Of a DNA stretch of 64,000 nt, positions 1-64,000 are shown piece after piece (the stretch's first letter is position 1; every line of letters begins with the position of its first letter). Source of the DNA: Chloroflexi bacterium OHK40 (GTDB lineage: Bacteria; Chloroflexota; Chloroflexia; Chloroflexales; Chloroflexaceae); assembly GCA_004367505.1 (NCBI GenBank), contig SFCB01000014.1, forward strand, positions 1 to 64,000, in the 5' to 3' direction. The notes beneath the pieces are model-generated. The model did not search any database. It was given only the letters and a program-made list of their open reading frames with translations, and was not told where the DNA came from. The translations under genes were made by a program, and so were the position numbers.

Positions 1-28
1 CTTCCGTTTTCCTCGACCCCCTCCCCCC

Positions 29-57
29 TTGTCGCTCCCACCATTCTGTGGTATCGT
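29..57 (+). promoter_or_regulatory. Promoter of the ornithine-cyclodeaminase-family gene
   Basis: A -35 box TTGTCG (29-34) and an extended -10 TGG-TATCGT (49-57) are separated by 17 bases. The gene starts 34 bases downstream with AAGGAG at 79-84, six bases before the ATG at 91. Seen by eye only; no transcription data. Confidence 0.45.
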
Positions 58-90
58 TGCACGGTTCAGCAGCCCCAGAAGGAGCTGAGT

Positions 91-1074
91 ATGCGTGTGC
101 TCTCCGCAGATGATGTACGCGCCGCAGTGCCAATGGCTGACGCCATCAATGCCGTGGAAGCCGCCTTCGTGCGCCTCTCCACCGGCCAGGCCGACGTGCC
201 CCTCCGCGTTCACCTCGCCACCCCCGAGCGCCAGGCTATCAGCTTCGTTATGCCGGCTCGCCTCGCCGGCTCCGACCCTGCCCTCGGGCTGAAGGTGGTT
301 TCCGTCTTCCCTCAGAATAAAGCCCGTGGCGAGCCGACGATCTACGCCCTCGTTGCCCTGCTCGATCCGGCGACGGGCCGGCCGCTGGCCCTGCTCGACG
401 GCACCTACCTCACCGCCTTACGCACCGGTGCCGCCTCCGGCGTGGCCACGCGCCACCTGGCCCGCGAAGACGCCCGCGTGCTTGCCCTGTTTGGCGCAGG
501 CGCCCAGGCCTTACCCCAGGCGCTCGCCGTGTGTGCCGTGCGCCCGATCGAGCGAATCTGGCTGGTGAACCGCACCCGCGACCACGCCCAACTGCTCGCC
601 GCCCGTATGCGCGGCGCCGGTATGCAGCAGGATCTGCGCATCGCGCCCAGTGTCGAGCAGGCTCTCGCCGAGGCCGACGTGATCTGCACCGCGACCGCAT
701 CGCCAACCCCCCTCTTCGATGATGCGCTCCTCCGCCCGGGCACCCATATCAATGGTGTGGGCTCCTTTCGCCCCGACATGGCCGAGATACCGCCCGCCAC
801 CGTCGCCCGCGCGCGGGTGGTGGTGGACCAGCGGGCCGCGGCGTGGGCCGAGGCCGGCGACCTGATCCAGCCCCGCGCTGCGGGCCTGATCGACGAGTCC
901 CACGTCGCCGCCGAGCTCGGTGAGGTCGCGGCGGGCCAGGTACCAGGGCGGCGTGACCCCACCGAGATCACTTTCTTCAAGTCCGTGGGCAATGCCGTCC
1001 AGGATGTGGCGGTGGCCGCGCTTGCGGTTGAGCGCGCGGCTGCGCGTGGCCTCGGAACCCCGGTAGCGCTCTGA
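91..1074 (+). CDS. Ornithine cyclodeaminase / mu-crystallin family dehydrogenase
   Basis: This 327-residue protein has the full length of the ornithine cyclodeaminase/mu-crystallin family. The family includes ornithine cyclodeaminase (ornithine to proline plus ammonia), alanine dehydrogenases and imine reductases, so the substrate cannot be fixed from sequence. Visible marks are the [13 protein letters not shown] stretch near residue 110, the Rossmann GAGAQA turn near residue 135 for NAD(P)H, and the C-terminal [10 protein letters not shown] motif typical of the family. The ATG at 91 has a well-spaced AAGGAG and its own promoter. It stands alone, 169 bases ahead of the UDP-glucose dehydrogenase gene and without an obvious partner. 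The family assignment is secure; proline synthesis is only one possibility. Confidence 0.9.
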
Positions 1075-1243
1075 CAGGAACCGGCTTCATCCCAGCCGCG
1101 CCGGATGGATATGGAGCCGTGGTACATTTCTGTCATCGGCACTTCCGCAGCGAGTCATTCAAAATTCAATCGTCCGGCCTACCGTCAGTGGTGGCGAGCA
1201 CAGGCCGCAGCAGCGGCTTGCTACAGTTTCAAGGAGCACAGTC

Positions 1244-2584
1244 TTGAAGAACATCTGCGTCGTGGGAACCGGCTACGTGGGCCTCACCACAGGGGTCTGC
1301 TTTGCCGATCTGGGCAACACCGTCACCTGTATCGAGATCAACCCCGACAAGCTCGAGTTGCTGCGCAGTGGCAAAGCGCCGATCTATGAGCCGGGACTGG
1401 AAGAACTCCAGGAGCGCAATATGCGCGCCGGCCGCCTGCGCTTTACCGATGATTACACTATCGGCATGGCCGACGCCGAGCTGATCTTCATTACGGTGGG
1501 CACCCCCATGGGCCACGACGGCGCCGCCGACCTTAGCCAGGTCAAGGCCGCCGCCCGCAGTATCGGCCAGCACCTCTCCCGCCACGCCGTGATTATCGAC
1601 AAGAGCACCGTGCCGGTGGGCACCGGCGATATGGTTGGCAGCATTATCGCCGAGCATGCCCGCCCCGGGGTTAGCTTCGCCGTTGTGTCGAACCCGGAGT
1701 TCCTGCGCGAGGGCAGCGCAGTGAGCGACTTCTTCAAGCCCGACCGGATCGTGCTCGGCTCAACCGACCGCGCCGCCGCCGAGCAGGTGGCCGAACTGCA
1801 CGCGCCCCTCGGCGCCCCGGTGATCATCACCGACCTGCGCACCGCCGAGATGATCAAGTATGCCTCGAACGCCTTCCTCGCCACGCGCATCTCATTCATC
1901 AACGAGATCGCCCAGATCTGCGAGAAGCTCGGCGCCGATGTGCGCGAGGTAGCCCGTGGGATGGGCGCCGATAAGCGGATCGGCCCCCACTTCCTCGACG
2001 CCGGGATCGGCTACGGCGGTTCTTGCTTCCCCAAAGACGTGCTGGCCCTCCACCACATGGCCGCCACCTCGGGCTGCCATCCCCAGCTCCTCCAGGCCGT
2101 GATGGATATCAACCAGAGTGCCCGCGACCGCTTCGTGGCCAAGGTTCAGACGCTGCTTGGCGATCTGCGGGGCAAGTCGGTGGGCGTACTCGGCCTCTCC
2201 TTTAAGCCCAACACCGACGATATGCGCGAGGCCCCCAGCATCGATATCATCCGGGCGATCCTGGCCGGTGGGGCCCACGTGAAGGCCTACGACCCGGTGG
2301 CGATGGATCACGCCGCCGAGCTCCTGCCAGAGGTGACCTTCTGCCGCACGGCCTATGATGTGGCCAAGGAGGCCGATGCGCTGCTGCTCGTGACCGAGTG
2401 GAACGAGTTCAAGCAGCTCGACTGGGATAAGATCAAGGGCTTTATGCGCCAGCCTATCGTGGTGGACGGGCGCAACCTCTACGACCCGGCCGAGATGGCC
2501 GCGCGCGGCATGATCTACTGGGGCGTTGGCCGCGGGGCCCAGCCAACCCTCACCACGCGCGATGAGGGCGTGATCACCGCCTGA
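1244..2584 (+). CDS. ugd: UDP-glucose 6-dehydrogenase
   Basis: A 446-residue enzyme of the UDP-glucose/GDP-mannose dehydrogenase family that oxidises UDP-glucose to UDP-glucuronate with two NAD+. The N-terminus has the dinucleotide motif [10 protein letters not shown] (residues 8-17). The [10 protein letters not shown] motif (150-159), Lys205 and the catalytic cysteine in GGSCFPKD (Cys261) are all present, followed by the C-terminal UDP-binding domain. The start codon is TTG at 1244, chosen because AAGGAG at 1231-1236 lies seven bases upstream and the protein begins exactly at the nucleotide-binding strand. UDP-glucuronate would feed the surface-polysaccharide genes at 12-47 kb, but that link is inferred. 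Confidence 0.95.
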
Positions 2585-2589
2585 CCTGG

Positions 2590-2618
2590 TTGCGCCGCAG
2601 GGGCACCTGTGTTATACT
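2590..2618 (+). promoter_or_regulatory. tRNA-Val promoter
   Basis: TTGCGC (2590-2595), 17 bases, then TATACT (2613-2618). The -10 ends 12 bases before the mature tRNA 5' end, so transcription would begin only a few bases before the tRNA. Confidence 0.6.
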
Positions 2619-2630
2619 CTGCGGCGTTAT

Positions 2631-2707
2631 GGGCGATTAGCTCAGTTGGCTAGAGCGCATCCTTCACACGGATGAGGTCACTGGTTCGAGTCCAGTATCG
2701 CCCACCA
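2631..2707 (+). tRNA. tRNA-Val (anticodon CAC)
   Basis: A complete cloverleaf. The acceptor arm GGGCGAT pairs with ATCGCCC, the D-arm contains AGCTCAGTTGGCTAGAGC, the anticodon stem CATCC/GGATG holds the loop TTCACAC, and the T-arm contains GGTTCGAGTCC. The anticodon CAC reads the valine codon GUG. The discriminator A (2704) is followed by an encoded CCA (2705-2707). It lies 46 bases after ugd and has its own promoter. Confidence 0.97.
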
Positions 2708-2887
2708 CGGTCCCCCACCCCTGATGAGCCGCGCCGGCCATTGGCGAGCATCGAGCTGTAGCACCTGACCGTCGATGCGTTGCCGCCCCGGGCGCGGCTT
2801 TGCTATACCCTCCACCGCCCTTCCCGGAGCGCGTCACCGCCCGACAGGGGGGCCCGCCCGCTGCCGGCACCCTGGTGCGCCAGGCAT

Positions 2888-2921
2888 CGCCTACCGCGGC
2901 AGACACGTACCGCGGTAGGCG
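2888..2921. terminator. Inverted repeat between tRNA-Val and the mannosidase gene
   Basis: A perfect 12-base stem (CGCCTACCGCGG, 2888-2899) pairs with CCGCGGTAGGCG (2910-2921) around a 10-base loop. It sits between the convergent tRNA-Val and alpha-mannosidase genes, where a bidirectional terminator is expected. No T-run follows on either strand, so intrinsic termination is not proven. The rest of 2708-2967 shows no gene. Confidence 0.4.
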
Positions 2922-2967
2922 CACCAACACAGCGTTGCGGTGCAACGCCACGCACACACGCAGCGCC

Positions 2968-5900
2968 TCAGGCCAGCCGCAGCCTGAGGGTCTTGATCTC
3001 AAACGGCCGCAGCTCCAGCGCTATCGTTGCTCCATCGACGGCCAATTCGTGCTGAATACGCTCACGCATGTCGCACGCGGCGGCCCCGGCCAGCGGCAGG
3101 CCCACCCGCAGACGGCAGCGCGTACGTGTGCGCCCCGCCTCATAGAGCCGCAGTACCAGGTCCGGCGAACCGTCCTCCGCCGGCTTCAGCGTCTCGACTA
3201 CCACGTTGGGACGGTCCACCGCAATCAGCGAGCGGTCGCCGCCGGAAGCCGCGCCAGGGGCCAAAAGCGGCGGCTCGTTCAGCGCGTGGGCCTCAGCCAC
3301 CACGCCGCTCTCCAGCAGGCTCCCATCCCAGAGGTAGAGGGCGTAGGTGAAGCGCTGGAGGCCCTGATCAGCCTGCTCATCGGGGGCCAGGGCCGACTTA
3401 AGTAGTGTGAGGTTGAGTGTACCGCCCGCGGTGCTGATACCATACTTGCTGTCGTTGAGAACGGCGACGCCACGGCCCTCTTCGGCCAGGGCCGACCAGC
3501 GATGGTTGCAGACCTCGAACTGATCGGCGTCGATCGGTCGCGAGCGGTGGGTGGGCCGCCGAATGTGGCCGAACTGGATCTCGTGGAGCGCCTCGCCCGC
3601 GTGGACGGTCGTCGGGAAGGCGACTTTAAGCATCCGGTGGCGCTCGCGCCAGTCCACCTCGGTAGTGAACTCCACCCGGCGACTACCACGCCGCAGGCTG
3701 ATCACCTGCTCGACCGAGGAGTTGCTGAGGCGCCGGCGCAAGCGCAGCTGGGCCAGCAGCGGACCACGCTCCAGAACCTCCAACTCCACCGGCTCGTCGA
3801 TAGGCACGGGTTCCTGCTCGGCCATGCTTTCGACATCCCAGGCGTCCCACCAGATCGGGATGTCCTTGTAGAGGCGCAGGCTGTTGCCGGGGGCGGCGAG
3901 GGCCTCGATCCCACTCGCTCTATCCACGGCAGAGCTCACCTCACCGCGTGGGCTCACCACCACCCGCACTTGCTCATTCTCCAGCAGGTACGCTCCGCCG
4001 GGGAGCGGCTCCAGGCGCACGCCCGGTCCGGGCTCGGGAGAGGCAGACGCCTTGCGGAGCGTGGCCCACCCGCAGGGCGGCAGAGGCACCTCGGCGAGGA
4101 TCTGGTCGCCTACCTGCTGAACCGGCAGCAGCTCGCCTCCGGCAGACGCGGCAGCAGGCCAGCCCTCGGGAAGCGGCAACAGCTCGCGGCGCGGCCAGGA
4201 GAGGCTATTGAAGGCGGTGACTGCGGTGAGATCGCCGTCGGAGAGGGCAGCAGTGGCGGCGCGACTGGCGCTCCGGGCCTCGGCCAGGGCCTCGGCGTAG
4301 GCAGCCTCGGCCTCGGCGTACACCCGGCCGATCGACGATCCGGGCAGGATGTCGTGGAACTGGTTGAGCAGCACCGTTCCCCAGGCCGTATCGAGGGTGC
4401 GAGGCGAAAAGGGATGGCCAGCGATGGCCCGGGCGAGGGAGCCCCAGAGCTCGGCGGCGCGCAGAGCCAGCTCGCAGCGACGGTTGAAGGCCTTGGTGCG
4501 GGCCTGGGAGGTGTAGGTACCGCGGTGAGCCTGGAAGTAGAGCTCGCCGACGAAGCGGGCCCGGAGTGGGCCCTGGCGCTCCAGCTCGGCGAAGAAGTCG
4601 GCGGGCGGCGCAATACGGGTACGTGGCAAGCCCTCCAGATCACCGGCCCGACGCAGGAACTCCACATGGTCGCGATTGGGGCCACCACCGCCATCGCCCC
4701 AGCCGTAGGCAACGATCAGCCCGCGCACATCGTCGTCGGTCTGGCGGCGCGTCTCCCAGCGCTTGAGCAAAGCCGATGGGCGCGTCTCGCTGCTGTAGTC
4801 AGTGAAGATGTGGGCCGGTACAGTCGTGCCGTCGATGCCCTCCCAGAGGAAGGTAGTGTAGGGGAAGGGCTCCCCGCCGTTGTAGGCCCAGGTGATCTTC
4901 TGGGTGGCGAAGCCGCGCACACCGCAGCCGTGGAGGATCTGGGGCAGGGCGCCGGAGTAGCCGAAGACATCAGGCAGCCAGAGCACGGTACTCTCGACGC
5001 CGAACTCCTCGCGGAAGAATCGCTGCCCACGCAGGATCTGGCGGATGAGCGCCTCGCCGCCGCTGATGTTGGTATCGGCCTCGACATACATCGCACCGTC
5101 GGCCACGATGCGGCCCGCGCGCACCTGCTCGAGCGCGCGCCCGTAGAGCTCGGGATAGTGCTCGCGCAGGAGCTCGAAGAGGTAGGGCTGGCTCTGGAGG
5201 AAGCGATGCTCGGGGTACTCCTCGAAGAGGGCGAGCTGATTCGCGATCGTGCGGGCCATCTTGCGGCGCGTCTCGGCCAGCGGCCAGAGCCAGGCGATAT
5301 CCAGGTGGCCGTGCCCGATCATGAACAGGGTAGGCGCGCTCGGGCCATTGTGGCGCTCCAGGAGCGGGCGGAGAAACTCACGGGCCGCCAGGGCCGTCTC
5401 CAGGAGCGCGGGCTCGGGTAACTCCGGGTCGCAGATTCGCGTCGCCTCCATCAGGGCGCGGTCGATCTCCGCCCGCTGGAGCGCGCTTTCGGGAAGCCCA
5501 TCGCGCAACTCCAGCAGCGTCTGCAGATCCAGCGCGAGCTGATAGAGCTCCTCGCGCCAGAGGCCCAGCACAGGCGCGGCTACGACGTGTGCCGGCGGTC
5601 GGCCCTCTAGCGAGACGGGGTCCCCGGGGTAGCGCGGGCCGTGGCTGATCAGCGCCCACCAGCGCTCGGAGGTGATCCCCGCAGAGGCCTCGATCAACAG
5701 TTCGTGGCGGGCACCAGGCTGCCCCACGCGGGCCAGCGTAATCGGGCTGGCCGCCCAGCCATGAGAGCCAGCGATCCGCCCATCAACCCAGACGATGCAG
5801 TCGGCATCGCCGCCGAGGCGCAAAACCACCCGCCGGCCGGACGCCGCACCCGGAAGCGCCACCGACCCACGGATCCAGAGGTAGCGGCCATAGTCACCCC

Positions 5901-6075
5901 AGGGCGTACCCGGCTCAAGTGGCTCGAAAGGGCCGCTGGCGGCCTCTACCGCGCTCAGGTGCTCGGTCGTGATGAACCCCTCGACAGCGACCGTCGCGAG
6001 GGGATGGAAGGTGCGCTCCTTCAGCACCGCGAGCCAGGCTTCCACCCGGCGGCGCCACTCGACACTCAGGGTCAT
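2968..6075 (-). CDS. Alpha-mannosidase, glycoside hydrolase family 38
   Basis: A 1035-residue retaining alpha-mannosidase of family GH38, which releases alpha-linked mannose from glycans. After an N-terminal jelly-roll-like region come the zinc-binding motif GHGHLDIAWLWP (His257, Asp259) and the nucleophile motif WLPDVFGYSG (Asp369). The long C-terminal half has the beta-sandwich composition usual for the family, and the length fits the bacterial/vacuolar-type group. No signal peptide is evident, so it probably acts in the cytoplasm on imported or recycled glycans. The ATG at 6075 follows AAAGGAT six bases upstream. It is monocistronic, converging on tRNA-Val. The linkage it prefers cannot be told from sequence. 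Confidence 0.94.
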   Translation of the reverse strand: MTLSVEWRRRVEAWLAVLKERTFHPLATVAVEGFITTEHLSAVEAASGPFEPLEPGTPWGDYGRYLWIRGSVALPGAASGRRVVLRLGGDADCIVWVDGRIAGSHGWAASPITLARVGQPGARHELLIEASAGITSERWWALISHGPRYPGDPVSLEGRPPAHVVAAPVLGLWREELYQLALDLQTLLELRDGLPESALQRAEIDRALMEATRICDPELPEPALLETALAAREFLRPLLERHNGPSAPTLFMIGHGHLDIAWLWPLAETRRKMARTIANQLALFEEYPEHRFLQSQPYLFELLREHYPELYGRALEQVRAGRIVADGAMYVEADTNISGGEALIRQILRGQRFFREEFGVESTVLWLPDVFGYSGALPQILHGCGVRGFATQKITWAYNGGEPFPYTTFLWEGIDGTTVPAHIFTDYSSETRPSALLKRWETRRQTDDDVRGLIVAYGWGDGGGGPNRDHVEFLRRAGDLEGLPRTRIAPPADFFAELERQGPLRARFVGELYFQAHRGTYTSQARTKAFNRRCELALRAAELWGSLARAIAGHPFSPRTLDTAWGTVLLNQFHDILPGSSIGRVYAEAEAAYAEALAEARSASRAATAALSDGDLTAVTAFNSLSWPRRELLPLPEGWPAAASAGGELLPVQQVGDQILAEVPLPPCGWATLRKASASPEPGPGVRLEPLPGGAYLLENEQVRVVVSPRGEVSSAVDRASGIEALAAPGNSLRLYKDIPIWWDAWDVESMAEQEPVPIDEPVELEVLERGPLLAQLRLRRRLSNSSVEQVISLRRGSRRVEFTTEVDWRERHRMLKVAFPTTVHAGEALHEIQFGHIRRPTHRSRPIDADQFEVCNHRWSALAEEGRGVAVLNDSKYGISTAGGTLNLTLLKSALAPDEQADQGLQRFTYALYLWDGSLLESGVVAEAHALNEPPLLAPGAASGGDRSLIAVDRPNVVVETLKPAEDGSPDLVLRLYEAGRTRTRCRLRVGLPLAGAAACDMRERIQHELAVDGATIALELRPFEIKTLRLRLA

Positions 6076-6580
6076 ACGGGGATCCTTTGATCAGCGTGAA
6101 AACCCGGCCCGTCTGGTGCCTGATGCACGCCACAGACGGCCACTCCTAGCTTACCAGACTTTGCGCTACAGCCGGTCGCCAGCCACGGCGACAGCGCCTG
6201 TTCGCCCGGGTCGCCAGCTCACACCCGAAACGCTCGGCTGGACAGATAGAGCATGCCTATCCAGGTTGTGCCTGCGGTGGACTGAACGGACACACGGGAG
6301 CGCCCGCGCGAGGCGGGGATGCGGGCGAGAGGCCCGCGTGCCCAGGCCGCGCTTCACGACCCGGATAAGCTTGCGATACCCTCTCCGGAGATAGGGTGGA
6401 AGACCGGCTACTGGAGCGTGAAGCGCCACCGCGAACCGCTCATCTATCCGCAAGGGACGGCTGCAACTCACATCAGTCGTCCATGCGCCTCGCGCACACC
6501 ACCCGATGAACATCGGCTTCCGTACGGCCGAAGCGCGCTACAGCCCTATCGGCGATCGGATGTTCACGTTAGCGCTCACG
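6076..6580. other. Intergenic stretch without a supported gene
   Basis: 505 bases between the mannosidase start and the Uma2-type gene stop. Open frames here lack ribosome binding sites and show no recognisable family. It contains a small repeat-like hairpin at 6321-6337 and no clear promoter. Confidence 0.5.
6321..6337. repeat. REP-like hairpin
   Basis: GCGGGC (6321-6326), loop GAGAG, GCCCGC (6332-6337), in a CG-rich setting followed by GTGCCCAGG. It resembles intergenic palindromic repeats common in GC-rich genomes. Only one clear copy is seen in this window. Confidence 0.35.
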
Positions 6581-7132
6581 CTACTCGAACAGCTCACCCA
6601 CGCGACAGGCGAAGCCGGGCAGCACGTCGGCATCCTCGAGGGTGTCGCCCTCACCAAGCACCTGGATCGCGCCGCCAGGGCGATGGACGAGGACCTCGCG
6701 AGTGCGGGGGTAAACCACCCAGACGAGCGGCGTCCCCGCCTGGAGAAAGTCGCGCACCTTCTCGCGCACCTCCTCGGCGGTCTCGGAGGGCGAGACGATC
6801 TCGACGGCCAGGTCGGGGGCCTGCTGCCAGAACGCCTCAGGGATGCCCGTGGCGGGAACGCGCGCCGCAGCGACAAAGGAGATATCCGGCCCACGCACGA
6901 GGTCGGGGTTGCGGTCCAGGATGAAACCCGACTCGGCGCCTACGACGCCGTGTCCCCCGGCCTTCGCCCAAGCCCGCAGCAAGCCGCCCAGGATGATGGC
7001 GATGACCCCGTGGATTCCTCCGGGCGGCATGCTTTCAACCACCTCCCCGCGCACGAGAGCCCGAGGCCTGCCAGTGTCTGGCAGGGCCCAGAACTCCTCG
7101 GCCGTGATCAACTGTGGGGTGACTGTGCTCAT
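6581..7132 (-). CDS. Uma2-family (DUF820) PD-(D/E)XK nuclease-like protein
   Basis: A 183-residue protein of the Uma2/DUF820 family, which is very abundant in Chloroflexota and Cyanobacteria and has a restriction-endonuclease-like fold of unknown role. The N-terminal ITAEEFWALPDTGRP entry, the GPDISFV strand supplying the acidic residue, VEIVSPS supplying the glutamate and the REKVRDFLQAGTPLVWVV segment with the lysine are all in family order. The start is ATG at 7132 (MSTVTPQ). The frame stays open upstream, but those 57 codons read as the tail of a kinase remnant rather than as Uma2 sequence. It is probably transcribed alone. Target and function are unknown. Confidence 0.85.
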   Translation of the reverse strand: MSTVTPQLITAEEFWALPDTGRPRALVRGEVVESMPPGGIHGVIAIILGGLLRAWAKAGGHGVVGAESGFILDRNPDLVRGPDISFVAAARVPATGIPEAFWQQAPDLAVEIVSPSETAEEVREKVRDFLQAGTPLVWVVYPRTREVLVHRPGGAIQVLGEGDTLEDADVLPGFACRVGELFE

Positions 7133-7204
7133 GAAACTTGACCGCCTCATACAGGCGCTTTTCGCGCTGCTCAGCCCATGATAGCACGGTGCCCTCAGCT
7201 GTCC

Positions 7205-7650
7205 AGAAGACGCCTGAACACCGGCGGGAACGGCCCGAGCGTCAAGCGTGGCGCGCAGTTCGGCGAGCAGCTCGCGCACATCCGGATAGCGCGCGCTGGG
7301 CACCTTCGCCGTAGCCCGTTGAACGCTGCGGTCAAGGTTGGGCGAAAGGCCGGCGCGCAGCTTGCTCAGCGGTGGGATTGGAGCACTGAGGTGTGCTGCA
7401 TGAAGGCCACTGGGGTCGGCCCCTCGAAAGGCCGCCGGCCGGTCAACAGCTCGTAGAGCAGCACGCCCAGGGCGTAGATGTCGGTCTGCGGGCTCACAGG
7501 CTCGGCGCGGATCTGCTCTGGCGAGGAGTAGTCCGGCGAGGCGACGAAGGTGCCGCCGATGGAGTGCTCGGCGGGACGCGCCAGATCCTTGGCGATGCCG
7601 AAGTCGGCGACATAGGGGTTGCCCTCCTCGTCGAGCAGGATGTTCGCCCC
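7205..7650 (-). pseudogene. Remnant of a Ser/Thr protein kinase (truncated and frameshifted)
   Basis: Minus-strand translation from 7650 reads [17 protein letters not shown], which holds the catalytic-loop end and DFG motif. It continues with [10 protein letters not shown] (activation segment and SPE), the Asp of [16 protein letters not shown] and a [17 protein letters not shown] stretch. These are kinase subdomains VI-XI of the Hanks (PknB-like) type. Near 7385-7400 the frame shifts; the next frame continues PIPPLSKLRAGLSPNLDR and RYPDVRELLAELRATLD, the normal end of such a domain. The N-lobe with the ATP lysine is missing: the sequence stops abruptly at 7650. This is clearly a decayed fragment, not a working kinase. 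Confidence 0.85.
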
Positions 7651-7884
7651 AGATCTACGCCGACATCGAGGACAGCACCCCGGCCCGCGCCCTGGCGTTC
7701 TTGCCGAGTGCCTGGGGGCAGCCGCCCGCAGAGCCCGGGGCGGGAGCCCAGGCGCAGGGGCTGCTTGCCGGCTACCGCGTCACGCCGTCTCGGAACGGGC
7801 GCGCCAGGCTTTACCGCGACGCAGTGAAGTTGTTCGACCGCCAACACAACAATCAGGCCGGGACAACATCGTCCTCGGCCTGAT
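7651..7884 (+). pseudogene. Fragment of an unidentified coding sequence
   Basis: Directly at the kinase breakpoint the plus strand opens into a frame of about 77 codons ([19 protein letters not shown], later [17 protein letters not shown] and KLFDRQHNNQA), ending in TGA inside a hairpin. The codon use looks coding, but there is no start or ribosome site, so it looks like the 3' end of a gene joined here by a rearrangement. I do not recognise the family. It could also be chance open frame in GC-rich DNA. Confidence 0.35.
7852..7884. terminator. Strong hairpin at the end of the gene fragment
   Basis: ATCAGGCCG (7852-7860) pairs with CGGCCTGAT (7876-7884), and inside it GGAC (7861-7864) pairs with GTCC (7871-7874), leaving a six-base loop and one bulged T. 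No clear T-run follows, so it is terminator-like only. Confidence 0.4.
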
Positions 7885-7966
7885 CGTCAGTGGGCTAGCC
7901 GTACATCGAACCATCGCAGCTCAGTTCGACGCCAGCGGCCTGTCGTCCTATTCACTTGTGGTATTG

Positions 7967-8042
7967 TGGAGCGGGAGACGGGATTCGAACCCGCGACCTA
8001 CACCTTGGCAAGGTGTCGCTCTACCAACTGAGCCACTCCCGC
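7967..8042 (-). tRNA. tRNA-Gly (anticodon GCC)
   Basis: Reading the minus strand from 8042, the acceptor GCGGGAG pairs with CTCCCGC. The D-arm contains GGCTCAGTTGGTAGAGC, the anticodon stem ACACC/GGTGT holds the loop TTGCCAA, and the T-arm contains GGGTTCGAATCCC. Anticodon GCC reads GGC/GGU glycine codons. The discriminator is T, and CCA is encoded at 7969-7967. Confidence 0.97.
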
Positions 8043-8063
8043 GCGGCCCTCACGACGTGAAGG

Positions 8064-8092
8064 AGTATAGCACAGCTTGAGCGATCTTGCAA
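8064..8092 (-). promoter_or_regulatory. tRNA-Gly promoter
   Basis: On the minus strand TTGCAA (8092-8087), 17 bases, TATACT (8069-8064). The -10 ends about 21 bases before the mature tRNA 5' end at 8042. Same spacing and -10 box as the tRNA-Val promoter. Confidence 0.6.
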
Positions 8093-8140
8093 ATCGCGGC
8101 AAGATATGGGGTGTGGCGTACCATTCCGCACGCCAGCTCG

Positions 8141-8278
8141 CCCCCGCGCAAGCGGGGGCAGGCGCTACCACTGCGCCCGCGTGCTCTCGGGAACGCGGGG
8201 TGGGCAGGGTTCCCGCTTGCGCGGGAACGACGGTTCCGCCATGGGCCTCTCCGCCTCGGGAGCCCGCGCAGGCGGGCT
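8141..8278. repeat. Cluster of three REP-like hairpins
   Basis: Three short palindromes with four-base loops: CCCCCGC-GCAA-GCGGGGG (8141-8158), GTTCCCGC-TTGC-GCGGGAAC (8209-8228) and AGCCCGC-GCAG-GCGGGCT (8261-8278). The first two types recur in the other order at 21685-21747. The arrangement resembles the mosaic palindromic elements of other bacteria. No spacers of constant length, so it is not a CRISPR array. Confidence 0.6.
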
Positions 8279-8395
8279 TCGCCTCACCGGGGCCGCGTGC
8301 TTCCGCGCCACGGCACGGGAGGAGCCGGAGCATCCGGCACACCCCAGAGAGGTATAGTTGACCCTGAAGCAATGGAGCGAGAGGCGGGGGGCAGG

Positions 8396-9004
8396 ATGCA
8401 GGTAGTACAGGCCGGGGAGCGGCAGCGGGTAGGGCGGCGCCTGGGCCTGGAGCCCTACTACGAGATTGCCGAACGGGGGCCAGGTCGGCTACGCCTGGAG
8501 TCGCGCCCGGCTGCCAACCGGCGCGCAGGCCTCGCGATAATGGCAGGCGGGGCGGCACTGCTGCTAGCGGCCACCCTGGTGGCGGGCAGCGGGCTGCTGG
8601 CGGCGGCGAGCGGGGCCGGCTTCGCGGCAGCGGCGCTCGCGGCGGTGGTGGGTGGGCTGCTCGGTGCCCTTGGCTACCAGCGCGCCCTCGGTGGCTACGC
8701 CGTGCTCACCACGCGCAATATCGTCCTGGCCGACGCCGATAGCGGGATGCTCACGCTCACCCAGGTAAACCGGGTTGCCTCCGCGCGCAGCCAGCAACTT
8801 CCCTTCGCGCGGATTCAGGGGCTACGCCTGCGCCGGCGGCCACTCGCCGTCGGCTGGCCACTGCGCCGGGTGCGCCCGATCATCGCGCTGGAGCTGATCA
8901 CCGCCACCGGGGAGATCTGGGTCGTCGATAGCGCCGGGGAGGTGGAGGAGCTGCGGGCCGCCGCCGAGAGCCTGAGCGAGGTACTGGGGATTGCGCTGGG
9001 GTAG
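8396..9004 (+). CDS. Two-helix membrane protein with a PH-like cytoplasmic domain, function unknown
   Basis: A 202-residue protein. After about 40 residues come two hydrophobic segments (a short turn between them) and then a soluble C-terminal domain rich in beta strands (GGYAVLTTRNIVLADAD, PIIALELITATGEIWVVD) ending in an amphipathic helix. This is the layout of bacterial PH-like membrane proteins, but the match is weak. The ATG at 8396 is chosen because a TATAGT box at 8353-8358 would start transcription near 8365, leaving no room for a ribosome site before the earlier ATG at 8372. It converges on pufM, with an inverted repeat between them. Confidence 0.6.
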   Translation: MQVVQAGERQRVGRRLGLEPYYEIAERGPGRLRLESRPAANRRAGLAIMAGGAALLLAATLVAGSGLLAAASGAGFAAAALAAVVGGLLGALGYQRALGGYAVLTTRNIVLADADSGMLTLTQVNRVASARSQQLPFARIQGLRLRRRPLAVGWPLRRVRPIIALELITATGEIWVVDSAGEVEELRAAAESLSEVLGIALG

Positions 9005-9047
9005 GCCAGTACACTCACGCCACGGTCCGTCGCGGAGCGTACTGGCC
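9004..9047. terminator. Inverted repeat between convergent gene and pufM
   Basis: GGCCAGTAC (9004-9012) is exactly complementary to GTACTGGCC (9039-9047) across 26 bases that contain a smaller ACGG-T-CCGT palindrome. It overlaps the stop codon of the upstream plus-strand gene and lies about 115 bases beyond the pufM stop, fitting a shared terminator. No T-run is seen. Confidence 0.4.
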
Positions 9048-9160
9048 AGCACCGCGCCGGGGAGCCCGGCCCCTTCCAGCGGGCGCGACACGCTGAAGAC
9101 GCTGCCGGCGCATCCTGGAGGCGGCATCCCGACGTTCCTTACCAGTACGGTGCCAGATCA

Positions 9161-10078
9161 CTACGGCTGCACGGGCGGAAGCTCCGGGTAATTAATGCCC
9201 GCCTCAACGCCCCACTGGAACCAGTTGTTCACAAAGTCGGGCATAGACAGGAAGACCCCGATCGCCCCCGTCACACCGCAGAGCCACGCGAACCAGAAGG
9301 CCCACAGATGAATCGAATAGGCGTTGGCGTTGAAGCCCATACACCAGCGCCAGAAGAGCTGGGCCCGCTCGGTACCCGTCCCGGGCGCCTGCAACTCGTT
9401 CCACTCCTCGTGGGCGGCATACTTCTCCAATGCCCAGATCGTACCCGCGTGCATCGCGAGCAGCACCGTGGAGCCGAGCAGGAAGAAGATCGAGAGCATG
9501 TGAAACGGGTTGTAGTAGAAGTTCCCGTAGCGCACGCTCACATTATTCGTCCAGTCCAGCAGGGCCTTCAAGCCGTGGGAGGGCGCCTCCGACCAATTCG
9601 CCATCCACATCGGGCGGATGATGTAGATCACCAGGTAGAGGATAATCGCGCCGGTAAAGCCATAGGCCAGGTAGGGCTTGATACCCAGGGCCTTCGCCCG
9701 CGTGTAGAGATGCATGTACCAGCAGAAGATCGAGACCGTCAGGAAGAAGGTGCTGATCAGCCACCAGCCCCCCTGATCCAGGGGCGGGAAGCTGAGCCCA
9801 TAGGCAGCTGCGGGCGGATCGATCTGCAGCACAAAGAAGTACTTGGCGAACGCCAGCGGGTTCCAGCCCACCTGGGAGGCCATCACGGCCAGCCAAATGA
9901 AGGTGAACAACCCACCCGTGACGAAGGCGGCGCTGTTCCAGAAGCCAATGTAGTACGGCCCCAACTGGCTATCGAGGCCGAAGTTCTCGAGAATCGGCAA
10001 CTCCTGAGCTCTGCCAACCCGCCCGCGGTCGCGGGGGCCGAGCTCCAGATCGCCAGGGGTCGGGTTCATGGTGGCCAT
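9161..10078 (-). CDS. pufM: Photosynthetic reaction centre M subunit
   Basis: The 305-residue M subunit of a type-II (quinone) reaction centre, a five-helix membrane protein that with PufL binds the special-pair bacteriochlorophylls, bacteriopheophytins, quinones and iron. The special-pair ligand lies in YYNPFHML (His M202 in Rhodobacter numbering) and the iron ligands in LLAMHAG (M219) and YSIHLWAF (M266). At the accessory-chlorophyll position M182 the text reads ALLDW instead of HLDW, that is Leu for His, the known Chloroflexus trait linked to a third bacteriopheophytin. Position M210 is Leu, not Tyr. It lies 66 bases after pufL in the same transcript, with GAGGG ten bases before the ATG. 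Confidence 0.98.
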   Translation of the reverse strand: MATMNPTPGDLELGPRDRGRVGRAQELPILENFGLDSQLGPYYIGFWNSAAFVTGGLFTFIWLAVMASQVGWNPLAFAKYFFVLQIDPPAAAYGLSFPPLDQGGWWLISTFFLTVSIFCWYMHLYTRAKALGIKPYLAYGFTGAIILYLVIYIIRPMWMANWSEAPSHGLKALLDWTNNVSVRYGNFYYNPFHMLSIFFLLGSTVLLAMHAGTIWALEKYAAHEEWNELQAPGTGTERAQLFWRWCMGFNANAYSIHLWAFWFAWLCGVTGAIGVFLSMPDFVNNWFQWGVEAGINYPELPPVQP

Positions 10079-10144
10079 GGTTTCGTGCCCTCTAGACGAC
10101 GACGGTAGCCCCGTGTGCGCTGGCGTCCACCGTCATCGTAAACA

Positions 10145-11080
10145 TCACACCCCGCTCCACCACGGCAGCGTGTTCCAGAAGTTCCAGAAGCTCACCCAGT
10201 CCTGCACGGGCCACCCCGAGAGCAGGATGCACAGATTGGCCGAGAGCACCCCACCGCAGGCGAAGATAAAACCGAGCCGGTGGATACCGGATTCGCCAAT
10301 GGAGTAGTACTGGATGTCACGGAAGAAGACATTCTCAATATCACCGCCCTCGGGGCCACGGTACTGGGCCGCGCTGAGGATGAGCGAGCCGTGGCAGGCC
10401 AGGAGCCAGGTGGAGCCGAAGAGGCCGGTGATACCGATCGCGTGGAAGGGGTTGTAGAAGAAGTTGTTGTAGCGATAGCCGAAGTTCGAAACCCAATCCA
10501 GGTGGGGCATCACCCCGAGCACGAAGCCCTCGTGCCACTGGCCGAGCGCGATCGGGCGGATGATCTGCAGCGTGAGCCAGGACGAGAAGACCACCCCGTA
10601 GGCCACGGCGATATGGTAGCCCATATCGAGCTTCATGCTGATGTCGACCTGGCGCATCATCCAGCCGAAGAAGGCGATCGTGGCAAAGAAGACCGTCATC
10701 TGCCAGGCGAAGCCTGGTTGCCCCGGGCCAACCAGGGCCAGCCCCACTTCAGCCGGGGGCGGATCGATCCGGCCCGCGAAGAAGTTCTGCGGGTAGGAGA
10801 ATGGCCCGAGGAAGACCGTGTAGTAGAGGTAGAAGGCCGAGCCGAAGATGATGCCCAGTACCGAGACGAAGCCCCAGAATCCGACGTAGAAGGGCCCCAC
10901 CCAGAAGTCGAAGGGGTCGTAGCGAAATAGGGCGCTGAAGGTGGTGCGCCCGCGCACTTTGTACTCGGGCTCGATCTCCTCGATCGTGCGCCCGCCGGGC
11001 ACACGGGTTGCGCGGGCCCCCTCCAGTACCGTGAACGAAAAGTCGGGGAAGCGCGGGTCCTTGGCTTTGGCACCGCTCAT
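10145..11080 (-). CDS. pufL: Photosynthetic reaction centre L subunit
   Basis: A 311-residue L subunit, the length known for Chloroflexus aurantiacus. Ligand motifs are all present: MPHLDW (accessory chlorophyll, L153), YNPFHAIG (special pair, L173), LLACHGS (iron, L190) and GIHRLGF (iron, L230). The start is ATG at 11080 (MSGAKAKDPRFPDF), preceded by GGAAGGGAG six bases upstream; a frame extension to 11146 has no ribosome site. It is the first gene of a pufLM transcript with no pufBA, pufC or bch genes alongside. L and M are separate polypeptides, unlike the fused gene of Roseiflexus, which places the host nearer to Chloroflexus. Confidence 0.98.
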   Translation of the reverse strand: MSGAKAKDPRFPDFSFTVLEGARATRVPGGRTIEEIEPEYKVRGRTTFSALFRYDPFDFWVGPFYVGFWGFVSVLGIIFGSAFYLYYTVFLGPFSYPQNFFAGRIDPPPAEVGLALVGPGQPGFAWQMTVFFATIAFFGWMMRQVDISMKLDMGYHIAVAYGVVFSSWLTLQIIRPIALGQWHEGFVLGVMPHLDWVSNFGYRYNNFFYNPFHAIGITGLFGSTWLLACHGSLILSAAQYRGPEGGDIENVFFRDIQYYSIGESGIHRLGFIFACGGVLSANLCILLSGWPVQDWVSFWNFWNTLPWWSGV

Positions 11081-11206
11081 AGCGGGCTCCCTTCCAGGAT
11101 CGGACGATCGCGGGGTGCGGGCTGCGGCGCCGTCTCGCTCGGGCATCTCCCCGTAGCGACCGGCGCGAAAGTTGCTCGAAAGTCAAAAACTGATGCGTTC
11201 ACGCCC

Positions 11207-11236
11207 AGTATAATACGCTACCCGGCGCCTTGTCAA
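11207..11236 (-). promoter_or_regulatory. pufLM promoter
   Basis: On the minus strand a perfect -35 TTGACA (11236-11231), 18 bases, and a TATACT -10 (11212-11207). Transcription would begin near 11200, giving a leader of about 120 bases before pufL. Confidence 0.65.
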
Positions 11237-11397
11237 GCAAGCGGCGTGCACACAAAAAGAGGCTTTGTGGCGCCACAAAGCCCTTCCGGCAATCACGGAG
11301 CCCCACGACAGCCGTCCGGAAGACCATTGCATATAGGAAACAGCGCGTCAGTACCGGGGGCTGGCGGAAGAGGGTGTACCGGCACCGACGGCCTCCA

Positions 11398-12570
11398 TCA
11401 CGCCCTGGCCGCCGCGCGCCGCCTCCCGCCAGATGTCACGGCGCCGAGGAGCACCAGCATCAGCACCACGCCGCCCAGCACGAAAGTCGCCCCGGCCCGG
11501 GGGCCAACTCCGGTGAGCAGGAGCCCGAGCAGCGGCGGGATCGACGCACCGCCGAGATTGGCGACCGCCAGCACCATGCTCGTCGCGGCACCGCGCCCGC
11601 CCGTCACGCGCGTGACGAGCGCCAGGGTGGTGGGGAAGATCGGCCCACAGGCAAGCCCGAAGAGGCACAGCGCCGCGACGGCCCCGGCCGGGGAGCCGAG
11701 GCTCGCCAGCAGCATGAGCGCTGCCACGAGCAGCAGCCCGAGGGCCGCAAGGAGCAGACCGGCTGCCGACACACGGAACCCGACGAGTGCGCCCAGGCCC
11801 CGCCCCAGCGTGAGCGCCAGCCAGAAGCCCGACACAGCCAGGGCCGCTGCCGCTGGCGCCATTCCCGCGCCCCGCTCCAGGAAGAGAGCCGCCCAGCCGC
11901 CCACCGCGATCTCGGTGCCGCTATACACAAGCAGCAGAAGGCCAAGGAGCAGTACGAGCCCCCACGGTGTCGGCGGCGCATCCCTTCCACGCCCCGCACC
12001 ACCCTGTGGCTCCGCAGCCAGGAACACCGCCGGAGCGAGCGCCAGCAAGAACGCGCCGCCGATCATCATCGCCAGCTCGGGCGCTCCACGCCAGGCCAGA
12101 CCGACGCCCGCCAGTAGTGGCCCGACAATGGAGCCGACTCCAAAGAACAGGTTCACGAAATTGAGCGCCGATGTGCCACGGGCGGCGAAGAGTCGCGCCA
12201 CCAGTACATTGCCTCCCGACAGCACGCACCCGAAACCAAGCCCACCGAGGAGCGCCCCCAGCAGCAGCAGCAGCAGGCTCGGGCTCAGGCTCTCGGCGAG
12301 CGCGCCGAGGCCGAGCAAGGCGGCCCCGGCGCCGAGCACGGCCCGCTGGCCCAGCCGCTCCCCCGCCCAGGCGGTTACCGCCTGTACCAGCACTGTGCCG
12401 CCCGCAAAGGCCGTGAACTGTGCCCCAACGGTTGCTACGTCCTCCCCCACGTTCGTCGCAAGCGAGGGCAGGCTTGGCCCCACTGCCGCGAGTGTAGTGC
12501 CCGCCGCCGCGTAGACCGCGCAGACGAGCGCAAGGGTGGCACCCGGCGAGAGGGGAGGCGTGGTGATCAT
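11398..12570 (-). CDS. MFS-type transporter
   Basis: A 390-residue, strongly hydrophobic protein with about twelve predicted membrane helices split by a short central cytoplasmic loop (AAEPQGGAGRGRDAPP), the layout of major facilitator superfamily carriers. Glycine-rich helices such as LLGLGALAES and FGVGSIVGPLLAG are typical, and the closest style is the sugar/drug-proton MFS group. The substrate cannot be told. ATG 12570 is preferred because GAGGAG lies six to seven bases upstream; the frame runs further to 12675 without hydrophobic character. It lies divergent from nothing and behind pufL on the same strand order, probably a separate unit. The region 12571-12835 upstream shows no gene. Confidence 0.85.
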   Translation of the reverse strand: MITTPPLSPGATLALVCAVYAAAGTTLAAVGPSLPSLATNVGEDVATVGAQFTAFAGGTVLVQAVTAWAGERLGQRAVLGAGAALLGLGALAESLSPSLLLLLLGALLGGLGFGCVLSGGNVLVARLFAARGTSALNFVNLFFGVGSIVGPLLAGVGLAWRGAPELAMMIGGAFLLALAPAVFLAAEPQGGAGRGRDAPPTPWGLVLLLGLLLLVYSGTEIAVGGWAALFLERGAGMAPAAAALAVSGFWLALTLGRGLGALVGFRVSAAGLLLAALGLLLVAALMLLASLGSPAGAVAALCLFGLACGPIFPTTLALVTRVTGGRGAATSMVLAVANLGGASIPPLLGLLLTGVGPRAGATFVLGGVVLMLVLLGAVTSGGRRRAAARA

Positions 12571-12835
12571 TGGCTGCTCCTCAAAAAAGGCGGCACAGCG
12601 CCGCCGTGGCGCGCGGGCAGATTCGCCCCCGCGCTCGAGCGTGTCGCTGGCCCTGGCCGGGCACAGGCGCTGCACCCCGCCGAAAGCGAGAAAGTCTCAA
12701 GAACACGGACCCTATAGCCCCGCTGCGGCCGCCGCTACAGCGAGCCCGAGCAGCCCACGCGCGCAGCAGGAAGGCAAGGCACAGCCTTCCGGCGGCGGGC
12801 CACAACACGGGAGGGTCGCAGGGGACCGCGGCCCC

Positions 12836-14110
12836 CTACCCCACCGACCGGAGCGCGGCACGCTCACTGGCGCGACGATCGAGCAGATCTTCGTAGAGCG
12901 CGACGATGCGGCGGGCCACGTTCCCCCAGCCATACTCCGTCGCTCGCCGCAGCGCCCCCGCCCGCAGCCGCGCGGCAAGCGCCTCATCGTCCAGCACGCG
13001 CGCGATCTGTGCTGCAAGGGCCTCGTGATCGTCGGGCGGGAAGAGCAGCCCGCTGCGTTCGTCCTCGATCGTCAGCGCCAGGCCGCCCGCGTGCGAGGCC
13101 ACCACCACCGCGCCGCACGCGAGCGCCTCTAGCGCGACCATACCGAAGGACTCATAATGCGACGGCACCGCCACGACGTCGGCTGCCGCGAGGTAGGCCG
13201 GCAGCAACTGCTGCGGCTGCGCGCCGAGGAAACGTACCACCGCCGCTACCCCCAACTCGCGGCGCAGCGCGTCGAGGCGCCGCTGCTCGCTGTTCCAGCG
13301 CTCGGGCTCACCCTCCCCCTCACCCCCGATCAGCAACACCTGTACCGTGGCCGACCACGGGCGATCCCCCGCACGAAGCTGGGCCAGGGCGCGAATGAGC
13401 GCGTCCATTCCCTTGAGCGGCTCCATACGCCCGACGCATAGTAGCAAGCGCTCCTGGGCGGGCAGGCCAAGCGAGGCCCGCGCCTCGGTTCGATCCAGCG
13501 GCCGGAAGCGCTTCAGGTCCACGCCGCAGGGCACCACGCGGATACGCTCGGTATCGGCGCCATAGTTCCACACCATCTGGGCCTTATCCAAAGGTGTGGC
13601 GGCCACCACCGCGTCCACCTCGCGCATCAGCCGTCGCTCGATCCCGATCCGCAGGCTGGTTTCGGTCTCCTCCTGGCTCCGCGCGACGCTATTCTTCATG
13701 GCCCCGAGCGTATGGAACATGTGCAGCACCGGCACGCCCCAGCTGCGCCGGAGGCGTAGAGCCGCCTCGCCCGAAAGCCAGTAGTGGCTATGGATCAGGT
13801 CGTAGGTCAGATCCTCTCCATCGGCGAAGCAGCGTACCCGGCTCACGAACTCGGGGAGGTACGTCAGCAGCAGGTTTTTGTCATAGGGAACCGGCGGGCC
13901 CGCGTGGAGGTTCACCACACGCACCCCGCACGAGAGTGGCTCGATCGTTGGGTCGGCACGATTCTGGCTCCGCGTAAAGATATCCACAGGCACACCGCGG
14001 GCACCGAGCTCGCGGGCCAGCTCGCGCACATAGACGTTCATGCCGCCCGCTTCTTTACCGCCCAGGCGCGCCAGCGGGCTACTATGGACGCTCAGCATCG
14101 CGATTCGCAC
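12836..14110 (-). CDS. GT4-family glycosyltransferase (MshA / sucrose-phosphate-synthase-like)
   Basis: A 424-residue GT-B glycosyltransferase of family 4. The N-terminal glycine-rich loop GGKEAGGMNVYVRELA and the DLIHSHYWLSG stretch are characteristic of the MshA / sucrose-phosphate-synthase branch. The C-terminal half has VGRMEPLKGMD and the EX7E motif in YESFGMVALEALACG. The GTG start at 14110 is chosen because GAGGAG lies seven bases upstream and the protein then begins with the first beta strand (VRIAMLSVHSSP). It is preceded by a promoter and an unusually long leader. Acceptor and donor are unknown; in phototrophs relatives make sucrose or glycolipid-type products. Confidence 0.9.
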   Translation of the reverse strand: MRIAMLSVHSSPLARLGGKEAGGMNVYVRELARELGARGVPVDIFTRSQNRADPTIEPLSCGVRVVNLHAGPPVPYDKNLLLTYLPEFVSRVRCFADGEDLTYDLIHSHYWLSGEAALRLRRSWGVPVLHMFHTLGAMKNSVARSQEETETSLRIGIERRLMREVDAVVAATPLDKAQMVWNYGADTERIRVVPCGVDLKRFRPLDRTEARASLGLPAQERLLLCVGRMEPLKGMDALIRALAQLRAGDRPWSATVQVLLIGGEGEGEPERWNSEQRRLDALRRELGVAAVVRFLGAQPQQLLPAYLAAADVVAVPSHYESFGMVALEALACGAVVVASHAGGLALTIEDERSGLLFPPDDHEALAAQIARVLDDEALAARLRAGALRRATEYGWGNVARRIVALYEDLLDRRASERAALRSVG

Positions 14111-14461
14111 CAAACCACTCCTCGCTATTGCCACCCTCTGCCACAGGGGCCGACCTTCAACCGGCGCTGCCGACACATTACAGCTCTACCGGGGCCTCCC
14201 GCCTTACCCGCCAGTAGCGCGGTAAGCGCACGCGCAAACGACGGCCACACAAACAGGCGGACACAACCGGCGCGTGTTGCCTGGCCACGTCCGCCCCAGC
14301 ATCGGGATGCGTAGTTTAAGCCGGGGACCTTCTCCCCACCGTTGGATGTTATACCACCAATGGCCGTTGGCCACAAGCGTACCGGAGCGCTCGCCGGGGT
14401 TGCGCCACCCCTGGCGGGCCGTCCCGTTGGTGCGTCCCTGGTGGGCGCCCTCGGGGGTACA
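14111..14461 (-). other. Intergenic leader region of the GT4 gene
   Basis: 351 bases with no supported gene. It holds a promoter (14348-14376), a hairpin GGGGA-CCTTC-TCCCC (14323-14337) just inside the predicted transcript, and GC-rich sequence up to the GTG start. The leader would be about 230 bases. Confidence 0.4.
14348..14376 (-). promoter_or_regulatory. Promoter of the GT4 gene with an embedded palindrome
   Basis: On the minus strand TTGTGG (14376-14371), 17 bases, extended -10 TGG-TATAAC (14353-14348). The spacer holds the palindrome TGGCC-GTT-GGCCA (14361-14373), overlapping the -35, where a repressor could bind. Confidence 0.5.
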
Positions 14462-15853
14462 CTACGGTGTCCGGAAGTTGACGTAGCGGGGGCCAGGGAG
14501 TGCTGTAAGCTCCAGCGTGCTCCCGTCGGAGGCACAGGCGATGGGCGTACTATCAGCCTCTGTACAGCGCAACTCCTGCGCCGTCCCGAGCTCCAGCCGC
14601 ACCTTCGTGGCCTGGTTTGCCCACAGCACAATCGTGGTCCGCGATCCGGCGATCAGCTGATGAGCCTCCACACCATCGGGGAGCCCGGAGATCGCCGCAT
14701 GATAGCGGTGGTCATCGAGGGCAGCGCGGGCCTGTGCAAAGGCGTAAAAGGCTGGCCGGCGCACCGTCGGCTGATCAGGCTCGACCAGCGCGGTGCTGCG
14801 GAAGCTGTCGCTGTCGTAGACATACCAGATATAGCCCATAATCCCGTCGCGCAGGGCCCGCACATACAGGCGCCCCATGGCGTCGGCCTGGGCCTGGGCA
14901 CACGCGTCGCTGGGCTCCAGGCAGAGCAAGGCGCTCTCAGTGTTAAAGAGCGGCTTTTCGAGCCCGTAGCGCGCCAGAATACCGCGCAAGTAACCTGGCT
15001 TCCAATCCTGGGTACTCAGGGTACCATCGGGATTGCCGTTGTAGTAGCTGTAGCTGTGGTAGGCGAGAATGTCGAAAGAGTCACCGGCGCCTGCCTCAAG
15101 CACCCCTTCAATAAAGCGCGCCTCCTGCCCCTCGCCGGTGACCGGGTCGTAGGGACGATCGAGCAGCAGCCCTCCGTGGATCACCTGAGCCGAGGGGTTG
15201 GCCCGTTTCACCGCCGGGTAGACCACCTTCAGCAGTTCACCGAAGGCCTCCCCGCCGTAGAAGGTCTCGCCCTTCTGGCCCCAGCACCCGAAAGGCGCAT
15301 CGGCATCGAAGACGAAGGCATCGGGCTCGTTGCCGATCTCCCAGTAGCGCACGTTGTACGGTGGGGCGCTGTAGCGTGCAACGGCCTGCTGAACGAAGCT
15401 GGCGAAGGCCTGGAAATGCTCGGGGGCGATCGGGGCGCAGTTGGCGCGGTAGGGCGCAACGGCCCAGGCCGGGCTACCGTGAATGACAAGGACCACCCGC
15501 AGGCCGAGCCGCGTGGCCGTCATCAACTCGGCATCGAGCGCCTGGATGGCCGGCGTATCCCAGCGCAGGGTGCCAGGCGTCGGCTCAACCTCACTCCAGG
15601 ATAATGCGCCGCGCCGCACCCAGCCGGGTGCGAGCGCAACCACGCCGTCGAGCCCACGGGACGGCTCGATCCGGGTGAGCTCCAGACCGAAGATCCCGCG
15701 CGACCCGCCTGTACCCACGAGCGGGAGATAGTGCTGCTGCCTGGTAGGGCCAGTAGCAAGCGCGGAACCGCCGAGCAACACGAAGACGAGCACGAAGGCC
15801 ACCACGCGGCACAGCCGCGGCGCGTTGAAAGGATCATCCCGCACGTTCGTCAT
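14462..15853 (-). CDS. Secreted GH39-like glycoside hydrolase (paralogue 1)
   Basis: A 463-residue protein with an N-terminal signal sequence (hydrophobic VVAFVLVFVLLGGSALATG, residues 17-35) and a TIM-barrel hydrolase domain of the GH39-like kind. The acid/base glutamate is in YWEIGNEPDAF (Glu176) and the nucleophile in LFNTESALLC (Glu306). Conserved blocks shared with two paralogues at 43910 and 45359 include PPYNVRYWE, CWGQKG, GGLLLDRPYDP and IWYVYDSDS. In Pseudomonas the GH39 enzyme PslG is encoded inside the Psl exopolysaccharide operon and trims that polymer; the position here, next to sugar-transfer genes, suggests a similar job. The substrate is unknown. Confidence 0.85.
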   Translation of the reverse strand: MTNVRDDPFNAPRLCRVVAFVLVFVLLGGSALATGPTRQQHYLPLVGTGGSRGIFGLELTRIEPSRGLDGVVALAPGWVRRGALSWSEVEPTPGTLRWDTPAIQALDAELMTATRLGLRVVLVIHGSPAWAVAPYRANCAPIAPEHFQAFASFVQQAVARYSAPPYNVRYWEIGNEPDAFVFDADAPFGCWGQKGETFYGGEAFGELLKVVYPAVKRANPSAQVIHGGLLLDRPYDPVTGEGQEARFIEGVLEAGAGDSFDILAYHSYSYYNGNPDGTLSTQDWKPGYLRGILARYGLEKPLFNTESALLCLEPSDACAQAQADAMGRLYVRALRDGIMGYIWYVYDSDSFRSTALVEPDQPTVRRPAFYAFAQARAALDDHRYHAAISGLPDGVEAHQLIAGSRTTIVLWANQATKVRLELGTAQELRCTEADSTPIACASDGSTLELTALPGPRYVNFRTP

Positions 15854-15885
15854 CCTGGCGCACAGGTGGCCGCCAGGACGGCAGG

Positions 15886-16599
15886 CTACCTGACGAAGCG
15901 ATACTTGAGCAGGGCAAGGATGGCGTAAAAGCCCTGACTGGGCTTCATCTTCTTGCCCTCCTCGTAGGTGCGACCGATATAGCTGATCGGCACTTCGAGG
16001 ATGCGGTGGCCACGCCGCAGCACCTTGGCGGTGATCTCGGGCTCAAGGCGGAAGTCGTTGCTCTCGAGGTTCAGCTCACGGATAATCTCCGTGCGCATCA
16101 CCTTGTAGCAGGTCTCCATGTCCGAGATCCAGCAGTTGTAGAGAAAGTTGGTGAGGAACGTCAGCCCCTTATTGCCCACCGCATTCCAGAAGTACATACC
16201 GGTGTGGCTACCCATAAAACGACTCCCGTAGACCACATCCACACGCCCATCGACGATCGGTTTGATCAGAGCGTAGTAGTCGTCCGGATCGTACTCCAGG
16301 TCCGCGTCCTGGATAATCGTAATCTGGCCACGGGCGTGGGCGAGACCACTGCGCACCGCCGCCCCCTTACCCCGGTTGGTCGGGTGGCTGATCACGCGAA
16401 CGTGCGGGTTCCGCGCCGCCTCGGCTTGTAGCACCTGAAGCGTCTCATCGGAGGAGTGATCATCAACGGCGATGATCTCTTTATCGATGCCGACAGCGTA
16501 GACCCGCTCGAGGATCTGGGGCAGCGTAGCGGCCTCGTTATAGCACGGCATGATCACCGAGAGCAGGGGGCGGTCCATATCTTGGATGTCTATCTGCAT
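15886..16599 (-). CDS. GT2-family glycosyltransferase (dolichol-phosphate-mannose-synthase-like)
   Basis: About 237 residues of a GT-A fold family 2 glycosyltransferase. LLSVIMPCYNEAATLPQIL opens the domain, VDDHSSDETL carries the first aspartates, GKGAAVRSGLAHARG binds nucleotide and the DXD-type QDADLEYDP lies in the middle. The C-terminus lacks membrane helices, so it resembles soluble DPM1-type enzymes that load a sugar onto polyprenyl phosphate. Such lipid-linked sugars are the donors for GT-C membrane enzymes, several of which are encoded in this window. The start is uncertain: ATG 16599 is used, but TTG 16677 and ATG 16578 are also in frame and none has ideal spacing. Confidence 0.88.
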   Translation of the reverse strand: MQIDIQDMDRPLLSVIMPCYNEAATLPQILERVYAVGIDKEIIAVDDHSSDETLQVLQAEAARNPHVRVISHPTNRGKGAAVRSGLAHARGQITIIQDADLEYDPDDYYALIKPIVDGRVDVVYGSRFMGSHTGMYFWNAVGNKGLTFLTNFLYNCWISDMETCYKVMRTEIIRELNLESNDFRLEPEITAKVLRRGHRILEVPISYIGRTYEEGKKMKPSQGFYAILALLKYRFVR

Positions 16600-16661
16600 C
16601 TCCAGGCGTCGCGTCAATGGATTAACAACAAGCGTGTTGTACCAGGCATGTTTCAACATGG

Positions 16662-16678
16662 GTTGAGCGTCGCTCAAC
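16662..16678. promoter_or_regulatory. 17-base palindrome upstream of the GT2 gene
   Basis: GTTGAGCG-T-CGCTCAAC, a perfect eight-base inverted repeat around one base, lying in the 215-base gap before the GT2 gene. The symmetry suits a dimeric regulator; no promoter boxes could be matched with confidence. Confidence 0.35.
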
Positions 16679-16814
16679 TCGACCGCACCCTGCCGTCACC
16701 GGAGCGGAGCCCCTGACCCCAGCTCCACCACCGACCGGGCATACCGAGCCCAGCAAGGCGAGGGTAAGCTCCAGAGCAATCGTCAAGCTGAACCACCCGA
16801 TGCTGAACCTTGCC

Positions 16815-18188
16815 TTAGTCACCGACAGGCTGCTCGACACTACGCTCACTCTTTGACACGGAGTCGTGGCCTGAGACAGCAGAGCCAGCGACATGGCTTC
16901 GCATCAACACTCTCACCAGAACAATCGCCAGGCCCAGACCCAGTGAGAAAATCAACCCGACTATACCGAGCACGACAATGCGCCGCAGCAGAGAAGGCGG
17001 GCTATCAATGGACACACCAAGGTAGCGTACAGTAACTTGCGGTGCGCTGCGAGCGACCGCTTGCTCCTCCCAACGTCGCTGTAATACCTCGAGCGAGGAG
17101 AGTGCAATCGCACGCCGTTGCTCAAGAAGTGTACGGCGCCCGAGTTCTTGCTCGCGGTCACGCTTGAGCATCTGGAGTCGTTGCTCATAAGCCGTACGCT
17201 GTGCAACTGGCAATGCATATCCTGCGGACCCATTCTCAGCAATTCCAGCAGCTATGCGTTGAGATTCGTCAAACAGGGTATCACGCTGTTGCTGGAGCGA
17301 CTGAATAAAAATATCCAGATCATTGAGTGTTAAAGGATCATCTTCACCAAATTGATTGTCGAACTGCAGCGTAATGGGCAGAACACCGTCACTAGCAGCC
17401 CGAGCTCGCAACACCAGGACAGCAACTGCGCTATTGAGATCCGGAGTACGTAAGTTCACCTCTTCACGCAAGCGTTGAGCATCACTGATGATCAGATCCA
17501 ACTCCTGAGTGCGACTCAGCATTTGATTATAGAGTAAACGATCACCCTCATCGACCGACAAAAGCAAACCCTCCAGACGGGCAATCTCGGCATCAATTTG
17601 CACCAGACGACTCTCACCCAAAAACTGCACTAATGCGTTCTGCGTCTGTTCATAGCGATTTGCTGCTTCATCAATCTGACCCTGAAGTTCATCAGCATCG
17701 ACCACACCACCGCTATACGTCTCGTTGACCAGTTCCTGATAGGTCATCGCCCATGTTTCGGCAACCAGGCGCGCTTCAACTTCGGTAAGCCCTGCCGCAG
17801 TGACTCGCAGCAGATCACCCTCTGACTGCACATCAATGGCGTCAAGCAGAGCACCAGGCATGGCGTAACGTGTGCGCACCTCAGGCGGTAATTTGGCCAG
17901 CGTGAGCGCCTCGAGCGTCGAGCTAGAGGCTAAACCAATAAGTGCCTGTCGTTGGAAAGCCACATTGGTGATCTGCGTAGCATCACGGGTGGTAAAGCGA
18001 GGATCAAAGCTCAGTTGAGCACTTGAGGGAATAACCAGAACCGACCCTGTCGCTGAGGGAAGCACAGGCAACAATAGCCCCAGGATACCTGCTGCTATCA
18101 CGCCTGCGAGGGCCATGCCGAGTAGAAACCGCCAGGCCCGCACCACAGCGGCGGCCAGAGGGCGCAAATCGAGTTCGGTATCCATCAT
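16815..18188 (-). CDS. Wzz/GNVR-like polysaccharide chain-length protein
   Basis: A 457-residue protein with one membrane helix near residues 18-42 and another near 408-430, with a large extracytoplasmic domain between them predicted to be mostly coiled coil (about 185-250 and 290-395). This is the architecture of Wzz-type polysaccharide co-polymerases, which set chain length with a Wzy polymerase. No Walker motifs follow, so it is not the fused BY-kinase type. A 30-residue basic/serine tail follows the second helix. GGAG lies eight bases before the ATG. Base composition is visibly more AT-rich than its neighbours, suggesting separate acquisition. Confidence 0.8.
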   Translation of the reverse strand: MMDTELDLRPLAAAVVRAWRFLLGMALAGVIAAGILGLLLPVLPSATGSVLVIPSSAQLSFDPRFTTRDATQITNVAFQRQALIGLASSSTLEALTLAKLPPEVRTRYAMPGALLDAIDVQSEGDLLRVTAAGLTEVEARLVAETWAMTYQELVNETYSGGVVDADELQGQIDEAANRYEQTQNALVQFLGESRLVQIDAEIARLEGLLLSVDEGDRLLYNQMLSRTQELDLIISDAQRLREEVNLRTPDLNSAVAVLVLRARAASDGVLPITLQFDNQFGEDDPLTLNDLDIFIQSLQQQRDTLFDESQRIAAGIAENGSAGYALPVAQRTAYEQRLQMLKRDREQELGRRTLLEQRRAIALSSLEVLQRRWEEQAVARSAPQVTVRYLGVSIDSPPSLLRRIVVLGIVGLIFSLGLGLAIVLVRVLMRSHVAGSAVSGHDSVSKSERSVEQPVGD

Positions 18189-18535
18189 AGAAAAATCTCC
18201 GGTATCGACAACACCGCGCGATTGTAGCAGAGCGCCGCCGGGGCGTCAATTGACGCAGGCGCCCTGAGTGGGCCTTCGAGAGCCCGGCAACGAAGAACAT
18301 CCGGAAGCACCGGATGGTCCGCGCGCCTGGGGGCCACCCATGCAGCAACGCTCCGGCAACAGTCGCTCCGCGCCGGCCGCACTGCAAGCACGTGGGTGGG
18401 TTAGGAACGGACAGAGCATCCTGGCCAATACGGTATATGCCGCATCCAGATGACCCGGCGTATCGCTCCTGGCTCTCCGATCCCACACGCTGGAGCGGGT
18501 CACCACCCGCGCGGAGTGGGCTTGCCTCGGCAAAC
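18189..18535. other. Intergenic region upstream of the wzz-like gene
   Basis: 347 bases between two minus-strand genes. It holds the wzz-like promoter and palindrome at 18221-18256; the remaining sequence to 18535 shows no supported gene or RNA. Confidence 0.5.
18221..18256 (-). promoter_or_regulatory. Promoter of the wzz-like gene with a 14-base palindrome
   Basis: On the minus strand TTGACG (18249-18244), 17 bases, TACAAT (18226-18221). The -35 lies inside the perfect palindrome GCGTCAATTGACGC (18243-18256), a likely operator. Confidence 0.6.
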
Positions 18536-19984
18536 TCAGGCGCGCCCACCGAAGTATGCTACGAGTGTAGCAAGCGCGACGAGGTTACTGAGCGCCAGAA
18601 CACCGGCAAGGACCCAGAGGCTCAACCCGCGCCAGCGCTCCGGCACGAGGTGTTGTATGCCGTATGCCATCAGGTATACCACCGGCACGATCGCCCAGAA
18701 GAGGTAGCGGCCCCGGGGGATGTACGCATCGACCCCTGGCGGTGGGAGGGGGTGGAGCCGGGCGAAGAGCGCCAGCACCCCCACTGCCACGGCGACGACG
18801 AAGATCCAGCGGATCCGCCGCTCCACCAGCGGCTCCTCGCGCCCGCGCAACAGGCCGAGGAGCAGCCCGCAGCCCGCGGCCAGGCACAGCACCGCGAAGA
18901 CTCCGTCGAGTGGCGCCGGGAGCGCCACATTGCCCCAACTCAGGCGCCCCCAGAAGCTCGTGAAGCCCACGACCACCAGGGCCTGAGAGGGTTGAATGGC
19001 GGCCGCGATATCGCTCACCGAGCGGAGCCAGGCGTCCAGGCTGAGCCGCAGGTAGCGCTGATCGAGGGCCTCAAGCCAGGGCCGGGGCTCGATCAGCACA
19101 GTCTGCCCGACCACCACTGGACGAAGTGCAGTCGCGGCCACCACCGCGGCCATGCCGGCGCCAACAAGCAGCATCCAGGGTCGCAGGGGCGCACGCCGCA
19201 CGGCCCAGAGCAAAGCCAGGCCCACAGGGATCGTGGCGGCCAGCCCGGTACGCTTGGCAGCTACGGCCACGGTGAGCCCGAGGAGAGCGAGCAGCAACGG
19301 CACCGGCCGCAGCCCATCGCGTACCAGGTGCACGGCACCCAGAAAGGCCACCGTGACGGCAAAGTTGAGCAGGACATCATTGTTCACCGCCGTCATCAAG
19401 TCGGCGAAGGTGGGCACCAGCAGCACCAGTGCCGGAAGCAGCGCCTGAGCAAGCGGGTCGCCGGGCGCCAGCACCACCGCGATGCGCCAGGCCGCGACGA
19501 TCGTCAGCACGTAGAGCAGCAGGCTAACCACACGGGCCGTGTAGAGCTGGGTCTCGATCGCGAGGAAGCGCACAACGCGCAGCGGCGCGGCAACGAGCGC
19601 GTAGTAGAGCGGCGGATGGACCCGCTGGTCCTCACCCACACGCACCGGCCCTGGCGCGAGGAGATCGGGCCGGAAGGCACCGTCGAGAAAACCGTGGCGG
19701 TACATCGAGTCGGCCACCTCGCGGCTGATCGCTACCGCCGCCGGGCCACGCGCGTGCAGTTCGCCGGCCGCGATCTCTGCCGCGTACAGAAAGTGGCCCG
19801 GCTCGTCGTAGTGCTCCCAGGGAGGAGTAACGAACAGGTAGAGCAGGCCCTGGAGCAAGGCCAGGGGCAGCAGCCAGCGGAGGAGCGCCCACTCGGCATG
19901 CGCGAGCGCCGGCCAGCGCAGCCGGAAGCCCACCACGGGGGATGGGCCAGTGCCAGGCGCGCGAGCCGGCGGGAACGATGCCAT
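18536..19984 (-). CDS. Polytopic membrane protein, DUF2142/GT-C-like
   Basis: About 482 residues with roughly ten to twelve hydrophobic helices. The first periplasmic loop begins PPWEHYDEPGHFLYA, an acidic motif at the place where GT-C glycosyltransferases (PMT/ArnT style) and DUF2142 membrane proteins carry their catalytic aspartate-glutamate. VHPPLYYALVA a little later is also typical. The protein probably transfers a sugar from a polyprenyl-phosphate donor outside the membrane, but no substrate can be named. ATG 19984 (MASFPPARAP) is chosen over an earlier start at 20035; a modest AAGG lies upstream. It follows the initiating transferase gene by 63 bases. Confidence 0.7.
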   Translation of the reverse strand: MASFPPARAPGTGPSPVVGFRLRWPALAHAEWALLRWLLPLALLQGLLYLFVTPPWEHYDEPGHFLYAAEIAAGELHARGPAAVAISREVADSMYRHGFLDGAFRPDLLAPGPVRVGEDQRVHPPLYYALVAAPLRVVRFLAIETQLYTARVVSLLLYVLTIVAAWRIAVVLAPGDPLAQALLPALVLLVPTFADLMTAVNNDVLLNFAVTVAFLGAVHLVRDGLRPVPLLLALLGLTVAVAAKRTGLAATIPVGLALLWAVRRAPLRPWMLLVGAGMAAVVAATALRPVVVGQTVLIEPRPWLEALDQRYLRLSLDAWLRSVSDIAAAIQPSQALVVVGFTSFWGRLSWGNVALPAPLDGVFAVLCLAAGCGLLLGLLRGREEPLVERRIRWIFVVAVAVGVLALFARLHPLPPPGVDAYIPRGRYLFWAIVPVVYLMAYGIQHLVPERWRGLSLWVLAGVLALSNLVALATLVAYFGGRA

Positions 19985-20047
19985 CACAAAGCCTTGCGCG
20001 TTCGGCCGCGTTGAGCAGGGCGGGGAGTGTAACACGCGGGCGAGGCG

Positions 20048-21448
20048 CTAAAAGGCTCCATTGCCCTGCCAGACCACGACAACCGTCTTGAGAAGGATGC
20101 GCAGATCGAGCCAGAAGGAGTAGTTCTGGATGTAGTAGAGGTCGTCCTCGGTATGCAGGTGCATCGGCTTATCGCTGCGGCCATTCACCTGCCACCAGCC
20201 GGTGATGCCGGGGGGCACACGGAAGCGTTGCCACTGCCAGGGCTCGTACTCGGCGGCCACGTAGGGCATTTCAGGCCGGGGGCCCACCAGGCTCATCTCG
20301 CCGCGGAGCACATTGATCAACTGGGGGAGCTCATCAAGGCTGGTGCGGCGCAGCCGACGGCCCACCCGCGTGACACGCGGGTCGTCCTCTAGCTTATGAA
20401 GAAGATGGCCCTGGGCATCGCGGCGGGCCACCTCCTGCCAGCGCCGGTCGGCGTCCTGGTACATACTGCGGAACTTCACCATGCGGAAGCGGCGCCCCTG
20501 CTCACCGATACGCTCCTGGAGAAAGAAGACCGGCCCCGGGGACTCGAGCTTGATCAGCAGGGCAATCAGCAGCATCACCGGGGCGAGCAACAGGAGCAAG
20601 CCAGCGCTAGCAACGATATCGAAGAGCCGCTTGAAGATCCGCTGAGGCTCGCTCAGCGCCGACTCGCGCAAGCTAATCAGCGGGATACCGCCCACCGTCT
20701 CCACCGGCGTGCGGGCGAAGGTCAGATCGAGCACGCTGGGGATCATATGGACCATCACCGGCTGCTTGAGCAGGGTGAGTGAGAGCTTGGCGATGCGGTC
20801 GTGGATCTGGGGCGGCAGCGCGAAGATCACCTCATCGATCTGCTGAGCGGTCACGATCGCGGGCGTCTCATCAATACTGCCGAGACGCTCGACCCGGCTC
20901 GGGGCGTCGTAGGCGTCGCTGGTGTAGCCCACCACCACGGCCCCTGCCCAGGGGCGGCGGGCGAACTCCTCGGCCAAACGCTCGGCGGCCACCGGATCGC
21001 CCACCACCAGCGTGCGACGGCGGAGCGAGCGGCGGTTGCGCGCGAACACAACGGAGCGGATGACGAGGTGGAACAGCAGGAGCGCGAGCAGATTGATGGC
21101 GGCGAAGTAGAGGAACTGGAGCCGAGAGACGTCGCGCAGCGAGAGGTAAAGCACGCCGGCGAAGGTGGCCGCGGCGAGGGCCACGGCGCCCACCAGGCGC
21201 CCGATCGCCTCCAGCAGGCTGCGGGTGAAAAGCGCCCGCTGCGGGGCGAGCAGCAAAAAGATCACCAGCCAGATCACGGAGACAACGATGTAGAGCACCC
21301 ATGGCAACTGCGCGCCCTGACGGGTGAGCTCCTGACCGAACTCAAGCGAGGTGCGGATGAAGGCCGAGGCATAGAGGCAGAGCAGCGTAATGAGGATATC
21401 CCAAAACAAGACGCCGCCGGTGACCCGGTACCGCAGACGTTCAAGCAT
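20048..21448 (-). CDS. Polyprenyl-phosphate sugar-1-phosphate transferase (WcaJ/WbaP type)
   Basis: A 466-residue exopolysaccharide-initiating phosphoglycosyltransferase. Four N-terminal helices and a nucleotide-binding-like central domain ([17 protein letters not shown]) precede the catalytic bacterial-sugar-transferase domain, which begins [16 protein letters not shown] and contains [40 protein letters not shown] and GPRPEMPY. It transfers a hexose-1-phosphate from a UDP-sugar to undecaprenyl phosphate, the first step of a repeat unit. It is the first gene of its transcript, behind a matched promoter about 100 bases upstream. This is the only initiating enzyme in the window and probably serves both polysaccharide blocks. 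Confidence 0.93.
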
Positions 21449-21557
21449 ACCTCACCTGACATGAAGAGCTGCGCTCTGGAGAGCGCCACGACGTGTGCCA
21501 GACGTCCGATCGCACTGCGCCGTGGATCAGATCACAGCCCGCCAACAGGGCCGCGCA

Positions 21558-21586
21558 AGTGTACCACGAGAACATCGATCGGGCAA
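21558..21586 (-). promoter_or_regulatory. Promoter of the initiating transferase gene
   Basis: On the minus strand TTGCCC (21586-21581), 17 bases, TACACT (21563-21558); transcription would start near 21551. Confidence 0.5.
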
Positions 21587-21659
21587 TGCACCCACAGATA
21601 AGCGGTATGACATAGCTTGCTGCATAGACCAGCGGCCACCACGTTCACACAGGGAGCCT

Positions 21660-21747
21660 GCCCGCGCACAGGCGGGGGCGCTGGGTTCCCGCGTGCGCGG
21701 GAACGACACCACAGCGGACGATCCGCAAGCCCCCGCACAAGCGGGGG
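21660..21747. repeat. REP-like hairpin cluster, second copy
   Basis: GTTCCCGC-GTGC-GCGGGAAC (21685-21704) and CCCCCGC-ACAA-GCGGGGG (21730-21747) match two of the hairpins at 8141-8228, in reversed order; a third CCCGC/GCGGG pair precedes them. Loop bases differ while stems are kept, as expected for structures under selection or a mobile palindrome family. Confidence 0.6.
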
Positions 21748-21811
21748 ACTGTCCCGCCCGGGCGCACCCGGCACGGCACAGAGGCACACATATCTAACGC
21801 CACCGCCGTGA

Positions 21812-22594
21812 TCACGGGCGCACCCGCTGGCGTAGCAACTGGCGCATCACGAGGTAGACGAAGCGGGGATTGCCGAGCACATAGCGCCGCCAGAGCCGGC
21901 AGGGGTTCTGGGTTAGCCGAAAGAACCACTCGAGGCCGCTGCGCTGCATCCAGCGGGGCGCCTGGCGTACACGGCCCGCGTGGAAGTCGAAGGCGGCGCC
22001 AACGGCAATCAGCACCGGCGCCTGCAACAGCGGGCGAAAACGTGCCACCCAGTAGTCCTGCTTCGGTGTACCCAGCCCCACCCAGACGATATCGGCACTG
22101 CTCGCGTTGATCAGCGCGGCGACGTTGTGCTCTTCTTCGGCGGTGAGGGGCCGGAAGGGCGGAGTAAAGGTGCCGGCCACCTGCATCGCGGGGAAGCGCG
22201 CCCGCAGCCGATCGACCAGCGCCCCAGCCACACCCTCGGCACCGCCGTAGAAGAAGTGGCGGTAGCCGCGCTCCTGGCCACGCTCACAGAGGGCCAGCAT
22301 CACATCCGGACCATAGACCCGTTCCACCGCGTGGCCGTGAAGCCGCCCAAGCCACACCAGCGGCATGCCGTCTGGCGTTGCCAGACCCGCCTGGTTCACA
22401 ATCGCCGCGAGCGCCGGGGCATCGTGGCACTCCAGCACCGTGTGTGTGGTGCAGACGTTCACATAGTGGCGCTCCCCACGGCGGATCCAGCCGTCGATCG
22501 TCGCCAGCGCCTGCTCAAAGGTCAGCGCGCTGATCCCGATATCCACCACCGGAAAGCGTGCGGGCGGAGCCATTGTGGGTGTCTTATTGCTCAT
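21812..22594 (-). CDS. WecG/TagA/CpsF-family glycosyltransferase (GT26)
   Basis: A 260-residue GT26 glycosyltransferase. Family hallmarks in order are VNVCTTHTVLECHDAPAL, ATPDGMPLVWLGR (the conserved Asp region), FYGGAEGVAGALVDRLRARF, VGLGTPKQDYW and VGAAFDFHAGRVRQAPRW. Members add the second sugar of lipid-linked intermediates (N-acetyl-mannosamine or mannosaminuronate in known cases), peripheral to the inner membrane. Its ATG at 22594 lies inside the end of the upstream membrane-protein gene (11-base overlap), so the two are translationally coupled. It probably acts directly after the WcaJ-type enzyme encoded next on the strand. Confidence 0.93.
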   Translation of the reverse strand: MSNKTPTMAPPARFPVVDIGISALTFEQALATIDGWIRRGERHYVNVCTTHTVLECHDAPALAAIVNQAGLATPDGMPLVWLGRLHGHAVERVYGPDVMLALCERGQERGYRHFFYGGAEGVAGALVDRLRARFPAMQVAGTFTPPFRPLTAEEEHNVAALINASSADIVWVGLGTPKQDYWVARFRPLLQAPVLIAVGAAFDFHAGRVRQAPRWMQRSGLEWFFRLTQNPCRLWRRYVLGNPRFVYLVMRQLLRQRVRP

Positions 22595-24788
22595 CGCGGA
22601 TTTCTATCTCATAGAACGCAAGACTCAGCCTGCGGGAATCGGGGTTGCCGGCGAGAATCTCGACCGGCACGTAAGCCCCACCCGCGCTCCGCAGACGAAG
22701 CACCGTAAAGCCTGGCTCCAGTTCCAGCACGATCGAGGCCGGCTCGCCCACCCGGAGCTCAACTGGCGCGAGGGGCATACCATCCTGGCTGAGGTGCAAA
22801 CGCCCCGCCTCGACGAATCCGGCAGGGCCAAGGATACTCGCCAGCTCGATCGTCAGCATCACCCGCCGCAACCTTTCTGTGAAGAGCAGGATCACGCCCT
22901 CATCTTGCATCCAGCGTACACCGGGCTCAGGTTCGTAGGGATACCACCCCGTGGGAAGCGCCACGCCCAGGTCGCCGGGCGCGCCGACGGCCGGGGGCAA
23001 TTCGCTGCCCCCGATATCGACGTATGCACGCGCGGGATCGAGCACAAAGCCACCCCCGAGGTTGCCGGGCTCGCGAAGCCGCAGCTCGGGGCGCGGATAG
23101 GGAGTACAGGGCAGCGGCGTAGCCCAGCACTGATCGCCGGTAGCCGGGAGGGCCAGTTCCAGGCCACTGGCGGTCGTGTAGGGTCGGGTAGGAGCCACTG
23201 GCAAGGCCCAGAAGCCGTCTTCCGAGCCAGGCGGCGGCACGAGCAGCAACGGCCCGCGCACCGGGGCGACATACAGGAGCAGCCCGGCCACCACCGCGAG
23301 GCAAACAGCGGCAAACGGCGAGCCGGCGGCAAGCCGTGGGCCGAGCCCCTCGACGGTACAGATCACCAGGCCCAGGCCGAGCACCCAGAACGCGGCGCCG
23401 GCAAAGCGAAAGCCTGGCGCCGTAACGAACCAGAAGACCGCCGAGGCCGCAGGCGGGAGCAGGAAGAGCAGCGCGCGCCAGAGTGGACCACGCCTGGGGA
23501 GCGCGCCGAGCGTCGCGAGGGCGAACATCCCGGCGAGAATCGTCAGCGCAATCGGCCGCGAGAGCAGCGGGCTCATCGTCGTGAGCCATGACTGTAACCA
23601 GCCCGCCCCGCCGAGCACCTCCGTCCAGTGACGATCCTGCTGGCGGGCCCAGCTGCGAACCCAGTTAGCCTCGCTCAGCACCAGGGCCGTAGGCACCCGC
23701 CAGGGCACTGGCATGGCCCCGAGCGTGCTCGGGTAGGCCGGGTAGCCACTGAGGATCACGCCACGAACGGCCCAGACCCCGAGCACCACGATCACACAGA
23801 GGCCAGACGGCCCGAGCAGCGCCAGCCAGCCGTCGAGCCCGCGCGGGCGCGCCTCCCGCAACGCCAGCCCGTAGATCACCAGCAGGGCCACGCCCGCATA
23901 GGCCACAAAGCTGAGCTTGACGCTCACACCGGCACACGCCAGCAGCGCGGCGGCCGCCCGCAGGTAGCCCGCCGCTCCAGCTTCTGGAGCAGGTGGTTCC
24001 AGTACCAACAGCACGAGCAAGCTCGAGAGGGCCATACCGACGGCGAAGATGGCCTCGTCGGGCGAGGCGCCATGGAGATGCAGGATGGGCAACGCGCCGC
24101 TCGACTCGGAGCCGAAGAGTAGGTAGAGCACCGGGGCAAGGGTGAGGGCGCTCCAGAAGGCGAGCTGGCGGGGACCTGTGCCGGTAGCGAGAGCCGCCAG
24201 ACCGGCCACCCCCTGGGCAAGCAGCGCGAAGAAGAGCGGGCCGTTCGCCAGGTGCAGTCCCTTCCCGACCAGTGGCCCCACATGCACCAGAGCGGCGTAA
24301 AGGAAATAGCTGCTGTTAAACGCAAGCCGCCCGTGCAGATTCCCCAGGCCCGGCACGATCGGATAGGCAGTATTCCAGCCGATCGCCTGCAGATAGTAGA
24401 GTCCTGCATCGTAGAACTGGGCAGGGCCCGTCGCGCGGTTGGCCATCCAGATCAGGGCCAGTGCCAGCACCGCAAGCGGCCCGGGGGCGCACCGTACGCC
24501 GGCCACGGCGAGCCCCCAGAGCTGCCGCCGCTCCAGCGCCAGGCCCACCAGGCCCGCCAGCCCGAGGGCCAACTGGGTGATCGGGCTCACCGGCAACGCC
24601 ATGTGCCAGAGCTGGAGCACCGCCAGCACAGCGGCCCACCCCGTCCAGAACGCCACAAACAGCCCCACCAGGCCCGGCGGGGCAAGCCGGAAGGGCCGGC
24701 GCAGGAGTAGTCCGAGGCCGACCCAGCTGGCACCCACGGCAAGCCAGGCCAGTACGACTGTCGGAACAGCATGAACCCGTATATCCAT
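22584..24788 (-). CDS. Large polytopic membrane protein with extracytoplasmic tail, function unknown
   Basis: About 734 residues. Roughly the first 510 are hydrophobic with perhaps fourteen helices and loops such as GPAQFYDAGLYYLQAI and GNLHGRLAFNSSYFLYA, a pattern seen in GT-C-like and LIC_10190-type membrane proteins of surface-sugar clusters. The last 200 residues look like an extracytoplasmic beta domain. It is plausibly a glycosyltransferase or polymerase acting outside the membrane, but no catalytic motif is certain. The frame extends to a GTG at 24794; ATG 24788 is preferred. It is coupled to the GT26 gene by overlap. Confidence 0.65.
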   Translation of the reverse strand: MDIRVHAVPTVVLAWLAVGASWVGLGLLLRRPFRLAPPGLVGLFVAFWTGWAAVLAVLQLWHMALPVSPITQLALGLAGLVGLALERRQLWGLAVAGVRCAPGPLAVLALALIWMANRATGPAQFYDAGLYYLQAIGWNTAYPIVPGLGNLHGRLAFNSSYFLYAALVHVGPLVGKGLHLANGPLFFALLAQGVAGLAALATGTGPRQLAFWSALTLAPVLYLLFGSESSGALPILHLHGASPDEAIFAVGMALSSLLVLLVLEPPAPEAGAAGYLRAAAALLACAGVSVKLSFVAYAGVALLVIYGLALREARPRGLDGWLALLGPSGLCVIVVLGVWAVRGVILSGYPAYPSTLGAMPVPWRVPTALVLSEANWVRSWARQQDRHWTEVLGGAGWLQSWLTTMSPLLSRPIALTILAGMFALATLGALPRRGPLWRALLFLLPPAASAVFWFVTAPGFRFAGAAFWVLGLGLVICTVEGLGPRLAAGSPFAAVCLAVVAGLLLYVAPVRGPLLLVPPPGSEDGFWALPVAPTRPYTTASGLELALPATGDQCWATPLPCTPYPRPELRLREPGNLGGGFVLDPARAYVDIGGSELPPAVGAPGDLGVALPTGWYPYEPEPGVRWMQDEGVILLFTERLRRVMLTIELASILGPAGFVEAGRLHLSQDGMPLAPVELRVGEPASIVLELEPGFTVLRLRSAGGAYVPVEILAGNPDSRRLSLAFYEIEIRDEQ

Positions 24789-24891
24789 GAGCACGTTCGA
24801 CTACATGGAAACCACAACTATCGTTCGGTCGCATGCGCAAGGACGCAGCGTGTGGCGTCTACGAGGTACCGCAAGCGAAACGTGGTTCCAT

Positions 24892-26100
24892 TTAGCGCTG
24901 GCCTGCCACGATCATCGCTTGATAGTTTCTGAAGGCCACATTTGCCGACTGCCGCCAATCAAACTTCTCTCGCACACGCCGGATCGCGGCCTCGCCCATC
25001 TTGTGAAGCAAAGCGGGATTGGCTGTCATTGTCTCGAAGGCCACCCGCAACGCAACAGGATCGCCTGGAGGCACTAGACACCCACAAGTTGTGTCAACCT
25101 GAAAAGGAATGCCTCCAACCGTAGTGGAGAGCACCGGTAATCCTGAGGCCATCGCCTCCAATACGACCAGCGGTAGCGTATCAGCCAGGCTTGGAAAGAC
25201 GAAAAGATCAGCATAATTGAAGAGTGCTCGAGCCTCCGCGTTACTCAAGCTATCCGTGAAAATCATTCGCTGCCCGGGGCGACAGCGGGCCGTGTACGTT
25301 GCATAGGGAATCGCAGGCCGCTGTTTACCGCCTACTATCAACAGATAGGGCCGGTCCGTTTGGGCAAACGCCTCTACGAGTACCGAGAGGCCCTTATTGT
25401 TGGTATGGTTACCAAGGAAGAAGCAGACAGGAGTACTCTCGTTTTTTACGGTTGGCAGACTAAAACGTTTGCAGACCGCAGCAATCTCTGCGTCGCTTGG
25501 AGGCTCGCAAAAGAAGGGGTCAACACCATTTGTCACGAGAGCGATCTTCTGCTCAGGCACATGCATACCTTGTAAGATAGCGACATCGGCAGGAGATGTG
25601 GCGAACATCATAGTCGCATTGGCGACAACAAAACGTAAAGGCTGCTCAACTAGCAGTCGCCAGGCAAGGAGTTCATACGGTTTCACCGCAAATGCCTGAC
25701 CACCGGAAGTAACCTCAACAAAACCATGTGTCGAGACGACGTAAGGCACACCTCGATCCACACACGCCGCTGCAATACGTCTCATTTCCAGTGTTGGGAT
25801 AGGGTTATGAATATGCACAAGATCATACCCGCCCTTAGCCACGAGGTCGGGAATAGTTGAGCGATAGAGGAGTGTACGCACTCTGTCGGGCAGAAACGTG
25901 CGGGTGAACGAAAGCGGGTTATGCGCCCGTCGTCGCAGTAATCGTGCCTGACCGACCTGCTCAACCGAGTCACTATCAGCCATCAACGCGATATCGACAC
26001 TGCAAAACTCGGCCAATGCACGACTGAGACCAACACCCGCATTCACCGCACCACTTACCCCAAGGTGGGGAGGGATAACAATCGCCGCTAAAATCTTCAC
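24892..26100 (-). CDS. GT4-family glycosyltransferase
   Basis: About 402 residues of a GT-B family 4 glycosyltransferase. PPHLGVSGAVNAGVGLSRAL forms the N-terminal glycine loop, YDLVHIHNPIP the acceptor domain, FFLGNHTNNKGLSVLVEAF the hinge, and PSLADTLPLVVLEAMASG the EX7E-like donor site (the first Glu is replaced by Asp/Thr, as in some members). The GTG at 26100 gives the usual MKILAA-type start; a TTG two codons earlier is also open. It is the last gene of the long minus-strand operon, three to nine bases after the epimerase stop. Donor and acceptor are unknown. AT-richer than the flanking genome. Confidence 0.9.
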   Translation of the reverse strand: MKILAAIVIPPHLGVSGAVNAGVGLSRALAEFCSVDIALMADSDSVEQVGQARLLRRRAHNPLSFTRTFLPDRVRTLLYRSTIPDLVAKGGYDLVHIHNPIPTLEMRRIAAACVDRGVPYVVSTHGFVEVTSGGQAFAVKPYELLAWRLLVEQPLRFVVANATMMFATSPADVAILQGMHVPEQKIALVTNGVDPFFCEPPSDAEIAAVCKRFSLPTVKNESTPVCFFLGNHTNNKGLSVLVEAFAQTDRPYLLIVGGKQRPAIPYATYTARCRPGQRMIFTDSLSNAEARALFNYADLFVFPSLADTLPLVVLEAMASGLPVLSTTVGGIPFQVDTTCGCLVPPGDPVALRVAFETMTANPALLHKMGEAAIRRVREKFDWRQSANVAFRNYQAMIVAGQR

Positions 26101-26109
26101 AAGCAATGC

Positions 26110-27081
26110 TCAGTCGCTAAGAGTGGCACGGTCGCCCAGCGTTTGGCGAAACCAATCAACGTACTGCTGTATGCCTGTACGCCAATCAATGGTAGGAGTG
26201 AGATTCAGCCCCTGCGACACACCTGGGTCAGCAACAAGATACGCAGGGTCGCCAGGGCGAGAATGACCACTAAAGCGAAGTTCTGGTGCAAGTCCCCAGG
26301 CCCGGCATACCTGATCGGCAACCGCGCGTACACGTGTCGCGATGCCAGTCCCACCATTCAGAACAAACCCCGTAGGCGAGGCGTGATCCGCTGCCATAGC
26401 CAGCCACGCTGCTGCATCCTCTACATGCAACCAATCACGCGACTCTTCCCCGCTTCCATCCAGGTGAAGCACCTTCGGGGCCACCTGAAGCCGAGCACAA
26501 AGATCCCATAGCAACTGCTTACGCAACAATGGCCCATAAATGGAGAACAGTCGTACCGTAGCTGTGGAAAGACCAAAGCTAAGCCGGTAGGAGTCAACAA
26601 GCAACTCTGCAATACGTTTATGGTAACCGTAGGGCGAGTATGGTGCTAGTGCAGCATCCTCGGTGATCGGCCGACAATGGCCATCACCATAGACCGCTGC
26701 GCTTGAGGCAAGGACGATCCGAACGGCTGGTGCGTGGCTGCGCATCCACTCCAGCAATTGGAGCGTCGACTCAACGGAGCGACGATAATCCTCTTCAGGT
26801 GCCAGGAGCGAAAACCCGACCGAACTACCTCCAGCCAGATGAAAGATTACCTGAGGAAAGCCGACGTTGCGAGCAAGCATGTCGAGGTTTGCTGGCACAA
26901 TATCGCCATTGATCCAGGTGGTCACCCCCCAATGTTGCGCCTGTTCCTGGGGCCAGGCACCATGGCCCAGACCGACAACCTGTGCACCTCTGGTAGCCAG
27001 GAATCTGGCCAGGTAGCGCCCAATAAAGCCTCTGGCGCCTGTGATCAGCACCAGCTGTCCCTTAAAGTCTCGATTGGTCAT
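26110..27081 (-). CDS. NAD-dependent sugar epimerase/dehydratase
   Basis: A 323-residue extended short-chain dehydrogenase. The NAD-binding glycine motif is GARGFIG (residues 15-21) and the catalytic dyad YGYHK (Tyr151, Lys155), with the serine in SSAAVYGDG just before. The family acts on nucleotide-linked sugars (epimerase, 4,6-dehydratase or 4-reductase). GDP-mannose or dTDP-glucose type cannot be told apart here, and the absence of neighbouring rml genes argues against the latter. It is packed between the acyltransferase and GT4 genes in the operon and probably prepares an activated sugar for the repeat unit. Confidence 0.87.
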   Translation of the reverse strand: MTNRDFKGQLVLITGARGFIGRYLARFLATRGAQVVGLGHGAWPQEQAQHWGVTTWINGDIVPANLDMLARNVGFPQVIFHLAGGSSVGFSLLAPEEDYRRSVESTLQLLEWMRSHAPAVRIVLASSAAVYGDGHCRPITEDAALAPYSPYGYHKRIAELLVDSYRLSFGLSTATVRLFSIYGPLLRKQLLWDLCARLQVAPKVLHLDGSGEESRDWLHVEDAAAWLAMAADHASPTGFVLNGGTGIATRVRAVADQVCRAWGLAPELRFSGHSRPGDPAYLVADPGVSQGLNLTPTIDWRTGIQQYVDWFRQTLGDRATLSD

Positions 27082-27107
27082 GCTATGCTACTCACTTTCC
27101 CTGGCGG

Positions 27108-27713
27108 TCACCGCTCATCGGGCCCAAGGACGCGAACGGTTCGTGCCGGGTTTCCGGCCACAATGGTCCACGGAGGAACATCGTCAGTGACAACGGCACC
27201 AGCGCCCACGATCGCACCTGTACCGATAGAGACGCCACGAAGTACAATTGCACCTGCTCCGATCCAGGCATCCGCGCCGATAGTAACCGCTCGTGCACCA
27301 AGATCGACATCGACCGGATGGAAACCAGCGATAATCTGCCGGGCTTGCCGGTGACGCTCCCGGGCCGAGATCGGATGGCTCAAGTTATCGAGGATCGTCA
27401 CATTGTGGCTAATCAGCACACGGTCACCAATCGCAATGCGCTCAACAGCCCACAAATAGCTATGCGCTCCGATATAGCAATCATTTCCTACTTCAATCCG
27501 TCCACAGCGTCCGAGTGCCAGTAATTCACCACGAATAGCACTGCGTTCACCAATAACAATCGCACCAGCAGGGGCGGCATGGATACGCAACCGTGCTGAA
27601 GCATGGAGTCGGGAGGTTGCTCCGATTTTGAAGCAGCCAGGGGGGTAACGGAGTTGCAACATTAGCACTTTTGCTCTGGATACTACCCGCCACAGAAGTT
27701 GCACCCCCTTCAT
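27108..27713 (-). CDS. Left-handed beta-helix (hexapeptide) acyltransferase
   Basis: A 201-residue acetyltransferase of the maltose/galactoside/NodL-like group. Hexapeptide repeats run from about residue 55 (IVIGERSAIRGELLALGRC) through RIEVGNDCYIGAHS and VTIGADAWIGAGAIVLRGVSIG to the usual end GAGAVVTDDVPPWTIVAGNPA. ATG 27713 (MKGVQLLW) is chosen because it lies seven bases after the stop of the upstream methyltransferase; longer frames overlap that gene. It probably O- or N-acetylates a sugar of the repeat unit, using acetyl-CoA in the cytoplasm. Confidence 0.9.
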   Translation of the reverse strand: MKGVQLLWRVVSRAKVLMLQLRYPPGCFKIGATSRLHASARLRIHAAPAGAIVIGERSAIRGELLALGRCGRIEVGNDCYIGAHSYLWAVERIAIGDRVLISHNVTILDNLSHPISARERHRQARQIIAGFHPVDVDLGARAVTIGADAWIGAGAIVLRGVSIGTGAIVGAGAVVTDDVPPWTIVAGNPARTVRVLGPDER

Positions 27714-27720
27714 AGCAGGC

Positions 27721-28593
27721 TCACTTCCGCAACTCCACGCAGCATATCGCTCGCGAGAATGCCAGAAAATCGGGCTCGTACTGCTTTGAGGAATGAATAT
27801 CGAAAGTATTAGCATCTGCACATTCGGCAGCCGTGGCAGGGCGCCAACCATCAGCATAGTAACGGAAGTAAGCTCGCTGATGTTCACATGGCTCAAAAAA
27901 AGCGATCATTTCCTCTACAGCGGCCTCATCGAAGACTTGATACCACTCACAGACAGCCCGTTTACCATAGGGAAAACTAAGAAAAAGCGTACCCCCAGCC
28001 CGCAGAATACGGCGATACTCAGCCAGAGCCTTCAGGTAATCCCGATCGCGAAGCTCGTTCTTGCTCGTATCAGCAGTATAGAGCAGCGTATTATCCAGAC
28101 CAATATGCTCAATCGTCGAAAGGCTAACGATCCAGTCGAAATACTCATCACGAAAACACGAATCGCGCAAATCTTCGTAGATATAGGAAATCCCGCGTCG
28201 GGTATAACTGCGCAACTCAGGCGCGAGTGTGGCAATAAACACACGTTTGCTGGCCAGGCGGGGGTGTTGAAGGATATAGTCGAAGTTAAGCACAGAGCCA
28301 GCGTCGAGAAGAACACCAGATCCTGGGGGAAGACGCGAGAAGAACCATGGATACTCCACGATGCGCTCGTCAAGGCGGAATCCGAAGCGGCGCGGCCAGT
28401 CATCGCGGGCAAATGGATTGCTGCGCAACGCCCAACCGATCGCAATACGCTTGTAACTCGTATAACCCAGGCTAAACGGGCGCATCCCACGGCACAGGTA
28501 GATCGGTGCGAGAAGGAGATCGATGATCCTGTTAATAACAGTGATGAAGCTATCAATGGCAGGGACGAGCATCCGGGCAAGGGTCATGAGCAT
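27721..28593 (-). CDS. SAM-dependent methyltransferase (paralogue A)
   Basis: A 290-residue class I methyltransferase. SGVLLDAGSVLNFDY is the SAM-binding motif I, followed by FDWIVSLSTIEHIGLDN and LRAGGTLFLSFPYG. About 45 N-terminal residues include an amphipathic/hydrophobic stretch that may touch the membrane. It resembles the enzyme at 38529-39320: both have RxGFRL, a glutamate-isoleucine-valine-glutamate step, LDxG and VSxSTIEHxGLxN in the same order, so they are distant paralogues within one operon. It probably methylates a sugar or lipid-linked oligosaccharide. Confidence 0.85.
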   Translation of the reverse strand: MLMTLARMLVPAIDSFITVINRIIDLLLAPIYLCRGMRPFSLGYTSYKRIAIGWALRSNPFARDDWPRRFGFRLDERIVEYPWFFSRLPPGSGVLLDAGSVLNFDYILQHPRLASKRVFIATLAPELRSYTRRGISYIYEDLRDSCFRDEYFDWIVSLSTIEHIGLDNTLLYTADTSKNELRDRDYLKALAEYRRILRAGGTLFLSFPYGKRAVCEWYQVFDEAAVEEMIAFFEPCEHQRAYFRYYADGWRPATAAECADANTFDIHSSKQYEPDFLAFSRAICCVELRK

Positions 28594-28602
28594 GGGAGAT
28601 CC

Positions 28603-30087
28603 TCAGGGCCGGTGAATTACGGCGAGTGATGATTGGGGCGGCAACCACTGGGGTATGCGCTGCGATAGGTCTGGTCGCGGGTAAGTCGCAAGGCAACCGC
28701 ATATAATCCAGAACAGAGCCGCTACTTGCCCCGCATTCATCCAATCACCAGTTTGATTGACAAGCGTCAGCGCCATGACCGAAACCAGCAGGGCCAGAAA
28801 CAGCCGGCGCTCGCCCCGTGTGTAGTGCTGATTCAGTATGAGGCGCGCGGCCCGGTACAGGCAAAAGGCATACAACCAGATCAGGATCAGCGCAGGGAGC
28901 ACACCCGCATGGTAAGCCACCTCAAGGAAGCTATTGTGTGTACTGAGGCCAAACTCAGGATTAGCATTCGAACCCCACGAGACATCAAGCATTGTAATCG
29001 AGTGGCTGGTACCAAACAGCGGATTCCGCCTGATTTGCTCAATAACAATCGCCCAGAGTGCCACACGGCCATTCAGTGAAGCAAACTCACGGCCTGCTCT
29101 GGCGCCGAAAAATCCATCGTAGGTGACGGCAATTGCCGCCTGTACTGGTGGAAGGAACAATCCAACGATCAGCATGATTCCTGCGATGGGCAGAAGCCAG
29201 CTGAGGGTACGGCGAGAGGTTAGCACGACACGGAAACGCAAGACAAGCACAAAGGCCGCAAGGAGAACAAAAGTGGCCAGTAAGGTGCGCACGAATGCAG
29301 CCCCAACCCCCACCGCCATCAGGAAAAAGGCCGCAGGCATCCAGCGAGGCATGGGATCAGGTGAGGTGAGGAGGCAGAGAGCAATCAGGGCACCCACACA
29401 GAGGCTAACAATTGCCCCTGTAAAGCTACCGTAAGCTCGATAAAGTGTGACCCCGGCCAGATTTAATGTACGAACCTGGTTAATATAGTCGGTGGCAGCA
29501 TAGTACTCCATGCGCGCCTGGAAACTGGCCAGCGGTTCAGGCTGGAACACACCGAGGTAGCGGGGTGTCGTATCACCTGTGAGTAAGCGGCCGGCACTTG
29601 CCGTCTGCACAACGGCAATCGCACCGACAGCCATGCCGCCGAGACAGAATGCAAGCAGAAAGCGCCGTAGCCGCTCAGGGCGAGCAAGAGCAGCACCTAC
29701 AAACAGGAACAACACCGAGAGTAGATAGATGCGCACCACGTAGTTGATCACCCGTACCGGTCCCCAGGTAGCCAGCCGATTGTCTATCGCAGCTAGAGCA
29801 ACCCAGCCAACAATCAGCAATGCCAGGCCTAGCACGACCAGGTAGCGGAGGCGAACACGGATCCGGCCGTGGCGCGCGATACAAGCAACCTCATAACCAA
29901 GGTAGACTACCAGCAGCACGTGGATAAGCTGCAAGTTTATCTCACCTGGCAGCAAGGCAGCGAAGTCAAAGGCGAAGAATAAGTTAAAGCCGATCAGATC
30001 GAGCAGTGCCTGACGAATTCCGTGGCGCCGCGCGAGAATCCAGAAGGCTACCACCATTGGCACCAGAAACAGCGCGTAGCCCATCAT
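28603..30087 (-). CDS. O-antigen ligase / Wzy-type polymerase-like membrane protein
   Basis: About 494 residues with roughly eleven helices and one large extracytoplasmic loop containing RVALWAIVIEQIRRNPLFG and GLSTHNSFLEVAYHAGVL. The H-N-S-F-L-E-V/L pattern is the hallmark of the O-antigen ligase/Wzy (Wzy_C, WaaL-like) superfamily, which joins lipid-linked repeat units outside the membrane. ATG 30087 is chosen; it starts two bases after the stop of the upstream gene, implying coupling. Whether it polymerises or ligates is open, but a Wzx-like flippase is in the same operon and a Wzz-like protein at 16815, which favours a polymerase. Confidence 0.88.
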   Translation of the reverse strand: MMGYALFLVPMVVAFWILARRHGIRQALLDLIGFNLFFAFDFAALLPGEINLQLIHVLLVVYLGYEVACIARHGRIRVRLRYLVVLGLALLIVGWVALAAIDNRLATWGPVRVINYVVRIYLLSVLFLFVGAALARPERLRRFLLAFCLGGMAVGAIAVVQTASAGRLLTGDTTPRYLGVFQPEPLASFQARMEYYAATDYINQVRTLNLAGVTLYRAYGSFTGAIVSLCVGALIALCLLTSPDPMPRWMPAAFFLMAVGVGAAFVRTLLATFVLLAAFVLVLRFRVVLTSRRTLSWLLPIAGIMLIVGLFLPPVQAAIAVTYDGFFGARAGREFASLNGRVALWAIVIEQIRRNPLFGTSHSITMLDVSWGSNANPEFGLSTHNSFLEVAYHAGVLPALILIWLYAFCLYRAARLILNQHYTRGERRLFLALLVSVMALTLVNQTGDWMNAGQVAALFWIICGCLATYPRPDLSQRIPQWLPPQSSLAVIHRP

Positions 30088-30089
30088 GG

Positions 30090-31784
30090 TCAGGCCACCC
30101 CGAGCCGCTCGGCAGGATACACAAAGGGGCTTCCCGTCAAGATGCCATCGCAAATGACATCGAGCCCCGGCACCGCCCCGGGCATCACATCGTCCAGCCG
30201 CTCGAACTGAATCGTGTACGGTGGCCACCCAGGACCAGGCAACACACAGGCGACATGAATCATGCGCCGGAAGAAGAAGTGGTATGCGTACTTACGGGCA
30301 CGTGTCGTGGTCGCCGCATCCATACGTCGGCCCACGGGCAGAGTTGCGAGCATTTCGGCATATTCGGCTGCGCTGCTGGCGTCGCGCGTGAGGCCCTTGT
30401 TCCGAATCCAGGCTTCACCAGCAACGATCACTGGCACCCCCAAGCTTGTCAACTCTACGCCTGTCTTCGTGCCGTAGATGATCACGCTGTCGCATTGGAG
30501 CATTGCAGCGTAGGTGCTGATTTGACTCTCAGGAGGGATGACAAAGACGTTTGGGGGAAGGACCGGAAACATTTGACGGATCTCGCTAACAACTGGTTGC
30601 CGAGAAGGAATAGCCCCACGCACCTCGGCGGGATGCACCCGGATCAGCAGTTGCAGATCCGGTCGATCAGCGAAGGCCGTAATTGTAGCGCGAATCCACT
30701 CCAACATGTTTGGAAATGCATTAGCCGGATAGTGGAGTTGCGCGTCCCACACAACGTTCGTGAGCAGACCGATCGTAGGCTTGCTGAAATCGATACCCAA
30801 CTCACGAACAATCTGATCAAGTTCTTCCCTCGGCTTCTCGTGGAAATAGATCCAGTCGCGACTACCATGCCAGCGGCTGCGCAGATAATCAAGCACATCC
30901 GCTTCCATCTTTTCACTCCAGGGCAACTCCTCCCAGGTAGAAGTAGGTTCATCCATCAGCGTATGATGGTACGTGTCGTTGTGGCTGAAAATGAAGCACT
31001 GCTTTCGGTAAGCCGCAGACCAGTTGACAACCCTCACACCACGCTGTCGGCAGACTTCACCGATCACACCCTGGGGAACGTAGATTCCGTGATGAAAGCA
31101 GACTGCGGCATACTCCTCACGCCGGAGCAAACCATCTACCGCAGCAGCGGTGCGGAGCGCTGCGGCAAGATACCGACGCAGTACCGGCTCACTCTCGGGC
31201 TCGTGCTCAAGCGTGCCCATGGCAAAAAAGCGCAAGGCCCCTGCCAGCGCGTGTTCACCCACGGCAAGCCCATGAGCACGGTAGGCAGGGATCGCAGCAG
31301 CCGGCAACTCCCTGGCAACAGCATCGGCCTGCACGATCTCATCAGCACTGAGCAGTTGACTGTAGCGATAGATAGGAAGGCCCAAAGGTGTATATGTTGC
31401 AACTCCGTGGCGATAGCAACTCCTACAAAGCGGCTCGGAGCCATGTTCAGCAAACTCCGCAGCACTGGAAAAGTCAGCATACATAGCCTGCATGCATGCA
31501 GGCAGCGCTTCATCACAAAGTAGAATATGCACCTCTGCACCCCGAAGCGTTAGCGCTACGGCGAGCAGACTTTCGATAGGCGTAACCCCTTTATGGCCAC
31601 CAGTACTGGTAGCAATGAGAATCTTGGGCCCCCCGCGAGCCGCCGCACGGGCTTGATCCCACCTGGCGGTTTGATCCTTCAGCAGGGATGCCCAGTCGGG
31701 CGAGGGATCCACCGGTAACAGATCACGCTTAAGTTTCCGGGCGGTGCGCAAGAGTTTCTGCGTTAGCCCTGTCTTCGAGTTCAT
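30090..31784 (-). CDS. Capsule polysaccharide biosynthesis-like GT-B protein (KpsC/KpsS-like)
   Basis: A 564-residue GT-B-like protein. KILIATSTGGHKGVTPIESLLA opens a first Rossmann-like domain; the C-terminal half has GLLTNVVWDAQLHY, LQLLIRVHPAEVRG and VIIYGTKTGVELTSLGVPV then AWIRNKGLT. The HPAE and YGTxTGxE(L/A) motifs are those of the capsule-synthesis proteins whose best-known members, KpsC and KpsS, transfer beta-Kdo from CMP-Kdo. That would match the ulosonic-acid genes immediately upstream in the operon, but the transfer of such a sugar here is inferred. A CRSC pair near residue 120 is unusual. Confidence 0.7.
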   Translation of the reverse strand: MNSKTGLTQKLLRTARKLKRDLLPVDPSPDWASLLKDQTARWDQARAAARGGPKILIATSTGGHKGVTPIESLLAVALTLRGAEVHILLCDEALPACMQAMYADFSSAAEFAEHGSEPLCRSCYRHGVATYTPLGLPIYRYSQLLSADEIVQADAVARELPAAAIPAYRAHGLAVGEHALAGALRFFAMGTLEHEPESEPVLRRYLAAALRTAAAVDGLLRREEYAAVCFHHGIYVPQGVIGEVCRQRGVRVVNWSAAYRKQCFIFSHNDTYHHTLMDEPTSTWEELPWSEKMEADVLDYLRSRWHGSRDWIYFHEKPREELDQIVRELGIDFSKPTIGLLTNVVWDAQLHYPANAFPNMLEWIRATITAFADRPDLQLLIRVHPAEVRGAIPSRQPVVSEIRQMFPVLPPNVFVIPPESQISTYAAMLQCDSVIIYGTKTGVELTSLGVPVIVAGEAWIRNKGLTRDASSAAEYAEMLATLPVGRRMDAATTTRARKYAYHFFFRRMIHVACVLPGPGWPPYTIQFERLDDVMPGAVPGLDVICDGILTGSPFVYPAERLGVA

Positions 31785-31817
31785 TAGGGTACCTACTCAC
31801 ATGACAAGTGCTGCGAA

Positions 31818-33728
31818 TCACACCAGGAGGCTCATCATCCGCTCGGCCAGGCTTGCCGCATCGAGACGATGGGCCACCAGCACCTCGTCATTCGTGCCGC
31901 AGAGGGGGATCTCCTCGACGCCAAAACATGTCACTACGGGGCGATTCGTGAGCCCGAGGCCCGCGATCGCGGCCGCCACATGTTCCCCCTGCCCTCCAGT
32001 CACATAGTGATTGTCGAGCGTGAAGACAGCGGAGCAGCCGGCAATGACATCCCGCAGCCATTCGCGATCAACCAGGTTTAGCCATGGCAGGTTAACAACT
32101 TTCAGTCCGATCCCACGCTCGGCAAGCAGCCGCGCGGCCTCCCAGGCTTGTGGCAGCAGAACCGGCCCATATCCGATCACCACGGCGGCATCACCCTCTC
32201 TCAGTACCGCCCCCTGGCCCGGCTCTAGCCGGTAGCCTTCGGGGAGCCGATACGGCACCCGACATGGGATAGAGACAAGCCGCAGGTAGCCGCTGCCGGT
32301 GTGGCGATTGAGTAGATAATCGAGCGCCAGGCCCACTTCCTGCTCACAGCAGGGCTCGATCATGGCCATCCCGGGAACGGCCGCGAGGATGTCGATATCG
32401 CGCACACTCTGGTGAGAGTGCCCTGGACCTCCAGGCAGCAGCCCGGCGAGCGAGCCAACATAGATGACCTTGGTACGCTCGGTGGCATTGTTGTAGATCT
32501 GCTCGTTGGCCCGAGGCGGCATAAAGCACGCAAACGAGTGGCAGATCGGCAGCAACCCCTGGAGCGCCATCGCCCCGGCCTGGGAAACCATATCCTGCTC
32601 AGCGATTCCGCACTCGACAAAGCGCTCCGGGAAGCGCTCCTCAAACGCCAGCAGCCCCGTATCGAGCGCCAGGTCGGCGTCGAGGGCCACAATCCGCGGA
32701 TTGGCCTCTGCCTGCGCCACCAGTGCCTGTCCATAGGCAGACACCATACGTTGTGTTCCAGCCAGCGCGGGACGCTCCGGGCAGGGCACGGCCTCGAGTT
32801 GAAGCGGCATCCTCCCGAAGGCCGCAAGCATCTTATTCGCCCGGGCGATCAACTCCTCAACCCCTCGCGTGTAGTCCTCGGGGGTGGGAGCACCACTGTG
32901 AAAGCGGTAGAGCCTGTCACCAGGCTGGAGCGCGCTCCCCTCCATAAAGGAGACCCCTTTGCCCTTCACGGTGTCGGCAATCAGGATCTTCGGCTGACCT
33001 ACGACGTTGCGCAGGCATTCAAAAGCCTGCTGTAAGGCCACAAAATCGTGACCATCACAGCGAGCCACGTACCATCCGAAGGCCTGCAACTTTGCTTCGA
33101 GGGCTCCCAGGCTACTCACCTGCTCCACCCAGATATCCGACTGAATCTTGTTGTGGTCAATAATCACCGTGATCTCATCGAAGCCACCGTTTGCCGTGGG
33201 CTGGAGCGACTCCCAGAACTGCCCTTCTTGCAACTCACCATCCCCGGTAAGCACAAACAAGCGGCCTGTCCGGCCAAGCAGCCGGCGCGCACGGGCCATG
33301 CCGCGGGCCTTCGAGACGCCCATGCCTAACGAGCCAGTATTTGTATGCATGTGCGGTGTACCAACATCGGGGTGGCCCGGCAACCCCCCAAGCCGGCGCA
33401 ACTTGTGCAGCAGATCGAAATCGAGCAACTCGAGTCCGATCAGCACCGCATACTTGCCCGGGGCATCATGGCCCTTCGATGAGAAGAAGATATCGCCATC
33501 ACCATGTTCACTCGACTCCGGGTGTTCTAGCTCCTCCAGAAAGAGCCAGGACAGGATGTCGAGCGAACTAAAGCTCGTCCCAAGATGGCCGGATCCTGCC
33601 CGCATGATCATATAGAGTGTATTGATACGGCAAAGCGTCGCAAACAGCGCGGCACGGTGCGCCGCCGGCACCTCAAGGGTGCGAGCGCGGTGCAACTCCG
33701 CAGCAGGAACATACCAGAGTGTGGTCAC
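31818..33728 (-). CDS. Transketolase
   Basis: About 636 residues, the full length of a one-chain transketolase. The thiamine-diphosphate motif GDGELQEGQFWES with Asn in IDHNKIQSD, the GSGHLGTSFSSLDIL and SSKGHDAPGKYA substrate-site blocks and the catalytic glutamate in VECGIAEQDMV are present. It moves a two-carbon ketol unit between sugar phosphates. GGAG lies seven bases before the GTG at 33728 but only one base before an ATG at 33734, so GTG is preferred. Its place between neuA and the capsule-type gene suggests a dedicated role in making an unusual sugar rather than in central metabolism. Confidence 0.93.
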   Translation of the reverse strand: MTTLWYVPAAELHRARTLEVPAAHRAALFATLCRINTLYMIMRAGSGHLGTSFSSLDILSWLFLEELEHPESSEHGDGDIFFSSKGHDAPGKYAVLIGLELLDFDLLHKLRRLGGLPGHPDVGTPHMHTNTGSLGMGVSKARGMARARRLLGRTGRLFVLTGDGELQEGQFWESLQPTANGGFDEITVIIDHNKIQSDIWVEQVSSLGALEAKLQAFGWYVARCDGHDFVALQQAFECLRNVVGQPKILIADTVKGKGVSFMEGSALQPGDRLYRFHSGAPTPEDYTRGVEELIARANKMLAAFGRMPLQLEAVPCPERPALAGTQRMVSAYGQALVAQAEANPRIVALDADLALDTGLLAFEERFPERFVECGIAEQDMVSQAGAMALQGLLPICHSFACFMPPRANEQIYNNATERTKVIYVGSLAGLLPGGPGHSHQSVRDIDILAAVPGMAMIEPCCEQEVGLALDYLLNRHTGSGYLRLVSIPCRVPYRLPEGYRLEPGQGAVLREGDAAVVIGYGPVLLPQAWEAARLLAERGIGLKVVNLPWLNLVDREWLRDVIAGCSAVFTLDNHYVTGGQGEHVAAAIAGLGLTNRPVVTCFGVEEIPLCGTNDEVLVAHRLDAASLAERMMSLLV

Positions 33729-33740
33729 GCGCATACTCCA

Positions 33741-34514
33741 TCAAGAGCGACTGGAATGCTCGCCGAATGGCACCTGATCGACGGTAGGGAGGGTTGCCTT
33801 CCCCTGGCGCAGCAACTCCTCGGCCACAAGCCAATCCATCCAGTCGTTCACATCAATGCCCTCATAGCCGACAGTGATGAAGGGGGCAAGTACCTGCCCG
33901 GCGATCGAGCGACTTTCAAAAACGACCCGACACCAGGCAATCTCGAGGCTTGCATTCTGAACATAGACCTCCGGAAGCGCCTGATACTGCTGGCTGTGCC
34001 AGGGCGTCCCGCGCGGGTGGAGCAGGAGCGGAGCCATGCGATCCCCATGAATCAGCCACATCTTGGCGGGGTGCTGCTTCACCTTCTCGATAGCGCGAAT
34101 CGAATCGATCCCAGGGCTGGCACAGAACTGCGCCCAGCAACGTTGAATCGTCTCAGGTTGCCGGAAGGGACTGGTCGGGCGCAGAATGCTGAAACAGTCG
34201 GGCAGGCGACCATCATCACGCAGCCGCGTGAGCGTATACTCGACCCAATCAATATCGGGGGAGAGATCGCCCGCAAACTCGACAGGGCGCAAGAAAGGCA
34301 CCTCGGCTCCGTAGTACCGAGCGATCGTAGCGGTATGTTCATCGTCGGTGGAGACGATTACAGCCTCAAAGATACCGCTGCGACGCGCTGCGGCGATGGT
34401 GTAGGCCAGCAGTGGATGGCCACCAAGGGGGCGAATATTCTTCCCCGGCACCCGCTTCGATCCTGAGCGGGCGGGGATCAGCGCGATCACACGTGGCGCG
34501 GCTGTGCTAGTCAT
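33741..34514 (-). CDS. neuA: CMP-acylneuraminate synthetase-like cytidylyltransferase
   Basis: A 257-residue nucleotidyltransferase of the NeuA/KdsB family. The CTP-binding loop is IALIPARSGSKRVPGKNI (residues 10-27), followed by AVIVSTDDEHTATIARYYGA, ILRPTSPFRQPETI and VYVQNASLEIAW, the order found in acylneuraminate cytidylyltransferases. It activates a 3-deoxy-ulosonic acid as its CMP derivative. The ATG at 34514 has GAGGAC upstream and a probable internal promoter (-10 at 34563). NeuB and a KdsC-type phosphatase in the same operon supply the expected substrate class; the exact acid is unknown. Confidence 0.88.
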   Translation of the reverse strand: MTSTAAPRVIALIPARSGSKRVPGKNIRPLGGHPLLAYTIAAARRSGIFEAVIVSTDDEHTATIARYYGAEVPFLRPVEFAGDLSPDIDWVEYTLTRLRDDGRLPDCFSILRPTSPFRQPETIQRCWAQFCASPGIDSIRAIEKVKQHPAKMWLIHGDRMAPLLLHPRGTPWHSQQYQALPEVYVQNASLEIAWCRVVFESRSIAGQVLAPFITVGYEGIDVNDWMDWLVAEELLRQGKATLPTVDQVPFGEHSSRS

Positions 34515-34562
34515 GGCAACCGTCCTCACGTCTGGCACAACCCGATGCCAACGCTGCGGGAC

Positions 34563-34568
34563 ATTATA
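34563..34568 (-). promoter_or_regulatory. Likely internal promoter before neuA
   Basis: A consensus TATAAT (34568-34563 on the minus strand) lies in the only large gap (117 bases) inside the operon, 48 bases before the neuA start. No good -35 could be matched. Confidence 0.4.
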
Positions 34569-34631
34569 ATCGAGTCTCCCAGCAATCCTGCGGGCAGTGC
34601 CGACTGCTCGCTATCGCATTCCCTGCATGCC

Positions 34632-36092
34632 CTAGAGTTGCGTGGGATCGATGTTGATGTAGATATCTTTCAGCTCACTGTAGACATCCAGCGCCTCGGT
34701 ACCGGGCTCGCGGGTACCATTGCCAGACTGCCTGAGCCCCCCGAAAGGCATATGGGGCTCGCTACCGTAGGTACCAGCGTTAACTACGGCCACCCCGGCC
34801 TGCACCTGCTCACAGAAATGCACAGCGCGATGCAGACTCCGGGTATGGATCGCCGCCGTGAGCCCATACGGGGAATCATTGGCAAGCGCAAGGGCCGCCG
34901 CAAAGTCCGGCACGCGATAGAGGATCGTGATCGGGCCGAACAGTTCGCAGCGCGAGATCTCCGCTGCGGGGTCAACCCCCTCAAGGAGCGTCGGCGCCAG
35001 GTAGAAACCACCACGATGCTCTGGCCCATCAAGGCGGTGTCCACCGTACAGCAGCCTGGCGCCCTCAGCGCACGCAGCCTCAATCGCGGTGAGCATCTTC
35101 TGTAGCTGACGCTCATTGATCACCGGTCCGAAGTCATCATCGTCGCCCGGGCCAACCTTGAGCCGCGCAATCCGCTCCAGGAGCATCGTGCGGAAGTGGT
35201 CGTACACCGCATCGAAGACGATCACACGGCTGGCCGAGGCACAACGCTGGCCGGCGTTGGAAAAGGCGGAGAGCAGCACCCACCTGGCCGCACGCTCGAG
35301 ATCGGCATCATCGCACACGACGAGGGCATTCTTGCCGCCGAGTTCCAGGCTCACGCGGCAAAAACGCTCTCCAGCCACCCGGTGGATCTGCCGACCGACT
35401 TCGGTCGAGCCGGTGAAGCTGATCACACCAACATCGGGGTGCGCCACCAGGGGCGCACCAGCCTCTTCGCCGTAGCCTTGAACGATATTGAGCACACCTG
35501 AAGGCAAACCACAATCACGCGCAAGCTGGCCGACGAACCAGGCTGTGCCGGGCGTGTCCTCCGCATTCTTGAGCACCACCGTATTGCCGCAGATGAGCGC
35601 CGGAAAGATCTTCCAGGCCACATTGGCAATCGGCGTATTGGCCGCGATGATCAGGCCAGCCACCCCGATCGGCTGGCGAACCGTCATCGCATATTTGTTC
35701 GGTGTTCCGCTGGTGGTCGTCCGGCCGTACAGGCGCTGGCCCTCGCTGGCATAGAAGAGCCCGCACTGGGCGGCACCACCAACTTCAGCCAGGGCTTCCT
35801 TTAACGACTTACCCGTCTCAGCTGCAACGATCTGCGCGATCTCGTCGCGTCGTTGTTCCAGCTGTACCACCAGCCGGTGAAGGAGCAAGCCGCGCTGCAC
35901 GGCGGGGGTAGCAGCCCATGCTGGCTGAGCACGCCTGGCCGCAGCAACAGCCGTATGAATGTCTGCGGCACGGGAGCGCGCCACTGAATAGAGGATGGTC
36001 CCGTTGGTGGGGCGCAGCTTGTTGAAGCGCCCCCCGTCAGCCGCTTCCTGCTCACGCCCATCAATCCAGTTCGGGATGAACTCAGGCAGCAT
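34632..36092 (-). CDS. NAD(P)-dependent aldehyde dehydrogenase
   Basis: A 486-residue aldehyde dehydrogenase with every family landmark: the cofactor loop FTGSTEVGRQI (residues 226-236), the general base in SLELGGKN (Glu250), the catalytic cysteine in SNAGQRCASASRV (Cys284) and the late MPFGGLRQSGNG motif. The start is ATG 36092 with CTGGAG upstream, 13 bases after the SDR stop. It oxidises an aldehyde to an acid; similarity is to succinate-semialdehyde/glycolaldehyde-type enzymes, so the substrate is open. Its position between SDR and neuA in a sugar operon suggests it acts on a sugar intermediate or on a two-carbon aldehyde linked to the transketolase. Confidence 0.92.
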   Translation of the reverse strand: MLPEFIPNWIDGREQEAADGGRFNKLRPTNGTILYSVARSRAADIHTAVAAARRAQPAWAATPAVQRGLLLHRLVVQLEQRRDEIAQIVAAETGKSLKEALAEVGGAAQCGLFYASEGQRLYGRTTTSGTPNKYAMTVRQPIGVAGLIIAANTPIANVAWKIFPALICGNTVVLKNAEDTPGTAWFVGQLARDCGLPSGVLNIVQGYGEEAGAPLVAHPDVGVISFTGSTEVGRQIHRVAGERFCRVSLELGGKNALVVCDDADLERAARWVLLSAFSNAGQRCASASRVIVFDAVYDHFRTMLLERIARLKVGPGDDDDFGPVINERQLQKMLTAIEAACAEGARLLYGGHRLDGPEHRGGFYLAPTLLEGVDPAAEISRCELFGPITILYRVPDFAAALALANDSPYGLTAAIHTRSLHRAVHFCEQVQAGVAVVNAGTYGSEPHMPFGGLRQSGNGTREPGTEALDVYSELKDIYINIDPTQL

Positions 36093-36105
36093 AAAAGGCT
36101 CCAGA

Positions 36106-36918
36106 CTACCAGGCCGTCCAGCCGCCATCAATCACCAGATTGGAGCCCGTCATGTAGGCCGAGGCATCGGAGGCAAGAAACACGATCGCCCCATTATACT
36201 CGTCCTCACGGGCCATACGCCCCAGCGGCACCTTCGGCAGATAGCCCTGGAGGAACTGTGGGTCCTGGTTATTGAAGACGCCTGCAAAGGTGACGGTATT
36301 GACGCGCACCCCACGCGGTGCCCAATAGGTGGCCAGGTAGCGTGTCAGATTGAGCAGCGCCGACTTCGATGCCGAGTAGGCCACCGGCTTAAAAAACGGT
36401 GCCCCTTCGGCGGCCCGATACGCATAGATCCGCTGGTCAGGCGAGACCAGACCGTAGATCGAACAGACATTGATCACCGAGCCACGGCCCAACTGAGCCA
36501 TGCGCCCACCGAAAACCTGACAGCAAAGGAAGACACCCTTCGCATTCACTGCCATCACCTGATCCCAGGATTCCTCGGGGTAGGTCTCGAAAGGACCATT
36601 CTCGGCAGCGGGCGCGCCGGGCGGCGAGTCCAGGGCGGCATTGTTGATGAGGATCTGGGGCGAACCGAGCTCACGCTCCACAGTGCTGAGCGCAGCCTCA
36701 ACCTCTGAGCGCCGGGTCAGATCAGCCACAATGCCGATCACACGGCCAGGGAGCGAGCCAAAGCGTCTGGCCAGGAGGGCATCATCACGGCGCTGATCAA
36801 GGATCGCAACGTGAGCCCCACGCTCTGCCAGGGTTGCGGTGAACTGGCGTCCAAGCTGTCCGAGCCCACCTGTCACCACTGCGACGCGGCCCGCCAGATC
36901 GAAGAGCGGATCAGTCAT
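36106..36918 (-). CDS. Short-chain dehydrogenase/reductase
   Basis: A 270-residue classical SDR. TGGLGQLG (residues 16-23) binds the cofactor, NNAALD is the structural Asn motif and YSASK (Tyr181, Lys185) the catalytic dyad, with Ser153 in NVCSIYG. SDRs of this type are frequent in sialic-acid-like and Kdo-like gene sets, where they alter a hydroxyl of the sugar precursor. Its start overlaps the end of the phosphatase gene by eight bases, so it is coupled to it. An inserted segment between the serine and the tyrosine (SPDQRIYAYRAAEGAPFF) is longer than usual. Confidence 0.92.
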   Translation of the reverse strand: MTDPLFDLAGRVAVVTGGLGQLGRQFTATLAERGAHVAILDQRRDDALLARRFGSLPGRVIGIVADLTRRSEVEAALSTVERELGSPQILINNAALDSPPGAPAAENGPFETYPEESWDQVMAVNAKGVFLCCQVFGGRMAQLGRGSVINVCSIYGLVSPDQRIYAYRAAEGAPFFKPVAYSASKSALLNLTRYLATYWAPRGVRVNTVTFAGVFNNQDPQFLQGYLPKVPLGRMAREDEYNGAIVFLASDASAYMTGSNLVIDGGWTAW

Positions 36919-37423
36919 GGGCGGCTACCTCCTGGTAGGCTGCCACGAAACGATCGCAGACTTCGCGAACGGCGCCATAGCCGCCGGGGGTCGTGGTACG
37001 GAGCCGGGCCAACGGGAGCACGGCTGGGTGAGCATCGCGCACCACAATAGGGAGTGCCACCGCCGCAAGCGGTCCGGCATCATTGATGTCGTTCCCGACG
37101 TAGGCGACCTGCTCGAACGTCAGGCCGGCCTCTGCCAGGAGCGCAACGAGCGCGCCATGTTTATCGGCCACCCCCTGCTGGCAACGGATGCGCAGCTTGC
37201 GGCAGCGCGCCGAGACGACCGGGTTTTCCTCCGTAGAGATGACGACCGTCTGCACCCCCAGGGCCTCGACCTGCCGCAGACCAAGCCCATCCCCACGCCA
37301 GCAGCGTACGTGCTCCGTGCCGTCTTCGGCCACGAGCACCGTATTGTCGGTAAAGACCCCATCGAAGTCAAAGGCCACAAGCCGGATGCGGCGTATCAGC
37401 GCATTGAGCTCCTCTGTGATCAC
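36911..37423 (-). CDS. KdsC-type HAD phosphatase
   Basis: A 170-residue HAD hydrolase without a cap, the KdsC size class. Motif I is AFDFDGVFTDN (Asp19, Asp21), motif II is the serine/threonine in VVISTEEN, motif III the lysine in GVADKHGAL, and motif IV YVGNDINDAGPL. KdsC removes phosphate from Kdo-8-phosphate, and relatives dephosphorylate acylneuraminate-9-phosphate. Next to neuB it most likely dephosphorylates the NeuB product, implying that the NeuB-like enzyme uses a phosphorylated aldose. GTG start, overlapping the neuB stop by four bases. Confidence 0.9.
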   Translation of the reverse strand: MITEELNALIRRIRLVAFDFDGVFTDNTVLVAEDGTEHVRCWRGDGLGLRQVEALGVQTVVISTEENPVVSARCRKLRIRCQQGVADKHGALVALLAEAGLTFEQVAYVGNDINDAGPLAAVALPIVVRDAHPAVLPLARLRTTTPGGYGAVREVCDRFVAAYQEVAAHD

Positions 37424-38481
37424 GCGACCACCTCGTGGAGGTGTTCGAAGCGTAGCGGCTCGTCGGTCACGAGGGCCACACGCAGCACGCGACCGAGCAA
37501 ACGCTCCACCTCGTAGGGCGGAAGACCCTCTGCGGGTGACTTAAAGGCCAGATCCTTAGCAGTGAGGAGATGGCCAGCGGGCAGATCACGGGCAGCAACT
37601 ATCATCTTACCCATCTTCTGGATCGGAGCCGCCTCATTGGGATAAATCCGCTTGACCCCATCGCCGAGGGCCACCCGGGTGCGGCGCAGATCACGGATCA
37701 TCTTGGCCATGCCGATCGGCTCAAGCGAGAGCGCGTGATCGGTGCCCTTCCAGGTATGGTTCAGCGTAAAGTGCTTCTCGATGATGCGGGCACCGAGCAC
37801 GTAAGCGGCTACCGACATTGCGATACCATTATAGTGATCGGAGAGGCCAATCACAGTCTCGGGAAAGCGCTCGCGTAACGTCGTGATCACCCGAAGGTTC
37901 ATCTCCTCCGGCACCGTCGGGTAGGTTGCGGTGCAGTGCAGGAAGGCGAGTTGGTGATTGATCGGCCGCACGGCATCATAGGCCCGCTGGATATCCTCCA
38001 TCAAGCCACCGCCCGTACTGATAATCATCGGTTTACCAAACTGGGCCACGTGCCGCAAGAGAGGCACATTCTTCAAATCGCCCGAGGCGATCTTGAAAGC
38101 GGGCACATCAAGCTCAGCGAGGAAGTTGGCACTGGGGATATCAAAGGCCGTGGCGAAGAAGGTAATCCCGAGTTCCCGGGCGTAACGCTGTAGCTCGAGA
38201 TACTCATCGCGGCCAAACTCAAGATACTCGCGGTGCTCGCCGTAGGTAGCGCCGAAGCTATTCTCATTCTCGTACGGTTTGTTGTACATCGCTGCGGTGT
38301 AGAGCGTACGATTATCACGCTTCTGAAGCTTGACCGCGTCGGCGCCACACTCCCTGGCCTCGCGAAAGAGCGCTTTACACTTCTCCACATCGCCCTGGTG
38401 ATTGTGGCCGATCTCGGCGATCACATAGCAGTCGCTTGTATCTCCAATCGTCGTATGCGCAATCGTCAGCGTACGTTCCAT
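37420..38481 (-). CDS. neuB: NeuB-family ulosonic acid synthase
   Basis: A 353-residue PEP-dependent aldol condensing enzyme. The TIM barrel holds VIAEIGHNHQGD (residues 20-31), KLQKRDNRTLY and the metal-binding histidines in GLSDH (216) and EKHFT (237); a C-terminal SAF/antifreeze domain starts near 290. Sialic-acid synthases condense ManNAc (or its phosphate) with PEP. Where they usually show an Arg-Ser pair at the start of the SAF domain this protein reads GKMIVAARDL, and KSPAEGL replaces the common KRPG, so the sugar may not be an N-acetylated one. ATG 38481 has AAGGAG seven bases upstream. Confidence 0.92.
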   Translation of the reverse strand: MERTLTIAHTTIGDTSDCYVIAEIGHNHQGDVEKCKALFREARECGADAVKLQKRDNRTLYTAAMYNKPYENENSFGATYGEHREYLEFGRDEYLELQRYARELGITFFATAFDIPSANFLAELDVPAFKIASGDLKNVPLLRHVAQFGKPMIISTGGGLMEDIQRAYDAVRPINHQLAFLHCTATYPTVPEEMNLRVITTLRERFPETVIGLSDHYNGIAMSVAAYVLGARIIEKHFTLNHTWKGTDHALSLEPIGMAKMIRDLRRTRVALGDGVKRIYPNEAAPIQKMGKMIVAARDLPAGHLLTAKDLAFKSPAEGLPPYEVERLLGRVLRVALVTDEPLRFEHLHEVVA

Positions 38482-38528
38482 TGGAATACTCCTTATCCCG
38501 AAAGACGCCAGATAGTATGTCAACAAGC

Positions 38529-39320
38529 CTAAACGACAGGCTCAGTGGCTAATGGTTTCTCGCAGATGATAAAAGCTACCGCTTCAACGGGCATTTGACC
38601 CAGCGGTTCACCATACACTACCTGTTGTACATCGTTCGCGGTAACCTCACGCCAGGCTCCCTCACGACCATGCTTCCGAAACCAGTGAATGTAGGCTGTG
38701 GCTGGAAACGTCGCGCGGATGCGGGCTTCATCATAGACACGGTAGCCACGCTGCACAGCAGGCCGGCCAGCAGGCACACTAGCCATAAGGCGGCCTCCCG
38801 GCCGCACCAGGCTCCAGAGCACAGATACGCCACGTCGATCAGCATCGACCTCCTGGATATCGCCATAGTTTCCCAGACCAAGGTGCTCAATCGTCGAGAT
38901 CGAGACCACAAGATCATACTGGGCGCCAAGGCTCAGCTGCGGATCCAGCAGATCGCAACACACTACGCAAAGATTGGGATGCTGGAACGGGTAACGACGC
39001 TGATCCAACACCGTCACCTCGCGCCCGAGGGCAGTGAGTTGTAACGGCAGCACACTCTCATAACCACCAAAATCCAGGATGCGACGATCCGCTGGCCGCA
39101 GATGACTCAGCACCATCGGGTGCTCAACAATCTGTTCCGAGACAACGAGCCGAAAGCCACGACGAGCAAGAACGAACTCTCGTGCCCGGTTCGCCCATCC
39201 CACAAGTCGATCCACAAACGTTTCAGCCGGACCCGCATGCCGCGGCAACACAGCGAAATTCTTGTTCCGCAAGTGGCGCAGAAGATCGGAGAGGTGCTGG
39301 GACGTCGAGGAGGAGTTCAT
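38529..39320 (-). CDS. SAM-dependent methyltransferase (paralogue B)
   Basis: A 263-residue class I methyltransferase. RRILDFGGYESVLPLQLTAL is motif I, YDLVVSISTIEHLGLGNYGD the central motif and LVRPGGRLMASVPAGRP follows. It shares the order RRGFRL, E-I-V-E, LDFGG, STIEHLGLGN with the enzyme at 27721-28593. The ATG overlaps the flippase stop by four bases. Together with a third methyltransferase at 41943 it suggests a heavily methylated polymer. Target unknown. Confidence 0.87.
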   Translation of the reverse strand: MNSSSTSQHLSDLLRHLRNKNFAVLPRHAGPAETFVDRLVGWANRAREFVLARRGFRLVVSEQIVEHPMVLSHLRPADRRILDFGGYESVLPLQLTALGREVTVLDQRRYPFQHPNLCVVCCDLLDPQLSLGAQYDLVVSISTIEHLGLGNYGDIQEVDADRRGVSVLWSLVRPGGRLMASVPAGRPAVQRGYRVYDEARIRATFPATAYIHWFRKHGREGAWREVTANDVQQVVYGEPLGQMPVEAVAFIICEKPLATEPVV

Positions 39321-40738
39321 GAGTTTCGGAATCCTCTTAAGAGCGAGGTAAAGAGTGGTCGATCAGCCAGGGCGAGCACTGTAATATAGAGCACCCCCCC
39401 GACTCCAACCACAAGTCCTGTCGAGGTGAGGCTCGCTGGAGCGCCTGTCTCCAGCTGCACAACATAGATGAGAGCGCCAAGGCACATTGAGGCCACGGAT
39501 GCGGGCCAAACAGCCACACCAATATCCCACACCGTCACATCAATGAGAAGGTGCTGAATCATCCAGATGATCGGCAGCCCGACAACGTGAGCTGCGATCA
39601 GCCCCAGGCCAATACCAGTAACACCGGCAGTACACGCAAAGAGCAGGGCTACAACCGTGATTGCGGTGAAAGCCACAGACCAGGCCAGGAGCCATCCAGG
39701 CCGGTCAAGCGCTTTCATAAGCTGGCCACACGGCGAGATCAGCATCTGGAGAGCCGCTACAACGGTAAGGAGTTGCACAAGTGGTACCGCTGCAACCCAC
39801 TTAGTGCCGAAACACACAGGCACAATGACGGGAGCGAGCAGGGCAAGGGTAACCAGGGCCGGTAGGACCGTACTGATAAGTGTACGGATCACGAACAAAT
39901 ATGCCCCCCGTAGCCCGATGAGGTCGCTCTGCATGCGCGAAAATTTGGGAAAGAGAAACGCACCCACTGCGCCCACAAAGCTAGCGACTGGCATAAGCAC
40001 TAGACGGGAAGCAAAGGTATATAGACCGAGCACCACTGGACCGAGCAGGGCGCCCACAAGCACCTTATCGATATTCTGAGCAGCTTGCTTGAAGATCGCG
40101 AAGGCAAAGATCCGTGAACTGTACCCCCAGAGCTCAGCGACGCAACTCCTTGAGAACTCAGCGAGACGGGGGCGCCAGGGAGAGAGTACCCAGATCAAAA
40201 TAGCCTCAGCGACACTGGTAGCGAGCGAAAGACCCACAAGACTCCACACACCATAGTCTAGTACAGCCATCACGATTGCGAGGCTTCCGCCGATGAGTGA
40301 TGCAAAGATATCACGGATGGCAAGGGAGCGAAAGCGCAACTCACGCTGGAAAAGAGCCAACTGCGTAAGGGAGAGCGAGTCCGTCAAAAAGACAATCGAG
40401 AGCGCCTGCAAGACGGGTGCGGCCTCGGGCGCCCCAATAAGCGCGGCGAATGGCCTGGCTGTTACCAGGCCCATTAGCATCAACCCGGCCCCCAGGGCGA
40501 CGTTCAGCACAAATACCGAGCTCAGGTGGCGTGGTCTCACCTGCTCGCGCTGGATCAGCGCCGCCCCAAAACCGAGCTCGCTGAGTGCCAACGCAAAACC
40601 AACCCAAACCGTGCCCGCTCCAAGTACCCCGATTTCCTGCGGCCCTAGCAGCATGGCTAAAAGAACAAATGTAAGCAGTTGGATACCCTGACGTCCGAAC
40701 TGCTGTCCAAGCGACCAGACAACCGGAGGAAAGCTCAT
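39317..40738 (-). CDS. Wzx-like polysaccharide flippase
   Basis: A 473-residue protein with about fourteen helices, of the polysaccharide transporter/MOP exporter superfamily (WzxC/TuaB style). Typical stretches are LGPQEIGVLGAGTVWVGFA, ELGFGAALIQREQV and DKVLVGALLGPVVLGLYTFA. It would move the lipid-linked repeat unit across the membrane. It overlaps the methyltransferase and GT4 genes by four bases on each side (ATGA junctions). No ABC exporter genes are present, so a Wzx/Wzy route is favoured. Confidence 0.93.
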   Translation of the reverse strand: MSFPPVVWSLGQQFGRQGIQLLTFVLLAMLLGPQEIGVLGAGTVWVGFALALSELGFGAALIQREQVRPRHLSSVFVLNVALGAGLMLMGLVTARPFAALIGAPEAAPVLQALSIVFLTDSLSLTQLALFQRELRFRSLAIRDIFASLIGGSLAIVMAVLDYGVWSLVGLSLATSVAEAILIWVLSPWRPRLAEFSRSCVAELWGYSSRIFAFAIFKQAAQNIDKVLVGALLGPVVLGLYTFASRLVLMPVASFVGAVGAFLFPKFSRMQSDLIGLRGAYLFVIRTLISTVLPALVTLALLAPVIVPVCFGTKWVAAVPLVQLLTVVAALQMLISPCGQLMKALDRPGWLLAWSVAFTAITVVALLFACTAGVTGIGLGLIAAHVVGLPIIWMIQHLLIDVTVWDIGVAVWPASVASMCLGALIYVVQLETGAPASLTSTGLVVGVGGVLYITVLALADRPLFTSLLRGFRNS

Positions 40739-41943
40739 GCGAGCACCTCCTCAAAAATCCGTTCCATGCGCTGGTTCGTCACCTCCTTGTCAAAGAGCGT
40801 GATGGCTCGTTCGCGAGAAGCCTGGCCCATGTGCCTGCAACGCTCCTGATCGTCCACCAACTCAAGGATCGCCCGGACAAGTGACGATGGGTCCTCTGGC
40901 GGCACAAGGATGCCCGTCTCTCCATCAGCTATGACCTCGGCCGTACCACCAACCCCGGCACCAATGACGGGCCTGGCCGTAGCCATTGCCTCAGCAATCG
41001 CGAGGCCAAGACAGGCGCGATCGTTGATGCTTGGTGCCACGCCAAAGCTACTAGCATCATAGTAGGCTGGCAACTGGGCAAAGGGCACATCCGGAGCCAC
41101 AATAACCTGGCCGGGATAACGTGTAGCAAGCGCCTGGGCAGCAGGCGTGAGCTCGCCACGCCTCCCGACGACAAGAAATACGACCTCGGGTCGTCTCAGG
41201 AGTACTTCGGGGATAGCCTCCATCAATACCCCCAGACCCATCTCGCGCACCATTCTGGCAACGTAGATCGCGACAGGCACCGAGGGCATGATCCCGAGCC
41301 CGCGGCGCAGGGCATCACCTCCGCACCCGGGCCGGAACCTAGTGATATCGACACCGTAGTGGACCGTCTCAACGTAGGGACTCAAGCCAAGCAAGCGAAA
41401 GCTGGCAGCGCAGTGATGACTACACGAGAGCAGCCGCGCGCTGTGCTCCACAACCTGGGAGACATCATGCAAACGACGGCGGTGCAATGCCGGCTCGTTG
41501 TAAATCTCACCAAAGATAGTAGTAATCAGGCCTGTACCGAACTCACGATGAAGCCAGGAGCCCACTACCCCAGCACCAAGCAGGTGATAGGCGCTCACCA
41601 AATGGATGCCCTGGCGTCGCACAAGCTGGCGCACAAAGTGCATCGTGCCAATCCAGCTTAGCAACAGACGGAGGGTGCCTACCGCAGCACGGCGATGTGC
41701 CCAGAGGTGCGGCAGATCCTTGCAGGACGGTCGCAGCAACTGTGCCCAGCGGCTGCGCCGGAGGAGGCGGTAGACAGGGTAATTATGTCCTTCTTCGAGA
41801 CCAGCGCGACGCCCGACGTAAGATACCACGTGGACATCCCATGCTCGGGCCGAGAGATGGTCCGCAAGATATTGAATGTGGGTCGGCACACCGCCAAATG
41901 GTGGCGGGTAGTTACCCAGCAGCAGCACCCTTTTTCGCACCAC
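40735..41943 (-). CDS. GT4-family glycosyltransferase
   Basis: A 402-residue GT-B glycosyltransferase. LLLGNYPPPFGGVPTHIQYL is the N-terminal glycine motif, VAIYVARMVREMGLGVLMEA the hinge and APSINDRACLGLAIAEAMATA the donor-site region, where the EX7E pattern is changed to D-x-x-C-L-G-L-A-x-A-E. GTG start (a second GTG follows); it overlaps the next upstream gene by one base. A histidine/cysteine-containing LLSCSHHCAASF lies in the middle. It adds one sugar of the repeat unit, donor unknown. Confidence 0.9.
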   Translation of the reverse strand: MVRKRVLLLGNYPPPFGGVPTHIQYLADHLSARAWDVHVVSYVGRRAGLEEGHNYPVYRLLRRSRWAQLLRPSCKDLPHLWAHRRAAVGTLRLLLSWIGTMHFVRQLVRRQGIHLVSAYHLLGAGVVGSWLHREFGTGLITTIFGEIYNEPALHRRRLHDVSQVVEHSARLLSCSHHCAASFRLLGLSPYVETVHYGVDITRFRPGCGGDALRRGLGIMPSVPVAIYVARMVREMGLGVLMEAIPEVLLRRPEVVFLVVGRRGELTPAAQALATRYPGQVIVAPDVPFAQLPAYYDASSFGVAPSINDRACLGLAIAEAMATARPVIGAGVGGTAEVIADGETGILVPPEDPSSLVRAILELVDDQERCRHMGQASRERAITLFDKEVTNQRMERIFEEVLA

Positions 41944-42686
41944 TACATCTCCTGTCGCGGAGCCCCCTTCGTCGCTACGACGATAATGCCCTGGGTAACG
42001 ATACGCCGCCCTGGGCCAAGTTCTGCGAAAAGCAACATCTGATACAGTGCAGAAACTGCGCGCCAGAGCGGGTAACGTAGAGCAGAGCGCACACTGATGA
42101 TAGCCGGCTCTACCGGATGCATGGCGAGCTCATCAAAGCCCACAACCGCAAAGATCTGCTGAAGACTGGTCACGCTAAATGCCAGATCGTGGGTGAAATC
42201 ACCGTAGCGAATGCGTCCAAAAAACGGCGACTCGGCGTTTGGCACTTGCGCAATCAGGCGGCCACCAGGTCGTAGTGCGGCATAACAACAATCGAGAATA
42301 TCAAGTACCTCGTCTTTGGCAAAATGTTCAAGCACATCTCGCATTACAATAACATCGTACGAGAAGTGGCGTGTACTCAAGTATGGCTTGAGGCTCGCCT
42401 GTTGTACGTTCCAGACATTCAGGCGTCGCGCTTCCTCAATCTGCTCCGCGCTGACGTCAATCCCTTCAGCGTGAGCATAGCCAACGCTTTGAAGCCACGC
42501 GACAAGGCTGCCGTTGCCGCAGCCCACATCCACAATGCGGGAGGATTTGTTTTGGGGGAAGAAGCGCAGCCACCGTTGCTGAAAATAAGCGGCTTGATGG
42601 CGAAAATGGGCCCTGGTAGCTCGACCGTCTCGATGAGATGTATGGGTCGAAACATACCGCTCGAACAGTCGCTGTTTATAATCCAT
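41943..42686 (-). CDS. SAM-dependent methyltransferase
   Basis: A 247-residue class I methyltransferase with an orthodox motif I, IVDVGCGNGSLVAWL (about residue 50), then AEGIDVSAEQIEEAR, YDVIVMRDVLEHF and LRPGGRLIAQVPNAESPF. The last block and the C-terminal FGRIRYGDFTHDLAFS are typical of UbiE/Methyltransf_23 enzymes in polysaccharide clusters. It is one base apart from overlap with the GT4 gene, so translation is coupled. Confidence 0.9.
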   Translation of the reverse strand: MDYKQRLFERYVSTHTSHRDGRATRAHFRHQAAYFQQRWLRFFPQNKSSRIVDVGCGNGSLVAWLQSVGYAHAEGIDVSAEQIEEARRLNVWNVQQASLKPYLSTRHFSYDVIVMRDVLEHFAKDEVLDILDCCYAALRPGGRLIAQVPNAESPFFGRIRYGDFTHDLAFSVTSLQQIFAVVGFDELAMHPVEPAIISVRSALRYPLWRAVSALYQMLLFAELGPGRRIVTQGIIVVATKGAPRQEM

Positions 42687-42698
42687 AGCGGTTCAGGC

Positions 42699-43805
42699 CT
42701 ATGGGAAGCGTCGCAGTCTGAGTGACGCGATTTCGAGTTTACGATCTTCGGCACCCTCGACAAAAAGAGGGTTTGTAAATTCGATACTTATCAGATGCAG
42801 GCCACGACTCAACTCTACAATCCAATCACGTTTCTCCCACATCCCTTCCTCGGGAGCCACCGAGACAGTTCCCACATGTCGTTCATCGAGTGCAACCACC
42901 ATGTTGGCCGGAGCTGGCCCACGGTGGCGAGCGACTACTTCCAATTGATAGCGTCCCGGCTCCGGAACAGCTAGCATGACCCCAGCACTGGTTTGGATCC
43001 AAAGGACGCCTGATGGCGCGGGGCTGGGATTCCCCGTGCGTTCAAAAGCATCAGCTATACTCTCACCATAGCGAACGCCAAGAGAAGAAAGGTCTTGAAG
43101 CATGCGAAGCGACGAGCCGGTAATCCTCACACCTTCTGATGCGACGAGTATGGCAACTCCTGAGTCACCTTTGAGTTGTTCCAATCCTTTTGCACCATTC
43201 AGGCGATACAATGCCATCACGTGGCGGAATTCCGCGTCGCTGGGCAGTGAGCCACTTTCACCAGCCTCGTGCTCATACCACAAAGCCGCCGCCGCATACT
43301 GGCCAGCAATGAAATACTGGTCAGCAATATTTAGGCTTGACGCTGTCGTGGCACCCAGGTCAGCAAAAAGATCGGTACCCTTCCAATCTTGACCTTCCAG
43401 AGCATAGATCTCTGCAAGACGAGCGCGGATCAAGAGACTGTCTGGTTGCAGCACAAGTGCTTCTTCGAGGGCAAGAACAGCACTATCCCGGCGATTTAAC
43501 AATAGGTACGCCTCAGCAAGGCGTCTTAACACTATTGGTTCTCGGGGGCTAACCGCACGTGCTTGTTCGAGTCTTGCGGCTGCCTGCGCTGCGAGCGCAG
43601 TGTGCTCTGGAAACGCCAGAGCGCTTTCCAGAATGCGTGAACCATCGCTGAGGAGTACAACTCCGTACAATGGATGGGAAAGGAACAGCACGAATACGGC
43701 TATGCTACAGCAGAACAGCCCGAAACGACTCCAGCGAGATCGTTGCAGGACGCGCGTCGATGCAGCAGCGCTACCTGATGAGTTACCGGTGAGATTTACC
43801 CTCAT
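42699..43805 (-). CDS. Membrane-anchored TPR protein with C-terminal sugar-binding-like domain
   Basis: A 368-residue protein, first of the 17-gene operon. A hydrophobic anchor (LFCCSIAVFVLFLSHPLYGVV cut at about residues 30-49) is followed by tetratricopeptide-like repeats (about 65-190: LAEAYLLLNRRDSAVLALEEAL, then ARLAEIYALEGQ). The C-terminal 110 residues form a beta-rich domain with SAGVMLAVPEPGRYQLEVVA and LSRGLHLISIEFTNPLF, resembling carbohydrate-binding jelly rolls. It may hold the assembly complex together or bind the polymer at the cell surface. No known family could be named. Confidence 0.7.
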   Translation of the reverse strand: MRVNLTGNSSGSAAASTRVLQRSRWSRFGLFCCSIAVFVLFLSHPLYGVVLLSDGSRILESALAFPEHTALAAQAAARLEQARAVSPREPIVLRRLAEAYLLLNRRDSAVLALEEALVLQPDSLLIRARLAEIYALEGQDWKGTDLFADLGATTASSLNIADQYFIAGQYAAAALWYEHEAGESGSLPSDAEFRHVMALYRLNGAKGLEQLKGDSGVAILVASEGVRITGSSLRMLQDLSSLGVRYGESIADAFERTGNPSPAPSGVLWIQTSAGVMLAVPEPGRYQLEVVARHRGPAPANMVVALDERHVGTVSVAPEEGMWEKRDWIVELSRGLHLISIEFTNPLFVEGAEDRKLEIASLRLRRFP

Positions 43806-43817
43806 GCGGCTGACAAT

Positions 43818-43888
43818 ACGCGCGTTATAGCCTGGCTGAATGGCAAAGCACTACTGGAAACGGGATGACAGACGCGCGTATTATAGCA
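43818..43888 (-). promoter_or_regulatory. Promoter region of the polysaccharide operon with paired palindromes
   Basis: On the minus strand an extended -10 TGC-TATAAT lies at 43888-43880, with a weak -35. Two identical eight-base palindromes ACGCGCGT (43818-43825 and 43872-43879), 54 bases apart, each abut a TATA-like box. The second directly follows the -10, a classical operator position. Confidence 0.5.
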
Positions 43889-43909
43889 TAGCTCGTTTCT
43901 CGCCGAATC

Positions 43910-45283
43910 TCACGGCTCGATCACCAGGTAACTGGCCCCTGTCTGCACCTCCAGGGTGGCCACACCGCCCTCGACCGGGCAACTCACCGGTCCGCCATCA
44001 CGGTTGGTGCAGCGCACCGCGCCAGCGGCGGGTAATGGGATGGCTACCGCCCGGGGGCTGTCGCTCCAGACAGCGACGATCGTGTCGCCGTCACGCGTAA
44101 AGATGTAGCCCTCCACATCCTCGGGCACGCCGCCGAGGGTGCCAACATAGGACGAGCGGGCCAGGGTGCGGCTGGCGTGGCGGTAGGCGAAGTAGCCCGG
44201 GCGCGGTACCAGCACGTCGCCCGGCTCGATCAGCGCGGTGTTGTGGTATGAGTCGTTGTCGTAGACGTACCAGATATTGCCGGCCAGCCCATCGCGGATG
44301 GTGCGGGTGAACAGCCGTGAGAGGAAATCGGCCTGAGCCCAGCGGCATTCGGCCGTCACCTCGGTGCAGAGCAAGGCGCCCTCGGTGCGCAGCAAGGGCT
44401 TCTCGGGTACGCCGTAGCGGGCCAGGAGCTCGCGCAGGTAGCTTACCCGCCAGTCTTGCCGCGCGCCGAGCGGTGGCTGGCCCGGGGTGTACCAGAAGGT
44501 GTACGCATGAAAGGAGAGGATATCAAAGGAGTTGCCGGCGCCGGCCACGAGCATCCCCTCGAAGAAGCGCCCGATCAGTGAGTCGGGGTTCGCCGGATCG
44601 TAGGGCCGATCGAGCAGCAGGCCGCCGTTGAGCACCTGCACCTCAGGCGCGGCGGCCTTGATCGCCGGATACACGACATTGAGCATCGCGCCGAAGGCCC
44701 GCCCGCCAAAGTACGGGTCGCTCTTGATCCCCCAGCAGCCGAAGACGGAGTCGCTCTGGAAGAGTGGTGCGTCGGGCTCGTTGCCGATCTCCCAGTAGCG
44801 CATGTTGTAGGGCGGCCCGCTGTAGCGCCGGGCTACCTCGGCCATGAAGCGCGCAAACTTTCCATACTTGGCGGGATTGATCGGCGCGCAGTCGGCAGTG
44901 TAGGGCTCGGTGGCCCAGCGCGGGCTGGCGTAGACGGTGATCACCAGCTTGAGCCCTAGCTCGCTGGCGGTGATCATGTCTTGCTCCAGCGCCTTGATCG
45001 CCGGGTCGTCCCAGGTGTAGCCACCATCCTCCACCGGCTCGACGAGCTTCCAGTGCAGCGCACCACGGCGCACCCAACCGGTGCCCGAGCTGCTCATCAG
45101 GCGGAGCCCGCGGTCGGTTGTGAGTTGCGACATTTCGATCCCGAAGGTGTTGTCGGGCACCACCCCTTGCCTGAGCAGCGGTAGGAAGACGCTAGTCGAA
45201 CCATGCTGTGCCGTGGCGGGGGCAATGCTGGCGGTCAGGGTAATCAGCGAGAGGGCGGCGAGGAAGGGTAGGATTCGCTGCAT
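43910..45283 (-). CDS. Secreted GH39-like glycoside hydrolase (paralogue 2)
   Basis: About 457 residues. A signal peptide (MQRILPFLAALSLITLTASI, cleavage near APATAQ) precedes a TIM-barrel hydrolase. Acid/base Glu169 is in RYWEIGNEPDAP and nucleophile Glu301 in LLRTEGALLC. It matches the enzyme at 14462 nearly block for block (WVRRGAL, SPRWA, CAPINP, PPYN, CWGIKS, GGLLLDRPYDP, IWYVYDNDSYHNTALIEP). ATG 45283 is used. It lies at the start of the polysaccharide operon, transcribed the same way, as PslG does in Psl clusters. Substrate unknown. Confidence 0.86.
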   Translation of the reverse strand: MQRILPFLAALSLITLTASIAPATAQHGSTSVFLPLLRQGVVPDNTFGIEMSQLTTDRGLRLMSSSGTGWVRRGALHWKLVEPVEDGGYTWDDPAIKALEQDMITASELGLKLVITVYASPRWATEPYTADCAPINPAKYGKFARFMAEVARRYSGPPYNMRYWEIGNEPDAPLFQSDSVFGCWGIKSDPYFGGRAFGAMLNVVYPAIKAAAPEVQVLNGGLLLDRPYDPANPDSLIGRFFEGMLVAGAGNSFDILSFHAYTFWYTPGQPPLGARQDWRVSYLRELLARYGVPEKPLLRTEGALLCTEVTAECRWAQADFLSRLFTRTIRDGLAGNIWYVYDNDSYHNTALIEPGDVLVPRPGYFAYRHASRTLARSSYVGTLGGVPEDVEGYIFTRDGDTIVAVWSDSPRAVAIPLPAAGAVRCTNRDGGPVSCPVEGGVATLEVQTGASYLVIEP

Positions 45284-45358
45284 AGGCTCCTGCATGCGGT
45301 AAGGGGCGCTGGCCACCGGGGGCGCCGGGGCCTCTGCGGTGACCAGTGGCCCTCGGCA

Positions 45359-47326
45359 CTACGGCGCGCCTACCTCGACGATGAGCGGCTCGAAACCGAC
45401 CACGAAGGTTGGGGTGAGGGCGCGCGGCTCCCCGAGCATAGTATAGAGCGCACGGGCACCGTCCGGCAACGACAACTCTCGCGCTGAGCCGTCATTGGTC
45501 CAGTAGATCGTGTAGGCCGTCGAGCCCTTGCGGAAGCGGTAGCTCTCCAGCGGGCCGTCGCTGCTCCGCCCATCGTAGGTGGCGCCCGCGAGCAACTGGC
45601 CGATGAAACGCAGCGCGGTGTAGGTGGGTCGCGGGTTCTGGCCGGCGTCGAGCAGGCCGCTCTCCTGCCATCCGGGGCCGTTGAGGGTGTACCAGAGCAT
45701 TCCGTAGAGCCCCTCGGCGTAGCTACGCGCAACCAGACGTACGGCGTAGTTGGCCTGGTCTTCGTAGAATCCCTGCGGGCCGCAGGTCGGGTCGCTGCGG
45801 TAGCAGATCAGCGATCCCTCATTCAGCAGGATCGGCTTATTCACACCGTAGGCGGCCATCGCATCGCGCAGTACGTCGAGCTTGCCGGCGAGCGAGCCGC
45901 CCCGCTGCTTCCACTTAGGGTGGTTGATGTCCCAGTCTTCCTGGACCGGCCCCCAGTAGGGGTAGCTGTGGAAGGCGAGGATATCAAAGGCCGCTCCAGC
46001 GCCCTGTTTCAGCATACCTTCGAAGAAGCGACCGGAGGCGCACGGCGCAGGCCCGGCGGGATCGCAGTCCATCAGCAGGCCGCCGGTGACGACGAGCGCC
46101 GCGGGATTGGCAGCCTTCACTGCGGGGTAGACGGCCTTGAGCATCTCGGCGTAGGCGCCCCCGCCGTAGTCGGCGTCGCGCTCGTTGCCCCAGCAGCCGA
46201 ACGGGGAGTCTCCGGGCAAGAGCTGGTAGGGTGCATCGGGCTCGTTGCCAAACTCCCAGTGGCGCACGTTGTAGGGCGGTCCGCTGTAGCGTGTGACCAT
46301 CTCGCCAACGAAGGCCGCGAACTCGTCGAGGGCGTCGGTCCGGATGGGGCCACACGCCTTCCCACGCTCGCGCTGCGCCCAGGCGGGGGCGCCGCTGACG
46401 ATCACCAGTGGCGCCGCACCGGTGGCACTGATGGCAGCCAGTTCGGCCTCGAGCCCCGCGAGCGCGGCCCAGTTGCGGGTGCCCCTCGTGGCCTCAACCA
46501 CCCCCCAGTCGACCATGTTGTAGCGGACCATAGTACTCCCCAGTTCAGGGAGCCGCCCAGCCGTGGCACCGACCGTCCCACGGTTGATCTCGACACCGAG
46601 GAGTGGGGCCGGCGTCGCTGGCGCGCCGAGCGGGGCGGAACCCGACCCCTCATGCACCTCGCGGCCGAGGAGGCCGAGCAGCACTTTGAACTGGTCAGGG
46701 TTGTCGGGGTGCCACTCGAAGCGGGCGCGCTCGAACCACTGGGTAAGGATCAGCTCGCCGTTGGGGCCGGGCTCGGGGTTGGCGGGGGTGAGCGGCAGCC
46801 CGAAGAGCGCAAGCGACTGCTCGTAGCGGTTCAGGCCGGCAATGCGCAGGCCGTTCCCCTCCCAGTAGCGCTTGAAACCGAGGCCGGGGGCCTGGTCACA
46901 GACGTTGTGGCGCGTCTCGGGGAACCAGAGGCAGCCCGGCTCGGGGCCAGGTTCACCGCCATCGGCCCAGTGGTCGCGTCCGAGTTGCTCCAGACGTTCG
47001 GCGCCCACACGGCCGATCAGCACGTTGTACGGGGCACGATTCTCCGGGTGGAGCTCCAGGCGGTTGCGTTCAGTCCACTGGGCGGACACGGGCGCGTCGG
47101 CGCCGGCTGGCGTGTACGGGCCGAGGGGGCCAAGCGGGTAGCCAAACACGGGCAGGCCACCATTGCCGCGCCAGTACGCGGCGAAGGCGGGGTCAATGCA
47201 GTTGGCCACATTGGGCACGCCGGGGAAACAGATCGGCTGCTGCTGGGCTACCGGCGCGGCTGCGGCGGGCACGGCCAGCGGCGCCAGGGCGCAGGCGAGC
47301 AGCAGGGCAAATCGTCGCAGGGGCAT
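45359..47326 (-). CDS. Secreted GH39-like hydrolase with N-terminal surface repeats (paralogue 3)
   Basis: About 655 residues. After a signal peptide (residues 1-25) come two copies of a roughly 90-residue repeat known from Chloroflexota surface proteins: FGYPLG with QWTERNRLELHPEN (60-105) and YWEGNGLRI, FGLPLT with QWFERARFEWHPDN (150-222). The C-terminal hydrolase domain has Glu362 in RHWEFGNEPDAP and Glu503 in LLNEGSLICYR. The start is ATG 47326, with GGAGGAG upstream. The repeats probably anchor or position the enzyme on the cell surface or sheath. A -10 TATACT lies at 47360-47365. Confidence 0.85.
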   Translation of the reverse strand: MPLRRFALLLACALAPLAVPAAAAPVAQQQPICFPGVPNVANCIDPAFAAYWRGNGGLPVFGYPLGPLGPYTPAGADAPVSAQWTERNRLELHPENRAPYNVLIGRVGAERLEQLGRDHWADGGEPGPEPGCLWFPETRHNVCDQAPGLGFKRYWEGNGLRIAGLNRYEQSLALFGLPLTPANPEPGPNGELILTQWFERARFEWHPDNPDQFKVLLGLLGREVHEGSGSAPLGAPATPAPLLGVEINRGTVGATAGRLPELGSTMVRYNMVDWGVVEATRGTRNWAALAGLEAELAAISATGAAPLVIVSGAPAWAQRERGKACGPIRTDALDEFAAFVGEMVTRYSGPPYNVRHWEFGNEPDAPYQLLPGDSPFGCWGNERDADYGGGAYAEMLKAVYPAVKAANPAALVVTGGLLMDCDPAGPAPCASGRFFEGMLKQGAGAAFDILAFHSYPYWGPVQEDWDINHPKWKQRGGSLAGKLDVLRDAMAAYGVNKPILLNEGSLICYRSDPTCGPQGFYEDQANYAVRLVARSYAEGLYGMLWYTLNGPGWQESGLLDAGQNPRPTYTALRFIGQLLAGATYDGRSSDGPLESYRFRKGSTAYTIYWTNDGSARELSLPDGARALYTMLGEPRALTPTFVVGFEPLIVEVGAP

Positions 47327-47434
47327 ACGGGCTCCTCCAGGGTATGCGGTCGCCCGGGGAGTATACCTGATCTCAGCAGAAAGGGTGGAGGGGGGAGCAA
47401 GCCGGGACGAGAGGCGCGCCGCGCGACACAACAA

Positions 47435-47462
47435 GCCCCCCGACGCCAGAGACGCGGGGGGC
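47435..47462 (-). terminator. Intrinsic terminator after the 78-residue gene
   Basis: On the minus strand GCCCCCCG (47462-47455) and CGGGGGGC (47442-47435) form an eight-base GC stem with a 12-base loop, followed by TTGTTGTG. It lies 20 bases after the stop at 47482. Confidence 0.6.
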
Positions 47463-47481
47463 AGCGCGTAGCCTGGCCCGC

Positions 47482-47718
47482 CTAGGCGGCGCTGGTCGGT
47501 TCGATCCCGTTGAGGCCGGCGAGGGCGGCGCGGAGCATCGCCAGCTCTTCGTCAGAGCGGTGGGCCAGGGCCTGGTCGCCGGGGTGCGCCGCCTCGTGCA
47601 GCAGGAGCAGCACCCGCAGCGCCATGGGCCAGGGGGCCTCGTGGAGCGGCTCGCCGGTATGGGCGCGCAGCTGGAGCGGGGAAACAGGCTGCGGATTGGG
47701 GCGACGCGCGGAGGTCAT
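47482..47718 (-). CDS. Small protein of unknown function (78 residues)
   Basis: A 78-residue soluble protein of mixed charge, with a helix-rich middle (MALRVLLLLHEAAH then DEELAMLRAALAGLNG). No family recognised. It has all the marks of a real, separately expressed gene: a near-consensus promoter, AAGGAG five bases before the ATG and an intrinsic terminator. It lies between the surface hydrolase and the HAD phosphatase genes. Confidence 0.65.
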   Translation of the reverse strand: MTSARRPNPQPVSPLQLRAHTGEPLHEAPWPMALRVLLLLHEAAHPGDQALAHRSDEELAMLRAALAGLNGIEPTSAA

Positions 47719-47748
47719 ACGCTCTCCTTGTGTACGGTTATTCCCGAC

Positions 47749-47777
47749 AGTGTAGCCCCATCATCGCCCCGCGTCAA
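47749..47777 (-). promoter_or_regulatory. Promoter of the 78-residue gene
   Basis: Minus strand TTGACG (47777-47772), 17 bases, TACACT (47754-47749); start near 47742, 24 bases before the ATG. Confidence 0.6.
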
Positions 47778-47789
47778 GGGCAATTCGGC

Positions 47790-48569
47790 TCAGCCGAGCA
47801 ACTCGAGCAACCCCTCGATCACATAGGTCGGCCGGGCCGGTGCCGTCGCCAGGTCGGCCCGCCTGCTGTCGCCGGTGAGCACCAGCGCGGTGGCCATCCC
47901 GGCTCCCGCGCCCATCGCGATGTCGGTCATCAAGCGATCGCCGACCATCAGGCAGCGCTCGGACGGGAGCTGTAGCATGGCGCTCACCGTGCGGGCCATG
48001 ATCGGCGAGGGCTTGCCTACGTTCACCTCACAGCGGGTGTTGGTGCAGGCCTCGATCGCGGCGATGATCGCAGCCGCATCGGGCTCGCCACCACCCGGCA
48101 CGGGGCAGAATCGGTCGGGATTCGTCGCCACCAGCCGCGCCCCGGCGCGAATCGCGTCGAAGGCCACCTGCAGCTTGTGGTAGACGAAGGTACGGTCGAA
48201 GGAGGCCACCACGATCTCGATCTCGCCCGCTCGCTCGCTGAACCGGAATCCCGCCGCCTCGAGCTCGCCGATCAGCGGCGCCTCGCCGCAGACGAAGAGC
48301 GTCGCCCCGGGGGCGTGCTCCAGTAGCCACTGCACCATCACGTACGAGGAGTTCACAACCTCCCCCAGTTCGGCCACCAGCCCCAGACCCCGAAGCTTGG
48401 CCACGTACTGCTCACGTGTCTTCGTGGGGTTGTTGGAGAGAAAGGCCACCCGCCGGCCTTCAGAGCGGAGCGTGGCAAGCAACTCGGCCGCGCCCGGCAA
48501 CAGAATCTCGCCGAGGTAGATCGTTCCGTCCAGATCGAAGATGTAGCCGTCGTAGCGAGGAATACCCAT
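47790..48569 (-). CDS. HAD-IIA family phosphatase (NagD / nitrophenylphosphatase-like)
   Basis: A 259-residue HAD-IIA hydrolase. Motif I is YIFDLDGTIYLGE (from about residue 9), motif II the serine/asparagine in AFLSNNPTKTREQY, and the C-terminal motifs are VNVGKPSPIMARTV (lysine) and CLMVGDRLMTDIAMGAGAG. The C2-type cap lies between them. Relatives dephosphorylate sugar phosphates, nucleotides or phosphoglycolate. In a phototroph phosphoglycolate is possible, but this is not decidable here. ATG 48569 has GGAGAA five bases upstream; the frame upstream of it shows no family sequence. Confidence 0.92.
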   Translation of the reverse strand: MGIPRYDGYIFDLDGTIYLGEILLPGAAELLATLRSEGRRVAFLSNNPTKTREQYVAKLRGLGLVAELGEVVNSSYVMVQWLLEHAPGATLFVCGEAPLIGELEAAGFRFSERAGEIEIVVASFDRTFVYHKLQVAFDAIRAGARLVATNPDRFCPVPGGGEPDAAAIIAAIEACTNTRCEVNVGKPSPIMARTVSAMLQLPSERCLMVGDRLMTDIAMGAGAGMATALVLTGDSRRADLATAPARPTYVIEGLLELLG

Positions 48570-48675
48570 CTGGCTTCTCCGTGCACAGGCTGCCCTGCCC
48601 AAGTATACACTGCCCCCAGGCTCACAGAGGCGGAGCCTGGCTCCAGAGGCCACCCCGCACCGCCGCGGGCCGCAG

Positions 48676-48814
48676 CGCAGCCTGGCCACCACCGGCCCGC
48701 CGGGCGCGTGCTCCGGTGCGCCCCCTGTCACACCTGCGCCAGCGGGCGTCCTGGCCGTGGCGCCAACCGCGCAGCCTGGTCACCACCGGCCCGCCGGGCG
48801 CGCGCTCCGGCGCG
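48676..48814. repeat. 45-base direct repeat, two copies
   Basis: Two 45-base copies (48676-48720 and 48770-48814), starting CGCAGCCTGG and ending GCTCCGG(T/C)GCG, differ at three positions, all C/T changes. Each contains the near-palindrome GGCCCGCCGGGC. They are 94 bases apart, start to start. Confidence 0.65.
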
Positions 48815-48907
48815 GGGAGGGAGGTGCCCTCGCGAAAGGGGAGGGAGGGTCTGAGCTCCTCTCGTCGCATCGGCCACTGGTCCAGCGTAGCGATGCTTGA
48901 AGCAGCG

Positions 48908-48916
48908 TGGTATATT
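48908..48916 (+). promoter_or_regulatory. Extended -10 promoter of the HerA-type gene
   Basis: TGG-TATATT (48908-48916), about 35 bases before the ATG at 48951; the -35 is weak, as usual for extended -10 promoters. Confidence 0.4.
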
Positions 48917-48950
48917 TGTGCTACCAGATCGGTCGATAGAGGAGCGCCCT

Positions 48951-50564
48951 ATGCAGCCACGCACCAGGCTCGGCGTCGTGACAAGCGGCTCACTCATGGA
49001 AGGGCTGACGGCGCGGCTCGAGGCCCGTGAAAGCGTCGAGGATATGCGCGTCGGCAAGTTCGTCGTGATCCAGGGCGAGAAGCACGAGTTCTTCTCGATG
49101 ATCACTGATGTGGCGCTCGAGGCTACCAACCAGAAGGTGCTGATCGACCCTCCGAACGGCGACAGCTTCTTCCACGAGGTCCTCGCTGGCACCTCAACCT
49201 ACGGCACCCTGGAACTGATGCCACGCCTGATGCTCCCCAGCGACCTGAGCGAGCAGATGCTTCCCGTCAAGACGATCCCGCGCCACTTCTCACCCGTCTT
49301 CGAGGCTCGCGAGGAAGATTTCGGTCGCGTCTTTGGCAACGCCGGCGGCGACTCTTTTGAGATCGGGCGCCCCCTGGACATGGAGGTGCCCGTCTGTCTG
49401 AACCTTGCCCGCCTGGTCGAGCGCTCCAACGGGATCTTCGGTAAGAGCGGCACCGGTAAGAGTTTCCTCACCCGTCTGCTGATCTGCGGCGCCATCCACG
49501 CCGGTGTGGCCAGCAATCTGATCTTCGATATGCACAGCGAGTATGGCTGGGGTGCCCCCTCCGAGAGCGGTGCCTTTGTCAAGGGGCTGCGCCAGCTCTT
49601 TGGCAGCGATGTGCTCGTCTACACCATCGACCCGCGCGCCTCCCGCCGTCGCTCGTACGACGGCGAGCTGGTGATCGGCCTGGACCAGATCGAGGTCGAG
49701 GATGTGATCGCCCTGGAGCAGGAGCTTAACCTCAGCAGCACCGCCACCGAGTCGTCCTTCCTGCTCTTCGACCGCTTCCGCGAGCGCTGGCTCACGGCAC
49801 TCCTGGAGATGGATAGCGCGGCGATCGCTGAGTTCGCCGAGAGCAGCGGGGCCCACGCCGGCGCCATCAGCGCCCTCAAACGTAAGCTTGCCCGGATCTC
49901 TCGCCTCAACTTTGTGCGCGAGCAGGCCGACTTCTCGGCCGTCGATCGGCTGATCGACGCCCTGGCCGCCGGGCGCCACGTGGTGCTCGAGTTTGGCGAG
50001 CACGACAGCACGCTGATCTATATGCTCGTGGCCAATATTATCACCCGCCGCATCCACCGCCGCTGGGTTGACCAGACGAACCGGGCCATCCATTCGCAGA
50101 ACAGCGCCGACCGGCCCCGCCCGCTGATGATCACGATCGAGGAGGCCCACAAGTTCCTCAACCCCGCCACCGCTCGCCAGACGATCTTCGGCACGATCGC
50201 CCGCGAGCTGCGCAAGTATAGCGTGACGCTCCTGGTGGTGGACCAGCGGCCTTCGTCGATCGACCCGGAGGTGATGAGCCAGCTCGGCACGCGCATCACC
50301 GCCCTGCTCAACGATGAGCGTGATATCGATGCCGTCTTCACCGGGGTGAGCGGCGGCGCTGGCCTCAAGGCAGTACTGGCCTCCCTCGACAGCAAGCAGC
50401 AAGCCCTGGTGCTCGGCCACGCCGTGCCGATGCCGGTGGTGGTGCGCACCCGCCCCTACGACGAGGCCTTCTACGCCGCCGTGGCGCGCTACGGCCCGCG
50501 CCGTGCCGATCCCTCGCCGCCCCGCCCACCTCAGGAGGAGGTTGACGAGCTCTTCCCCGACTGA
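48951..50564 (+). CDS. herA: HerA-like hexameric DNA translocase/ATPase
   Basis: A 537-residue ATPase of the HerA/DUF87 (FtsK-HerA) superfamily. An N-terminal HAS-barrel (to about residue 120) precedes Walker A GKSGTGKS (164-171). The DMHSEYGWG stretch, Walker B MITIEEAHKF (near 390), the sensor VDQRPSSIDPEVMSQLG and the arginine-finger region TRITALLNDERDID follow. Archaeal and some bacterial HerA proteins work with NurA nuclease in DNA end processing; others act in defence systems. No nurA or other nuclease gene adjoins it, so it is a solitary copy here. ATG 48951 with AGAGGAG seven bases upstream. Confidence 0.9.
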   Translation: MQPRTRLGVVTSGSLMEGLTARLEARESVEDMRVGKFVVIQGEKHEFFSMITDVALEATNQKVLIDPPNGDSFFHEVLAGTSTYGTLELMPRLMLPSDLSEQMLPVKTIPRHFSPVFEAREEDFGRVFGNAGGDSFEIGRPLDMEVPVCLNLARLVERSNGIFGKSGTGKSFLTRLLICGAIHAGVASNLIFDMHSEYGWGAPSESGAFVKGLRQLFGSDVLVYTIDPRASRRRSYDGELVIGLDQIEVEDVIALEQELNLSSTATESSFLLFDRFRERWLTALLEMDSAAIAEFAESSGAHAGAISALKRKLARISRLNFVREQADFSAVDRLIDALAAGRHVVLEFGEHDSTLIYMLVANIITRRIHRRWVDQTNRAIHSQNSADRPRPLMITIEEAHKFLNPATARQTIFGTIARELRKYSVTLLVVDQRPSSIDPEVMSQLGTRITALLNDERDIDAVFTGVSGGAGLKAVLASLDSKQQALVLGHAVPMPVVVRTRPYDEAFYAAVARYGPRRADPSPPRPPQEEVDELFPD

Positions 50565-50589
50565 GCACGGGGTGAGGAACCGCGCCGGA

Positions 50590-51327
50590 TCACAGCTCCC
50601 GCGCGGCCGCCTCGTCGAGCATCCACGTCACGCGGCCGGTTGGCGGGCGCACAATCTGAGCAGGCGTGGACACCGGGTCGTACGGGCCGCGCAGGGCCTC
50701 CCGCACTCTGGGGGCCTTATCGGCGCCGGACACCAGGAAGATGGCGCTCGCCGCCCGGTTCAGCGCAGCGGCGCCAAGGCTCACACGGGTTGGCGGCGGC
50801 TTCGGGGCGCCCTCCACCGCCAGCACGAGCCGCCCGGTCGGCGCGACGAGATCGGGCCGACCCGGGAAGAGTGATGCGGTGTGCCCATCGGGACCCATCC
50901 CCAGCAGGGCGATGTCGATCTGCCCGCCATGGGCCTCCAGCAGCGCCGCCACCTGCCGCTCGTACACCTCGGCCGCCTGCGCGACACCGTAGTACGTGGC
51001 CACCGGATAGACCTGTAGCGATGGGATCGGCACATGGTCCAGGAGCGTCTCGCGGGCCTGGCGGTAGTTGCTATCGGGGCTATCATAGGGCACCAGCCGC
51101 TCGTCGCACCAGATCACGCTCACCGCCTCCCAGGGCACCTTGCTCCGCAACGGCTCATCGCAGAGATGACGAAAAACCCCGGGGGGCGCCGTTCCGCCGG
51201 AGATGGCGAGGAGAACGCGGCCTCGCTCGCGGCCGGCGCCTTCGGCCAGGGTGGCGATGCGCTCGGCGGCAGCGAATTGCAGTGCCGCGAGGTCTGGAAA
51301 GATCAGCACCTCAGCCTGGTCGGCCAT
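50590..51327 (-). CDS. pgl: 6-phosphogluconolactonase
   Basis: A 245-residue enzyme of the DevB/Pgl type that hydrolyses 6-phosphogluconolactone to 6-phosphogluconate in the oxidative pentose phosphate pathway. LLAISGGTAPPGVFRHL, VSVIWCDERLVPYDSPDSNYRQA and IDIALLGMGPDGHTASLFPG are the three signature blocks, and the length is normal. GGAGGT lies six bases before the ATG. It converges with the HerA-type gene, 25 bases apart. No zwf or gnd gene adjoins it in this window. Confidence 0.95.
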   Translation of the reverse strand: MADQAEVLIFPDLAALQFAAAERIATLAEGAGRERGRVLLAISGGTAPPGVFRHLCDEPLRSKVPWEAVSVIWCDERLVPYDSPDSNYRQARETLLDHVPIPSLQVYPVATYYGVAQAAEVYERQVAALLEAHGGQIDIALLGMGPDGHTASLFPGRPDLVAPTGRLVLAVEGAPKPPPTRVSLGAAALNRAASAIFLVSGADKAPRVREALRGPYDPVSTPAQIVRPPTGRVTWMLDEAAAREL

Positions 51328-51393
51328 GGTCGCACCTCCGTTGTTTTGGTGACCATCCCGTGCTCCAGCAAGATCGCCAATCTTCGGCCAGCA

Positions 51394-52374
51394 CTACGCC
51401 GGTGCTCGCAAGCCCACCGCTCCAAACGCGCGCAACGCCTCCTCGCGGGCAGCCTCGTAGGGCTCGGCACGGGTGTAGGCATAGCAGGCGAGCCAGTAAC
51501 AGCTCAGGGCGCGCATCAGGGGGAGCCGCTCCTGCTCGGCGGGGCTCAGGGGCCCGGCTGCGCAGTAACCCTCCAGGAGGCCCTCGCGCCAGGGCTGGGG
51601 GTAGAGGGGGCAGAGGCCACACGCCAGGTCGTAGAGACCATCACCGCCCACCCAGCGCCCGGGCTCTACCAATGCCTCCAGATGCACGTGGTCGCCAGCG
51701 GTGCAGCGGATGGCGTCGGGCCCGAATGCGCCGTGCAGCACCACCGGCTGCGCGATCTCTAGGCGCGGGTCGTCGAGTAGCGCCGCAGCGGTGGCCCGCT
51801 CGGCCTCGCCGAATACCAGCGCATCGACCGGCGCGGGAGCGAGGTGAGCGCCAATCTGGCGCAGCGCCTGGCCCCAGCGTAGCTGCCGCCAGCGGCCAGC
51901 CGGGGTAGGCCGCCCGCAACCGGGCGCGCTCAGCCGGTGCATCCGGCGCAGCGCCCGCCCGGCCTGGCGCCCGGCGCCTCGTAGCAGATGCTCGGATGGA
52001 AGCGCCGAGGCGGGCATCCCGGGAACGAAGCTCTCTAGCGTGTAGGCGAAGGGCACCATCGTCCGCGAGAGATCACGCTGGATGATCCGCGCCGACGGGA
52101 TGTTCTGGCCACTCAGGGTGCGCACAAAGAAGACGTGCGCCGCCAGGTCGTCCTCCGGCGCAATGCGCAGAATCAGGTACTCGACCGGAGTGGTGATACG
52201 CACCAGCAGGTGCCGCTCGGTCTGAGCGTGGAGGGCCACGGCGATCGGGCGCAGGTTCAGCGCGCGCAGCACCAGGGCGGTATAGTCGCCCAGCCGCCCG
52301 AGCGCCCGGCGCCAGGCCTCGCTCACACCCTCCGCGACGGGAGGGATGTAGTGATTCAGCTGATGATAGTCCAT
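51394..52374 (-). CDS. Aminoglycoside-phosphotransferase-fold protein lacking catalytic residues
   Basis: A 326-residue protein with the layout of the APH/choline-kinase-like family: an N-lobe (LLVRITTPVEYLILRIA), a hinge TLESFVPG and a helical C-lobe with GAGRQAGRALRRMHRL. The Brenner motif, normally H-G-D-x-x-x-x-N, reads HGAFGPDA (residues 214-221), so both the catalytic Asp and the Asn are Ala. The DxD metal motif reads EALVEPGRWVGGDGLYDLA with Glu in place of Asp. It is therefore probably inactive as a classical kinase. It lies 16 bases downstream of the propeller-fused membrane protein gene and may serve it. Confidence 0.7.
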   Translation of the reverse strand: MDYHQLNHYIPPVAEGVSEAWRRALGRLGDYTALVLRALNLRPIAVALHAQTERHLLVRITTPVEYLILRIAPEDDLAAHVFFVRTLSGQNIPSARIIQRDLSRTMVPFAYTLESFVPGMPASALPSEHLLRGAGRQAGRALRRMHRLSAPGCGRPTPAGRWRQLRWGQALRQIGAHLAPAPVDALVFGEAERATAAALLDDPRLEIAQPVVLHGAFGPDAIRCTAGDHVHLEALVEPGRWVGGDGLYDLACGLCPLYPQPWREGLLEGYCAAGPLSPAEQERLPLMRALSCYWLACYAYTRAEPYEAAREEALRAFGAVGLRAPA

Positions 52375-52390
52375 AGAGCTTACGGCGCGG

Positions 52391-55300
52391 TCAGGGCGCC
52401 GCCCGCACGGTGGGCAGCGTGAAACGCAGGGCCCGGTTGAGCGCCCGGTCGGCGACCCAGACGCTCCCGTCGGGGGCGACAGCCAGGCCGCTCGGGCTCG
52501 TCAGCGAGGCGAGGTCGTTGCCTGAGCCACCCCAGCGTAGCAGCATGTCGCCCCGCAAGTTGAAGGCGATGACCTCATTGCTACTCGGCACGCTCACGTA
52601 TACCTGGCCATCGGGGCTAGCGGCAATCGAGGGGTCGTCGTAGGTATTCGGGCGCCAGCCGCTCACACGCCAGGTGACGATTGGGATGGGGCCGACGCCG
52701 CCGCTGCCATCCGGGGCGAAGACCTGCACCCGACCGTTCCAGGTGTCGGCGACGTAGAGGTTACCCTGCGCATCAACGGCCACGCCGGTGGGCTCGTTAA
52801 AGGCGCCGGGCTCGCTGCCACCATAGCCAAACTGGTAGCGGAAGTTGCCCTCCGTATCAGTGACGACGATCCGCTTGTTGCCGGTGTCGGCGATGTAGAC
52901 GTTCCCCCGCCCGTCTACCGCAACGCCACGGGGGCCGAAGAGCCCGAGCGGATTAGCCTCGTTCGCGGCCCGGTCGCCCTCGGTGATCGTCGCGCGGCGA
53001 CCATCACCAAGTTCCTGGTTTCCACTGCCCCACGCGGCCACCGGCTGGCCATTCGGGCTGTACTTGACCACCCGGGCATTCCAGGTATCGGCCACGTAGA
53101 GGTAGCCCTCGGCGTCCACGGCGAGGCCACGGGGCTCGTAGAACTGCCCGAGCTCGCTGCCGAGGCCGCCAGAGCTGCGCAGCAACTCGCCGCCGGGGCT
53201 ATAGACGTGGATCTGGTGGGCGCCGGTGTCGGCCACGTAGAGGTTGCCCTCGCCATCGGTGGCTACGCCGGTGGGCCCGTTCCCACCCGGGGGCAGGGTG
53301 ATCGCCTGCTGGGCAACCAGACGCAACTCGGGGCTAGCCGGAGCACCAGCCGCCTCACCCACGCCGGCCGCCAGATCCCGCCGTAGCCAGACCTCCATCT
53401 CACGGGCGCCGGGCACCAGTGGGTAGGGCAGCTCGCGGTAGAGCAGGAACTTGCTCAGGGTGCCCCAGTTCTCGCTCTGCAGCGGCCAGAGGATCGGCGC
53501 GAATGGCCCGTTCAACTCGGCGCTGATATCGCGGCCGCAGCCACCGGAGCCACCCGAGCCGCCGGTCCGCAGCAACTCCTCAGTCGGCGTCCAGGTGCTG
53601 TAGTAGAAGCGCTTGTAGCCGGGGCTCTGGGGTGAGCATTTATCGCCCTCCGGGAACCACCAGTTAAAGACCCCGGTCGCGCCATATGGTTGCACGTAGT
53701 TCTGGCCGAGCACCTCGCGCACCGGCTCCGTCACGTGGGGCTTGTAGAGCATCACCACCGGCGCGAGGGCCGTGCTGCCATCGGGCATTTGCACCTCGAA
53801 GGCGGCGCCCGGATCGCTCTGGAACACATCCTTCTTCCGCCACTCGACACGCTTAAAGTCGCGGAAGTACCACTGCAGCGGCCAGGCCAGCGAGCCCTCA
53901 CCGCCCTCATCGCCGCTATCGATGACCACCGGCATGCTCAGGCCGCCGGTCACGTCCTCGGGGGTGCGCTGGCCACGGGTGAGGTTCACCGCGAGCTCGC
54001 GCACATCGGCCACATAGCGCGGCACATCCGGGGCCGTCTGAGTATAGACCAGCAACTCCACCGGCGTGTCGGGGTGCTCATAGACCGCCAGCCATGTGGC
54101 GCGGATGGTCGAGGCGCCCACCAGGGCGGCCAGGGTGAGCCCGGCCAGCGCGAGCACCACACGCCCGCCGAGCGCGCTCGCGAGGGTGAGCAGGGCGTAG
54201 AGTAGCCCACCGGCGATCAGCAGGGGCACCAGCCCCTGGAGCAGGTTCCGCTGCGCCGTCTGCCCCTCTGCGGTCATGCCGAAGCGCCAGAGCGCTACCG
54301 CCACCGCCACCGCAGCCAGGAGCGTCAGCAGCGGAACGAGGGCTCGCTTCCATCTCTGCCTGTCACCCTGGGGGGTGAGCAGGAGATCATCCGGAGCCGC
54401 CGGGTCGGCCTCAGCCGGCGCGCGCGCTCCGGCAACAGCGAGGAGGCGAGCGATCACCCAGGCGGCGAGCAGGTTACCCGGCAAGGCCATATGCACCACC
54501 AGCCAGGGCATCTTCTCACCAGCCCAGGAGAAGATAATCAGCGCGCACCAGAACCAGAAAACGCAGAGCAGCGGGTAAAGCTCCCACGGTTGGCGCGCGG
54601 ATGGGCCAGGCAGGCCTGGCTGCGGGCGCATCCCGGCTGTCTCTGGCTCCAACGTCTCGGCATCGGCGGCAGGTGTGGCGTCAGGGCCGTCAGCAACGGC
54701 ATCCTTCGCCCGTCGCCGTCCATCGACAAAGCGCTGCACCACAGCCACGACCATCGCCACCACCGTGCCCACACCCGCGAGGACGGCGAGGGGCTCATAC
54801 AGTGGCAGCTGCATCAGGTAGTAGTACCAGGGCTGGTCGCCGCGGGCATACTCCTGCTGGCTACCGAGCCAGTAGGCCAGGCCGGCGTAGAGCCCATCGA
54901 TGGCGCCGGGCATGTAGGCGAAGAACGACGAGTAGAGCACCAGGTAGATCGCGCCAAGGATCGCCAGCGCCGTCCAGAGGATGGGGCGCTGCTCGAACCA
55001 GAGCGTTTGCAGGCGAGGCGTGAGCAGCGGCGTAGGATCCCAGAGCCGCTGGCAGAGCCATGCCAGCAGGAAGGCCGAGGCTACGAGGAAGGCCTTCTCA
55101 CCGAAGTAGAGGCCCTGGCCCACCGGGATGCGCGGGTTGAACAGCATCAGGGCAAGGCACACGCCCATCACCGCGAGCAGGAAGCTATTCAGGTAGCGGG
55201 CGAAGCGACTCTCGGCCAGCAGGCGCATGAGCACGAAGACGCCGAAGATGAAGAAGAGGATATAGTAGAGCTCGTGCGTAGCGATGGCCAGCGCTACGGC

Positions 55301-55909
55301 GGCGGCGGTGAGGTAGAGCCAGCGGGCTTTGCCGGTGTCCACCCAGCGCAGCGCCCCGATCAGCATCCACAGCTCCCAGAGCACCATCAGTCCATCGTGG
55401 CGGGCGAAGCGGGTGTAGTAGAGCAGCGAGGGCGAGAAGCCGAGCAGGGCGGCGGCCACCAGCGCACCACGTTGCCCCAGGTAGGGCCGGAGCCACCAGG
55501 CCGAGGCCACCATCACGATGCCCGCGATCGCCATCGGCAGGCGCGCCTGGGCGTCACCATCACCGAAGAGAAAATACGCGAGCGCCGTGAGGTAGTAGAG
55601 CGACGGCCCGTGGTACACCGGGTCGTAACAGTAGGTAGGCGCCGTTACACCACCACGGGCCTGACCGTTTTCGTCGAGGCCGCCCCAGCAATTGAAGGCG
55701 CCAGCCCCGGTGTAGAGCCGCCAGCTCGACCACGCGTGGATGCTCTCATCGTGGTGCATGGCCATGCGCCCGAGGCCCCAGAGGTGGGCCACAACGCTGG
55801 CGACGACGATCAGGGCGTAGGCCGCCACCTCCCAGTTCATCCGGGTTAGCAGCACCGGGCGGCTCAGCAGCGCCGGGCGGGGGGCAGAGTCGAGGGTCTC
55901 AAGTGCCAT
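52391..55909 (-). CDS. Agl23/TIGR03663-type membrane protein fused to an NHL beta-propeller
   Basis: A 1172-residue protein. The N-terminal half has about twelve helices with MHHDESIHAWSSW (Asp54, Glu55) in the first loop and YHGPSLYYLTALAYFLFGD, marks of the TIGR03663 flippase-activity-associated (GT-C-like) family. A soluble loop domain follows, and residues about 880-1172 form six NHL-type blades (GPTGVATDGEGNLYVADTG, EPRGLAVDAEGYLYVADTW, GPRGVAVDGRGNVYIADTG and so on). It is paralogous to the next gene upstream, which lacks the propeller. The extracytoplasmic propeller may bind protein or glycan. Known members affect protein N-glycosylation in archaea; its bacterial role is unclear. Confidence 0.85.
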   Translation of the reverse strand: MALETLDSAPRPALLSRPVLLTRMNWEVAAYALIVVASVVAHLWGLGRMAMHHDESIHAWSSWRLYTGAGAFNCWGGLDENGQARGGVTAPTYCYDPVYHGPSLYYLTALAYFLFGDGDAQARLPMAIAGIVMVASAWWLRPYLGQRGALVAAALLGFSPSLLYYTRFARHDGLMVLWELWMLIGALRWVDTGKARWLYLTAAAVALAIATHELYYILFFIFGVFVLMRLLAESRFARYLNSFLLAVMGVCLALMLFNPRIPVGQGLYFGEKAFLVASAFLLAWLCQRLWDPTPLLTPRLQTLWFEQRPILWTALAILGAIYLVLYSSFFAYMPGAIDGLYAGLAYWLGSQQEYARGDQPWYYYLMQLPLYEPLAVLAGVGTVVAMVVAVVQRFVDGRRRAKDAVADGPDATPAADAETLEPETAGMRPQPGLPGPSARQPWELYPLLCVFWFWCALIIFSWAGEKMPWLVVHMALPGNLLAAWVIARLLAVAGARAPAEADPAAPDDLLLTPQGDRQRWKRALVPLLTLLAAVAVAVALWRFGMTAEGQTAQRNLLQGLVPLLIAGGLLYALLTLASALGGRVVLALAGLTLAALVGASTIRATWLAVYEHPDTPVELLVYTQTAPDVPRYVADVRELAVNLTRGQRTPEDVTGGLSMPVVIDSGDEGGEGSLAWPLQWYFRDFKRVEWRKKDVFQSDPGAAFEVQMPDGSTALAPVVMLYKPHVTEPVREVLGQNYVQPYGATGVFNWWFPEGDKCSPQSPGYKRFYYSTWTPTEELLRTGGSGGSGGCGRDISAELNGPFAPILWPLQSENWGTLSKFLLYRELPYPLVPGAREMEVWLRRDLAAGVGEAAGAPASPELRLVAQQAITLPPGGNGPTGVATDGEGNLYVADTGAHQIHVYSPGGELLRSSGGLGSELGQFYEPRGLAVDAEGYLYVADTWNARVVKYSPNGQPVAAWGSGNQELGDGRRATITEGDRAANEANPLGLFGPRGVAVDGRGNVYIADTGNKRIVVTDTEGNFRYQFGYGGSEPGAFNEPTGVAVDAQGNLYVADTWNGRVQVFAPDGSGGVGPIPIVTWRVSGWRPNTYDDPSIAASPDGQVYVSVPSSNEVIAFNLRGDMLLRWGGSGNDLASLTSPSGLAVAPDGSVWVADRALNRALRFTLPTVRAAP

Positions 55910-55970
55910 AGCTCATGTCGAAGCGGTGAGACAGTGCGTGGGCCACTGGCTCAGCCGTACAGAATTCGTC

Positions 55971-58454
55971 TCAGGGCTGGTCTGCCCCGTTCAATGAGCC
56001 GCCAAGCCCGACCCCGATCTGGTCGGCGAGCTCAGGCCGGACGGCGATCACAAAGTCGGTGGAGCCGAGCGGATTGCCGGGATCGCGAAACATGAGGAAG
56101 CGCCACCAGCGCTCACCCACCCCCCGATCGAAGGGGTTGCGCAATAGCTGCCCGAGCAGGGAGCTCTGTTCGAGCGGCACATCGCGCCAGCCTGGTCCGA
56201 GCCGGTAGACCTGGTCTTCCGGGAACCACCAGCGCAGCGGGTAGCGCTGCACGACGAAGCCATCGAGCAACTCCCGGTTTTCGGGAAAGCGATCCAGATG
56301 CTCCTGCAGCAGCAGCACCGCCACCACGCTCTCGTCGGGTGGCACCGCCAGTTGCCCGCTGCCGCGCTGGGCCGCTGTAAAGTCGCGCAGGTACCAGCTC
56401 CAGACCGTCTCGTTGTCGTAGATCACCGGAAGGGCCAGCCCGCCACCACGGCGCCGCGAGACCTCTTCCAGCCGCCGCACGACTTGCATCACATCGGGCG
56501 AGGTCTGGGTGTAGACCATCATCTCCACGGGCACATCGCCGTTGATGTAGGCCAGGCGCACCGCCGAGCGGGCGGTGTAGAGACCGAGTGAGAGCCCGAT
56601 GCCCACCGCGAGCATCGCCACGGCGTGGCCCCAGCCCCAGCGCAGGCCAGCGCCAACCGTCAGCAGGGCCACCAGGAGGAGCGCCGCAGCGGGCACCATC
56701 CAGGGCAGCACGAGTACGGCCGCCTGCTCACCAAAGTTGACGACGGCGGTCATCAGGACGAAGCTCAGGCCGACAATCGCGGCAAAGAGCGCCCCATAGA
56801 TCACCCACGGGGAGAGGGTGACATGCTCGGCCAGCGGCCCGAGCCACAGACCCCGCCCGCCGTGCCAGCGTGGCTGCCCATCGGCGTCCAGGATCGGCCC
56901 GGCCTCCTCGTCCCGCGCCCGGTTCCAGATCACGCGCTGGGCCGCCCAGGCCCCCAGCAGCGTGAACGGCAGAGTGATATGGATCGTCAGCCAGGGCATC
57001 TTCTCACCGGCCCAGGTGTAGATCCCGAGCGCCGCGAGCGCCCACCAGGCCAGAAGACTTATGCAAAACGGATTGCGCACGGTCGCCGTGCCACGGTGCA
57101 TGCTCCAGAGCTCGTAGGCCACGAGCCCGAGCCCCAGAACCCCGAAGATCAGCAGCAGGGGCTCATAGACACCGAGGAGAAAAAGGTAATAGTGATCGGG
57201 CTGGCCACCGCGCTGAACGTTATGCTGGGCCAGCCAGTAGAGCAGCGAGCCAGCAGTGCCGCTGAAGAGCCCGATGATATTGGTGAAGAACGCGGTGAAA
57301 AAGACCGCATAGATCGCCAGAAAGACGGCCAGGGCAACCAACCAGCGCCGGCCCTCGCCAAGGCTGGCGAAGACAGCGGCGGCCTGCGCGTCGCGCTCGC
57401 GGGCCACCTCCCAGGGCGTCTTCCCATCGGGGCCAGGCCGGCGCCAGATCAGGTAGACGAGGGCGGCGATTGTGCCCAGTACGAGGCCGATCGCCAGCAG
57501 CACAGCGGGGTGGCGGAAGAAGCTCCAGAGGTCGGCGAGGTAGAGGGCAAGGTTCGCGGCCAGGCCCCGGCCGCCGTCGTCGTCGGCGCGGTTGCGCACC
57601 CGCAGGGCGTAGCCGTTATCCTCCGTCTCCAGCGGCCCCCAGCCAAAGAGCCCGGGCCGCTCCACCAGCATCGCGCCCGTGGCCGGATCGCGCACGGCGT
57701 GGTGGGCTCCGTCCACCTGAGCGGTGCCGGGCGCCACAAAGATCAACAGCGCCACCAGCACGCCCAGGGCGGCCACCAGCCCGATCCCGGGCCGGTAGAC
57801 CTGCCAGAGAAACGCGACGGCGAGGGGCGCCACCATGATCAGCAGGAAGAGGTAGCTCGTCTCCTGATTGACGAACATCAGCCCGAAGGCCACCACTCCA
57901 GTGAGCAGCCAGGCCGGCCGGCGCGTTGCCGCATAGCGCACAATGGCAGTGAAGACGAGCATCTCGCAGAGCACTGAGTAGATGTCGTGGCGAAAAAAGC
58001 GGCCCACATAGAGCGCCACCGGCGAGATCAGCAGATAGACGGCGGCAATGAGCGCGGCCGGGCGGCCAAGGTCGCGCCGGAGCAAGTAGGGCGAGAGCGT
58101 CAGCGCCGTGCCCGCGAGCGCCGGGCCGAGCCGGGCGGTGAAGTCGTTGTCCCCGAAGAGGAAGTAGAACAGGGCCCCGAGATAGTAGAGCAGCGGGCCG
58201 TGGAGCAGCGGATCGTGGATGTAGCCGCGACCGACAAGCAGGTACCAGGAGTAGGAGGCGTGGAGCGTCTCGTCGTGGTGGAGCGCGCGGTCACCCAGGG
58301 CCCACAGGTGGGCGATCAGGGCGATCACGCCGAGGGCGAGGTAGACCAACTGCTCGACCGTGAGCGACCATGGCCGGGCGAGGACGGCTGTGCCGGCGGC
58401 GCCCGTGGCCGGCTCGTTGGCGGCCTGGGGCCGCAGCAGCTCAAGCGTGGACAT
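55971..58454 (-). CDS. Agl23/TIGR03663-type membrane protein
   Basis: An 827-residue polytopic protein. The first loop carries LHHDETLHASYSW (Asp61, Glu62) and HGPLLYYLGALFYFLFGDN, matching its neighbour at 52391 position by position. Middle blocks IYTWAGEKMPWLTIH and VEMMVYTQTSPDV also recur there, and the C-terminus ends without a propeller. Family TIGR03663 is GT-C-like; the Asp-Glu pair is placed like a catalytic site for a polyprenyl-phosphate-sugar donor. The two genes probably form one unit with the phosphotransferase-fold gene, since gaps are 61 and 16 bases. A substrate cannot be named. Confidence 0.87.
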   Translation of the reverse strand: MSTLELLRPQAANEPATGAAGTAVLARPWSLTVEQLVYLALGVIALIAHLWALGDRALHHDETLHASYSWYLLVGRGYIHDPLLHGPLLYYLGALFYFLFGDNDFTARLGPALAGTALTLSPYLLRRDLGRPAALIAAVYLLISPVALYVGRFFRHDIYSVLCEMLVFTAIVRYAATRRPAWLLTGVVAFGLMFVNQETSYLFLLIMVAPLAVAFLWQVYRPGIGLVAALGVLVALLIFVAPGTAQVDGAHHAVRDPATGAMLVERPGLFGWGPLETEDNGYALRVRNRADDDGGRGLAANLALYLADLWSFFRHPAVLLAIGLVLGTIAALVYLIWRRPGPDGKTPWEVARERDAQAAAVFASLGEGRRWLVALAVFLAIYAVFFTAFFTNIIGLFSGTAGSLLYWLAQHNVQRGGQPDHYYLFLLGVYEPLLLIFGVLGLGLVAYELWSMHRGTATVRNPFCISLLAWWALAALGIYTWAGEKMPWLTIHITLPFTLLGAWAAQRVIWNRARDEEAGPILDADGQPRWHGGRGLWLGPLAEHVTLSPWVIYGALFAAIVGLSFVLMTAVVNFGEQAAVLVLPWMVPAAALLLVALLTVGAGLRWGWGHAVAMLAVGIGLSLGLYTARSAVRLAYINGDVPVEMMVYTQTSPDVMQVVRRLEEVSRRRGGGLALPVIYDNETVWSWYLRDFTAAQRGSGQLAVPPDESVVAVLLLQEHLDRFPENRELLDGFVVQRYPLRWWFPEDQVYRLGPGWRDVPLEQSSLLGQLLRNPFDRGVGERWWRFLMFRDPGNPLGSTDFVIAVRPELADQIGVGLGGSLNGADQP

Positions 58455-58583
58455 CGCACCTCAAAGCGCTCGGGGCGCGTCTGGAACCTCGTCCACGGCA
58501 TTGTACACGAGTCCCGATGGCTGGGCAAGGCGAGGCGCCGCGCGCCGCCCTCCCGGCCATGGGGACGCAGCGGACCTCGTCTC

Positions 58584-61046
58584 TCAGGCTGGCTCCAGGG
58601 TCAGCAGCGCCGTGGTGGCGCGCTCGACGGCCGCGCGGCTCCAGAGCAGCGGCAGGTACCCTCCCGCCCGCCAGGCGCCGGCCATATCCAGGTAATGGCT
58701 GCTCGCCGGGTGTCCGCTCTGGCCCGCCGGCAGAATGATCCGCGCCGCGTCCCAGTCGCCGGGGTCGAGGATCTGGCGGTACGACGGCGCGTTGTAGACG
58801 GGGCCAGCGGCCGTCTCCCGGGGGGTATAGTGCTGGTTCACGGTGTCGCTATCGCCGCCAGTGGGCCAGGGGCCACGGTTGAAGATCGGCGCGAGCGCCG
58901 GCACCGCGCCCAGGGCGTGGCGCAGGGTCAGCGCGTGCACCCGCCCGTAGTGCCAGCGGGCCGGATCAGGCCCCAGCCGCCCGCGCAACTCCTCGACGTC
59001 GAGGCGCAGAGCCTCAGCCAGCAGGCCGCCCCAGCTGCGCCCCCCGCCCAGCCAGGGATCGGGCTGCTCCAGGCCATACACCTCGATCCGGGCGAGGAGC
59101 CCGGGCAACGAGCGGCCAAGATAGACGTTGGCAGGAATGCTGCCAAAGGCCCCGAGACCGCTCCGGGCGCGGAGTAGCTCGCCGAGCTCGGCGAAGGCCA
59201 GCCGCTCCAGGTGGTATCGCAGCGCATCATAGATGGCGCCGGGCACACTCTCCGCAGTCAGGTCGCCGTCCCAGGCGGCCAGCCGATCGCGGGCGTCTCG
59301 GAGCAGCGGATCGTCGGGCTCGATCCGGGCCACCAGGCTGGCCAGACGCAGACCGGGCAGGGAGCAAAAGTCGTTCTGGATGCGGGCAAAGCTGCGCACG
59401 TCGTGGCGCTCGGTTGCCGTGAGCAGCCGGGTGATCCGCTCCGCGCGATAGGGGTTCGCGTACTCGCCGTGGATCGCGTTGTGGTAGGGGTGATCGGCGG
59501 CGGCAATGCGGTGGTTGGCAGTCACCGCCAGGCCCGCTGGCGGATCGAAGCTGAAGGGCAGCGCTCCAGCGGGAATGAAGCCCTGCCACTCGTGGGCGCC
59601 GTCCCACCCGGGCACGGGGAGTTGGCCATCGCCCTGAGCCCGGATGGGGAGCTTGCCGGCCAGGGTGTAACCGAAATGTCCATCGACGTCGGCGTAGACG
59701 AAATTCTGCGGCGGCACGTCCCAGTCCTCAAGGGCGGCGCGGAACTCACCCCAGTCGCGGGCCCGGTTGAGGCGCAGCACCGAGCGGGTGAGCGCAGGCG
59801 AGGGGTCGAGCGCCGTCCAGCGCAAGGCCAGGGCCTCGCGGGTGCGCGGCTCGCCGGGCCGTGAGAGGAGCGGGCTACGCTCGGGGCCGGCCACCTCGTC
59901 GATCACCGGGCCGTGATGGGTGATGCGCACATCGTGGAGCACGACTTCGCGCTGGCCCTTCACCACGATCTCCTCGCGCACGAGCTCGGCATCGCGCCAC
60001 TCGCCCCGCCACTCGTAGCGCAGGGGGTCGTCGGGGTGAAAGCGCTCCAGGTACAGATCCTGGTTATCGGTGGCGGCGTTCGTCTGGCCCCAGGCGATAC
60101 GGGCATTGTGGCCAATGATGATCCCGCATGTGCCCGGGATGGTCACCCCGGCGGCCCGGTAGTCGCCACCCTCGATATGGGCGGCATACCACAGCCCAGG
60201 GAGGCCGATGCCGAGGTGCGGATCATCGGCGAGCAGCGGGCGACCCGTCGCGCTGCGCTCGCCGCCAACTACCCAGGCGTTGGAGCCCTGGCCAGCACCC
60301 GGCTCGCCGGTGAAGCGTGCGGCCTCTTCGGCCAGGCGCAGCGCCCCATCGCCGAGGTGGGCCGGGTAGTGGGCGCCGGGCGGCACCGTGATCGGGGCCT
60401 CGTCGGGGTAGCGGGGAGCCAACTCGGCGGCCCGCTCGACGCCCAGGGCAGCGACAGCCTGGGCGTTGAAGAGCTCGCTCGTCCAGTTCCCGGAGAGGGT
60501 GAGCGCCATCACCTTCGGCCAGACGAGAATATCGGCGAGCTCCCAGGGGCGTGGCTGCAGGCCGAGGATGGTGAACTCCAGCGCCAGACGCCCTCGGCTC
60601 GCCTCCAGACAGGCGTTCACACCCCGCAGGTAGGCCTCAAGCACGCCACGGGTGTCATCATCCAGCAACTCGGCCTCGCGGCGGGCGAGGCGCGAGAAGC
60701 CCAGCGTGCGGATGAACCGGTCCGAGCTGAGCGCCACCGGCCCGAAGAGCTCGGCGAGCTGGCCGTGGCCGGTGCGCCGGTTCAACTCCATCTGCCAGAG
60801 CCGGTCCTGGGCGTGCACATAGCCGAGGGCGGCGAAAAGGTCGGCGTTGCTCGCGGCGTAGATGTGGGGCACGCCCCAACGATCGCGGCGCACCTCGGCC
60901 CGGGCGGCGAGCCCGTGCAGGGGCAGGCGACCCGTAGTGCGGGGCAGGGGGCGCCGCAGGGCGGCCACGGCGCCCACGCCGGCGGCACCGGCGGCCAGGC
61001 CAACCGTCAGGCCAACGGCGCGTGCGAGGCGCGAGAGATCGAACAT
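58584..61046 (-). CDS. Penicillin-acylase-family (Ntn) hydrolase
   Basis: An 820-residue Ntn hydrolase of the penicillin amidase family, with an N-terminal membrane helix (residues 11-30) that could be a signal or anchor. The A-chain has VRRDRWGVPHIYAASNADLF and GYVHAQDRLWQMELNRR. The self-cleavage site and nucleophile are in GQGSNAWVVGG (Ser255), and the B-chain has GVTIPGTCGIIIGHNARIAWG. Relatives hydrolyse amides, including penicillins and acyl-homoserine lactones, outside the cytoplasm; the substrate here is not decidable. ATG 61046 has AAAGG seven bases upstream. Confidence 0.93.
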   Translation of the reverse strand: MFDLSRLARAVGLTVGLAAGAAGVGAVAALRRPLPRTTGRLPLHGLAARAEVRRDRWGVPHIYAASNADLFAALGYVHAQDRLWQMELNRRTGHGQLAELFGPVALSSDRFIRTLGFSRLARREAELLDDDTRGVLEAYLRGVNACLEASRGRLALEFTILGLQPRPWELADILVWPKVMALTLSGNWTSELFNAQAVAALGVERAAELAPRYPDEAPITVPPGAHYPAHLGDGALRLAEEAARFTGEPGAGQGSNAWVVGGERSATGRPLLADDPHLGIGLPGLWYAAHIEGGDYRAAGVTIPGTCGIIIGHNARIAWGQTNAATDNQDLYLERFHPDDPLRYEWRGEWRDAELVREEIVVKGQREVVLHDVRITHHGPVIDEVAGPERSPLLSRPGEPRTREALALRWTALDPSPALTRSVLRLNRARDWGEFRAALEDWDVPPQNFVYADVDGHFGYTLAGKLPIRAQGDGQLPVPGWDGAHEWQGFIPAGALPFSFDPPAGLAVTANHRIAAADHPYHNAIHGEYANPYRAERITRLLTATERHDVRSFARIQNDFCSLPGLRLASLVARIEPDDPLLRDARDRLAAWDGDLTAESVPGAIYDALRYHLERLAFAELGELLRARSGLGAFGSIPANVYLGRSLPGLLARIEVYGLEQPDPWLGGGRSWGGLLAEALRLDVEELRGRLGPDPARWHYGRVHALTLRHALGAVPALAPIFNRGPWPTGGDSDTVNQHYTPRETAAGPVYNAPSYRQILDPGDWDAARIILPAGQSGHPASSHYLDMAGAWRAGGYLPLLWSRAAVERATTALLTLEPA

Positions 61047-61382
61047 CGAGCGACACCTTTCATGGCAGGTGCGGGCCGGGTCGGCCAGCGACCGAGTGCG
61101 GTACCCTGTCAACCGCGCGAGCGATAAGATCTATAATACAGCAACCTCAGCAGAACCAGGAACTGAGAACCTCAAGCGCCCCCACATCACCACATCGACA
61201 ACGCTCATACGACGCCATCCTGAACTGCTACGACATCGCGAACCGCCACGCCACGCGACGACCGCCGCACCACGACGCCGCGCGCAAAGTAGAACCCGGA
61301 TGGAACCACCATCCATCGCTATACTATACATATCGCGCTCAGCCGCTACAGGTCTTCCACCCATGACAGGCGCTACCGAGCT

Positions 61383-62315
61383 ATGACACGGCTTCCACTG
61401 CCGCCCCGGTTGGCCAGCGACTTGCAACAGGTCGAGCAGATCCTGGCTGAGCGTACCCGTAGCCGCGCGGCGGTGATCAGTGTGGCGGGCACACGCTTGC
61501 TCCAACCCGGATCGGACCGGACGCGAGCCGCGCTGGTGCTGCTCGCCGCCGGGGTGAGCCAGTACCGCCTGGAGCGGGTGATCCACGCCGCCGCCGCGGT
61601 GGAACTGATCTACGCCGCCACCAGCACCCATGATGCGCTCATCGACGAGGCCGATCGGCGCCGCGGCACGATCAGGACGGGCGAGTGGGGGCACGGCGTC
61701 GCGCTGATGGTAGGCGACTATCTGTTCGCCCTGGCCGCCGGTGAGATGGCCCAGGCCCCCGACCCACGCGTGATCAGCTACTACGCGCAGGCGGTGATGC
61801 GGATCAGCGAGAGCGCGCTGGCCCCACCGCCGCGTGTGGACCAGCCCGACCCCGCGCGGCACCTGGAGCGGCTTGATGGTGAGGCGAGCCTGGTGGCGGC
61901 AGCGTGCCGAGCCGGGGGCGCCTGTGTGGGCGCGCCAACCGAACACCTGGAGGCCCTCAGCCGGCTCGGCTATGCCTTCGGGCTCGCGCTACGCCTCACC
62001 ACGGAACTACGCGACTTTGAGGAGCCCGTAGGAGACGGCCAGATCCCCGCCAGCCTGAGATCCGGAGTTGTCACGCTGCCGCTACTGTACGCTGCACAGT
62101 CGGGCAATGCTCAACAACTGGCCGCCGCCTTCGATAGCGGCCAGTCGACAGCACTGGCCCGGGTCGCCGAGGTTGTGCGGCTCCATGGCATGGGCCCGAC
62201 CCACACCGCCATCGCCGGTTACCTCCAGGAGGCCGAACTCGCCCTCGCCACCCTCCCCTCCGGGCCAGGCCGGGACGACCTGGCCCGCGCCGTGCGTTCC
62301 CTGGTCCACCAGTGA
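61383..62315 (+). CDS. Polyprenyl-synthase-like protein with degenerate active site
   Basis: A 310-residue all-alpha protein of the trans-isoprenyl diphosphate synthase family: AAAVELIYAATSTHDALIDEADRRRG cut at about residues 71-95 is the helix D region. The first Asp-rich motif DDxxD reads HDALID (Asp84-Ala85), the lysine of the KTA motif is replaced in LDGEASLVA, and the second DDxxD region reads LTTELRDF (205-212). Thus most Mg/diphosphate ligands are gone while the fold is intact. It may be a non-catalytic partner subunit of a prenyl synthase, or have a new function. The upstream ribosome site is weak. Confidence 0.75.
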   Translation: MTRLPLPPRLASDLQQVEQILAERTRSRAAVISVAGTRLLQPGSDRTRAALVLLAAGVSQYRLERVIHAAAAVELIYAATSTHDALIDEADRRRGTIRTGEWGHGVALMVGDYLFALAAGEMAQAPDPRVISYYAQAVMRISESALAPPPRVDQPDPARHLERLDGEASLVAAACRAGGACVGAPTEHLEALSRLGYAFGLALRLTTELRDFEEPVGDGQIPASLRSGVVTLPLLYAAQSGNAQQLAAAFDSGQSTALARVAEVVRLHGMGPTHTAIAGYLQEAELALATLPSGPGRDDLARAVRSLVHQ

Positions 62316-62345
62316 AAAAACTCTCACCCTGATCTCAGCCCTCAG

Positions 62346-62358
62346 ACCATTGGTCTTC
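62346..62358. promoter_or_regulatory. Palindrome upstream of the small membrane protein gene
   Basis: AGACCA-T-TGGTCT, a perfect six-base inverted repeat, overlapping a possible -35 (TTGGTC, 62353-62358) with TATAG-like sequence about 17 bases on. Confidence 0.3.
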
Positions 62359-62411
62359 AGGTTGGCTCGCTACACTATAGGAAGACTGGCGTAGTGTAGG
62401 AGCTTGACCAA

Positions 62412-62738
62412 ATGCGAGAACTATTCACACCCTTCAGCGGCCCGCTGCGCATGCTACGGCGCGCGCTGGGGTTTTTCTTTCTGGGTGTCGGCCTGCTCGG
62501 CGCCGCACTGCCGATCATTCCCGGCTGGCCGGGTTTCATTCTCGCCATACTGCTGCTCGGCCGACGCGACCGGACGCTGCGCCAGTTGCATGTGCTGGCA
62601 CGGCGGAGCCTCCGCGCCCTGCGCCGCGCACCCCATCCCCATGTGCGCCCGGTGGGCCTCTGGCTCTCCGACCAGTATCTCACCATGCGGCGCGCCATTA
62701 CTCCTCACATCATCGCTGCTGAGCGCGTGTTCGGGTAG
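62412..62738 (+). CDS. Small membrane protein, PGPGW/DUF454-like
   Basis: A 108-residue protein with two hydrophobic helices (about 16-36 and 40-52) joined by LPIIPGWPGF, the conserved proline-glycine turn of PGPGW/DUF454 (YbaN-like) proteins, then a basic arginine-rich tail. Function unknown. AGGAG (62398-62402) lies nine bases before the ATG. It stands 96 bases after the polyprenyl-synthase-like gene. Confidence 0.7.
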   Translation: MRELFTPFSGPLRMLRRALGFFFLGVGLLGAALPIIPGWPGFILAILLLGRRDRTLRQLHVLARRSLRALRRAPHPHVRPVGLWLSDQYLTMRRAITPHIIAAERVFG

Positions 62739-62785
62739 CTACCCTCGCCCGTTCCTGGCTCGGCGAGCCATGGAACCCGGTTGCT

Positions 62786-62839
62786 CTTTCGGTACCTCGT
62801 ACACGCAGCATGGTGAATTGCTGTGCATGCGACCGAAAG
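62786..62839. ncRNA. Possible structured element
   Basis: CTTTCGGT (62786-62793) pairs with ACCGAAAG (62832-62839), and inside lies CAGCA pairing with TGCTG. It follows the small membrane protein gene and could be its terminator or a small structured RNA; GGCTCG-G-CGAGCC (62757-62769) is a second hairpin just before it. Confidence 0.25.
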
Positions 62840-62914
62840 GCCGTTGCGATTCCATGGAGCCGATGCGCTGGCAGACGGTTGGTCCCTGCCCTTCGCCCGT
62901 GCGCCCCAGGCCCC

Positions 62915-63127
62915 CTACCGCTCGCGCTGCCGCCCGATCGCCCAGCCCAGGGCCAGGCCACCCAGGCCCACCAGCAGCATTCCCACCAGAACCCCCACAC
63001 CCAGATGGCGCCAGCCGAACGGCCCACCGAGCACCCACCAGGCCACCAGGGTGGGCAGGCCCACCAGCGCCAGCGCCAGGAGCACCAGGGGGAGCGCGCC
63101 CCGGATAAAGAGCAACAACCGCCGCAT
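62915..63127 (-). CDS. Small membrane protein of unknown function
   Basis: About 70 residues with two hydrophobic helices (LPLVLLALALVGLPTLVAWW and LGVGVLVGMLLVGLGGLALG) and basic ends. GGAAGG lies nine bases before ATG 63127. No family recognised; it is 50 bases downstream of the lipase-like gene and may be co-transcribed. Confidence 0.5.
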   Translation of the reverse strand: MRRLLLFIRGALPLVLLALALVGLPTLVAWWVLGGPFGWRHLGVGVLVGMLLVGLGGLALGWAIGRQRER

Positions 63128-63177
63128 TGGCCCGTGCCTTCCGCAGGCGCCGGTGAGCCACACTGACCCCGCGACCC

Positions 63178-64000
63178 TCACTTCAACGCCTGGAGCTGAG
63201 TGATCAGCGCCTCCGCCATCGCCTCGTCCTCAGGGCCAAGCGCTCGCAGGGCCAGCAGGCTGAGTGCATCGGCCTGGTCTGCCGGGTCGCCCGCGCCCAT
63301 CGCGTCGCCCACCGGGTCGGCGCTCGCCCCGAGCAGGCTGCCGCTGCCCGCCGCGAGCGCGCCGCGCAGTTTCGCAACCGCATCAGCAGCCGTAGCCTGC
63401 GCGTCGAGGTGCACCTCCGGCGGCGTTGTGCTGTCGTGCACCACTACCTCGTAGACGAGCGTGGTTCCCGCCGCTACCCGCCCTTCGACCGTGCTGATCG
63501 GGGTAGCAGATGCCTGCGGCACAGGCTCACCGCCTCCCAGAATGGTCACACCCTCGGCGCTGATGATCATCGCCCCGATACTGAAGGTTCCGGTGGCGGT
63601 GCCATTCAGCCGGATGCGGTACGAGCCCGCCGGGGGGTTGGGGATCACCGCGATGTTCAGGTGCTTACCACGGTGGCCGTGGTCGCGCGCGCGCACCCGG
63701 CGCCGGCGGACGGATACTTCGCCCTCAACAGGCACGGCGCCGAGAACACCGGCCGGCCCGATCGGCGGGCCGCCAGGGGTCTCCACGACCATCGTCACCG
63801 GCGAGGCCGTCATCACCACCAGCTGCGTCTCCTGCACGGGGGCCTCGCCGAGGGTAGGCGTCGCCACACCAAGCTCGCCGAAGAGCCGGGTGAGCACGGC
63901 GGGGTGATCGGGAAGCGCGCTGTGAGCAACGCCGGGCAAGGGTGGCAGGTTCTCGGCCTTCGGGTGGGCAAGCGCGGCGCTCTCCGTCAGCACCGTGCCG
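63178..64000 (-). CDS. C-terminal part of a lipase-like alpha/beta hydrolase (cut by window edge)
   Basis: 274 codons are visible; the frame stays open to the last base, so the N-terminus lies outside the window. The first residues read GTVLTESAALAHPK, like the Asp-Gly-Thr-Val step near the catalytic Asp of lipases related to LCAT/PGAP1. GVAHSALPDHPAVL follows, with the histidine expected of the triad. The remaining 220 residues are a beta-rich domain (PAGSYRIRLNGTATGTFSIG) and a helical C-terminus. It is probably a secreted or membrane-associated esterase; the assignment rests on a short stretch. Confidence 0.55.
   Translation of the reverse strand, partial: GTVLTESAALAHPKAENLPPLPGVAHSALPDHPAVLTRLFGELGVATPTLGEAPVQETQLVVMTASPVTMVVETPGGPPIGPAGVLGAVPVEGEVSVRRRRVRARDHGHRGKHLNIAVIPNPPAGSYRIRLNGTATGTFSIGAMIISAEGVTILGGGEPVPQASATPISTVEGRVAAGTTLVYEVVVHDSTTPPEVHLDAQATAADAVAKLRGALAAGSGSLLGASADPVGDAMGAGDPADQADALSLLALRALGPEDEAMAEALITQLQALK

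Follow-up and report, generated by a model that had tools for sequence, protein, structure and literature searches.

The EmbA-EmbB arabinosyltransferases are a GT-C pair with outer carbohydrate-binding modules, and we know of no NHL propeller on them, on ArnT or on other GT-C transferases. The TIGR03663 family ("flippase activity-associated protein Agl23") is described by its DE and HGP motifs. Two further systems are compared with the locus studied here: Haloarcula hispanica Agl23, which PMC11182771 reports as a flippase, and Pmt1-Pmt2, which PMC7759382 describes as a GT-C dimer with a luminal beta-rich carbohydrate-binding domain whose residues influence processivity.

Here, the window is the whole stretch of DNA that was analysed, 64,000 nucleotides from Chloroflexi bacterium OHK40 (contig SFCB01000014.1, positions 1 to 64,000), in which two paralogous GT-C genes lie next to each other, the downstream one (LONG) with an NHL propeller and the upstream one (SHORT) without. 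Both proteins pass the TIGR03663 cut-off and carry the DE and HGP motifs, but the TIGR03663 model (435 positions) describes the membrane core only, so that the propeller and the pairing with degenerate partners are extra here. Pmt1-Pmt2 would be the nearest functional analogy, one of working alike rather than of membership: PMT_2 matches LONG, but a Pfam scan at E 0.1 finds no MIR domain in it, and where the MIR domain of Pmt1-Pmt2 is a beta-trefoil, here one partner bears a propeller of six blades and one may, in some lineages, be catalytically dead. Neither the fusion nor the logic of the pair was found in print in the open-access literature searched. We propose, with a probability of roughly four in ten, that LONG and SHORT together make up a single GT-C glycosyltransferase of two subunits, which would act on the outer face of the membrane, use a polyprenyl-phosphate-linked sugar donor and have the propeller in common.

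Two GT-C proteins and one propeller

The two genes and the parts of LONG are as follows.

52391..55909, minus strand: LONG, a GT-C (TIGR03663/Agl23-type) membrane protein with a C-terminal NHL propeller, 1172 aa (open reading frame; TIGR03663 246.9 bits; PMT_2 and NHL; model pLDDT 88.9)
54077..55834, minus strand: predicted membrane core of LONG, residues 26-611, 15 TM helices, N-in/C-out (model helices, hydropathy, positive-inside count)
55745..55756, minus strand: HHDE motif of LONG, residues 52-55, in the predicted first outer loop (alignments, conservation)
55604..55612, minus strand: HGP motif of LONG, residues 100-102 (alignments, conservation)
54503..54520, minus strand: GEKMPW motif of LONG, residues 464-469, in a predicted outer loop (alignments, conservation)
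53360..54076, minus strand: predicted outer domain of LONG, residues 612-850, from the last TM helix to the propeller, containing WPLQWYFRDF (model, conservation)
52406..53329, minus strand: six-bladed NHL beta-propeller of LONG, residues 861-1168 (Pfam NHL 2e-39; Z 41.3 to the Thin NHL domain, Z 39.5 to that of TRIM71)
55971..58454, minus strand: SHORT, the GT-C paralogue of LONG, 827 aa, with no propeller (open reading frame; TIGR03663 217.3 bits; model; ArnT 5f15 Z 19.7)

The original prediction, which saw six NHL blades attached to a TIGR03663-type membrane domain, is confirmed by an open frame of 1172 aa, by a TIGR03663 score of 246.9 bits (cut-off 126.25, E 4e-73), by Pfam matches to PMT_2 and NHL (NHL E 2e-39) and by an AlphaFold2 model (mean pLDDT 88.9, pTM 0.79) in which the propeller strands form six four-stranded blades, six being the count on the model, while Pfam marks five NHL stretches and four under a stricter scan. 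Structurally, the best match of the propeller is the NHL domain of Thin (6xg7; Z 41.3, rmsd 1.7, 272 residues), with TRIM71 (7qrx) at Z 39.5 and PknD (1rwi) at Z 30.6; the propeller fold is thus the same at Z about 30 to 41, but the known domains form part of E3 ligases and of a kinase, and this one of a GT-C membrane protein. Against the ScyF model (NF035926) LONG reaches 158.6 bits, under the cut-off of 350. The presence of the extracellular NHL domain of PknD among the matches would agree with a propeller that serves as a sensor, spacer or stabiliser and binds no acceptor, but a Pfam scan finds no signalling domain in LONG, and four families keep the propeller although the core next to it is decaying (see below), so that we consider such a role very improbable.

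Propeller matches fill the structural match lists of LONG and crowd out the GT-C rows; its core is assigned to GT-C by homology to SHORT, TIGR03663 and PMT_2. SHORT sits 61 nt upstream of LONG on the same strand, scores 217.3 bits against TIGR03663 and has no NHL match in Pfam at E 0.1, so the claim that the adjacent paralogue lacks the propeller holds; among SHORT-type proteins, TIGR03663 was found in 38 of the 38 scanned and NHL is listed in none of them. In alignment, the DE and HGP motifs occur in both LONG and SHORT. The model of SHORT (pLDDT 89.6, pTM 0.91) has a predicted GT-C fold, with ArnT as its nearest structural match (5f15; Z 19.7, 433 residues, 3.7 A), and a yeast oligosaccharyltransferase chain (Z 19.0), AglB (18.9), ALG12 (18.6) and a Pmt1-Pmt2 chain (16.8) as other top matches; sequence identity between SHORT and the OST, AglB, ALG, PMT and ArnT matches is 8 to 18%. 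EmbA-EmbB (7bvf, 7bvc) is a weaker match to the SHORT model than ArnT, with Z of 13.1 and 12.8. The description of LONG as a glycan-handling membrane protein is therefore backed as far as the modelled GT-C fold of SHORT and TIGR03663 membership go, the transfer of sugar itself being predicted. As a separate observation, a promoter scan returned three matches against 0.7 expected, one of which ends about 45 nt upstream of the start of SHORT.

Topologically, we assigned the 15 TM helices of LONG from the model and hydropathy, with the N-terminus inside and the C-terminus outside. Under this N-in topology the share of K and R is higher in inside than in outside loops in every one of the 83 rows aligned in A4 (mean share 0.163 inside versus 0.054 outside, loops up to 120 aa), which supports a predicted outside position for HHDE, HGP, RHD, QPWYYY, GEKMPW, the outer domain and the propeller alike. 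The propeller is thereby predicted to lie on the active-site side of the membrane, together with HHDE, HGP and GEKMPW, and the extracytoplasmic propeller of the original prediction came through this topology check. The same loops bear on the function that the family name suggests. Both LONG and SHORT exceed the cut-off of a family that NCBIfam named after Agl23, and according to PMC11182771 purified HhAgl23 moved M5GN2-PP-Phy across liposomes; the pair could accordingly be a flippase or scramblase of lipid-linked sugars, as proposed for H. hispanica Agl23, with the propeller docking an outer partner. We find this unlikely, given that the fold is modelled as GT-C, that conserved D, E, H, R and EK lie in predicted outer loops, as expected of transferases, and that the place of HhAgl23 in TIGR03663 rests on the family name.

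The fusion and the pair across loci

The fusion is no assembly artefact. All 41 genomes searched in the window's family have a LONG match reaching into the propeller, and in three of them that consist of one contig each (G006, G007, G009) it runs nearly end to end, from residue 12-14 to 1168; contig ends or frame splits break the match in 7 of the 41 (G002, G004, G018, G019, G020, G029, G037). Among the matches listed, the named relatives include Oscillochloris, Chloroflexus, Roseiflexus, Herpetosiphon, Leptolinea, Caldilineaceae and Anaerolineales, and all 79 named loci, taken from the best 80 of 553 relatives as ranked by similarity to the window protein, are Chloroflexota by title. The window's class would be Chloroflexia, judged by its named close relatives (Chloroflexales). 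The fusion is conserved within Chloroflexota, and among the matches listed the relatives that carry it occur only there. TIGR03663 matches occur in 4 of 14 control genomes, above the cut-off in 2 of 14, and tblastn with SHORT against a plasmid collection (E 1e-3) found no plasmid-borne copies. Two unusual frames were set aside: a natural fusion of both partners in G168 (an open frame of 1624 aa), which would have spoken for a complex, was rejected, L109 having a stop codon between both genes, and the 511 extra N-terminal residues of L110, with no TM-like stretch and no Pfam or partner-profile match, are most likely an over-extended reading frame.

Pairs were compared in a first set of 101 loci including the window (98 with a GT-C ORF), which were picked from TIGR03663 matches and mostly as the best ones, so that lone degenerate genes would be missed, and in the named set of 79 loci, some of whose genomes are shared with the first set. 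Genes on the same strand with a gap of up to 600 nt were taken as a pair, and active sites were scored at 21 conserved positions of one alignment with SHORT as reference, to which LONG is identical at 21 of 21; proteins that keep 14 or more positions are called intact and those that keep 12 or fewer degenerate, with no protein scoring in between. L185 and L186, whose genes are split between frames, were left out before the pair counts, and a scored GT-C ORF of 440 aa or more is missing from L130, L148 and L161 in the first set and from L187 (396 aa, cut) and L209 in the named set. Five singles scored as degenerate with a propeller (L212, L215, L221, L227, L241) have an N-terminus that is partly missing and are not true degenerates. 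The 35 proteins of alignment A1 were selected because they match the propeller.

Adjacent pairs number 59 in the first set and 32 in the named set (best 80 of 553), with a gap of at most 250 nt in 57 and 30 of them, respectively. Written as upstream>downstream, with N for a propeller, the first-set pairs divide into 28 intact>intactN, 9 intact>degenerateN, 13 degenerate>intactN, 6 intact>degenerate, 2 intact>intact and 1 degenerate>intact, and the named pairs, from the best 80 of 553, into 15 intact>intactN, 16 degenerate>intactN and 1 intactN>intactN (L245). The upstream gene is the sole propeller bearer in none of the 59 first-set or the 32 named pairs (best 80 of 553). Fifty first-set pairs carry a propeller, on the downstream gene, and the 9 of 59 without one count against a shared propeller. 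Every one of the 59 first-set pairs and of the 32 named pairs (best 80 of 553) has at least one intact partner, and the count of zero for doubly degenerate pairs is weak evidence because independent decay events are few. Decay on opposite sides, with 9 pairs of the intact>degenerateN kind versus 13 (plus 16 named, best 80 of 553) of the degenerate>intactN kind, was counted for two subunits of one enzyme. The original view of SHORT as a paralogue merely without a propeller is correct about the absent NHL and too narrow otherwise, since the comparative data suggest that both genes are often one unit with a single propeller.

Some of these data point the other way. Every unbroken pair examined in the window's order consists of two intact partners, and lone propeller-bearing genes are common, at 12 of 98 first-set and 37 of 79 named loci (best 80 of 553). 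The lone genes speak against two subunits, and both observations would fit LONG and SHORT as two separate enzymes of one operon that add or handle different sugars, with the propeller binding only LONG's own acceptor. The lone genes comprise 12 intactN, 24 intact, 2 degenerate and 1 degenerateN among the 98 first-set loci with a GT-C ORF, and 37 intactN, 1 intact, 1 degenerate and 5 N-terminally cut genes among the 79 named ones; a contig end or a distant or truncated partner is found at some lone propeller loci (L057, L190, L200), at many neither. Separate enzymes would also agree with the separate clades of SHORT and LONG (supports 99 and 97), but in four families of the window's class (f10, f11, f12, f14) the propeller partner is degenerate and yet stands beside SHORT with its propeller kept, an arrangement that is difficult to account for if each enzyme works on its own. 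On balance, we regard separate enzymes as somewhat unlikely.

Degenerate partners and their ancestry

A complete HGP, R155 or EKMPW is found in none of the 47 degenerate proteins, a count that omits the five N-terminally cut singles named above, dropped rows, L068 and L188. Of their DE pair, D is kept in 9, E in 45 and both in 8 (L074, L168, L065, L072, L133, L134, L201, L238), and R152 is kept in 40, compared with D in 213 and E in 212 of 214 intact proteins. The proposed active site thus appears broken in the degenerates, though not blank, and some residual activity may be possible. Two of the degenerate partners that were scanned, L067 and L077, exceed the TIGR03663 cut-off, and L068, L069, L070, L074, L075, L112, L123 and L165 fall short of it. 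Within the window's class, families f10, f11, f12 and f14 combine the degenerate active site with the retained propeller, and in f9 and f13 the degenerate partner is without a propeller (L065, L071, L073, L163, L166, L167); in other classes, many pairs have the propeller on an intact partner and a degenerate partner upstream.

Nine degenerate propeller partners have a mean identity of 32% in the core, 33% in the outer domain and 47% in the propeller, and the SHORT cores in the genomes of eight of these nine have 42%. As a control, intact LONG of f5, f6 and f8 shows 33% in the core and 44% in the propeller, that of f2-f4 43% and 48%, and that of f1 65% and 64%. A propeller identity above that of the core is not peculiar to degenerates; it is the retention itself, not the rate, that carries the argument.

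Phylogenetically, quick trees with SH-aLRT or FastTree support recover SHORT as one clade (99) and intact LONG as another (97). In the full trees all degenerates cluster together on long branches, and the degenerate groups were then left out one at a time, the first such tree also being without the L065 row. Once the degenerates of other classes are taken out, the window-class ones group with LONG (26 rows, support 96); once the window-class degenerates are taken out instead, one branch (support 90) splits a group of 38 rows, holding the other classes' degenerates, LONG and the L109 type, from a group of 47 rows, made up of SHORT together with the propeller-bearing catalytic proteins of other classes. 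The propellers of degenerate partners join the LONG propellers of L059, L060 and L063 (f5, f8; support 94), and a T..R..D.TGG-like stretch of the outer domain is common to the window-class degenerate propeller partners. Judged from these alignments and trees, the degenerate propeller partners of the window's class look like LONG orthologues, and the subunit that bears the propeller seems, with moderate support, to be of the LONG type within the window's class and of the SHORT type in the other classes. We tentatively suggest, as something possible but less probable than the two-subunit enzyme as such, an unequal GT-C dimer with one propeller, whose propeller subunit would be a dead scaffold in some lineages and catalytic, beside a dead partner, in others, with the complex retaining the propeller as catalysis moved from one subunit to the other.

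A proposed mechanism and its genomic company

If LONG and SHORT are two subunits of one glycosyltransferase, each would contribute a GT-C membrane core whose active site faces the outside. Both sites look intact in the window's order and one appears decayed elsewhere, so a single active site might suffice. The propeller would lie outside, beside the active sites, and serve both subunits, probably by keeping the acceptor, which would be a surface protein or an elongating glycan, close to the catalytic subunit, a role that we liken to that of the luminal MIR domain in the Pmt1-Pmt2 dimer. The physical dimer, the lipid-sugar donor and the docking of an acceptor by the propeller are what we infer from the comparisons above, and recruitment of a target or polymer by the propeller, as first suggested for this gene, is plausible.

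Three further genes of the window belong to the comparison of neighbours.

51394..52374, minus strand: APH-like kinase gene directly downstream of LONG (Pfam APH 3.9e-12; synteny)
50590..51327, minus strand: 6-phosphogluconolactonase, which recurs as a neighbour in some loci of the window's family (profile match; synteny)
58584..61112, minus strand: penicillin-amidase family protein, upstream, likewise recurring as a neighbour in some loci of the window's family (Pfam; synteny)

Across the synteny loci compared, the APH-like neighbour occurs only in loci of the window's family, and in part of them. Neighbour families were defined as BLAST clusters, with one member of each named by Pfam. Around the 53 first-set loci outside the window's class, a DUF2298-cluster protein lies near the pair in 40, an LPG_synthase_TM-cluster protein in 16 and a third GT-C protein with NHL (and PA14 in those scanned) in 5. 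Over both sets, the DUF2298-cluster proteins are upstream in 80 of 82 cases (the named set being the best 80 of 553), and DUF2298 is adjacent in 0 of 48 loci of the window's class; three TIGR03662 domains lie on contig C27 of the window's genome. The company of DUF2298 and LPG_synthase_TM would fit the handling of lipid-linked sugars.

If the proposed reading is true, Chloroflexota would hold natural GT-C pseudo-glycosyltransferases whose retained part is an outer propeller, scaffolding or acceptor docking would be separated from catalysis, and the role of accessory domains on GT-C dimers would become directly testable. It would likewise suggest that the Agl23 family can be read otherwise than as flippases, and point to a route of surface glycosylation in Chloroflexota, a phylum with a little-studied cell envelope.

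Atypical loci of the paired GT-C genes

In L185 and L186, which come from two metagenome-assembled genomes, the propeller-bearing GT-C gene is apparently split between frames, as is its propeller-less paralogue in L186, and pair counts were made without these two loci. Among the pairs counted, the tandem at L245:744-7001 is the sole one in which both GT-C genes carry a propeller.

Large proteins downstream of the pair

A second class of large proteins, located downstream of the GT-C pair, combines a GT-C (PMT_2) core with PA14 and NHL domains in three loci (scanned with Pfam); three further proteins, scanned with NCBIfam only, gave NHL-type and weak TIGR03663 matches and likely belong to the same class.

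Large GT-C proteins and candidates
L188:8586-12023, PMT_2 + PA14 + NHL (Pfam)
L201:12823-19982, PMT_2 + PA14 + NHL (Pfam)
L214:13432-17742, PMT_2 + PA14 + NHL (Pfam)
L118:135-3794, candidate (NCBIfam)
L143:12193-15888, candidate (NCBIfam)
L150:14743-18465, candidate (NCBIfam)

Other genes in the window and its genome

A HerA-type ATPase gene (DUF87 and HAS-barrel; window 48897-50564) adjoins the cluster on the opposite strand, and neighbour-family comparison found this ATPase in 8 loci. Window 43910-45316 and 45359-47434 encode adjoining, mutually matching proteins that look, by eye, glycoside hydrolase-like; a Pfam scan of both (E 0.01) returned no match. Elsewhere in this genome, three TIGR03662 (Chlor_Arch_YYY) domains lie in tandem (G000:C27:599-8790, L248-L250), two of them within one 2663-aa open frame.

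The DE pair in degenerate copies

Across the 47 aligned degenerate GT-C copies (at most 12 of 21 scored active-site positions kept), the glutamate of the DE pair (D54/E55 in the propeller-bearing window protein) is retained in 45, versus 9 for the aspartate, and this imbalance hints at a structural role for the glutamate.
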